Source: Alphaproteobacteria bacterium
GTDB lineage: Bacteria > Pseudomonadota > Alphaproteobacteria > Caulobacterales > Aquidulcibacteraceae
Direction: 5' to 3'
Length of the DNA stretch: 33,916 bases
NCBI GenBank assembly: GCA_018969015.1
Contig: JAGWZE010000015.1
Coordinates: forward strand, 1 to 33,916
The translations under genes and the position numbers were made by a program. Positions 1 to 33,916 of this stretch are shown here, in pieces. The notes beneath the pieces were generated by a model, which did not search any database, was not told where the DNA came from, and saw nothing but the letters and a program-made list of their open reading frames with translations. Numbering within the stretch: position 1 is the first letter of the stretch; each line of letters begins with the position of its first letter.

Positions 1-366
1 CGTGCGGTCGTTCTCGCCGGCGACGCCGCCCGGTGCGCCGCGCTCGCGCCCGCGCTGGCCGAAGCCGGGGTCGCCGCCGCGATCGGCGCCGATATCCGCG
101 GCGCGTTGGCCGGCGCCGACGGCGTCGTCGTCGCCTTCGGCGCGGGCGCGACCGCGCTCGACGGACAGATCCTGCGCGCGGCGCATCTCGCGGCCCAGGC
201 GCGCAAGCCGATCGTCGTTCTGCGCGATACGCCGGCCGGCGCAGGTCCTATGATCGAGGGCGCGCCCAACGCCGCTTGGCCGGGCGAGCCCCGCGCCGCC
301 GCCGCGCTGGCGCTGGCGCTGATCGACGCGGTCCACGCCGACGTCGCGCAAAGGAGCCCCGCATGA
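1..366 (+). CDS. 3' end of unknown gene (5' truncated by window edge)
   Basis: The first reading frame is open from base 1 to a TGA at 364-366, so the gene begins before the window; 121 residues are visible. The sequence is Ala-rich with alternating hydrophobic strands and helices (for example VVVAF at about residues 40-44, then PIVVLRD near 71-77), which looks like the second half of an alpha/beta Rossmann-like fold. I do not recognise a family motif. Its stop overlaps the liuC start by four bases (ATGA), so it belongs to the same transcript as the leucine-degradation genes. That it is a real gene is supported by the overlap and by the SD (AAGGAG, 352-357) placed inside its end for the next gene. 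Confidence 0.6.
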   Translation, partial: RAVVLAGDAARCAALAPALAEAGVAAAIGADIRGALAGADGVVVAFGAGATALDGQILRAAHLAAQARKPIVVLRDTPAGAGPMIEGAPNAAWPGEPRAAAALALALIDAVHADVAQRSPA

Positions 367-1166
367 CGCTCGCCCCCGATCCCGTTCTGCTCGACGTGAC
401 GCCCGACGGCGTCGCCGTCGTCACGCTCAACCGTGCCGCCAAGCGCAACGCCTTCGACGAGCAGATGATCGCCGCGCTCTCCGACACGTTCGAGACGCTG
501 CGCGCCGCCGACCACGTGCGCGTGGTGTTCCTGCGCGGCGCGGGCGCGACGTTCTGCGCCGGCGCCGATCTGGAGTGGATGCGCCGCCAGGGCCAGCACT
601 CGCGCGAGGACAACGAGACCGACGCCCGCGCGCTCGCGCACATGCTCAAGGCGCTCTACGATCTGCCCCAGCTCACGGTCGCGCTCGCGCACGGCGCCGC
701 GATGGGCGGCGGGGCCGGGCTCGTCGCGGCCTGCGACGTCGCCGTCGCCCGCGCCGACACGCAATTCCGCTTCTCCGAAGTGCGGCTCGGCCTCACGCCC
801 GCGACCATCAGCCCCTATGTGGTCGAGGCGATCGGGCCGCGCTGGGCGCGCGCGCTCTTCACCACCGCCGAAACCTTCGACGGCCGCTTCGCCGAGAAGA
901 TCGGCCTCGTGCAGTACGCCGTCGACACCGACGCCGATCTCGAAGCCATGATGCGCATGCTCGCCAATCTCGCGTTCGAGGCCGCGCCCGGCGCGGTCGC
1001 CGCCTGCAAGGACCTCGTCCGCGACGTCGCGGGCAAGCCGATCACCGAGGCGCTGGGACGCGACACCGCCCGTCGCATCGCCGAGCGCCGCGCCAGCGCC
1101 GAAGGCAAGGAGGGCATCGCCGCCTTCCTCGAACGCCGTGCGCCGTCCTGGAAAAGCGGCGGCTGA
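363..1166 (+). CDS. liuC: Methylglutaconyl-CoA hydratase-type enoyl-CoA hydratase (LiuC)
   Basis: Crotonase-fold protein of 267 aa, the normal length. The oxyanion-hole segment FCAGADLEWMRR (residues 64-75) is the version typical of methylglutaconyl-CoA hydratases. The second glycine loop MGGGAG is at 114-119 and the acid residue of FSEVRLGL is E139. The family hydrates 3-methylglutaconyl-CoA to HMG-CoA in leucine/isovalerate breakdown in the cytosol. The start at 363 has a good SD (AAGGAG at 352-357) and overlaps the upstream stop. The specific assignment rests on the motif and on liuD lying three genes downstream; a general short-chain enoyl-CoA hydratase is the alternative. Next start follows after 3 nt. 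Confidence 0.85.
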   Translation: MTLAPDPVLLDVTPDGVAVVTLNRAAKRNAFDEQMIAALSDTFETLRAADHVRVVFLRGAGATFCAGADLEWMRRQGQHSREDNETDARALAHMLKALYDLPQLTVALAHGAAMGGGAGLVAACDVAVARADTQFRFSEVRLGLTPATISPYVVEAIGPRWARALFTTAETFDGRFAEKIGLVQYAVDTDADLEAMMRMLANLAFEAAPGAVAACKDLVRDVAGKPITEALGRDTARRIAERRASAEGKEGIAAFLERRAPSWKSGG

Positions 1167-1169
1167 AGA

Positions 1170-2090
1170 ATGCACCTGCTGGACCGCGCCCGCGCGTTGC
1201 GCGACCGCCTCCATGACGAGCGCGAGCGCCTCCGCGCGCGCGCCGTGCAGGGGGCGATCGGCGCGGCGGCGTTCGAATTTCTCGCCTTCGGGATCAAGCA
1301 GGCGTGGGCGTGCCTGTTCGGCGGCCTTCTGCTGGCGCTGCTGATCGCCACGCATTTCTTCTACCCCGACGATGCGCCCATCGCCCGGTACGACGCGCTC
1401 GTCATCGCCTGCGTGCTGATGCAGATCGCGCTGATCGCCACCGGACTCGAGACGCTGGAGGAGGCCAGGGTCATCGCCGTCTTCCACGTCGTCGGCACGG
1501 CGATGGAGATCTTCAAGACGCAGATGGGCTCGTGGGCCTATCCGGAGGAGAGCCTGCTGCGCATCGCCGGCGTGCCGCTGTTCTCCGGCTTCATGTACGC
1601 CGCCGTCGGCTCCTATCTCGCGCGGGTGTGGCGCATCTTCGAGTTCCGCTTCGACCGCTTCCCGCCTTTGTGGGCCGCCGGCCTCGTGGCGGCGGCGATC
1701 TACGTGAACTTCTTCACCCACCATTATGTCTGGGATGCGCGCCCGCTGCTCTTCGCCGCGACGATCATCGTGTTCGGGCCCTGCGTCGTCTGGTTCCGTC
1801 CGGACCGGGAGCATCGGCCGATGCCGCTGGTCGTGGGCTTCCTGCTGGTGGCGACCTTCATCTGGTTCGCCGAGAACCTCGCCACCTTCGCCCGCGCCTG
1901 GGTCTATCCGAGCCAGGCGGACGGCTGGGCGCCGGTCTCCTTGTCGAAGCTCGGCGCGTGGTATTTGCTGATGATCATCAGTTTCGTGCTCGTCGCGGCG
2001 GCGCACGGGCCGAAGGCGCGGACGGCGCGACCGTCGAAATCATCGCTCGGTGCGGCGGTGCGTCAGGCTGGGGCGGGGGAAGAGGCATGA
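1170..2090 (+). CDS. DUF817 family integral membrane protein
   Basis: 306-aa polytopic membrane protein with about 7-8 hydrophobic segments after a basic, probably cytoplasmic N-terminus (residues 1-45). The block around residues 112-145, with EIFKTQMGSWAYPE and PLFSGFMYAAVGSY, is the signature I recall for DUF817 (Bacillus YoaT-like). No biochemical function is established for the family. Conserved Glu, His and aromatic residues within membrane segments (HHYVWD near 179-184) could form a polar site. It starts 3 nt after liuC and overlaps the next gene by ATGA, so it is co-translated with leucine catabolism genes. The C-terminal 30 residues are polar and probably disordered. Confidence 0.8.
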   Translation: MHLLDRARALRDRLHDERERLRARAVQGAIGAAAFEFLAFGIKQAWACLFGGLLLALLIATHFFYPDDAPIARYDALVIACVLMQIALIATGLETLEEARVIAVFHVVGTAMEIFKTQMGSWAYPEESLLRIAGVPLFSGFMYAAVGSYLARVWRIFEFRFDRFPPLWAAGLVAAAIYVNFFTHHYVWDARPLLFAATIIVFGPCVVWFRPDREHRPMPLVVGFLLVATFIWFAENLATFARAWVYPSQADGWAPVSLSKLGAWYLLMIISFVLVAAAHGPKARTARPSKSSLGAAVRQAGAGEEA

Positions 2091-3448
2091 GCGGCGAACT
2101 GGAGGCGGCGGGCGCCGCGATCACGGCGGGTCTCGCCGCGCGCACGATCGAAGGCGGCGCGGGCCGGGACGGGCACGCCGGCGCGGGCGGCGCCTGCCTC
2201 AATTGCGCGACGCCGCTGCAGGGGGCGTTCTGCCATGTCTGCGGTCAATCGAGCCACGTGGAGCGCAAGCTCGTACACGTGTTCGAGGAGTTCCTGCACG
2301 GCATCGCCCACTTCGACACCAAAGCCTGGCGGACGCTGCCGCGGCTCATCGGCCGTCCGGGAACGCTCACGAACGAATACATCCATGGCAAGCGCGCGCG
2401 CTACGTCTCGCCGCTGGCGACGTTCCTCTTCGTCGTCTTCATGATGTTCTTCGCCTTCGCGATGTTCGGCGAGATGCCGTCGTCCGCGCCGGCGACGCTG
2501 CCGGATCTGCGCGTGCAGGCCGCCGCCGTGCAGAACGATCTCGCCAAGGCCGAGAGCGAGGCCGCCGCGGCGCGCGCCGCGCTCGCCAAGATCGAGGCGC
2601 AAGGGTCCGCGGCGGACGCCGATCGCCTCGCCGACGCGAAGGACGCCGTAACATCCGCGGACGAAGACGTCGCCGACGCGAAGAAGAGCCTCGCCGCCAT
2701 CCAGGGCAAGATCGATCGCCGTACCGCCGTGGTCGAGCAGCTGAAGGCGGCGCGCGCGCAGCTCGACGTCAACGAGGCCAAGGCGAAAGCCGAAAACGAC
2801 GCCGAGGCGCTCAAGGACATCGCCGCCGCCAAGACGATCCTCGACGCCGCCCTGACGCGGCCCGAAGGCCCGCCCGAAGGCGTCACCGCCAATGTCGGCG
2901 CCGACGGCGACGTCAACGTGACGCTCAATGCGTCGCGCAGCGGGTCGTTGGAGTCGATCTTCGAAGAGATCAAGAAGGCGGAAGCCGCGGGCCAGATCTC
3001 GGTCAACACCGGGTCGGAGAGCCTGAACGAGAAGATCCACGCCAAGCTGCGCAATCCGGAGCTCGGCTGGTACAAGATCCAGAACACGGCCTACAAATTC
3101 TCGTTCCTGCTGGTGCCGCTGTCGCTGCCGTTCGTGGCGTTCCTGTTCCTCTTCAAGAAGGACGTGACGCTTTACGACCACGTCGTGTTCATTCTCTACT
3201 CGCTCAGCTTCATGTCGCTGCTGTTCGTCATCGCCGTGGGCATCGGGCGGTACGCGCCCTCCGTCGCCGGGCCGCTCGGCAGCATCGTGGCGCTGACTCC
3301 AGCGGTCCACATGTTCTTCCACCTCCGGGGGACGTACCGCCTCAAGCTCTTCTCGGCCTTGTGGCGCACGGCCGTGCTGTGCGTGTTCGCCACGCTGGCG
3401 CTGTCGATCTTCGTGACGCTGATCATCTTCATGGGACTGACGGGATGA
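2087..3448 (+). CDS. DUF3667 zinc-ribbon membrane protein with coiled-coil insert
   Basis: 453 aa. An Ala/Gly-rich N-terminus leads into a four-cysteine zinc ribbon (C37, C40, C49, C52) and then the DUF3667 core, where a fixed cytosolic stretch (FDTKAWRTLPRLIGRPGT, 76-93, and YIHGKRARYVSP) precedes the first membrane helix (about 107-128). An Ala/Lys/Glu/Asp-rich coiled coil of about 115 residues (142-258) follows, then four further helices (about 338-356, 366-386, 395-411, 428-449). By topology the coiled coil lies in the periplasm if the ribbon is cytosolic. The function of the family is unknown. ATGA overlaps on both sides couple it to DUF817 and liuD. The start at 2087 is chosen because it makes that overlap; the open frame extends further upstream without a better start. 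Confidence 0.8.
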   Translation: MSGELEAAGAAITAGLAARTIEGGAGRDGHAGAGGACLNCATPLQGAFCHVCGQSSHVERKLVHVFEEFLHGIAHFDTKAWRTLPRLIGRPGTLTNEYIHGKRARYVSPLATFLFVVFMMFFAFAMFGEMPSSAPATLPDLRVQAAAVQNDLAKAESEAAAARAALAKIEAQGSAADADRLADAKDAVTSADEDVADAKKSLAAIQGKIDRRTAVVEQLKAARAQLDVNEAKAKAENDAEALKDIAAAKTILDAALTRPEGPPEGVTANVGADGDVNVTLNASRSGSLESIFEEIKKAEAAGQISVNTGSESLNEKIHAKLRNPELGWYKIQNTAYKFSFLLVPLSLPFVAFLFLFKKDVTLYDHVVFILYSLSFMSLLFVIAVGIGRYAPSVAGPLGSIVALTPAVHMFFHLRGTYRLKLFSALWRTAVLCVFATLALSIFVTLIIFMGLTG

Positions 3449-5382
3449 ACCCGCCCTTCGCTTCGGTCCTCGTCGCCAATCGCGGCGAGATCGCCTGCCG
3501 CATCTTCCGCACCGCCAAGCGCCTCGGCATGCGCACGATCGCGGTCTATTCCGACGCCGACGCCACAGCGCTGCACGTGCGCAGCGCCGACGTGGCCGTG
3601 CGCCTCGGTCCCGCCTCGGCGAGCGAAAGCTATCTGCGCGCCGACGCGATCCTCGAGGCCGCGCGCGCCACGGGCGCCGCCGCGATCCATCCGGGCTACG
3701 GCTTCCTCTCGGAGAACGCCGCGTTCGCGCAGGCCGTGATCGACGCCGGCCTCATCTGGATCGGGCCGACGCCGGCCGCGATCCGCGCCATGGGCCTGAA
3801 GGACGAGGCCAAGCGCATCGCCGAGGAGGCGGGCGTGCCCGTGCTGCCCGGCTATCGCGGCGCCGACCAGAGCGAGAAACGCCTCGCGAAAGAGGCCAAG
3901 GCGATCGGCTTTCCCGTGCTCGTCAAGGCCGTCGCCGGCGGCGGCGGGCGCGGCATCCGCGAAGTGCGCGCCCCGGAAGAACTCGCCGACGCCGTCGCCT
4001 CCGCCAAGCGCGAAGCGCTCGCCGCGTTCGGCGACGACCGGGTGCTGATCGAGAAGCTCGTGGAGCGCCCGCGCCACATCGAGGTGCAGGTGTTCGGCGA
4101 CGCCCATGGCGGCCTCGTGCATCTGTTCGAGCGCGATTGCTCGCTGCAGCGCCGCCGCCAAAAGGTGATCGAGGAGGCGCCCGCGCCCGGCATGACCGAA
4201 GAGGTGCGCGCCGCGATGACGGACGCCGCGGTCGCCGTGGCGCGCGCCGTCGGCTACCGGAACGCCGGCACGGTGGAGTTCATCGTGGACGGCACGGGCC
4301 CGCTGCGGCCCGACGGCTTCTGGTTCCTGGAGATGAACACGCGTCTCCAGGTCGAACATCCGGTCACGGAGGAAATCACCGGGCTCGATCTCGTCGAGTG
4401 GCAGTTCGAGGTTGCGGCCGGTCGGCCGCTGCCGCTGGCTCAGGACGAGATCACGATGTCCGGCTGGGCCATCGAGGCGCGCGTGTGCGCGGAGGATCCC
4501 AGCGAAAACTTCCGCCCCAGCGTCGGCCGCATCACGCGCTTCGAGGAGGACACCTTCGGACGCTGGGACGCGGGCTTCGAGGCGGGCGACGTCGTGCCCT
4601 CCGCCTACGACTCGCTGCTTGGCAAGCACATCGTCCACGCCGAGTCCCGCGCCGCCGCCGCCTGGCATCTCGCCGTGGCGCTCGGGCGTCTGCATGTGGA
4701 TGGCGTCACCACCAACGCCGCGTTCCTGCAGCGCTGCCTGATGAGTGCGCGCTTCGCCGAGGGCGATCACCATGTCGGGTGGATCGCCGAGGAGATCGAC
4801 ACGCTCGCCGATCGCGCCGCCGGGCGACGCCGGGCCGCCGCCGTGCTCGGCGCACGCCTGGCCGCACTGCCGCGCGGCGCCGATCCCTGGGCCGCGACGG
4901 ACGGCTGGCGCTCGGCCGCGCCGCCGCGCCGCGTCGCGATCCTGGAGGAGGGCGGCGTCGCTGTCGAAACCCCGCTCGCGCCGGCCGTCGGGCTCGTGCT
5001 CGAATGGATGGATCCGGACGAAGCGCAGGCCACGTTCGACGAGACGCCGTTCCGCGCGGCGTTCGTGGAGCAGGGCGCCGCGACGAAGGTGCTGATCGCC
5101 GGCGAGACCTACGTGTTCGGTCCGCCCGGCTTCGGGCTCGACGGGGCAGGCGGCGAGGCGGGCGACGACGTGAAGGCCCCTCTTCCGGGCCGCATCGCGG
5201 CGGTTTCGGCGACCCCCGGCCAAAGCGTCCAGAAGGGGGCCCCGCTCGCCATTCTCGAGGCGATGAAGATGGAGCACGTGCTCAAGGCTCCGCGGGACGG
5301 CGTGATCGCGCTCGTCGCGGCGGAGGTCGGCGCCCAGGTCAAGGAAGGGGCCGTGCTCGTGCGGCTCGAGCCGGCGCCGTGA
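3445..5382 (+). CDS. liuD: Methylcrotonyl-CoA carboxylase biotin-containing alpha subunit (LiuD/MccA)
   Basis: 645 aa, the usual length for a biotin carboxylase fused to a carrier domain. An N-terminal biotin carboxylase domain begins with SVLVANRGEIACRI; the glycine-rich ATP loop VKAVAGGGGRGIREV is at about 164-178, and the carboxylase motifs QRRRQKVIEEAP and EMNTRLQVEHPVTE follow. After a middle linker domain, the carrier domain ends with EAMKMEH, whose Lys608 is the biotin site. The family carboxylates 3-methylcrotonyl-CoA with a separate beta subunit (not in this window). Propionyl- or geranyl-CoA carboxylase alpha subunits are close relatives; the neighbouring methylglutaconyl-CoA hydratase favours MCC. 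It overlaps both neighbours by 4 nt. Confidence 0.87.
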   Translation: MNPPFASVLVANRGEIACRIFRTAKRLGMRTIAVYSDADATALHVRSADVAVRLGPASASESYLRADAILEAARATGAAAIHPGYGFLSENAAFAQAVIDAGLIWIGPTPAAIRAMGLKDEAKRIAEEAGVPVLPGYRGADQSEKRLAKEAKAIGFPVLVKAVAGGGGRGIREVRAPEELADAVASAKREALAAFGDDRVLIEKLVERPRHIEVQVFGDAHGGLVHLFERDCSLQRRRQKVIEEAPAPGMTEEVRAAMTDAAVAVARAVGYRNAGTVEFIVDGTGPLRPDGFWFLEMNTRLQVEHPVTEEITGLDLVEWQFEVAAGRPLPLAQDEITMSGWAIEARVCAEDPSENFRPSVGRITRFEEDTFGRWDAGFEAGDVVPSAYDSLLGKHIVHAESRAAAAWHLAVALGRLHVDGVTTNAAFLQRCLMSARFAEGDHHVGWIAEEIDTLADRAAGRRRAAAVLGARLAALPRGADPWAATDGWRSAAPPRRVAILEEGGVAVETPLAPAVGLVLEWMDPDEAQATFDETPFRAAFVEQGAATKVLIAGETYVFGPPGFGLDGAGGEAGDDVKAPLPGRIAAVSATPGQSVQKGAPLAILEAMKMEHVLKAPRDGVIALVAAEVGAQVKEGAVLVRLEPAP

Positions 5383-5390
5383 ACGCCGCC

Positions 5391-5795
5391 ATGAACGATT
5401 GGGTCGTGCTCGCCGGGTCTGCGGTGGTCGTCGCCGTCATGGCCCTCGTCGCGCGCGCGATGGGCTTCCGCGTGAAAGGCCGCTTCGTCGACGCCGCCGC
5501 CGTGCGCGATGCGGTGCGCCGCGTCGATCCGCGCGCCGAGGTGCAGGACGTGGCGATCGACGGCGCCTGGGCGATCGCCCGGCTGGGGGACGGCCGCCTC
5601 GCGCTCGCCCGCGCGATGGGCGACGGCGCGACCGCGCGGGTCCTTGCGCCCACCGCGCCGCGCCCGCGGGTCAAGCCCGGCAAAAAGGGCGTGCGCGTGA
5701 TCGTGCGGGGCCTCGACGTCGGCTTCCCGGGCGGCGTCCTGCGCCTGTCATCGGCGCCCGAGTGGCTGGCCGGGCCCAGCGGCAAGACGCCTTAA
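5391..5795 (+). CDS. Small membrane-anchored protein of unknown function
   Basis: 134 aa from ATG 5391; a GTG at 5379 would add four residues and give a GTGA overlap with the liuD stop, in keeping with the coupling used throughout this operon. Residues 1-24 form one hydrophobic helix (WVVLAGSAVVVAVMALVARAMGF), followed by a soluble domain that begins like a small alpha/beta unit (about 30-75) and ends with a basic stretch (about 83-105). I do not recognise the family. It is the last gene of the liu operon and is followed by a 41-nt gap before the desaturase-type gene. Confidence 0.65.
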   Translation: MNDWVVLAGSAVVVAVMALVARAMGFRVKGRFVDAAAVRDAVRRVDPRAEVQDVAIDGAWAIARLGDGRLALARAMGDGATARVLAPTAPRPRVKPGKKGVRVIVRGLDVGFPGGVLRLSSAPEWLAGPSGKTP

Positions 5796-5836
5796 GGACG
5801 GCTCGACCGCCCAACCCGGGCTGGCTAGCATGGGGC

Positions 5837-6781
5837 ATGACCGCCCCCGTCGAGATTCCGCCCATCATCACCTACGCCGTCCCGGCGTTCGTCGTGTTGA
5901 TCCTGCTCGAGATGGCGATCGTCAAAGCCAAAGGCGGCGGCCGCTACGAAGCCGCCGACTCGGCCGCGAGCCTGACGATGGGGCTGGGCAATCAGGCCGC
6001 GAAGGTGCTCACCGGCGGCGTCGCGGTCGCCGGCTACGCCTTCGTCGCCGAGCACCGCCTGTTCGACATTCCCTGGGCCTGGTGGTCGCTGGCGCTGTGC
6101 TTCTTCGCCGAAGACCTCGCCTATTACTGGTTCCACCGCATCAGCCACGAACGCCGCTGGTTCTGGGCGAGCCACGTGATCCACCATTCCTCGCAGCACT
6201 ACAATCTCAGCACCGCCCTGCGGCAGACCTGGACGGGGCCGATCGGCCTGACCTTCGTCTTCTGGCTGCCGCTGGTGTGGATCGGGTTCCCGCCGGAGAT
6301 GGTGTTGATGTTCTCGGCGATCAGCCTCGTCTACCAGTTCTGGATCCACACCGAGCTGATCGACCGCATGGGCCCGCTCGAGTGGGTGCTGAACACGCCG
6401 TCGCACCATCGCGTGCACCACGCGACCAACCCCAAATATCTCGACGCCAACTATGCCGGCGTGCTGATCATCTGGGACCGCATGTTCGGCACCTTCGTGC
6501 GCGAAGAGGAACGCCCGACCTACGGCATCATCGCCAATCTCGGCACGTTCAATCCGCTGCGAATCGCGTTCCACGAATGGGCGGGCATCGCGCGCGACCT
6601 CGTGCGCGCCCGCTCGCCGAAGGAGGCGTGGATGTACGTGTTCGGGCCGCCGGGCTGGAGCCCCGACGGATCGCGCGCCACGAGCGCGAGTCTCAAGGCG
6701 CGCTGGCGCGCCGAACAGGCGGCCGAGGCGGCCCAGGCCGCAGCGCCGTCGCGGCCCGCCGGGGAGCCCGCCGTCGCATGA
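5837..6781 (+). CDS. Sterol desaturase / fatty acid hydroxylase superfamily protein
   Basis: 314 aa. A membrane helix at 13-27 and others near 52-70, 82-95 and 134-165 surround the histidine clusters of the di-iron membrane hydroxylases: HRISH (100-104), HVIHH (113-117), H171 in HTE, and HHRVHH (190-195). This arrangement is that of PF04116 enzymes (sterol desaturases, alkylglycerol monooxygenase-like), which use O2 and a di-iron centre to hydroxylate or desaturate lipids. The substrate cannot be read from the sequence. The C-terminus is an Ala-rich polar tail. It overlaps the DUF1489 gene by ATGA. The start at 5837 is preceded by GGGG. Confidence 0.85.
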   Translation: MTAPVEIPPIITYAVPAFVVLILLEMAIVKAKGGGRYEAADSAASLTMGLGNQAAKVLTGGVAVAGYAFVAEHRLFDIPWAWWSLALCFFAEDLAYYWFHRISHERRWFWASHVIHHSSQHYNLSTALRQTWTGPIGLTFVFWLPLVWIGFPPEMVLMFSAISLVYQFWIHTELIDRMGPLEWVLNTPSHHRVHHATNPKYLDANYAGVLIIWDRMFGTFVREEERPTYGIIANLGTFNPLRIAFHEWAGIARDLVRARSPKEAWMYVFGPPGWSPDGSRATSASLKARWRAEQAAEAAQAAAPSRPAGEPAVA

Positions 6782-7257
6782 GCGCCAAACCCGGGAAGGC
6801 CGCCGCCAAATCGACCGCGCCGATCGTGCACGTCGTCAAGCTGTGCGTCGGCGCCGATTCCGTCGAAGACCTCGCCGCCTGGCAGGAGTGGCAGGTGAAG
6901 GAGGCGCGCAAGCGCAAGCTCGCGCGCACGCTGCCGGTCTGCGGCACCCGCGCCTGGCCCAAGCGCGCGGACGACGTGCTCGCCGGCGGCTCGCTCTATT
7001 GGGTGATCAAGGGCGCGATCCTCGTGCGTCAGCGCATCCTCGCCATCGACGACGTGGTGGACGAGCACGGCCAACGCTGCGGCCTCTATCTCGATCCGCG
7101 CCTCGTGCGCACGGCGCCGGCGCCGAAGCGCGCATTCCAGGGCTGGCGCTATCTGGAGCCGGGCGACGCGCCCGCCGATCTCGACGCCGCGCGCGCGGGC
7201 GGCGCCGAACTGCCGGATGATCTGCGCGCCGAACTGATGGCGCTCGGCGCCTGGTGA
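6778..7257 (+). CDS. DUF1489 family protein
   Basis: 159 aa, soluble. The segments IVHVVKLCVGADSVEDLAAWQ (part), LPVCGTRAWPKRADDVLAGGS, LYWVIKGAILVRQRI and FQGWRYLEPGDAPADL match the alphaproteobacterial family DUF1489, whose members are this size. The family has no known activity. The N-terminus (1-13) is a Lys/Ala tail. Its ATG overlaps the stop of the hydroxylase-like gene, so the two are translated together; the stop lies 7 nt from the end of convergent panC. Confidence 0.85.
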   Translation: MSAKPGKAAAKSTAPIVHVVKLCVGADSVEDLAAWQEWQVKEARKRKLARTLPVCGTRAWPKRADDVLAGGSLYWVIKGAILVRQRILAIDDVVDEHGQRCGLYLDPRLVRTAPAPKRAFQGWRYLEPGDAPADLDAARAGGAELPDDLRAELMALGAW

Positions 7258-7264
7258 TCCGCGG

Positions 7265-8134
7265 CTAGGGCCGCATCGCGCCGACGGCCATGTTGTCGAT
7301 CAGCCGCGTCTCGCCGGCGCGCACGGCCACGAGCAGGCGCGCGGGGCGGCGCACGATCGGGCTTGCGATCGGCAGGAAATCGTCCTCGCCGCGAATGGCG
7401 ACATAGTCGATCTCGCTGAACCCGGCCTTGAAGATCTGGCGCTCGATCTTCACCAGCGTCGTCATGATGTTCGCGCCGGACTCCAGCTGCTCGACCGCCT
7501 CGCGCAGGATCACGTTGAGCCGCGCCGCGACGATCCGCTCTTCCGGCGAGAGGTAGGCGTTGCGCGAGGACATCGCGAGCCCGTCGGCTTCGCGCGTCGT
7601 CGGCACGCCCATGATCTCCACCGGCATATCGAGATCGCGCACCATGCGCTTCACCACCAGCAGCTGCTGGTAGTCCTTCTCGCCGAAGGCCGCGACATCG
7701 GGCAGGCACTGCAGCAGCAGCTTCGTCACGACCGTGGCGACGCCGCCGAAGAAGTGCGGACGGGCCTCCCCTTCCAGGGGCTCGGACACGCCGGCCACCG
7801 AGACGCTGGTGGAGTGGCCGTCCGGATACATCACCTCGCGCGGCGGCGCGTAGAGCAGGTCGCAGCCGGCGCTGGCGAGCTTGGCGGCGTCGCCGGCCTC
7901 GTCGCGGGGATAGCGGTCGAGGTCCTCGTGCGCGGCGAACTGCTTCGGGTTCACGAAGATGCTGGCGATCGTGCGGTCGCAGCGGCCCTTGAGCGCGCGG
8001 ATCAGATCGAGGTGGCCGTCATGAAGGGCGCCCATCGTCGGCGCGAAGCCCACGGTGAGGTTCTGGTTGCGCCAGCGCGCCACGTAGGTGCGCAGTTCGC
8101 GGACGGAGCGGGCGATCGGCAATGTGTCGGTCAT
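7265..8134 (-). CDS. panC: Pantothenate synthetase
   Basis: 289 aa, full length for PanC. The nucleotidyltransferase HxGH motif is in MGALHDGHL (H38, H41), FGEKDYQQL is at 150-158 and the KMSKS-equivalent MSSRN at 188-192. The enzyme joins pantoate and beta-alanine with ATP in the cytosol to make pantothenate, the coenzyme A precursor. panB is not beside it. The promoter must lie in the short divergent gap 8135-8180, where a CtrA box begins only 8 nt from the panC start codon. Confidence 0.95.
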   Translation of the reverse strand: MTDTLPIARSVRELRTYVARWRNQNLTVGFAPTMGALHDGHLDLIRALKGRCDRTIASIFVNPKQFAAHEDLDRYPRDEAGDAAKLASAGCDLLYAPPREVMYPDGHSTSVSVAGVSEPLEGEARPHFFGGVATVVTKLLLQCLPDVAAFGEKDYQQLLVVKRMVRDLDMPVEIMGVPTTREADGLAMSSRNAYLSPEERIVAARLNVILREAVEQLESGANIMTTLVKIERQIFKAGFSEIDYVAIRGEDDFLPIASPIVRRPARLLVAVRAGETRLIDNMAVGAMRP

Positions 8135-8141
8135 CCGCCGT

Positions 8142-8156
8142 TTAAGGCCGCCTTAA
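8142..8156. promoter_or_regulatory. Putative CtrA binding box (TTAA-N7-TTAA)
   Basis: TTAA at 8142-8145 and TTAA at 8153-8156 are separated by exactly 7 nt (GGCCGCC), the full consensus for the alphaproteobacterial cell-cycle regulator CtrA. The core is also an inverted repeat (TTAAGG-CCG-CCTTAA). It sits between panC and the SPOR-like/mipZ operon, 25 nt before the latter's GTG. A GAGTC (a GANTC site for CcrM methylation) is at 8170-8174. Binding is inferred from the consensus only. Confidence 0.55.
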
Positions 8157-8180
8157 GGGCTTTCCGCAAGAGTCCGTCTC

Positions 8181-8861
8181 GTGGTTGGCGTGCGACATTC
8201 GCGATTCGGGACCGTCGCGGCCGTGGCGGCGGTAAGCGTGCTGTCCGGCGCGACGAGCGGCTGCGCCACCTACAAAGTTCTCACCGATCCGGAAGCTGCG
8301 GCCGCTTTCGCGCCGCGCAAGCCCGCGCCGGCCGAGGCGCCGACGCCGGCGCCGCACCACGATCTCGCCGCCCGCGCGGCCGCATTGGTCGCCGAACTCG
8401 ATCGTCTGCCGTCCTTCGATCCGGAGCGCCGCGCGGCCGAACCCGTGCTGGTGGCGCTCGCGGCCAAGATCGCTGCGGGCCTCGGCGACCCGATCGAGTC
8501 CGCGGATCTCGACGCCTTCGACGTGCCTGCCGTCGAGTATGTGCAGATCGCCGATCTCAGCGCGCCGCCGGCCGCTTTGGTCGCCGCGCCGCCCGAAAAT
8601 CCCTGGGCTGTTGAGTTCGGCGAGTTCGACGACGCCGAACTGGCGAAAGCGATGTGGCTGGAGATCGCCGCCGCCGCGCCGGACGCCGCCCGCGGCCTCA
8701 GCCCGCGCGTGGTCGCGCGCGGCGAGGGCGTCATCCTGCGCGCCGGCCCGCTCGACGATCGTGATCAGGCCGCCGTCGCCTGCCAGGGCTTCGAAACCGC
8801 GGGCGTCTCGTGTGCGCCGGCCAAGCTCGCCGGCAAACCCTTGATGGAGCCGGGCGGATGA
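8181..8861 (+). CDS. Probable envelope protein with signal/lipobox-like N-terminus and SPOR-like C-terminus
   Basis: 226 aa from GTG 8181 (an in-frame GTG at 8190 is possible; neither has a clear SD). A basic start and hydrophobic stretch (about 8-27) end in TSGC with Cys28, an imperfect lipobox, so a lipoprotein or secreted protein is likely. A Pro/Ala-rich linker (43-60) and an acidic, Ala-rich middle follow. The end (about 176-218) has the spacing of a SPOR repeat: a basic beta strand, a GPL turn, a DRDQAAVAC helix and a second strand with GVSC. SPOR domains bind denuded peptidoglycan at division sites; this copy is degenerate and the call is an inference. Its stop overlaps mipZ by ATGA. 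Confidence 0.6.
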   Translation: MVGVRHSRFGTVAAVAAVSVLSGATSGCATYKVLTDPEAAAAFAPRKPAPAEAPTPAPHHDLAARAAALVAELDRLPSFDPERRAAEPVLVALAAKIAAGLGDPIESADLDAFDVPAVEYVQIADLSAPPAALVAAPPENPWAVEFGEFDDAELAKAMWLEIAAAAPDAARGLSPRVVARGEGVILRAGPLDDRDQAAVACQGFETAGVSCAPAKLAGKPLMEPGG

Positions 8862-9715
8862 CGGTCGAAACGCCGACGCCCCCGATCGTCGCCGCGCACG
8901 TCATCGTCGCCGGCAATGAGAAAGGCGGCGCCGGCAAGTCGACGGTCGCCATGCACGTTGCGGTTGCGCTGGCCCGGATGGGGCGCCGCGTTGGCGCGAT
9001 CGATCTCGACGTTCGCCAGCGCACCTTCAGCCGCTATCTGGAAAATCGCCGCGCCTGGGCCGAGAGCCGGGGCCTGCCGCTCGTGATGCCGACGATCGCG
9101 TCCGTCAGCCCGAGCGGCCTGCGCGACGTCGACGCCGCCGAGGCCGAGGACGAGCGCCGCTTCGACACCGCGCTGCGGTCTCTGGCCGAGACTTGCCAGT
9201 TCATCGTCATCGATGCGCCGGGCGCCGACACGTTCCTATCGCGCTGCGCCCACGCCGCCGCCGACACGCTCATCTCGCCGATGAACGACAGCTTCGTCGA
9301 CTTCGACCTCCTAGGCGACGTCGATCCCGAAACCTTCGCCGTTCGCCGCCCCAGCCTCTACGCCGAGCTCGTCTGGGAGTGCCGAAAGCGCAAGGCCGCG
9401 CGTGCGCGCCGGCCGATCGATTGGGTCGTGATGCGCAACCGCATGGCGCCGGGGATCGAAAGCCGCAACCGCCAGCGGCTCGGCGATGCGCTGAAGGCCT
9501 TGTCCTCGCGCGTCGGCTTCCGCGTCGCGCCGGGCCTGTCCGAGCGGGTGATCTTCCGCGAGCTGTTCCCCAAAGGCCTCACGCTGCTCGATCTCGAGCC
9601 TGGCGTCGCCGATCAGGGCATGACCATCGCCCACGTCGCCGCCCGCCAGGAACTGCGCGACCTGATGATCGTGCTCAAACTGCCGGGGCTCGACGGCGAG
9701 CCGCTGCGCTTCTAA
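8858..9715 (+). CDS. mipZ: Division-plane positioning ATPase MipZ
   Basis: 285 aa ParA/MinD-family ATPase. HVIVAGNEKGGAGKSTVAMH (14-33) holds the deviant Walker A motif (KGGAGKST, 22-29). IDLDVRQRTFSRYLENRRAW, the internal PMNDSFVDFDLLGDVDP block and GFRVAPGLSERVIFRELFP are the segments that separate MipZ from plasmid ParA proteins. In Caulobacter, MipZ forms gradients from the ParB-parS poles and inhibits FtsZ polymerisation so that division occurs at midcell. Here it is translationally coupled to an upstream SPOR-like envelope protein, and a J-domain protein follows after 9 nt. A CtrA box upstream would tie the operon to the cell cycle. Confidence 0.93.
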   Translation: MTVETPTPPIVAAHVIVAGNEKGGAGKSTVAMHVAVALARMGRRVGAIDLDVRQRTFSRYLENRRAWAESRGLPLVMPTIASVSPSGLRDVDAAEAEDERRFDTALRSLAETCQFIVIDAPGADTFLSRCAHAAADTLISPMNDSFVDFDLLGDVDPETFAVRRPSLYAELVWECRKRKAARARRPIDWVVMRNRMAPGIESRNRQRLGDALKALSSRVGFRVAPGLSERVIFRELFPKGLTLLDLEPGVADQGMTIAHVAARQELRDLMIVLKLPGLDGEPLRF

Positions 9716-9724
9716 CAGCGGCCC

Positions 9725-10045
9725 GTGCTGCGCATCCTCGTCATCCTGGTCGTGGTCTTCCTCGCGCTCGCCGCCATCCGCGGGGTGTTGATCGCGCTGC
9801 GCGGGCGCCGCGCACGGTCACGGAAGGCCGACGCCCGCGCCGCCAAGGCGGCCCAGGAGGAATTCCGCGCCCGGCGTCTGTTGGGCCTGGGGCCAAAAGC
9901 GACCGCCGCGGAGGTCAAGGTGGCCTATCGCACGCGCGCCGCGCGTGCGCACCCGGACGCCGGCGGATCGGCGGCCAAGATGGCGGAGCTGACGGCCGCG
10001 CGCGACCTGCTGCTCAGTAAAGAGGATCCGACATCGGGGAAATGA
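9725..10045 (+). CDS. Membrane-anchored J-domain (DnaJ-like) protein
   Basis: 106 aa, start GTG 9725. One N-terminal membrane helix (about 3-26), a basic Arg/Ala/Lys linker, then a short J domain with LLGLGPKATAAEVKVAYR (52-69) and the HPD motif at 76-78. The layout (TM then J domain at the C-terminus) resembles mitochondrial Tim14/Pam18 and the small alphaproteobacterial TM-J proteins. HPD activates a DnaK-type ATPase, so it probably recruits DnaK to the inner membrane; the client is unknown. It is the third gene of the mipZ operon. Its last 32 nt overlap the end of the convergent carboxypeptidase gene. Confidence 0.85.
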   Translation: MLRILVILVVVFLALAAIRGVLIALRGRRARSRKADARAAKAAQEEFRARRLLGLGPKATAAEVKVAYRTRAARAHPDAGGSAAKMAELTAARDLLLSKEDPTSGK

Positions 10046-11147
10046 GCGAGAACGCGGCCGCGCTGGCCGCGCCGCCGACCGTGCCCACCGCGCCGACGCC
10101 GCCATGCGGCGTGGTCGGGGCCGGGACGGTGTAGGTCGGCCGATCGGCCGGGACCGTCTGCACGGTGACGCCGCCGGCCGGCGCAGGCTCGGCCGAGCCT
10201 TCCTCGCCATCGGCGGAGCGGCTGAAATCCAGCGTCACGCGATTGACGGGCATGCTCACGAACGTCGCAGAGTTGAGCGGCTGGCCGGTGCGCTTGGCGA
10301 TTTCCTCGAAGGCGCCTTCGATCAGGTGCGCCATCTGGGCGTCGCGCGCCGAGGCCGATTCGCCGCCCATCACGACCGCGATGATCCGGTGCCCGTTGCG
10401 CTCGACCGAGGACGTCAGGTTGAAGCCCGACATCCGGGTGTAGCCGGTCTTGATGCCGTCCATCCCGTCCACTTGGCCGAGCAGGCCGTTGTGGTTGCGG
10501 GCGTAGCGGGCGCGCCACGTCATGCCGGGCGTCTTGAAGTAACTGTAGTATTGCGGGAAATCGCGGATCAGCGCCTTGCCCAGAACAGCCATGTCCTTGG
10601 CGGAGGTGCGCTGCTGCAGGTTGGGCAGGCCGCTGGCGTTCACGAACCGCGTCGACGACATGCCGAGCTCGCGCGCGCGGGCCGTCATCAGGGCGGCGAA
10701 ACGGGATTCGGAGCCGCCCAGCCGCTCGGCCACGACGACCGCCACGTCATTGGCGGACTTGGTGACGAGCGCCTTGATGGCGGTGTCCACGCTGATCTGG
10801 TCGCCGCGCTTGAGGCCGAGCTTCGTGGGCGCCTGGAGCGAGGCGAACTTGGACGCCGTGAGCTTCGAGTCGAGCGTGAGCTCTTTGCGTTCGAGCGCGT
10901 CGAACAGCATGTACAGCGTCATCATCTTGGTAAGTGACGCCGGGAAACGGCTTTCTTCGGCCTGGTCCTGGTGCAGGACCTCGTTGGTGTCCGCGTCCAT
11001 GACATAGGCCGCGTAGCGTTCCTGCGCGGCCGCGGCGGTCACGGAGATGGAGAGTGTCGCGATCGCCAGGCCGACGCCGGCGAGGCTGCGGCCCGCAAAG
11101 CGGGCTCCGGAAGGCGACGACGCCGAGAACCTAGCGATGGTTGTCAT
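10014..11147 (-). CDS. D-alanyl-D-alanine carboxypeptidase (penicillin-binding protein, S11 family)
   Basis: 377 aa from ATG 11147, chosen because GGAG lies just upstream; ATG 11168 would add seven residues but has no SD. The signal peptide ends near ...SVTAAAAQ (about 42). The active-site triad of DacA-type enzymes is present: SLTK (S71, K74), SAN (131-133) and KTG (233-235). The family trims the terminal D-Ala of peptidoglycan pentapeptides in the periplasm. After the catalytic domain (to about 290) comes a Pro/Thr/Gly-rich tail rather than a clear PBP5 anchor helix; the last residues (GGAASAAAFSLISPM) are only weakly hydrophobic. The 3' end overlaps the J-domain gene. Confidence 0.9.
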   Translation of the reverse strand: MTTIARFSASSPSGARFAGRSLAGVGLAIATLSISVTAAAAQERYAAYVMDADTNEVLHQDQAEESRFPASLTKMMTLYMLFDALERKELTLDSKLTASKFASLQAPTKLGLKRGDQISVDTAIKALVTKSANDVAVVVAERLGGSESRFAALMTARARELGMSSTRFVNASGLPNLQQRTSAKDMAVLGKALIRDFPQYYSYFKTPGMTWRARYARNHNGLLGQVDGMDGIKTGYTRMSGFNLTSSVERNGHRIIAVVMGGESASARDAQMAHLIEGAFEEIAKRTGQPLNSATFVSMPVNRVTLDFSRSADGEEGSAEPAPAGGVTVQTVPADRPTYTVPAPTTPHGGVGAVGTVGGAASAAAFSLISPMSDPLY

Positions 11148-11350
11148 GGGTCTCCGCTCGCGCAGCATCTCGACGATTCAGAGGCAAAACCTATGCCGAC
11201 CACCTTACCCGTTGGTAAAGCGCAGCCGCTGACCTTTCCGCAGGCAGAATGATCGCCGCTCGCTCGGGGTGGCGGGCATGCAACGCCCAAGGCGTGGGCG
11301 CGCAGCCCCGCGGCATGCGCGACTTTTTGTGCGCCGCAACATCGAACGGG

Positions 11351-11379
11351 TTGACTTCGCAACCGCAGCATGCCACATC
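11351..11379 (+). promoter_or_regulatory. Candidate promoter of the phasin gene
   Basis: TTGACT (11351-11356) is a good -35 element. A 17-nt spacer leads to CACATC (11374-11379), a weak -10. It lies 63 nt before the phasin start in the 294-nt divergent gap 11148-11441. The same gap carries a short inverted repeat TTACC-CGTT-GGTAA (11205-11218) near the carboxypeptidase gene and no gene that I can support. Confidence 0.3.
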
Positions 11380-11441
11380 GCGGACAGACGCCGCGGAAAC
11401 CTTAAATCGCTGCGCGACGCCAAATGACGACGGAGACGACC

Positions 11442-11933
11442 ATGGCCACCGCCAAAGCCACGCAAACCGCGAAGACCGTAAAAGAGCCGATGCAAGCCGC
11501 TGCCGAAACGATCGAGCAGTTCACCGCCGTGAACCAAGAGCGCATCCGCGAAACGTTCGACCGCAGCGTGACGGCGCTGTCCGAAGTGGGCGCGTTCGGC
11601 AAAGAGAACGTCGAAGCCGTGATCGCCTCGGCGACGGTGGCCTCGAAGGGCTTCGAGCAGATCTCGGCCCGCGCGGTCGCGTACTCCAAGTCCGCCATGG
11701 AGAATCACGTCGCCGCCACGAAGGCGCTGATGACGTCGAAGTCGATCCAGGAAGCGATCGAGTACCAGTCCGACTACGCCCGCAAGTCGTTCGACGGCTA
11801 CGTGGCTGAATTGAACAAGATTTCGGACCTGATGACGAGCCTCACGCGCGACGCGATCAAGCCGCTCAACGAGCGCTTCACGGCCGTGAGCCACATCGTC
11901 CAAACCGGCATCAAGACGGGCGTCGCCCGCTGA
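11442..11933 (+). CDS. Phasin family protein
   Basis: 163 aa from ATG 11442, preferred because GGAG sits 6 nt upstream (11432-11435); ATG 11424 would add six residues without an SD. Entirely helical and amphipathic, no membrane segment or signal. The AAETIEQFTAVNQERIRETFDR and SARAVAYSKSAMENHVA regions match the phasin_2 type (PF09361). Phasins coat polyhydroxyalkanoate granules and control their number and size. A strong intrinsic terminator follows, so this is a single-gene unit, as expected for an abundant structural protein. No phaA/B/C gene lies nearby. Confidence 0.88.
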   Translation: MATAKATQTAKTVKEPMQAAAETIEQFTAVNQERIRETFDRSVTALSEVGAFGKENVEAVIASATVASKGFEQISARAVAYSKSAMENHVAATKALMTSKSIQEAIEYQSDYARKSFDGYVAELNKISDLMTSLTRDAIKPLNERFTAVSHIVQTGIKTGVAR

Positions 11934-11958
11934 TCTGAACGCCGCGTCAAAGGCGCTA

Positions 11959-11987
11959 CGGCCCGGGGGCGACCCCGGGCCGCTTTT
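11959..11987 (+). terminator. Intrinsic terminator after the phasin gene
   Basis: Perfect 10-bp stem CGGCCCGGGG / CCCCGGGCCG (11959-11968 with 11973-11982) closed by a GCGA tetraloop (GNRA type), followed by CTTTT. It lies 26 nt after the phasin stop. Confidence 0.85.
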
Positions 11988-12084
11988 GCATGTGCGAAGA
12001 CGATCTTTGCCGCGCGGCGCCCGGGCGACACGGCTGGCGTCTTCCCTGCGGCGCCTCTACCCTCTCGCCGGACAAGAGGGCCCC

Positions 12085-12486
12085 ATGATCGATTTCGCCA
12101 CGCTCGAGCGTCCGCCGTCCCCGAACACCTATCTCGTGGCGCCGCCCGGTCTGTGCCGCGCCGCCGAGCCGGAACTCGCCGCGCCGAAATTTCCCCAGGC
12201 CGCGCCCGTGGTGCGCGACGCCTTTTTTCGCATGGCCGCCAAGCAGCCGCGCGTGACCTATGGGGCGAAGGACGACACCGGCCTTCAGTATGAACTCGTG
12301 CAGCGCTCGGCGCTCTTCCGTTTCCCGGATACGATCACGGTGCGGTTCATCCCTCTGGCGGAGGGCGGCTCGACGCTCGCGATCTACAGCCGCTCGCAGG
12401 TGGGCTACAGCGACATGGGCGTGAACCGGAAGCGGGTGCAGGCCTGGCTGGCGGCGCTCGACGCCGAAGTACGCGCGGCGCCATAA
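12085..12486 (+). CDS. DUF1499 family protein
   Basis: 133 aa, soluble, no signal peptide. FPQAAPVVRDAF, LVQRSALFRFPDTITVRF and STLAIYSRSQVGYSDMGVN (about 95-113) are the conserved blocks of DUF1499, which has no established function. The start ATG 12085 follows AAGAGGG (12074-12080). Most DUF1499 proteins I recall are larger, with an N-terminal membrane part, so this is the short form. It lies between the phasin terminator and the TIR gene, with 61 nt before the latter. Confidence 0.85.
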   Translation: MIDFATLERPPSPNTYLVAPPGLCRAAEPELAAPKFPQAAPVVRDAFFRMAAKQPRVTYGAKDDTGLQYELVQRSALFRFPDTITVRFIPLAEGGSTLAIYSRSQVGYSDMGVNRKRVQAWLAALDAEVRAAP

Positions 12487-12547
12487 ACCATCAGTCGACG
12501 CTTAATTTGGGCTTTGCTAAGCCTCCACCGCGCGAGGGGCAGAGCCG

Positions 12548-13435
12548 ATGGCCGACATCTTCTTCACATACGCCGCGGACGACGCCGGGCGCGTCGCCGA
12601 GATCGCCAAGGCGCTGGAAGCGCAGGGGCTTTCGGTCGACTGGACGCGTGAAATCCTGCCCGGCCAGAACCGTGTGACGGAAATGACGCGCCGGCTCGCG
12701 GAGGCGCGGGCCGTCGTCGTCGTCTGGTCGAACCGGTCGGTCGCGGCGCCCATGGTGCTCGACGAGGCGGGCGCCGCGCGCGACCAGGGCAAGCTGGTGC
12801 CGGTCATGATCGACCGCATCGAGCCGCCGCTCGGGTTCCGGCAGCTGCACACGTCCGATCTGTCGGGCGCGGTCGGGACCGAGCAGCTGGCGCTGCTCGC
12901 GCAGGCGCTCAAGGCCCGCGAGGCCGGCGGCGGCGCGGCGACGCCGGGGCCGGGGCCGGGGCCGGGCTGGGGCGCAACGGCGCCGATCCAGCCGCCGCCC
13001 AGCGGCAAGTTCGTGCTGACCCGGAAATTCTGGTCCATGACCAGCCTGTTCACGCTCGTCATGGGCCTGATCTGGTTCCTGACCCCCGACAGCGCCGCCG
13101 AGATGGGGGCCGAGAGCGCGACCCGCTTGGGGTACCTGATCGGCCTCTGCCTCTTCACGTTCGTCGCGCTTTTTCTGGGGCGGCTCGTGATCTACTGGTC
13201 GCGTCTGATCGTCGGGAAGCGCACGACCCGGTATTTCGATCTGGATTTCAGTCTCATCCTCGCGCTTGGCGCGGCGATCGGGCTGTTCGCGGCTTCGCAG
13301 CCCAACGCGCCCAACCAGGATCTCGGCGTGGTCGTGCAGGTGCTCGCCTTCGTCGTGTTCGGCCCGCTGATGTTCGGCTCGCTCCTGCTCGTGGCGCGCG
13401 GCGTCCTGCGTCTCGCGCGCGGCAAAGCAGCCTGA
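12548..13435 (+). CDS. TIR-domain protein with C-terminal membrane region
   Basis: 295 aa; SD GAGGGG 8 nt upstream. Residues 1-130 form a bacterial TIR domain: DIFFTYAADD at the start, LSVDWTREILPGQ (BB-loop region), VVVVWSNRS (56-64) and VLDEAGAARDQ, where E73 is at the position of the NADase glutamate of catalytic TIR domains. A Gly/Pro linker (about 132-152, PGPGPGPGW) joins it to about four membrane helices (168-186, 197-217, 234-253, 263-287). Bacterial TIR domains cleave NAD+ or make cADPR-type signals in immunity, or act as protein-binding modules; which applies here is unknown. No partner defence gene (Thoeris ThsA, SIR2, Cas or NLR) is adjacent. Confidence 0.83.
   Translation: MADIFFTYAADDAGRVAEIAKALEAQGLSVDWTREILPGQNRVTEMTRRLAEARAVVVVWSNRSVAAPMVLDEAGAARDQGKLVPVMIDRIEPPLGFRQLHTSDLSGAVGTEQLALLAQALKAREAGGGAATPGPGPGPGWGATAPIQPPPSGKFVLTRKFWSMTSLFTLVMGLIWFLTPDSAAEMGAESATRLGYLIGLCLFTFVALFLGRLVIYWSRLIVGKRTTRYFDLDFSLILALGAAIGLFAASQPNAPNQDLGVVVQVLAFVVFGPLMFGSLLLVARGVLRLARGKAA
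12946..12972 (+). repeat. GGGGCC hexanucleotide repeat / G-quadruplex motif in TIR linker
   Basis: Five runs of three or four G (12946-12949, 12952-12955, 12958-12961, 12964-12966, 12969-12972) separated by two bases each meet the G3+N1-7 quadruplex rule on the coding strand. They encode the Pro-Gly linker. The unit is 6 bp, so copy-number changes would alter linker length without a frameshift. Confidence 0.8.
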
Positions 13436-13543
13436 GCCCTCTCTGAGCAAGCGCCGACGAGGCGAGGCGCTCCCGAACCGAGCCACTTCGACGCGCCAAG
13501 CGGCCTCCGGGGAGGCTCGAGAGGCTCCGATCCAACTTTTTTC

Positions 13544-13564
13544 GGCGCCTCTTCCACAGGCGCC
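13544..13564. repeat. Perfect 7-bp inverted repeat in the TIR-clpS gap
   Basis: GGCGCCT (13544-13550) and AGGCGCC (13558-13564) flank CTTCCAC. A T6 run (13537-13542) lies just before it rather than after, so it is not an intrinsic terminator on the plus strand, and on the minus strand it would be followed by A residues. It may be an operator or a leader hairpin; the rest of gap 13436-13707 holds only the candidate clpS promoter. Confidence 0.4.
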
Positions 13565-13598
13565 GGGGCCCTGGAGCGGGCGCCGGTGCTGTCAAGGG

Positions 13599-13627
13599 CT
13601 TCTCAGCGGCCCCGAAGCCCATAAATA
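13599..13627 (+). promoter_or_regulatory. Candidate promoter of clpS-clpA
   Basis: The only AT-rich stretch in this gap, CATAAATACTAG, gives a -10-like TAAATA (13622-13627). Seventeen nt upstream is CTTCTC (13599-13604), which shares the CTT of heat-shock (RpoH) -35 elements. An RpoH-type promoter would suit a protease gene pair, but the match is partial. Confidence 0.25.
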
Positions 13628-13707
13628 CTAGGGGCGACGCGCACCGGGCGCAGTCCCCCGCCTTCGTCTGACGGGGTTCCGGCGCGCGCCGCGAAGGCTG
13701 AGCGTTC

Positions 13708-14037
13708 ATGACCGAGCGGAAATGGGACGATGAGGGCGATGGAGGCGATGCAGGCATCGCCACCAAAACCCGCACGCGGACCAAGAAGCCTTCGCTCTAC
13801 CGGGTCTTGCTGTTGAACGACAATTACACGCCGATGGAATTCGTCGTGTTCGTGCTCGAGCGGTTCTTCAACAAGTCGCGGGAGGAAGCCACCCGCATCA
13901 TGCTGCACGTACATCAGAACGGTGTGGGCGTGTGCGGCGTATACACCTACGAGGTGGCCGAGACGAAGGTCACCCAAGTGATGGATTTGGCGCGGCGGAA
14001 TGAACATCCGCTGCAGTGCACCATGGAAAAGGAATAA
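13708..14037 (+). CDS. clpS: ATP-dependent Clp protease adaptor ClpS
   Basis: 109 aa. A flexible charged N-terminal extension (1-28) precedes the compact fold with YTPMEFVV (40-47), IMLHVHQNG (64-72) and [16 protein letters not shown] (80-95). ClpS captures proteins with N-end-rule N-terminal residues and delivers them to ClpA. The pocket residues are N37 and H67, but the motif read as N-D-D-Y in most ClpS proteins is N-D-N-Y here (codons 13816-13827), so one pocket acid is replaced by Asn39. Followed after 3 nt by clpA, the usual pair. Confidence 0.95.
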
Positions 14038-14040
14038 TCC

Positions 14041-16359
14041 GTGGCGACTTTCTCACGCACCCTCGAACACACCCTGCGTCGTGCGCTCTCGCTCGCGAAC
14101 GAACATCGGCATGAGTACATCACGCTCGAGCATCTTCTGCTCGCGTTGATCGACGATGACGACGCGGCCCAGGTGATGACGGCCTGCAAGGTCGATCTCG
14201 ACAAGCTCCGGCAGAACCTCGATTCCTATCTCGAGGACGAGCTGGAAGGCCTGGTCGTCGATCGCGGCAACGAAGAGCCGCGCCCCACGGCCGGCTTCCA
14301 GCGCGTGCTTCAGCGCGCGATGCTGCACGTCGACAGCTCCGGCCAGCGCGAAGTGACGGGCGCGAACGTGCTCGTGGCTTTGTTCTCCGAGCGCGAGAGC
14401 CACGCCGCGTACTTCCTGCAGGAGCAGGACATGACGCGCTATGACGCGGTGAACTACATCTCGCACGGCCTCGCCAAGAAGCCGGGCGCGAGCCAGTCCC
14501 GCCCGGCGCGCGGCGCCCAGGAGGGCGAAGACGGCGAGCGCGTGGTCAAGCAGGGCAACGACGCGCTGCAGGCCTACTGCGTGAACCTCAACAAGAAGGC
14601 GAAGGACGGCCGCATCGACCCGCTCATCGGGCGCGAGGCGGAAGTGCTGCGCGCGATCCAGATCCTGTGCCGCCGGCAGAAGAACAATCCGCTGCTCGTC
14701 GGCGATCCCGGCGTCGGCAAGACCGCGATCGCGGAAGGCCTGGCGCGCAAGATCATCGAAAAGCAGGTGCCGGAAATCCTCGCGGACGCGACGATCTTCT
14801 CCCTCGACATGGGCGCGCTCTTGGCCGGCACGCGCTATCGCGGCGACTTCGAGGAGCGGCTCAAGGCCGTGATGAAGGAGCTCGAAAACCATCCGAAGGC
14901 GGTGCTGTTCATCGACGAGATCCACACCGTCATCGGCGCCGGCGCGACGAGCGGCGGCGCGATGGACGCCTCGAACCTGCTCAAGCCCGCGCTGCAATCG
15001 GGCAACCTGCGCTGCATGGGCTCGACGACCTACAAGGAGTACCGCCAGCACTTCGAGAAGGACCGCGCGCTCGCGCGGCGCTTCCAGAAGATCGACGTCG
15101 CCGAACCAACCGTTCCCGACGCCATCAAGATCCTGACGGGCCTCAAGCCGTACTTCGAGGAGTACCACAAGGTTCAGTACACGGACGAAGCGATCAAGGC
15201 GGCCGTCGAGCTCTCGGCGCGCCACATGAGCGACCGCAAGCTGCCCGACAAGGCGATCGACGTGATCGACGAGACGGGCGCCTCGATGATGCTGCTCCCG
15301 CCGGACCAGCGGAAGCAGATGATCGGCCAAGAGGAGGTCGAGGAAGTGATCGCCCGCATGGCGCGCATTCCCCCGAAGTCCGTCTCGAAAAACGACAGCG
15401 AGATGCTGAAGTCGCTCGACGCGGACCTGAAGCGGGTCGTGTTCGGCCAGGACAAGGCGATCGACGCGCTCGCCGCGGCGATCAAGATGTCGCGCGCCGG
15501 CCTGCGCGAACCGCAGAAGCCGATCGGCAATTATCTGTTCGCCGGCCCCACGGGCGTCGGCAAGACGGAAGTTGCCCGCTCGCTCGCCAACATCATGGGC
15601 ATCGAACTCCTGCGCTTCGACATGTCGGAGTACATGGAGCGCCATACCGTGAGCCGCCTGATCGGCGCGCCTCCCGGCTATGTCGGCTATGACCAGGGCG
15701 GCCTTCTGACCGACGGTGTCGATCAGCATCCGCACTGCGTGCTGCTGCTCGACGAAATCGAGAAGGCCCACCCGGATCTGTTCAACATCCTTCTGCAGGT
15801 CATGGACCATGGCACGCTGACGGACGCGAACGGCAAGAAGGTCGATTTCCGGAACGTGATCCTGATCATGACGACGAACGCCGGCGCTTCGGACGCGTCC
15901 AAGCACGGCATCGGCTTCGGCGCCGGCAAGCGCGATCACGAGAACGACGAGGCGATCAAGCGCCTGTTCACGCCGGAATTCCGCAACCGTCTAGATGCGG
16001 TCATTCCGTTCGGCCACCTCACGCAGGACATCATCCGCTCGGTCGTTCAGAAGTTCATCCTGCAGCTGGAAGCGCAGCTGTCGGAGCGGAACGTCCAGAT
16101 CGAGCTCTCCGATGCGGCGGCCGATTGGATCGCCAAGCGCGGCTACGACGAGGCGTTCGGCGCGCGTCCGCTCGGCCGCGTGATCCAGGAGCAGGTGAAG
16201 AAGCCGATGGCGGACGAACTCTTGTTCGGTGCGCTGCGGCACGGCGGTCTCGTCAAGATCGACATCGATCCGACGGACGCGGAGAAGCTGGCCTTCGCCT
16301 ACTTCCCCGAACAGCCGCCGGCCACGCCGCCGGAACGCAAGACGCCGGAAGCGGTGTGA
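14041..16359 (+). CDS. clpA: ATP-dependent Clp protease ATP-binding subunit ClpA
   Basis: 772 aa, start GTG 14041 with AAGGA inside the clpS end (14029-14033). Double N-terminal Clp_N repeat (1-145), first AAA+ module with Walker A GDPGVGKTA (221-229) and Walker B VLFIDE (288-293), second module with GPTGVGKTE (502-510) and LLLDE (568-572), then the C-terminal small domain. An IGF tripeptide (in KHGIGFGAGK) is the ClpP-docking loop. No ClpB-type middle coiled coil is present. ClpA unfolds substrates and threads them into ClpP; with ClpS it runs the N-degron pathway. It is followed by a terminator. Confidence 0.97.
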   Translation: MATFSRTLEHTLRRALSLANEHRHEYITLEHLLLALIDDDDAAQVMTACKVDLDKLRQNLDSYLEDELEGLVVDRGNEEPRPTAGFQRVLQRAMLHVDSSGQREVTGANVLVALFSERESHAAYFLQEQDMTRYDAVNYISHGLAKKPGASQSRPARGAQEGEDGERVVKQGNDALQAYCVNLNKKAKDGRIDPLIGREAEVLRAIQILCRRQKNNPLLVGDPGVGKTAIAEGLARKIIEKQVPEILADATIFSLDMGALLAGTRYRGDFEERLKAVMKELENHPKAVLFIDEIHTVIGAGATSGGAMDASNLLKPALQSGNLRCMGSTTYKEYRQHFEKDRALARRFQKIDVAEPTVPDAIKILTGLKPYFEEYHKVQYTDEAIKAAVELSARHMSDRKLPDKAIDVIDETGASMMLLPPDQRKQMIGQEEVEEVIARMARIPPKSVSKNDSEMLKSLDADLKRVVFGQDKAIDALAAAIKMSRAGLREPQKPIGNYLFAGPTGVGKTEVARSLANIMGIELLRFDMSEYMERHTVSRLIGAPPGYVGYDQGGLLTDGVDQHPHCVLLLDEIEKAHPDLFNILLQVMDHGTLTDANGKKVDFRNVILIMTTNAGASDASKHGIGFGAGKRDHENDEAIKRLFTPEFRNRLDAVIPFGHLTQDIIRSVVQKFILQLEAQLSERNVQIELSDAAADWIAKRGYDEAFGARPLGRVIQEQVKKPMADELLFGALRHGGLVKIDIDPTDAEKLAFAYFPEQPPATPPERKTPEAV

Positions 16360-16429
16360 CGCCCGCCGCGTCCTCTCCCCTCTCGGGCGGGAGCGCGGCG
16401 ACACGACGAAGAGGCCCGAAACGGGTGAG

Positions 16430-16460
16430 GGGCGGCGCGCGAGCGCCGCCCTTTTTCTTT
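16430..16460 (+). terminator. Intrinsic terminator after clpA
   Basis: Stem GGGCGGCGC / GCGCCGCCC (16430-16438 with 16443-16451), 9 bp, closed by a GCGA tetraloop and followed by TTTTTCTTT. The preceding stretch 16370-16430 (CCCCTCTCGGGC ... GCCCGAAACGGGTGAGGGG) looks like a decayed inverted-repeat element of the kind seen between genes elsewhere in this window. Confidence 0.88.
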
Positions 16461-16489
16461 AGTCTGCTTGGCGTGATAGGCTGAGCGTC

Positions 16490-17095
16490 ATGGGCCATGT
16501 CCGGGATACCAACGAAACGTTCCTTCCCGCACCGACGATGCGAAGCGGCGGGCAGGGCGTTGAGGTCCGCTATTCGTCGGACCAGATCGCATGGCTGTGC
16601 GAAGCCGGCCTCCTTGCGCCCGACGCCCGCTTCGAGCTGATCGACGGAGAGATCGTCGTGTCTCCCGCCGAGTCTGGTCCACATGCGCTCACCAAGACCC
16701 GAATTCACAACGCGCTTGCTCGCGTCGCGCCGCAGGATCTCGATGTCGGATCCAGCATTTCCCTGAGGGTGTCCGACAAATCGGTCCTGGAGCCGGACGT
16801 GCTGGTCTGGCGGGCCAATCTGCGCGGGACCTATTTCCAGGCGGACGAGGCCGTTCTCGCGATCGAGGTCTCGCTTTCGCGCCTTCGGCACGATCTGGAG
16901 GTCAAGCCGGCTCTCTATGCGGAGTCCGGCGTTCCCGAGATCTGGGTCGTGGACGTCGAGGGCGAGGTCACGCACGTATTCTCGGAGCCTGAGGGGAGCG
17001 CGTATCGCCGCCGAGCGACGTACGCGTTCTCCGAAGCGGTCCCGCTCGCTTTCGCGCCGAACGGCGGCCTGGTGATCGCCGATCTTCTCCGCTGA
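16490..17095 (+). CDS. Uma2 family (DUF820) restriction-endonuclease-fold protein
   Basis: 201 aa. RFELIDGEIVVSPAES (44-59), the central VLEPDVLVW (about 98-106) and AIEVSLSRLRHDLEVKPALY (about 122-141) carry the E...D...ExS/K pattern of PD-(D/E)XK-like Uma2 proteins; GVPEIWVVD follows. The family is often multicopy in cyanobacteria and scattered in proteobacteria, and its biological role is unclear. The start at 16490 has only a weak SD. No toxin-antitoxin or restriction partner is next to it. It is preceded by the clpA terminator, so it must be transcribed separately. Confidence 0.85.
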   Translation: MGHVRDTNETFLPAPTMRSGGQGVEVRYSSDQIAWLCEAGLLAPDARFELIDGEIVVSPAESGPHALTKTRIHNALARVAPQDLDVGSSISLRVSDKSVLEPDVLVWRANLRGTYFQADEAVLAIEVSLSRLRHDLEVKPALYAESGVPEIWVVDVEGEVTHVFSEPEGSAYRRRATYAFSEAVPLAFAPNGGLVIADLLR

Positions 17096-17155
17096 GGGCG
17101 CAACGCCGCCGCCCAGCCCCTTGATCCCCCGCGCCCAACCCGGCACGACGGGAGC

Positions 17156-18334
17156 ATGACCACCGCCGCCGCCGCCGACGTGCGCGCCCCCGCGCCCTTC
17201 ACGCTCACCATCCTGATGCTGGGCAATATCGTCATCGGCGCGGGCGTGCTCGCTCCCGCGGCGATGATGAACACCCTGACGGCGGATCTCGCCGTCAGCC
17301 CCGTGCAGATCGGCGCGCTGATCGGCTGGGGCGCGGTGGTGCTGTGCGTGGGCGCCCCGACACTCGCGTTCCTGGCAGGCCGGCTCGATCGACGCTCCGT
17401 GCTGCTGGCGAGCCTCGCGCTCTACGCCGTGGGCCACGCCGCCTCGGCCTTCGCAACCGACTACGCGCAGCTCCTTTTGATCCGCGTGCTGATGATCGTG
17501 GGGGCGGCGGTCTATACGCCCCAGGCCGCAAGCGCCGTGACGCTGATGATCGGGCCCGAGAAGCGGGCCGGGGCCGTGGCGTTCGTCTTCATGGGCTGGA
17601 GCATCGCGGGCGCCGTCGTGTCACCCGCGATGACGATCATCGCCGATTCCGTGGGCTGGCGCGTGGCCTACGCGGTTCTGGCCGCGGGCGCGGCGCTCGC
17701 GGCGGTGGGCGTGGCCCTGCGCACGCCGCCGGGCCTCGTGCCGCCGCCGGTGTCGTTCGCCGATTGGCGCCGCACGCTGGCGACGCCCGTGATCCTCTCG
17801 CTGCTCGCGGTGACGCTCCTGCAGGTGATCGGCCAGTTCACGCTGTTCCCCTACCTCGCCGCCGAGCTGCGGCGTCTTTCGGGCGCGGATGCGCAGGGCG
17901 TTGCCGCGGCGCTCGCGCTCTACGGCGTCGCAGGCCTTGTCGGCGCGGCGGCGGGATCACGCGTTGTTGGCAGGTTCGGCGCGCCGGCGGTGCAGGCGGC
18001 GAGCGTCGGCCTGATGGCGGTGGGTCTCGCGGGATGGGCGGTGACCGCGCACGCCTACGGCCTCGCGCTCGTCGCGATCTTCTTCTGGGGGCTCGGCTTC
18101 GCGGCGGCGGTGTCGATGCAGCAGGCGCGCCTGATCGCGGTGGCGCCGGCGCTCGCGAGCGCGTCCGTCGCGTTCAACACGTCGTTTCTCTATCTCGGCC
18201 AGGCGATCGGCGCGAGCGTCGGGGCGCAGCTGATCAAGGCGGGGCGCGACGACACGCTGGGCGTCGTCGGCTGCGCGTTCATGCTGGTCGCGCTCGCCGC
18301 GTCGGTTCTGGTGCACCGGCGCTTCAAGGCCTAG
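17156..18334 (+). CDS. MFS transporter
   Basis: 392 aa with 12 predicted hydrophobic helices in two halves and a central cytosolic loop (about residues 180-205). GRLDRRSVLL after the second helix (about 75-84) is a shortened MFS motif A, and an RVLMIVGAAVYTPQAAS segment follows in helix 4. It resembles the drug:H+ antiporter/arabinose-efflux-type (AraJ/YdhP-like) permeases. The substrate cannot be predicted. GGGAG lies immediately before the ATG, closer than usual. The stop is 23 nt from the end of the convergent HIT gene. Confidence 0.9.
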   Translation: MTTAAAADVRAPAPFTLTILMLGNIVIGAGVLAPAAMMNTLTADLAVSPVQIGALIGWGAVVLCVGAPTLAFLAGRLDRRSVLLASLALYAVGHAASAFATDYAQLLLIRVLMIVGAAVYTPQAASAVTLMIGPEKRAGAVAFVFMGWSIAGAVVSPAMTIIADSVGWRVAYAVLAAGAALAAVGVALRTPPGLVPPPVSFADWRRTLATPVILSLLAVTLLQVIGQFTLFPYLAAELRRLSGADAQGVAAALALYGVAGLVGAAAGSRVVGRFGAPAVQAASVGLMAVGLAGWAVTAHAYGLALVAIFFWGLGFAAAVSMQQARLIAVAPALASASVAFNTSFLYLGQAIGASVGAQLIKAGRDDTLGVVGCAFMLVALAASVLVHRRFKA

Positions 18335-18357
18335 CGCGCCGTCGCGATCGGCCCCGT

Positions 18358-18792
18358 TCAGAGCGCCGCCGCGATCCGCGCCGCCAGCGCCTGCAACTCC
18401 GCGACGTCGGCCTTCGGCGCCGCGCCGTGGCCTTTCATGGCCTCCCCTTCCCAGCGGGGGATGACGTGGAAGTGCAGGTGGAACACGGTCTGGCCGGCAG
18501 GGGCGCCGTTGAACTGCAGCACCACCACGCCGTCCGGCGAAAGCGCCGTCGTCACCGCCTGCGCCACGCGCTGCACCCGCGCGAGATAGGGGCCCACCGT
18601 CTCCGGCGGCAGATCCAGGAAGTTGCGCGCCCGCACGCCCTTGGGGATCACGAGCGTGTGGCCGCGCGACTGCGGGAAGATGTCCATGAAGGCGAGGGCG
18701 ACGTCGTCTTCGAACACCTTCACGCACGGCATCTCGCCGCGCAGGATCTTGGCGAAGATGTTGTCGTCGTCATAGGCGCCTGTCAGGCTCAT
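18358..18792 (-). CDS. HIT family hydrolase
   Basis: 144 aa. DDDNIFAKILRGEMPCVKVFED (part) at the start and FMDIFPQSRGHTLVIPK are typical of Hint/HIT-type proteins; the histidine triad is HLHFHVIPRW (H105, H107, H109). These enzymes hydrolyse nucleoside phosphoramidates or dinucleotide polyphosphates through a histidine-AMP intermediate. The start at 18792 has GAGG 7 nt upstream. It is divergent from the DUF4287 gene with 36 nt between starts, so their promoters overlap. Confidence 0.92.
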   Translation of the reverse strand: MSLTGAYDDDNIFAKILRGEMPCVKVFEDDVALAFMDIFPQSRGHTLVIPKGVRARNFLDLPPETVGPYLARVQRVAQAVTTALSPDGVVVLQFNGAPAGQTVFHLHFHVIPRWEGEAMKGHGAAPKADVAELQALAARIAAAL

Positions 18793-18828
18793 GGCGGACC
18801 TCGTCGATACAGCGTGGGAGGTATCGCA

Positions 18829-19467
18829 ATGGCGGCGGATCGAGGCAAGGCGGATCGAGGCAAGGCGGATCGCGGAAAGCCGGATCTTCGCAAGCCGGGC
18901 GCGACGCTGACGCCGCAACAGCAGAAATGGTTCGCGACCGTCCGGGCCAATCTCGAGGCGGAGACGGGGCGGTCGCTCGAGGCCTGGGTGGAGATCGCCA
19001 AGGCCTGCCCGGAAACGAGCCCGCGCGCGCGGCTGGCGTGGCTCAAGGCCGAGCACGGCCTCGGCCAGAACCGGGGCATGCAGGTGCTCGACGCCGCGTT
19101 CGGCGGCGGTCCGGACTGGGACGATCCCGACGCGCTGCTCGACGCGCTGTGGAAGGATGCGGCGGGCAGGGCGATCTACGACGCCGTCGCCGCCACGATC
19201 AGCGCATGGCCCGGCGTGATCGTTGGCCCGCGCAAGACGTTCGTGGGCTTCTCCAAGGCCGTCCAGTTCGCCGCGATCAAGCCCGCGAAAGGCGGCGGCG
19301 CCGCGCTTGGCCTCCCGCTGCCGCCCGACGCACACCCGCGCCTCATCGCGAGCCGGAAAGAGCCGTGGTCGGAGCGAAACACCGCGACGCTGATGTTGCC
19401 CGACGTGAAGGCTTGGGATGCGGACGCGATCGCATTGGCGAAGCGGTGCTTTGAGGCGGGCAGATAG
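18829..19467 (+). CDS. DUF4287 (plus C-terminal DUF5655-like) protein
   Basis: 212 aa, start ATG 18829 with GGGAGG 7 nt upstream. A highly charged N-terminal tail (1-28) is built from a repeated D-R-G-K-A/P unit. Residues about 28-85 (LTPQQQKWFATVRANLEAETG, WVEIAKACPET, LAWLKAEHGLGQNRGMQVLD) match DUF4287. The C-terminal half (about 100-212, FVGFSKAVQFAAIKP, WSERNTATLMLPD) resembles the DUF5655 domain. Neither has a defined activity. A long inverted repeat begins 5 nt after the stop. Confidence 0.8.
   Translation: MAADRGKADRGKADRGKPDLRKPGATLTPQQQKWFATVRANLEAETGRSLEAWVEIAKACPETSPRARLAWLKAEHGLGQNRGMQVLDAAFGGGPDWDDPDALLDALWKDAAGRAIYDAVAATISAWPGVIVGPRKTFVGFSKAVQFAAIKPAKGGGAALGLPLPPDAHPRLIASRKEPWSERNTATLMLPDVKAWDADAIALAKRCFEAGR
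18838..18897 (+). repeat. Four tandem 15-bp repeats at the start of the DUF4287 gene
   Basis: GATCGAGGCAAGGCG occurs twice exactly (18838-18852, 18853-18867), then GATCGCGGAAAGCCG (18868-18882) and GATCTTCGCAAGCCG (18883-18897) as diverged copies. They encode D-R/L-G/R-K-A/P in frame, so copy-number changes would only lengthen or shorten the tail. Confidence 0.9.
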
Positions 19468-19471
19468 GCGC

Positions 19472-19605
19472 GGGCGGTGGTTCACCCCTCATCCGGCGGC
19501 TGCGCCGCCACCTTCTCCCACAAGGGGAGAAGGTCGGCGCGGTGTCCTTCTCCCCTTGTGGGAGAAGGTGGCCCGAAGGGCCGGATGAGGGGTGTACCAC
19601 CGCCC
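19472..19605. repeat. Long inverted-repeat element (about 62-bp arms) between convergent genes
   Basis: The left arm (19472-19533) and the reverse complement of the right arm (19546-19605) are nearly identical: GGGCGGTGG, CACCCCTCATCCGG and CCACCTTCTCCCACAAGGGG occur in both, with differences only in a short GC-rich inner segment; the centre is 12 nt. This CTTCTCCC...GGGAGAAGG plus CTCATCCGG type is one I recall as a multicopy intergenic palindrome in rhizobial genomes. It fills the gap between the DUF4287 gene and the FemAB-like gene, touches the latter's stop, and could terminate transcription from both sides. Confidence 0.9.
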
Positions 19606-20762
19606 TAACCGCCCTCCCGCTTGAACGGCGTGTGCTCATCCAGCGCCTCGATCTCGTCGGCTACCGCCGGCGTCTCGCGCGCCAGATAATCCGCCACCGC
19701 GCGGCGCAACCCCGGATGGGCGATCTCATGGACGGAGTGCGTCGCCACGGGCACGTAGCCGCGCGCCAGCTTGTGCTCGCCCTGCGCGCCAGCCTCCACG
19801 CGCGCAAGACCGCGCGTGATCGCGTAGTCGATGGCCTGATAGTAGCAGAGCTCGAAGTGCAGGAAGGGCACGTCGACGAGACGGCCCCAATAGCGGCCAT
19901 AGAGCGTATCCGAGCCCAGGAAGTTCAGCGCCGCAGCGATCGGGCGGCCGTCCATCTCGGCGACGAACATCACGATATGGGCCGCCATGCGCTCGCCGAT
20001 CAGGCGGAAGAACGCGCGGTTGAGATAGGGCTGGCCCCATTTGCGGCTGCCCGTGTCCATGTAGCACGCGAAGAAATGGTCCCAGTCGCGCTCCTTGAGG
20101 TCCGCGCCTGCGATGCAGCGGATCGTGCAGGCCTCCTGCGCCTTGCGGCGCTCCTTGCGCAGGTTCTTGCGCTTCTCCGACGACAGCGCCGCGAGAAAAT
20201 CCTCGAACGTCGCGTAGCCCGGATTGGACCAGTGAAACTGCACGCCCGCGCGCGTGAGCAGCCCGTGCGCGGCCGCCTCGTCCTTTTCCGCTTCGGTGAG
20301 GAACGTAACGTGCAGCGACGACGCCTCCTGCGCGTCCATCTGCGCGACCGCCTCGGCGATCAGCGCGCCCCGCACGGCCGGATCGGCGGCGAGCAGCCGA
20401 CGGCCGGTGACGGGCGTGAACGGCACGGCGCTCTGCAGTTTCGGATAATAGCGCCCGCCCGCGCGGTGCAGCGCATCCGCCCAGGAATGATCGAACACGT
20501 ACTCGCCGTAGGAATGGCCCTTCAGATAGAGCGGCATTGCGCCGATCGCCGCGCCCGCAGCGTCACGTGCGATCAGGTGGTGCGGCGCCCAGCCCGCCTT
20601 CGGCGCCGCGCACCGCGATCGCTCGAGCGCCTCCAGAAAGTCCCAGCTGAGGAACGGATCGAAGCGCGCGCCGGCCGGCGTGGCGAGCGCGTCCCAGGTG
20701 GCGCGCGGCAGATCGGCGAGGCCGTCGATCGGCTCGACACGGACTTTGGAGGAAGGGCCCAT
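19605..20762 (-). CDS. FemAB-like GNAT acyltransferase (peptidogalycan biosynthesis/recognition family)
   Basis: 385 aa, matching PF04339. Recognisable blocks are FDPFLSWDFLEALE (34-47), GAMPLYLKGHSYGEYVFDHSWAD (part), QSAVPFTPVTGRRLL, SSLHVTFLTEAE, LSSEKRKNLRKERRKA, CYMDTGSRKWGQPYLNR and FLHFELCYYQAIDYAI. The family is predicted to transfer acyl or aminoacyl groups in a FemAB/GNAT fold, but the substrate is unproven. TAG stop at 19605-19607, start ATG 20762. It stands alone, bracketed by two different inverted-repeat elements. Confidence 0.9.
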   Translation of the reverse strand: MGPSSKVRVEPIDGLADLPRATWDALATPAGARFDPFLSWDFLEALERSRCAAPKAGWAPHHLIARDAAGAAIGAMPLYLKGHSYGEYVFDHSWADALHRAGGRYYPKLQSAVPFTPVTGRRLLAADPAVRGALIAEAVAQMDAQEASSLHVTFLTEAEKDEAAAHGLLTRAGVQFHWSNPGYATFEDFLAALSSEKRKNLRKERRKAQEACTIRCIAGADLKERDWDHFFACYMDTGSRKWGQPYLNRAFFRLIGERMAAHIVMFVAEMDGRPIAAALNFLGSDTLYGRYWGRLVDVPFLHFELCYYQAIDYAITRGLARVEAGAQGEHKLARGYVPVATHSVHEIAHPGLRRAVADYLARETPAVADEIEALDEHTPFKREGG

Positions 20763-20804
20763 GCCGACAACCTAGATCATTTTGCGCGACGGTCCCGCTT
20801 CATA

Positions 20805-20944
20805 TGCGGCCCATCATTCCGGGGCGGCCGAAGGCCGAACCCGGAACCCAGGGCCTCAGCAAGCGACGCCGCAGACATTCACGATGCGCCCGATCACCTG
20901 GGTTCCGGGCCCGCGCTGCGCGCGTCCCGGAATGACGGACCGCA
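20805..20944. repeat. Inverted-repeat element (about 47-bp arms, 46-nt loop)
   Basis: The left arm 20805-20851 (TGCGGCCCATCATTCCGGGG ... CCCGGAACCCAGG) matches the reverse complement of 20898-20944 with scattered changes, mainly inside a short GC-rich hairpin segment. The ATTCCGGG ... GGAACCCAGG pattern is another intergenic repeat type I recall from rhizobial genomes. It lies between the start of the FemAB-like gene and the end of ridA (gap 20763-20962); no gene is visible there. Confidence 0.88.
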
Positions 20945-20962
20945 ATAGGTGCGCCAGCGCGC

Positions 20963-21430
20963 TCAGGCGATCTCGAACACGCCGTCGACCTCGACGGCGA
21001 AGCCCATCGGCAGATTGGCTACGCCCACGGCCGAGCGGGCGTGACGCCCCACGTCGCCGAACACCTCCACGAACAGGTCCGAGCAGCCGTTCGCCACCTG
21101 CGGGATCGGATCGAAATCGGGCGTGACGTTGACGAACACGTTGAGCTTCAACACGCGGCGCACGCGGTCCAGATCGCCGCCGGTCGCCGCCTTGAGTTGC
21201 GCCATGAGATTGATCGCGCAGATCCGCGCCGCCGCCTGGCCTTGCTCCAGCGTGACGCCGCCGCCGAGCTTGCCCGTGACGCCGCCGCCCGCCGTATCGC
21301 GCGAGACCTGGCCGGCGACGTGCACGATGCCGCCCGCCGTGATCGTGAAGGGCACGTAGCTCGCCACCGGCGCCGGCGGCGCGGGCAGCGTAAGGCCCAG
21401 GTCTTTCAGACGCGCATCGATCCGGCTCAT
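20963..21430 (-). CDS. RidA/YjgF/YER057c/UK114 family protein
   Basis: 155 aa, a longer-than-RidA subgroup. The chorismate-mutase-like trimer fold shows as ITAGGIVHVAGQVSRD (about 30-45), a long helix with QAAARICAINLMAQLKAA, then VLKLNVFVNVTPDF and ARSAVGVANLPMGFAVEVDGVFEI, which keeps the Arg of the RidA substrate-binding site. Canonical RidA deaminates reactive enamine/imine intermediates from PLP enzymes; subgroups differ, so the exact activity is open. GGGGAGAG upstream of ATG 21430 fixes the start. A perfect 18-bp palindrome lies 15 nt upstream of the start. Confidence 0.9.
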   Translation of the reverse strand: MSRIDARLKDLGLTLPAPPAPVASYVPFTITAGGIVHVAGQVSRDTAGGGVTGKLGGGVTLEQGQAAARICAINLMAQLKAATGGDLDRVRRVLKLNVFVNVTPDFDPIPQVANGCSDLFVEVFGDVGRHARSAVGVANLPMGFAVEVDGVFEIA

Positions 21431-21444
21431 GGTCTCTCCCCTTT

Positions 21445-21462
21445 CGCCCCCGCGCGGGGGCG
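21445..21462. promoter_or_regulatory. Perfect 18-bp palindrome upstream of the RidA-family gene
   Basis: CGCCCCCGCGCGGGGGCG is its own reverse complement and sits 15 nt before the minus-strand start, just beyond the SD. It may be an operator or a leader hairpin; no factor can be named. Confidence 0.35.
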
Positions 21463-21545
21463 TGGACCTGATGAACGCTCGCGCCGGGCGGATCAAGATG
21501 CCGCCAGGGTGCTCGCGCCGGGGCGCGCGTGCTAAAGGGGCTCGT

Positions 21546-22061
21546 ATGCGTGACACGATCATCAGGCGGCTGCGTCCCTACTGGAAGATGGAGGCGGCGA
21601 ACGTCGTGTTCGTCCCGGCCTTCACCGCCTTCGTGGTGCGCGAGACGGGCGGCGTCCTCGACTGGCCCTTGGCGGTCGCCGGGCTCGCGTGCGCGGCGCT
21701 CCTGATTGTCGGCGCCGCCGCTCTGCGCATGGAGTTGGCGGAGGTCGAACGCGACACGACGCTTGCGACGCGCCTGCTGGGCTTTGCACGGGCGGCGCGC
21801 GGGCCGGGGGCGGTGCTGTGCGCGGCGGGCGTGGGGGCCGCGTGCTGGCAGCTGTGGCGCGACGGCGGCTGGACGCCGGCCTCGATCGGTACGGCGGCGC
21901 TGGCGACGCTCGCGGTGCTGGAGTTCGTGAACTACTACGCCGTCCAGATTCAGCACTTCGACCATGCCGCCGATTTCCGCCGGCTGATGTCCGGCCGCGG
22001 GTTCAGGCCGTCGCATCTGGCGCGGGCGCTGCGCCGCGCCGCTCAGTCCAGGCGCTTGTAG
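21546..22061 (+). CDS. Membrane protein of unknown function, four predicted helices
   Basis: 171 aa, start ATG 21546 with AAGGGG about 6 nt upstream. Hydrophobic segments at about 20-34, 41-62, 87-103 and 114-133; both ends are basic (RRLRPYWKME at the start, a RALRRAAQSRR tail), predicting cytosolic termini. No motif of a known family was recognised. The ridA gene is divergent from it (116 nt between starts). Its last 19 nt overlap the end of the convergent GNAT gene. Confidence 0.7.
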   Translation: MRDTIIRRLRPYWKMEAANVVFVPAFTAFVVRETGGVLDWPLAVAGLACAALLIVGAAALRMELAEVERDTTLATRLLGFARAARGPGAVLCAAGVGAACWQLWRDGGWTPASIGTAALATLAVLEFVNYYAVQIQHFDHAADFRRLMSGRGFRPSHLARALRRAAQSRRL

Positions 22062-22570
22062 TACAGAAGCGTGTCGCACGGCGCGCCGTCGGGCAGGAGC
22101 GCATAGCCCGGAATGGAGCCGCAGAATTCGAAGCCGCCGCGCGCATAGAGGCGGGCGGCTTCGTCGCTTGCGGTGTCGAGGGTGAGCAGGGTCTTGCCGG
22201 CGTCGCGCGCGGCCTGCTCCACGGCGGCCAGAAGCGCCGCGCCGAGCCCGCTGCGGCGGGCGTCGGTGTGGACGAGCATCTTGGAGACCTCCGCGCGGTG
22301 AGGCTGGTTGTCCTGCGGCGCGGGGACCATCTGCGCGGTGCCGACGGCGCGGCCCGCAGCATCGAGCGCGATGATGACGACGCGCCCGTCGTCGGCGGCG
22401 CACACGCCCTCCCAGAAGCGGCGGGCGCGGGCGTGGGTGAGGTCCGCCATGAAGTTCACCGACGCGCCGTGGGCGACGCAGTCGAGCAGCACGTCGCAAA
22501 GGTCGTCGATGTAGGGCGCGATCGCGGCCGGCGCGCAGGCGCGCAGCGTGACGGGCGGATGAAGGACCAT
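22043..22570 (-). CDS. GNAT family N-acetyltransferase
   Basis: 175 aa from ATG 22570 (GGGAG six nt upstream; the frame stays open to 22618). The GNAT core shows as RVVIIALDAAGRAVGTAQMV (beta 2-4 region, about 63-82), KMLVHTDARRSGLGAALLAAVE (motif A with R-R-S-G-L-G, 97-118) and DEAARLYARGGFEFCGSIPGY (motif B, 136-156). Acetyl-CoA binds at the RxxGLG loop; the acceptor is unknown and may be a small amine or antibiotic-like compound. Confidence 0.9.
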   Translation of the reverse strand: MVLHPPVTLRACAPAAIAPYIDDLCDVLLDCVAHGASVNFMADLTHARARRFWEGVCAADDGRVVIIALDAAGRAVGTAQMVPAPQDNQPHRAEVSKMLVHTDARRSGLGAALLAAVEQAARDAGKTLLTLDTASDEAARLYARGGFEFCGSIPGYALLPDGAPCDTLLYYKRLD

Positions 22571-22724
22571 GTGCGTCTCCCTCGCTGCAGCTTCGCGGGG
22601 CTCCCCGGCGCCGCGCAAGAGGCGCGTGGTCGGCCGCTGCCAGAACGCTTCGTCCGCGCGGTTCGCAGGCGTCCGCCGCCGGGGGCGCCGGGCTTTTGAT
22701 CAAGCCCCGCCGCCCCAGGCTGGG

Positions 22725-23999
22725 CTAGTCCGGCTTGGCGATGCGCAGGCCGCGGCCGGTGCGCACCGCGTCGGCGCCGAACTTCGCGCGGGCGCGCGCC
22801 ATCGCCGCTTCGGCGGCGGCGCGGCGGGGCGTCTCGCGGTCGGCGAGGTCGCCCTGGTCCGCCTGCGCCGCCGGCGCGAGATCGGAAAGGCCCACGCCGA
22901 TGAGGCGATAGGCGCAGCGGCCGTCGACTTCGGCCGCCAGAAGCGCGCGGCTCGCTTCGAACAGCCGCGCGGCCAGCAGCGTGGGTTCGTTGAGGCGGCG
23001 CGCGCGCGTGATCGTGCGGAAATCCGTCGATTTCAACTTGAGGGTGACGGTCCAGCCGGAAAGATTGGCGGCGCGGGCGCGCGCGGCGACCTTCTCGCAC
23101 GCCAGCCACAGCCGGTCCTCGAGATCGGGCAGGCCGCGCAGATCGTCCGAGAACGTCGTTTCTGCGGAGATGCTGCGGCGCGTCGCGTCCGGATCGATCG
23201 AGCGCGTGTCGCGCGCATGCGCAAACTCGATGAGGCGCAACCCCCAGGCGCCGACGCGCGCGACGATCTGCTTGGGATCGGCGGTGCGCAGATCGCCGAT
23301 CGTGGCGACGCCGAGCGCGGCGAGCGCCTTCGCGCCCGCGGGGCCGACGCCGGGCAGCGTCGAGACCGCGCGCGGCGCCAGGAAGTCGAGCGCTTCCGCG
23401 CGCCCGATGATCGAAAAGCCGTTCGGCTTGTCGAGATCGGAGGCGGTCTTGGCCAGGAACTTCGCGAACGACAGCCCGATCGACACCGTGATGCCGATCT
23501 CGTCCAGGATGCGCCGCTGGAGGCGCGCGAGCGTCTGCACGGGCGCGGCCTTGTGCAGCGCCTCGAGCCCCGAGAGATCCATGAACGCCTCGTCGATCGA
23601 GATCGGCTCGACGGCCGGCGTCAGCGCCTGCATGAGCGCGCGCACCTTCCTCCCCTCTTCGACGTACTTGCCCATGTTCGGCGGCACGACCGCCGCCTGC
23701 GGGCACAAGGCGAGCGCCTTGAACATCGGCATCGCCGAACGCACGCCATAGGCGCGCGCGACGTAGCAGGCCGTCGAGACGACGCCGCGATTGCCGCCGC
23801 CGATGATGACGGGGCGGGCGGCGAGGGTGGGATCGTCCCGCTTCTCGATGGCGGCGTAGAAGGCGTCGCAATCGAGGTGGGCGATGGTCAGGGAAAGCGC
23901 CTCGGGGTGGGCCAGGAACCGCCCCCCGCCGCAGGCCTGGCAGGCGAAGCCGGGCGGTTCGGCGTACAGTTCCCCACAATCACGGCAGATGACGCTCAT
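22725..23999 (-). CDS. dinB: DNA polymerase IV (DinB) with N-terminal zinc ribbon
   Basis: 424 aa Y-family polymerase. An added N-terminal ribbon has paired cysteines C5/C8 and C20/C23. The palm follows with HLDCDAFYA (D43, D45) and SIDEAFMD (D136, E137); then GISIGL-like VSIGLSFAKFLAKTASD, the helix-hairpin-helix VSTLPGVGPAGAKALAALG and the little-finger domain. It performs error-prone translesion synthesis. A clamp-binding box near the end is not clear: QGDLAD resembles the usual QxDLF only partly. It diverges from divK with 187 nt between starts. Confidence 0.93.
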   Translation of the reverse strand: MSVICRDCGELYAEPPGFACQACGGGRFLAHPEALSLTIAHLDCDAFYAAIEKRDDPTLAARPVIIGGGNRGVVSTACYVARAYGVRSAMPMFKALALCPQAAVVPPNMGKYVEEGRKVRALMQALTPAVEPISIDEAFMDLSGLEALHKAAPVQTLARLQRRILDEIGITVSIGLSFAKFLAKTASDLDKPNGFSIIGRAEALDFLAPRAVSTLPGVGPAGAKALAALGVATIGDLRTADPKQIVARVGAWGLRLIEFAHARDTRSIDPDATRRSISAETTFSDDLRGLPDLEDRLWLACEKVAARARAANLSGWTVTLKLKSTDFRTITRARRLNEPTLLAARLFEASRALLAAEVDGRCAYRLIGVGLSDLAPAAQADQGDLADRETPRRAAAEAAMARARAKFGADAVRTGRGLRIAKPD

Positions 24000-24116
24000 G
24001 GCCGCACCCTAGTCCAAAACGGGAACAAGCCACAATCTGGCCGAATTGGCCGGGCGCTATGGCGCCTGAACTGGGTACATATGATTTGGAAATGTGGCGC
24101 CCTGGGCAAGGCTCGA

Positions 24117-24124
24117 TTAACGAT
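24117..24124 (+). promoter_or_regulatory. Possible CtrA half-site upstream of divK
   Basis: TTAACGAT differs at one base from the CtrA half-site TTAACCAT and lies 63 nt before the divK start. No second TTAA is found at the N7 spacing. A -10-like TATGAT is at 24080-24085 without a good -35. The rest of gap 24000-24186 shows nothing else. Confidence 0.22.
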
Positions 24125-24186
24125 CTGGGCGGTAGGTATCCGCAGTACGCGGCCCGCGGACGCAGGCTGGACGGGAAGGCGCCCTG

Positions 24187-24570
24187 ATGGCGGACGGTCT
24201 GAACATGGCCAAGACGGTGCTCATCGTCGAAGACAATGAGCTCAACATGAAGCTCTTCAACGACCTGTTGGAGGCTTTCGGCTATCGCACGCTGAAGGCG
24301 CGCGAGGGGGCCGCCGCGTTGCCGCTCGCCCGGGAGCACAACCCCGATCTCATCATCATGGACATCCAGCTGCCCGACCGCTCGGGCCTGGAGGTCACGA
24401 AGGACCTGAAGGCCGACGACACGCTCAAGAACATCCCGGTCGTGGCCGTCACCGCCTTCGCCATGCGCGGCGACGAGCAGAAGATCCGGGACGGCGGCTG
24501 CCAGGCCTATCTGTCCAAGCCGATTTCGGTTTCCTCGTTCCTCGACACCGTCAAACAATTCATCGGCTGA
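24187..24570 (+). CDS. divK: Single-domain response regulator DivK
   Basis: 127 aa, one receiver domain and no output domain. [20 protein letters not shown] (11-30) supplies the acidic pocket, D59 in IIMDIQLP is the phosphoacceptor, T89 of AVTAFAM and the Lys of YLSKPIS complete the site. ATG 24187 has GGGAAGG 7 nt upstream; ATG 24205 is an alternative but lacks an SD. DivK shuttles between the kinases DivJ and PleC and controls CtrA activity. pleD starts 9 nt downstream, the conserved pairing. Confidence 0.95.
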
Positions 24571-24579
24571 GGATGCGGC

Positions 24580-25932
24580 GTGAGCGCGCGCGTCCTGTTG
24601 GTCGACGACCTGGAGCTCAACCGTAAGCTGCTCGAAGCGCAGCTGCGGCGGGAGTATTATCAGGTGTCGTCCGTCGCCTCCGGTCTGGAGGCCCTGGCGG
24701 CCGCCAAGGCCGACCAGCCCGACATCATCCTCCTGGACATCATGATGCCCGGCATGGACGGGTTCGAGGTCTGCGCCCGTCTCAAGGCCGATCCCGCCAC
24801 CCGTCACATCCCCGTGGTGTTCGTGAGCGCGCTCGACGAACGGGTGGACCGCCTGCGCGGCCTCGAGCTCGGCGCGGACGACTTCCTCACCAAGCCGGTC
24901 GATTCGGCCCAGCTCACGGCGCGGATGCGCAGCCTGGCCCGTCTCAAGATCGTGACCGACGAACTGCGCCTGCGCGAGGCGGCCGGCCGCCAGCTCGGGG
25001 CGATCGACGGCGATCCCTGGCGGGACAACGGCCTCGGCGCCCGGATCGTCATCGTGGACGATGACACCCGCCGCGCGGCGGCCATCGAGGCCGCCTTGGG
25101 GGGGCAGCACCTCGTCGTCCCGGTCGGGCGCAGCGCCGTCTCCGTGGGCCAGGCGCGGCCGGACCTGATCCTCGTCACCGCGGCCGCGGCGGCGTTCGAC
25201 GGTCTGCGCCTGATCGCCGGGCTGCGCTCGTCCGCGGCGAGCCGCAACATCCCGATCCTCGCCTTGTGCGACGGCGACCAGCCCGACGCCGCGCTCCGGG
25301 CCCTCGATCTCGGCGCGCACGACGTCGCCTATCTCCCCCTCGACGAGGACGAGCTCGCCGCGCGGGTGCGCACGATCGTGAAGCGCAAACGCTATGTCGA
25401 GGCCATGCGCAGCTTCCTCGACCGCGGCCTGGAAATGGCGGTCACCGATCAGCTCACCGGGCTCAGCAACCGCCGCTTCCTCACCACGCAGCTCCAGGGC
25501 CTCGTCATGCGCGCGGCGCGCGGCGGGGAGCCGGTGTCGGTCATCCTGGCCGATATCGATCACTTCAAGGCGATCAACGACACCCACGGCCACGACGCCG
25601 GCGACGAGGTTCTGAAGGCCCTGGCGGCCCGCCTCTCGACCAGCCTGCGGCCGGCGGACATGGCGTGCCGCTTCGGCGGCGAAGAGTTCGTGATCATCAT
25701 GCCGAACACGTTCGCGGATTTCGCCGCGATGGTGGCCGAGCGCCTGCGCCGGGACGTGGCGGCCGCGCCGGTCGCGATCGGCGGCGGGCGCGAGATCGCC
25801 GTCACGGCCAGTTTCGGGGTGGCGGGCGTCGCAGCCGGCGATACGGCCGAGCGGTTGCTCAAACGGGCCGACGAGGCGCTCTACCGGGCCAAGCAGGCCG
25901 GCCGGAACCGGGTCGTCGCCGAGGCGGCCTGA
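24580..25932 (+). CDS. pleD: Response regulator/diguanylate cyclase PleD
   Basis: 450 aa, start GTG 24580. REC1 (about 1-120) has phosphoacceptor D53 in LLDIMMPGMDG. REC2 (about 154-275) is degenerate: the acceptor position reads T in LILVTAAAAAFDG. A GGDEF domain has the active-site GGEEF at 366-370 and the allosteric inhibition site RPAD at 357-360, spaced five residues before it as required for c-di-GMP feedback. PleD makes c-di-GMP at the differentiating pole in Caulobacter. The layout and numbering match that protein closely. Convergent with rpmG. Confidence 0.96.
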   Translation: MSARVLLVDDLELNRKLLEAQLRREYYQVSSVASGLEALAAAKADQPDIILLDIMMPGMDGFEVCARLKADPATRHIPVVFVSALDERVDRLRGLELGADDFLTKPVDSAQLTARMRSLARLKIVTDELRLREAAGRQLGAIDGDPWRDNGLGARIVIVDDDTRRAAAIEAALGGQHLVVPVGRSAVSVGQARPDLILVTAAAAAFDGLRLIAGLRSSAASRNIPILALCDGDQPDAALRALDLGAHDVAYLPLDEDELAARVRTIVKRKRYVEAMRSFLDRGLEMAVTDQLTGLSNRRFLTTQLQGLVMRAARGGEPVSVILADIDHFKAINDTHGHDAGDEVLKALAARLSTSLRPADMACRFGGEEFVIIMPNTFADFAAMVAERLRRDVAAAPVAIGGGREIAVTASFGVAGVAAGDTAERLLKRADEALYRAKQAGRNRVVAEAA

Positions 25933-25974
25933 AGCCTGGGATCTCAGGTCGCCGCCAGGGCCCCGGAAACGCGA

Positions 25975-26000
25975 AACGCCCGGCGCGAGGGCCGGGCGTT
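25975..26000. terminator. Hairpin between convergent pleD and rpmG
   Basis: AACGCCCGGC (25975-25984) pairs with GCCGGGCGTT (25991-26000), loop GCGAGG. The plus strand then has CGAAAAA and the minus strand TCGCGTTT, so neither side has a full U tract. Position and stability suggest it ends both transcripts. Confidence 0.5.
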
Positions 26001-26026
26001 CGAAAAATCAGCCGATCGGGGCGTGA

Positions 26027-26194
26027 TTACTTGATCTTGCCTTCGACGAACTCGACGTGCTTGCGCACGACCGGGTCGTACTTCTTCAGCTTGAGCTTTT
26101 CCGTCTTCGTGCGCGGGTTCTTCTTCGTGACGTAGAAGAAGCCGGTGCCGGCGGACGAGTTCAGACGGATCTTGATGGTGGTCGGCTTGGCCAT
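26027..26194 (-). CDS. rpmG: 50S ribosomal protein L33
   Basis: 55 aa, the normal size. [20 protein letters not shown] and [21 protein letters not shown] are typical L33 sequence. It lacks the paired zinc cysteines, so it is the zinc-independent (C-) form common in alphaproteobacteria. Start ATG 26194 with AGGGG 7 nt upstream; the frame continues further upstream through a minisatellite but that part is a leader, not protein. Confidence 0.96.
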
Positions 26195-26257
26195 GACGGC
26201 GCCCCTGAAAATCGAAGGCGCGTCGATGCCCGAACCGGCGCGCGATGTCAAGGACGG

Positions 26258-26310
26258 CGGCCAAACGGGCGGCCAAACGGGCAGCCAAACGGGCGGCCGA
26301 ACGGGCGGCC
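26258..26310. repeat. 12-bp minisatellite in the rpmG leader
   Basis: The unit CGGCCAAACGGG is repeated exactly at 26258-26269 and 26270-26281, with one change at 26282-26293 (CAGCC), one at 26294-26305 (CGAACG) and a partial fifth copy. It lies 64-116 nt upstream of the L33 start, in the gap 26195-26401 shared with the next plus-strand gene. No promoter is clear in this gap. Confidence 0.9.
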
Positions 26311-26401
26311 CGCCGGGGCTGGCGACGCGCATTAGACGAACGTCGATCACTCTAAAGTTCGTTTAGGCTTGAACGCATCGGCCTGCGGGTGAACGTAAGT
26401 C

Positions 26402-26737
26402 ATGAACGCAATCTCGACGCTGACGCAAATACACCTTCTCCTGGTCCGGGCAGAGACCCTGGCGGCGGAAGATCACCCCGCAATCTTCGACCGGCTGGCG
26501 AAGGTGGTGCGCGAGGTCGAGCAGGCCCGCGACGCCGCGCGCTCCAAGCCGCGCCTCTCCGAGCCTTTGATCGCGACCCCGGCGCACGACGGCGTCGACT
26601 TCGCCAATCACATGGTGGAGGTCGCCGATACCTTGACGATCCTCGGCGCAAGCCTGGGCGCCGATCTCAGCGCCCTGATGCGGGAGCTGGGCGACCAGAT
26701 CCGCGATCGGGCCAAGGCCGAGCTGCGCCTCAACTGA
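26402..26737 (+). CDS. Small helical protein of unknown function
   Basis: 111 aa, no membrane segment or signal. It is predicted to be almost all helix (STLTQIHLLLVRAETLAAED, FDRLAKVVREVEQARDAARS, then FANHMVEVADTLTILGASL and LSALMRELGDQIRDRAKAEL). No known family was recognised. Coding potential is supported by the long clean frame between divergent and convergent genes and by third-position GC bias like its neighbours; the SD is weak. The stop codon lies inside a 7-bp hairpin shared with the end of the NUDIX gene. Confidence 0.65.
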   Translation: MNAISTLTQIHLLLVRAETLAAEDHPAIFDRLAKVVREVEQARDAARSKPRLSEPLIATPAHDGVDFANHMVEVADTLTILGASLGADLSALMRELGDQIRDRAKAELRLN

Positions 26738-26742
26738 GGCGC
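26725..26742. terminator. Hairpin at the convergent ends of the small protein and NUDIX genes
   Basis: GCGCCTC (26725-26731) pairs with GAGGCGC (26736-26742) around AACT, overlapping the upstream gene's stop codon. No T run follows on either strand, so it is at most a weak or Rho-assisted terminator. Confidence 0.3.
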
Positions 26743-26746
26743 GCGC

Positions 26747-27466
26747 TCACAGCCGGTCCATGCGGTGCCCGGCGCGGGTCCAGCGCAGGAAGGGCGGGCC
26801 GCCGGTCTCCTCCCCCGCGAGGCGCGCGCGCACTTCCCCGATGACGAACCGCGTCACGCTTGGCAGATCGAGCTTTTCGGCGTCGTCGAACGAGAACCAG
26901 CGCGTGTGCAAAAGCTCCTGGTCGCCGCTGGCGATGGGGCGGTCGTCGAGAAGCACGTCCTCGGCGTCGGCCAGGAAGAAGCGCGCGTCGAAGCGGCGCG
27001 GCCGATAGGGCGGCGTGATCGCCCGGCACACGAAGGCGAGCTTGTGCAGCTCGGGCGCGGCGTCGTGCGCGCAATAGGTCTCCCAGCCGAGCGGCGGCAG
27101 GCCCGAGGCGCCGCGGCGACCGACGATCAGGCCCGCCTCCTCGAACGTCTCACGCACCGCCGCCAGCGCGAACGCGCGCGGGGCCTTGCGGCGCGCCTGC
27201 AGGCGCAGCTTTTCCTCCGCCTCCGGCGCAAGTTCGGTGGCCGCCGGCGCGAGGCCGTCCGTGCGCTCGACGCGGCCGCCGGGAAACACCCACTTGTCCG
27301 GCATGAACACGTGACCCTTGGAGCGCTGACCCATCAGCACCTCCGGTCCGCCGCGGGCGCGCCGGATCAGGATCAGGGTGGCGGCGTCCCGCGGAACCGG
27401 CGCCTTCGCGGGGCGCGAGGGATCGGCGGGGTCGAAGGGGCTGTCGTCCTTGTCGAGAGCGGTCAT
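26747..27466 (-). CDS. NUDIX hydrolase
   Basis: 239 aa. KWVFPGGRVER (58-68) opens the Nudix motif and, after an insertion of about 30 residues, ALAAVRETFEEAGLIVG (100-116) gives the metal-binding REtfEEaG core. The spaced-out box and the C-terminal helical region resemble the NUDT19-like group, which hydrolyses CoA derivatives or nucleotide diphosphates; the substrate here is not known. The start is 10 nt from the rnr stop, making it the third gene of the topA-rnr operon. Confidence 0.88.
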   Translation of the reverse strand: MTALDKDDSPFDPADPSRPAKAPVPRDAATLILIRRARGGPEVLMGQRSKGHVFMPDKWVFPGGRVERTDGLAPAATELAPEAEEKLRLQARRKAPRAFALAAVRETFEEAGLIVGRRGASGLPPLGWETYCAHDAAPELHKLAFVCRAITPPYRPRRFDARFFLADAEDVLLDDRPIASGDQELLHTRWFSFDDAEKLDLPSVTRFVIGEVRARLAGEETGGPPFLRWTRAGHRMDRL

Positions 27467-27476
27467 GGCGGCGCCT

Positions 27477-29810
27477 TCACTTCTTGCCCCGGCGCGGCGA
27501 TTTGCCGAGGCGCACGTTCTTCGGTCGGCCTTGCGGGCGCGGCGCGTGGGCGGGGCCGGGACGTCCGCCGCGGGATCGTCCGCGGGCGGAGCGTGTCCAG
27601 CCGGGCGCCGGCGGCAGCGGATCGCTCAGCATATGGAACACGAGCCCGCCCGAGACGGGGGCGACGTCCTCGAGCCGCACCTCGACGTCCTGGCCGAGCT
27701 GGTAGCGTCGCCCCGAACTTTCGCCGACGAGCGCGTGGCTGGCTTCGTCGTGCGCCCAGTACTCCGCGCCCAGCGTCGAGATCGGCGCGAGCCCGTCCGC
27801 GGCGGTTTCCTTCAGCTTCACGAACAGGCCGAAGCGCGTGACGCCGCTGATGCGCCCTTCGAACGTCGCGCCGACGCGATCGGCGAGGAAGGCCGCCACA
27901 TAGCGCTCGGTGGCGTCGCGCTCGGCGGCCATCGAGCGCCGCTCCGTCATCGAGATATGCTCGGCGATCTCCTCAAGCCGCGCGATCTCGCCCTCGGTAA
28001 GCCCGTCGTCGCCCAGCCCCAGCGCGCGGATCAGGGCGCGGTGGACGATCAGGTCCGCGTAGCGCCGGATGGGCGAGGTGAAGTGCGCGTACTTCGCGAG
28101 ATTGAGGCCGAAATGGCCGATATTGTCGGCGAAATAGATCGCCTGCGCCTGCGTGCGCAGCACCACCTCGTTGACGATGTCGGCGTGCTCGGTCTCGCGC
28201 GCCATCGCGAGCAGGCGGTTGAAGCGGCCCGGCGTGACGACCTCGCCCTTCGCCCAGTTCAGCCGCACGGTCTGCAGGAAGTCCGTGAGCTGCGCGATCT
28301 TCTCTTTCGAGGGCTGGTCGTGGATACGGTAGACGAGCGGTGTGCGCTTGGCCTCCAGCGTCTCGGCGGCGCACACGTTCGCCTGGATCATCATCTCTTC
28401 GATGAGCTTGTTGGCTTCGAGCGTGGCGCGCCGCGCGACGCCCGCGACGTCTCCGTCAGGCCCGAACACCACGCGATGCTCGTGCCCTTCGAGTGCGAGC
28501 GGCTGGCGCGCGTCCCGCCCCCTCTTGAGCACCTGATAGGCGGCCCAGAGCGGCGCGAGGATCGTCGGGACGAGCGGCCGCGTCTTCTCGTCGGGCTCGC
28601 CGTCGAAGGCGTTCTGCGCCTGGCGGTAGGAGAGCTTCGCCGCCGATTTCATCAGCCCACGGACGAACCGGTGGGATTTCTTGCGGCCGTCGGCGTCGAA
28701 CACCATCTCGACGGCGAGGCAGGCGCGCTCCTCGCCCTCGCGCAGGGAGCAAAGGTCCGCCGAAAGCGACTCCGGAAGCATCGGCGCGACGCGGTCCGGA
28801 AAATAGGTGGAGTTGCCGCGCTTGAAGGCGCCGCGGTCGAGCGCGGAGCCGGGCGTCACATAGGCCGCCACGTCGGCGATCGCCACCCACACGCGCACGC
28901 CGCCCGTGTTCTTCGGGTCGTCGTCGGGCTGCGCGAAAACGGCGTCGTCATGGTCGCGCGCGTCTTCCGGATCGATGGTGATCAGCGGCAACTGGCGCAG
29001 ATCCGTGCGCCCCTTGAGCGTTGGCGGCTTGGCGGCCGTGGCCTGCGCTTCCTCCTCTTCGGAGAAGCCCATCGGGATGCCGTGCGCGTGGATCGCCAGG
29101 ATCGAGGCCGCGCGCGGATCGTCGATCGCGCCCACCACCTCTCGCACGACGCCGCGCTTGGGCCCCGCCGGGCGTGCGCCGCCCTGCAACTCGACGAGCA
29201 CGAGATCGCCGTCCGTCGCATCGCCCTGATGCTCGCGGAAGATCATGATGTCGCCGCGCGCCTTGCGGTCCGCGGGCTCGACACGGCCGCCGCCTTGCGG
29301 GTGTGCGTGAAAGACGCCGAGAATTTTGTGCGCGCTCTGTCCCAGCCGTTTGACCACGCGGGCGATCGGTTCGCCGCCCTCGCGCGCGATACGCACGACG
29401 GCGCGATCGCCGATGCCCAGCGCCGGTTCGCCGCGCCGGCCGCCGCGCGCCTCGCCGGGCGCCAGCCGCACGAGCGGGCCAAACAGGCCGTCGCGTCCGC
29501 GGAATCGGCCCAGCAGTTCGCCGTCGGGATCGCGGTCGACGATCTCCATCACCCCGCCGTCCGGCAGGGCGGCCGCGCTCTGATAGCCGCGCCGGCCGAC
29601 ACGACCGAGCGCGCCGCTCTCTTCGAGTTCGGCGAGGATCGCGCGCAGCTTGCGGCGCTCGTCGGGCGCGACGCCGAGCGCGCGGGCCAAGCCGTTCTTG
29701 TCGAACACGCCGCCATTGGCTTCGATTGCGGCCAGCACGCGCTCCCGCGTGAGTTCGGCGCGCGTCCGCTCGGGCTTTGGCCCGTCCGTGCGGGGCGGGC
29801 GCTTCGCCAT
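27477..29810 (-). CDS. rnr: Ribonuclease R
   Basis: 777 aa. Helical N-terminal domain (1-75), cold-shock domains (about 80-225), the RNB catalytic domain with ITIDPEDARDHDDAVF (277-292, catalytic Asp residues D280, D286, D288, D289), a C-terminal S1 domain (around GRISGVTRFGLFVKL) and a basic Arg/Gly/Lys tail. RNase R digests structured RNA 3' to 5' and takes part in rRNA and tmRNA quality control. Its ATG shares one base with the topA stop (TGATG), so the two are translationally coupled. Confidence 0.96.
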   Translation of the reverse strand: MAKRPPRTDGPKPERTRAELTRERVLAAIEANGGVFDKNGLARALGVAPDERRKLRAILAELEESGALGRVGRRGYQSAAALPDGGVMEIVDRDPDGELLGRFRGRDGLFGPLVRLAPGEARGGRRGEPALGIGDRAVVRIAREGGEPIARVVKRLGQSAHKILGVFHAHPQGGGRVEPADRKARGDIMIFREHQGDATDGDLVLVELQGGARPAGPKRGVVREVVGAIDDPRAASILAIHAHGIPMGFSEEEEAQATAAKPPTLKGRTDLRQLPLITIDPEDARDHDDAVFAQPDDDPKNTGGVRVWVAIADVAAYVTPGSALDRGAFKRGNSTYFPDRVAPMLPESLSADLCSLREGEERACLAVEMVFDADGRKKSHRFVRGLMKSAAKLSYRQAQNAFDGEPDEKTRPLVPTILAPLWAAYQVLKRGRDARQPLALEGHEHRVVFGPDGDVAGVARRATLEANKLIEEMMIQANVCAAETLEAKRTPLVYRIHDQPSKEKIAQLTDFLQTVRLNWAKGEVVTPGRFNRLLAMARETEHADIVNEVVLRTQAQAIYFADNIGHFGLNLAKYAHFTSPIRRYADLIVHRALIRALGLGDDGLTEGEIARLEEIAEHISMTERRSMAAERDATERYVAAFLADRVGATFEGRISGVTRFGLFVKLKETAADGLAPISTLGAEYWAHDEASHALVGESSGRRYQLGQDVEVRLEDVAPVSGGLVFHMLSDPLPPAPGWTRSARGRSRGGRPGPAHAPRPQGRPKNVRLGKSPRRGKK

Positions 29811-32464
29811 CAGCTCTTGGCGCCGGCGGCTTTTTTCTTCGCCGCCGCAGGCTTCGCCTTCGCTTTCGCCTTGGCCGGCGCGGCCTTGGCCTTCGGCTCC
29901 GCCTTGGCCTTGGCCGCCTTCGGCTCGGCTTTCGCCTTGGCCGTCTTGCCGCCCTTCTTGCCGCCGCCCGATGCGGCCTTCGCCGCCAGCAGCGGCAGGG
30001 CCTGTTCGAGCGTCACGTCCTTCGGCTCCATGCCCTTGGGCACGTTGGCGAAGACGCGGTTCCAGGCGATGTAGGGGCCGTAGCGGCCGTTGAGCACCTT
30101 GATCGGCGCGGAATCGTCCGGGTGCGGACCAAGTTCCTTCAATGCGGCTTGTCCGCCGCCGCCGCCACGCTGGAAGCGGCCACGACCGCCGCCGGCCGCC
30201 TTTTCCGCGAGCACCGTCACGGCGCGGTTGAGACCGACCTCGAACGCGTCGTCGACGCTCGGCAGGTTCGCATAGACCTTGCCGTGCTGCACGTAGGGTC
30301 CGTAGCGGCCGATGCCCGCGAGGATCGTCTGGCCGTCCTCGGGATGCACGCCGACTTCCCGCGGCAGCGAAAGCAGCTTCAGCGCCTTTTCGAGATCCAT
30401 GCCCGCGGCGTCCCAGCCCTTCGGCAGGCTCGCGCGCTTGGGCTTGTCGCCGTCGCCTTGCTGCACGTAGGGGCCGAAGCGGCCGTTCTTCAGCGTCACC
30501 GCTTCGTCCGTGGCCGGATCGACGCCGAGTTCGCGGTCACCCGTCTGGCCTTCGCCGTCGGAGGGCGCGAGCGGGCGGGTGTACTTGCACTCGGGATGGT
30601 TCGAGCAGCCGATGAACGCGCCGAACCGCCCCAGGCGGATCGAGAGCGTGCCGGCGTGGCAGGTCGGGCAGGACCGGGGATCGGAGCCGTCCGCGCGCTG
30701 CGGGAAGATGTGCGGCCCGAGCGACTCGTTGAGCGCGTCGAGCACGTTGGTGATGCGCAGTTCGCCGATGTCGGCGACGGCGGCGGAGAAGTGGCTCCAG
30801 AAATCGCGCATCAGCGCTTTCCATTCGAGCGAGCCGGCCGAGACCTTGTCGAGCTTCTCTTCGAGCTCGGCGGTGAACTCGTACTCGACATAGCGCTTGA
30901 AGAAATTCTCGAGGAACGCGGTGACGACGCGGCCCTTGTCTTCGGGAATGAAGCGGTTGCGGTCCATGCGGACATAGTCGCGCTCGCGCAGCTTCTCGAT
31001 CGTGGCCGCATAGGTCGACGGGCGGCCGATGCCGAGTTCTTCGAGCCGCTTGACGAGGCTCGCTTCGGAGAAGCGCGGCGGCGGCTCGGTGAAGTGCTGG
31101 TCGGCCTTGGAGTCCGCGACGGCGCAGGCCGTGCCGGCGGCGAGGCGCGGCAGGCGGGCGTTTTCCTCGTCCTCGGCGTCGTCCTGGCCTTCCTGGTAAA
31201 GCGCAAGGAAGCCGTCGAACAGCACCACCTGACCCGTCGCGCGCAACTCCGTCCCGCGCCCGTCGGCGAAATCGATCGTCGTGCGTTCGAGCTGCGCGGC
31301 CTCCATCTGCGAGGCCATCGCGCGCTTCCAGATCAGATCGTAGAGGCGGGCGAGATCGCCTTCGAGGCGCAGCGAATCCGGCTTGCGGAACGCGTCGGTG
31401 GGGCGGATCGCTTCGTGCGCTTCCTGGGCGTTCTTCGCCTTCGTCGCGTAGCGGCGCGGATTTTCCGGCACGTATTTGTCGCCGAAGGACGAGCCGATCG
31501 CGCGGCGCAGCTGGGCAAGCGCGCCTTCGTCCATCTGCACGCCGTCGGTCCGCATGTAGGTGATGAGGCCGACCGTCTCGCCGCCGATGTCGATGCCTTC
31601 ATAGAGGCGTTGCGCGGCCTGCATCGTGCGCGTCGCGGAGAAGCCGAGCTTGCGCGCGGCTTCCTGCTGCAGCGTCGAGGTGGTGAAGGGCGGCGGCGGC
31701 GTGCGCTTGACGGGCTTGGCCTCGACCTCGGTCACCTTGAACTGCCCGGCGCGCACCGCGGCGAGCGCGGCGTCGGCCATCGTCTTGTCGGTGATGTCGA
31801 GGCGCTTGAGCTTCTTGCCCTGGAACGCGGAAAGGCGCGTCGGAACCATGTCGCCGGCCGGCGTGCGCATCTGGGCGTCGACGGTCCAGTATTCCTGCGG
31901 CTTGAAGCGCTCGATCTCCATCTCGCGCTCGACGATCAGGCGCAGCGCGACGGACTGGACGCGCCCGGCGGACTTCGCCCCCGGCAGCTTGCGCCACAGA
32001 ACGGGCGACAGCGTGAAACCGACCAGGTAGTCGAGGGCGCGGCGGGCGAGATAGGCGTCCACCAGCGCCTGGTCGATGTCGCGCGGGGCGGCCATCGCCT
32101 TCTGCACGGCGTCCTTGGTGATCGCGTTGAAGGTGACGCGCTGGACGTGCTTGCCCTTGAGCGCACGGCGTTTTTCGAGCGCCTCGTAGACGTGCCAGGA
32201 GATCGCTTCGCCTTCGCGATCGGGGTCGGTGGCGAGGATCAGCGTGTCCGCGTCCTTCACCGCCTCGGCGATCTCGCGCACCCGCTTCTGGCTGACCGGA
32301 TCGATCTCCCAGTCGAGGGCGAAATCGTCGTCCGGCCGGACCGAACCGTCCTTCGCGGGCAGGTCGCGGATGTGGCCATAGCTCGCGAGGACTTTGAAAT
32401 CCTTGCCGAGATATTTGTTGATCGTCTTCGCCTTGGCGGGCGATTCAACGACGACGACGTTCAT
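29810..32464 (-). CDS. topA: DNA topoisomerase I
   Basis: 884 aa type IA topoisomerase. The Toprim domain has E7 in VVVVESPAKAK and DPDREGE (80-86); the catalytic tyrosine is Y303 in GLITYMRTDG. One CPTCHAG...CSNHPEC zinc finger follows the core, then several C-terminal repeats with GRYGPYVQ-type motifs that replace the E. coli zinc fingers, and a long Ala/Lys/Pro tail (about 835-884) made of AKAKAEPKA-like repeats. It relaxes negative supercoils. The MNVVVVESPAKAKTI start is canonical although the SD is weak. Confidence 0.97.
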   Translation of the reverse strand: MNVVVVESPAKAKTINKYLGKDFKVLASYGHIRDLPAKDGSVRPDDDFALDWEIDPVSQKRVREIAEAVKDADTLILATDPDREGEAISWHVYEALEKRRALKGKHVQRVTFNAITKDAVQKAMAAPRDIDQALVDAYLARRALDYLVGFTLSPVLWRKLPGAKSAGRVQSVALRLIVEREMEIERFKPQEYWTVDAQMRTPAGDMVPTRLSAFQGKKLKRLDITDKTMADAALAAVRAGQFKVTEVEAKPVKRTPPPPFTTSTLQQEAARKLGFSATRTMQAAQRLYEGIDIGGETVGLITYMRTDGVQMDEGALAQLRRAIGSSFGDKYVPENPRRYATKAKNAQEAHEAIRPTDAFRKPDSLRLEGDLARLYDLIWKRAMASQMEAAQLERTTIDFADGRGTELRATGQVVLFDGFLALYQEGQDDAEDEENARLPRLAAGTACAVADSKADQHFTEPPPRFSEASLVKRLEELGIGRPSTYAATIEKLRERDYVRMDRNRFIPEDKGRVVTAFLENFFKRYVEYEFTAELEEKLDKVSAGSLEWKALMRDFWSHFSAAVADIGELRITNVLDALNESLGPHIFPQRADGSDPRSCPTCHAGTLSIRLGRFGAFIGCSNHPECKYTRPLAPSDGEGQTGDRELGVDPATDEAVTLKNGRFGPYVQQGDGDKPKRASLPKGWDAAGMDLEKALKLLSLPREVGVHPEDGQTILAGIGRYGPYVQHGKVYANLPSVDDAFEVGLNRAVTVLAEKAAGGGRGRFQRGGGGGQAALKELGPHPDDSAPIKVLNGRYGPYIAWNRVFANVPKGMEPKDVTLEQALPLLAAKAASGGGKKGGKTAKAKAEPKAAKAKAEPKAKAAPAKAKAKAKPAAAKKKAAGAKS

Positions 32465-32505
32465 CCGCGGGGAGTCTTTCTGGATCGGGAAGCGTTCGGC
32501 GGGCG

Positions 32506-32534
32506 AAAGTGGAGACCTCGGCGCGGCGAGTCAA
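32506..32534 (-). promoter_or_regulatory. Candidate promoter of the topA-rnr-nudix operon
   Basis: On the minus strand TTGACT (32534-32529) is a good -35 element; 17 nt later is CACTTT (32511-32506), a weak -10. It would start transcription about 35 nt before the topA ATG. Confidence 0.35.
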
Positions 32535-32581
32535 CCAGCCCCTCTTTCGCCTTTTGCGCGAGTGTGGTTAACATAAAACCC

Positions 32582-32776
32582 ATGGTTGCATCCGGATCCG
32601 ACCCGCCGCGGCCGTCGCCGCGCCAGATCGCACGCTACATCAAAGACGTGCAAAGCCAGCTCGCCACCATGTCGGAGGCGGCGGATCTGCCCGTTTTGGC
32701 GGCCTTGTGTCGGGCGGCCGCACTGGAGGCCGCCCGAAGTGCGCACCGTCACGGCCTCGACGAGGACGCGGCATAG
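32582..32776 (+). CDS. Small conserved-looking protein, 64 aa, unknown function
   Basis: Start ATG 32582, divergent from topA. Residues 1-14 are Ser/Pro-rich and likely disordered. One helix pair follows: QIARYIKDVQSQLATMSEAA (16-35) and LPVLAALCRAAALEAARSAH (37-56). I recall small alphaproteobacterial proteins of this type with unknown role, but cannot name a family. It has no SD: AT-rich GGTTAACATAAAACCC immediately precedes the ATG, and a -10-like TAACAT at 32569-32574 would start transcription on or next to the start codon, suggesting a leaderless mRNA. The last 28 nt overlap the end of dprA. Confidence 0.6.
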   Translation: MVASGSDPPRPSPRQIARYIKDVQSQLATMSEAADLPVLAALCRAAALEAARSAHRHGLDEDAA

Positions 32777-33870
32777 CCGCCGGGCAGGGTCTCGGCCACG
32801 CCGGTCAGCTCCAGCTCGGTCAACGCCGCCGCGACGGCGCCGACAGGGGCGTCCAGCAGGCGCGCGAGCGCGTCGATGGGGACAGGTGTCGGGGACAAGG
32901 CCGCCAGAACCCGCCGCGCCAGCTCGCCCTCATCGGCGAGGTCGGGCGGGGCGCGGATGGTGGCGGCGCCCGGCGCGAACCGCGGCGCGCGGCCAACCGG
33001 ATCGCGCAGCAGGCGGGGCGCCGCGTTCAAGGCGACGAGCACGTCCTCCGCGCTTTCGATCAGCGTCGCGCCTTCCTTCAACAGCGCATTCGTCCCGCGC
33101 GCCCGTGGATCGAGCGGCGAGCCGGGGACGGCCATGACGTCGCGCCCCTGTTCGGCGGCGGCCCGCGCGGTGATCAACGAGCCGGACCGCGCCGCCGCCT
33201 CGACCACGATCACCGCCGTCGCCAGGCCGGACACGATATGATTGCGGCGCGGAAAGTCCCGCGCGCGGGCGACGGCGCCGAGCGGCAGTTCACTCACCGC
33301 CGCGCCGGCGCGGGCGATCTCCTCATAAAGGGCCACGTTCTGCGGCGGGTAAGGCCGGTCGAGCCCGCCGGCGAGAACCGCGACCGTCCCGGTCTCGAGG
33401 CTCGCGCGGTGGGCGGCGGCGTCGATGCCGCGGGCGAGACCCGAAACGACCACCAGCCCCGCGCGGCCGAGGTCGCGGGCGAGCGTCTCGGCGAACAGCC
33501 GGCCCGCCGCGGAGGCGTCGCGGGCGCCGACGATCGCAATCGCGGGGCGCGCGAGCAGGCGCACGTCGCCGCGCACCGACAACACCGGCGGCGGGGGATC
33601 GAGGCTCGCCAGCAGCGCGGGAAAGTCCGGTTCGCAGGCCGCGAGCAGGCGTGCGCCCAGCCGGTCGAGCGCGTCGAGTTCGGCCATCGCCGCGGCGGAT
33701 GAGGGCGGGGACAACCGCCCGAGCGACGGGGCCGCGTCGAGCACGGCGGCGGCGGAGCCGAAGCGGGCGATCAACCGGGCGAAGCCGAGCGCGCCCAATC
33801 CGGGCGTCCTCGCCAACCTAAGCCACGCCACCCGCTCGTCGTGATCGAGCGGGCGGCGGGCGCCCGTCAT
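32749..33870 (-). CDS. dprA: DNA-processing protein DprA
   Basis: 373 aa. An N-terminal helix-hairpin-like region (12-55) is followed by the Rossmann fold with IAIVGARDAS (111-120), SGLARGIDAAAH (143-154), the PPQNVALYEEIA and PRRNHIVSGLA segments and a GSLITARAAAEQGRDVMAVPG loop; a C-terminal winged helix (about 305-365) completes the alphaproteobacterial form. DprA loads RecA onto incoming single-stranded DNA in transformation. Its ATG overlaps the upstream stop (ATGA). Confidence 0.94.
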   Translation of the reverse strand: MTGARRPLDHDERVAWLRLARTPGLGALGFARLIARFGSAAAVLDAAPSLGRLSPPSSAAAMAELDALDRLGARLLAACEPDFPALLASLDPPPPVLSVRGDVRLLARPAIAIVGARDASAAGRLFAETLARDLGRAGLVVVSGLARGIDAAAHRASLETGTVAVLAGGLDRPYPPQNVALYEEIARAGAAVSELPLGAVARARDFPRRNHIVSGLATAVIVVEAAARSGSLITARAAAEQGRDVMAVPGSPLDPRARGTNALLKEGATLIESAEDVLVALNAAPRLLRDPVGRAPRFAPGAATIRAPPDLADEGELARRVLAALSPTPVPIDALARLLDAPVGAVAAALTELELTGVAETLPGGYAASSSRP

Positions 33871-33916
33871 GGGGAGGTGTCGGCGGCCGCGGGGGCGGCG
33901 CTCTTCTGGCCGATCT
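33867..33916 (-). CDS. plsY: 3' end of probable glycerol-3-phosphate acyltransferase PlsY
   Basis: Only 15 codons and a TGA are in the window; they read IGQKSAAPAAADTSP. PlsY proteins typically end near a (K/R)IG-x-K motif, and plsY directly before dprA is a conserved order in alphaproteobacteria. The stop overlaps the dprA start by four bases. The identity rests on these two points only. Confidence 0.45.
   Translation of the reverse strand, partial: IGQKSAAPAAADTSP

Follow-up and report, generated by a model that had tools for sequence, protein, structure and literature searches.

A predicted CtrA-binding palindrome before the mipZ unit, kept across the Terricaulis/Aquidulcibacter family

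MipZ is a determinant of the place and the timing of the division ring. In the available text of PMC4287350, transcription of mipZ in C. crescentus is described from a constitutive promoter, P1, and a cell-cycle regulated promoter, P2, with a CtrA half motif of the repressor class at the -10 of P2; flagellar genes are among the CtrA targets given there for this organism. The C. crescentus mipZ promoter carries two juxtaposed GANTC sites (PMC3667746, available text), and both GcrA binding to this promoter and its activity depend on them according to the available portions of PMC3667746 and PMC3708114. For H. neptunium, the CtrA motif is given as TTAA-N7-TTAAC and mipZ is reported to lie outside the direct CtrA regulon in the accessible part of PMC7200025. 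The name mipZ does not occur in the accessible part of one comparative paper, PMC2877005, and a literature search made mostly among papers open without subscription found no comparison of CtrA boxes at mipZ across the Terricaulis/Aquidulcibacter family.

The window, the whole stretch of 33,916 nucleotides that was analysed, carries a mipZ gene preceded by a gene for a SPOR-domain protein, and panC lies divergently on the other side of a short gap. The features of this region are as follows.

7265..8134, minus strand: panC, pantoate--beta-alanine ligase (PF02569, Pantoate_ligase, 322 bits; TIGR00018, 275 bits, over cut-off)
8135..8180, no strand: divergent gap of 46 nt from panC to the first open SPOR start
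8142..8156, no strand: CtrA-type full box TTAA-N7-TTAA, a palindrome with 7-bp arms and one centre base; position kept in relatives
8170..8174, no strand: GAGTC, a CcrM-type GANTC, 13 nt behind the second TTAA; not kept in most relatives
8181..8861, plus strand: SPOR-domain protein, first gene of the mipZ unit (PF05036, 29.4 bits, cut-off 21)
8203..8207, no strand: GATTC, a second GANTC, just within the 5' end of the SPOR gene
8858..9715, plus strand: mipZ, division-plane positioning ATPase (PF09140, 376 bits; matches solved MipZ 2xj4, E 2.3e-83)

The panC ATG is at 8134-8132 on the minus strand and 7 nt separate it from the box. The first open start of the SPOR gene is GTG 8181, with an in-frame alternative at GTG 8190, and the N-terminus of its product is lipoprotein-like (signal judged by eye). 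The SPOR stop (8859-8861) overlaps the mipZ ATG (8858-8860).

The family sample comprises 60 species in 14 genera (g1 to g14), and the genus of the window, g1, is represented by one species. By loci identical to named records, g14 groups with Terricaulis and g2 with Aquidulcibacter. The Hyphomicrobiales frame of the earlier note was rejected; the host is a Caulobacterales genus of the Terricaulis/Aquidulcibacter family. A 2025 proposal unites Aquidulcibacter, Pseudaquidulcibacter, Terricaulis and Vitreimonas in the family Aquidulcibacteraceae, sister to Hyphomonadaceae (PMC12700997, available text), and the window appears to belong to this family.

The gap contains TTAAGGCCGCCTTAA, which is TTAA-N7-TTAA, a CtrA-type full box, at 8142-8156 of the window. 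The earlier note had described a perfect TTAA-N7-TTAA in a 46-nt divergent gap and no other full one in the intergenic regions scanned; the match is exact, and it is the sole one in the whole window even when one mismatch is allowed. Shuffles of the window gave, at up to one mismatch, a mean of 0.15 matches, with at least one match in 14 of 100 shuffles, and the window by itself is therefore not decisive. Across the genome (G000, 3,398,043 bases) the exact box occurs five times and the reversed control AATT-N7-AATT four times; by arithmetic from the genome density, the chance of an exact box in a given 46-bp gap is about 7e-5. The base after the second TTAA is G on the plus strand and A on the minus strand, so that the window box differs from TTAA-N7-TTAAC by one mismatch in either orientation. 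A C follows the second TTAA in all 38 relatives' boxes that were counted, and the window is the one of 39 without it. The box had earlier been called a consensus; owing to the missing C, only the two TTAA halves merit this term, and the window box may be weaker than those of its relatives.

mipZ loci were read in 58 of the 60 family genomes; G042 and G048, which have no real mipZ match, were dropped, and contig ends truncate L034 and L059. In 49 of the 58 loci panC and mipZ are divergent. In 35 of the 58, an exact TTAA-N7-TTAA stands in the panC-mipZ interval or within 1.5 kb upstream of mipZ; loss of the box in close relatives had been named as the finding that would speak against the site, and the box is retained. 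It was found in all loci of g1 (1/1), g3 (4/4), g4 (1/1), g10 (1/1), g11 (1/1) and g13 (3/3) and in 24 of the 28 loci of g14, where a contig end truncates one of the four loci that lack it. No exact box was found at the mipZ loci of g2, g5, g6, g7, g8 (5 loci), g9 and g12.

At exact match the spacing is specific, as spacers of N3-N12 other than 7 matched in 1 of 58 loci. A second count was made on the box-bearing genera group with divergent panC (38 loci of g1, g3, g4, g9, g12, g13 and g14), and here the box lies at most about 260 bp from panC in 31 of 38 loci when exact and in 35 of 38 at up to one mismatch. The spacing control is unclean at this tolerance (N5 21/38, N6 18/38 and N8 8/38, versus 35/38 for N7), and the single g12 locus has no match even at up to one mismatch. 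In 27 loci of Terricaulis (g14), the half-site columns keep their main base at 0.93-1.00, versus flank means of 0.60 and 0.62; this comparison was anchored on the box, which favours the box, and the unanchored exact count is 24 of 27.

Rearranged loci separate the box from one of its two neighbours. Upstream of mipZ, the box stands at 57 bp in L008, 113 bp in L045 and 118 bp in L044, and panC is more than 1 kb from the box in L008 and L045 and was not found in L044. In these three loci the box tracks mipZ and not panC. A degenerate TTAA-N7-TTTA is seen near panC, more than 1 kb from mipZ, in 10 of 10 loci with panC in g2, g5 and g7. Behind this sequence, an unrelated, secreted-looking ORF of about 320-400 residues is present between panC and mipZ in L053-L058 and L060-L063. 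On the MipZ tree, g1 adjoins g13 (support 93/77, below star level), and the box label needs 5 changes as compared with 20.7 in shuffles, with 0 of 500 as low; one of the 5 changes is an artefact, L088 being unlabelled though identical to the box-bearing L023. The tree omits four of the five g8 rows, L034, L069, L071 and rows of less than 200 residues.

Similarity to the window protein revealed a SPOR-type gene between panC and mipZ in g9; such a gene is present in 11 of 80 named loci, including Maricaulis and Euryhalocaulis. By the same similarity it was not found in g3, g4, g10, g13 and g14, where the box stands directly before mipZ. This spread over genera suggests that the SPOR gene was ancestral between panC and mipZ and was lost in several genera.

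The genome encodes CtrA (NF045991, 421 bits, cut-off 350), whose receiver domain aligns along its length with the solved CtrA receiver domain (PDB 4qpj). GcrA is also encoded (PF07750, 172 bits, over cut-off), as is a CcrM-type methylase with N6_N4_Mtase and RAMA domains, which scores 625 bits with the CcrM model NF050803, below the Caulobacter cut-off of 830. About 270 bp before the gcrA match, a one-mismatch CtrA-type site containing GATTC is seen (L192, G000:C26:60518-60533).

Two of the four other exact boxes in the genome lie between divergent flagellar genes. One is between the fliP-side operon (FliP, 271 bits) and a flgB-type gene, named from a rod-protein domain at 24 bits with the FlgB models below their cut-offs; the other is between flgI (475 bits) and fliX (81 bits). 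Of the remaining two, one is located between an LpxR-type gene and a hybrid histidine kinase gene; the other follows a reading frame that looks phoH-like by eye and precedes a diacylglycerol-kinase-type gene by 141 bp. The kinase gene, of 676 residues, has its exact box 45 bp upstream (L075 3050-3064, G000:C42). Sites with up to one mismatch occur at 66 distinct places genome-wide, including 7 on C35, the flagellar contig of 31 kb; since 3 of these 7 are inside chosen ORFs, this wider spread was not used as proof.

Judged from the compared sequences, the 15-bp palindrome is probably a site for CtrA binding within the promoter region ahead of the SPOR-lipoprotein/mipZ unit, kept across the Terricaulis/Aquidulcibacter family. 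We infer that CtrA binds the mipZ box and affects transcription from it.

An alternative that we consider unlikely is that the box is a CtrA site serving panC, or is silent for mipZ, and that the timing of mipZ comes from elsewhere. GTCAA, which reads TTGAC on the panC strand and is -35-like, occurs no more than 12 bp from the box, towards panC, in 26 of 27 loci of g14, 4 of 4 of g3 and 1 of 1 of g9; with TTGAC beside it in 31 of these 32 loci, the box neighbours a possible panC promoter. The same alternative draws on a wider sample of the order, for which 60 genomes were taken from the 151 that gave a match (20 of f3, 12 of f2, 11 of f4 and 17 of f5). In the Hyphomonadaceae-like family f2 (Hyphomonas/Henriciella-like), a box near panC is exact in 4 of 12 loci and present at up to one mismatch in 12 of 12, and it is closer to panC (25-131 bp) than to mipZ (about 580-810 bp); another ORF separates the box from mipZ in named Hyphomonas-type loci. 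The published exclusion of mipZ from the direct CtrA regulon of H. neptunium (PMC7200025, accessible part) points the same way. It also counts against the earlier proposal that the mipZ unit is under CtrA, which the conserved box (35/58), the encoded CtrA and the flagellar boxes favour. Against a panC site, TTGAC is absent from the window and from g13, its nearest genus, and the window box would sit on a panC promoter, not before it. As a main target panC is disfavoured by L008, L044 and L045, in which the box stays with mipZ.

It is unlikely, too, that the GANTC sites (GcrA/CcrM) are the working element, as at C. crescentus mipZ, with the TTAA pair secondary. In 20 of 20 loci of the Caulobacteraceae-like f3, GANTC occurs within 120 bp upstream of mipZ, versus 0.57 per kb in the rest of these loci. 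The published GANTC dependence of the C. crescentus promoter (PMC3667746, PMC3708114, available text), the GcrA and CcrM-type methylase encoded in the genome of the window, and the TTAA-N13-GAGTC spacing that the window shares with L051 and L052 of g3 (by eye) are all consistent with such a role. The GAGTC and GATTC of the earlier note are indeed present at their places in the window; conservation did not bear them out. Any GANTC occurs in 8 of 33 short gaps of g3, g4, g13 and g14, at 2.39 per kb versus 2.14 per kb in mipZ coding sequence, and GANTC was rejected as a conserved element of the family, being near background in these 33 gaps. At the window density of 1.0 per kb, about 5% of 46-bp gaps should contain one GANTC. 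Over the whole window GANTC is strongly under-represented, with 34 occurrences versus 169 in dinucleotide shuffles.

The two signals are distributed unevenly over the order. The box is exact in 1 of 20 loci of f3 and present at up to one mismatch in 4 of 20, the exact one being that of the C. crescentus-like genome G152. The MipZ of G152 agrees with PDB 2xj4, which we take to be C. crescentus MipZ, at 269 of 270 aligned residues. In f2, 7 of 12 loci have GANTC within 120 bp upstream of mipZ. No box was found in the 11 loci of f4 (Maricaulaceae-like, Euryhalocaulis-like), where GANTC occurs before mipZ in 1 of 11 and adjoining panC in 8 of 10; f5 has GANTC in 8 of 17 and an exact box in 2 of 17. 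A strict rule by which the box replaces GANTC is weakened by G152, which has both signals, and also by f2, in which 7 of 12 loci with GANTC stand beside 12 of 12 with a box at up to one mismatch. At E 1e-50, no MipZ match was found in 9 of 160 order genomes (G074, G078, G082, G117, G121, G137, G145, G153 and G181), all of f4 (g24, g34, g39) and at least 99% complete; the protein is lost or strongly diverged in them.

That a factor other than CtrA reads TTAA-N7-TTAA seems very unlikely. A motif alone names no factor, and the genome has 52 response-regulator-like matches to the CtrA model; against this, the conserved part, TTAA-N7-TTAAC with a variable centre, is the CtrA motif published in the accessible part of PMC7200025, and CtrA is present. 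A chance palindrome in GC-rich DNA, for which the shuffled matches and the near-equal reversed control could be cited, is scarcely credible against a box that recurs in the corresponding position in 35 of 58 loci of the family versus 4-14 exact boxes per whole genome in the GC-rich genera of the family, and against the placing of other exact boxes at flagellar genes.

With CtrA control of the mipZ unit as the preferred reading, phosphorylated CtrA would probably bind the box as a dimer, and the bound protein would tie the timing of expression of MipZ, the division-site regulator, to the cell cycle. If CtrA activates, the second half-site would act at -35 and the message would start near 8188-8193, so that the SPOR gene would be read from GTG 8190, nearly leaderless. 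If CtrA represses, as published for P2 of C. crescentus mipZ, the box would lie over or behind the -10. Either arrangement agrees with the window sequence, and we lean slightly towards activation at the window box. With the panC start 7 nt from the box, bound CtrA would crowd that start as well. The occlusion of panC suggested in the earlier note is possible on this geometry, and would be a by-product of this genome and not a feature of the family, because the boxes of relatives with a short gap are 19-101 bp from panC. The box is thus the strong part of what had been claimed; GANTC and panC occlusion are its weak parts, and the taxon has been corrected.

The sequence before mipZ is a genuine CtrA-type site that has been conserved; it most likely works for the mipZ unit and is of a kind already known. 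The window resembles the divergent flagellar CtrA promoters of the fliX/flgI type in having a full box between divergent genes, as do 2 of the 5 exact boxes of this genome, and differs from them in that their targets are flagellar and not a division-site regulator. With the H. neptunium CtrA regulon it shares the motif class, in a sister family whose f2 sites match at up to one mismatch in 12 of 12 loci; unlike here, mipZ is placed outside the direct regulon there (PMC7200025, accessible part), and the f2 site is about 580-810 bp from mipZ.

A further close likeness is to the C. crescentus mipZ promoter, where mipZ is under CtrA, GcrA and CcrM. The literature gives a CtrA half motif for this promoter; in G152 a full TTAA-N7-TTAA lies 59 bp before the mipZ match start and abuts two GANTC sites (L202). 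Both signals at mipZ are therefore not new. The window differs in having a SPOR gene between panC and mipZ and in its GANTC, which is 13 nt behind the box and does not abut it as in G152; in the family of the window, the box and not GANTC is the conserved element. It is possible, though we hold this only tentatively, that mipZ control has been rewired in Caulobacterales, with methylation-dependent GcrA/CcrM sites in Caulobacteraceae and, in the Terricaulis/Aquidulcibacter family, a full CtrA box that kept its place through the loss of the SPOR gene; the window genus and the C. crescentus-like genomes, with both signals, would then be intermediate. The family-wide full CtrA box and the Caulobacteraceae GANTC offer a natural contrast for a change of master regulator at a core division gene.
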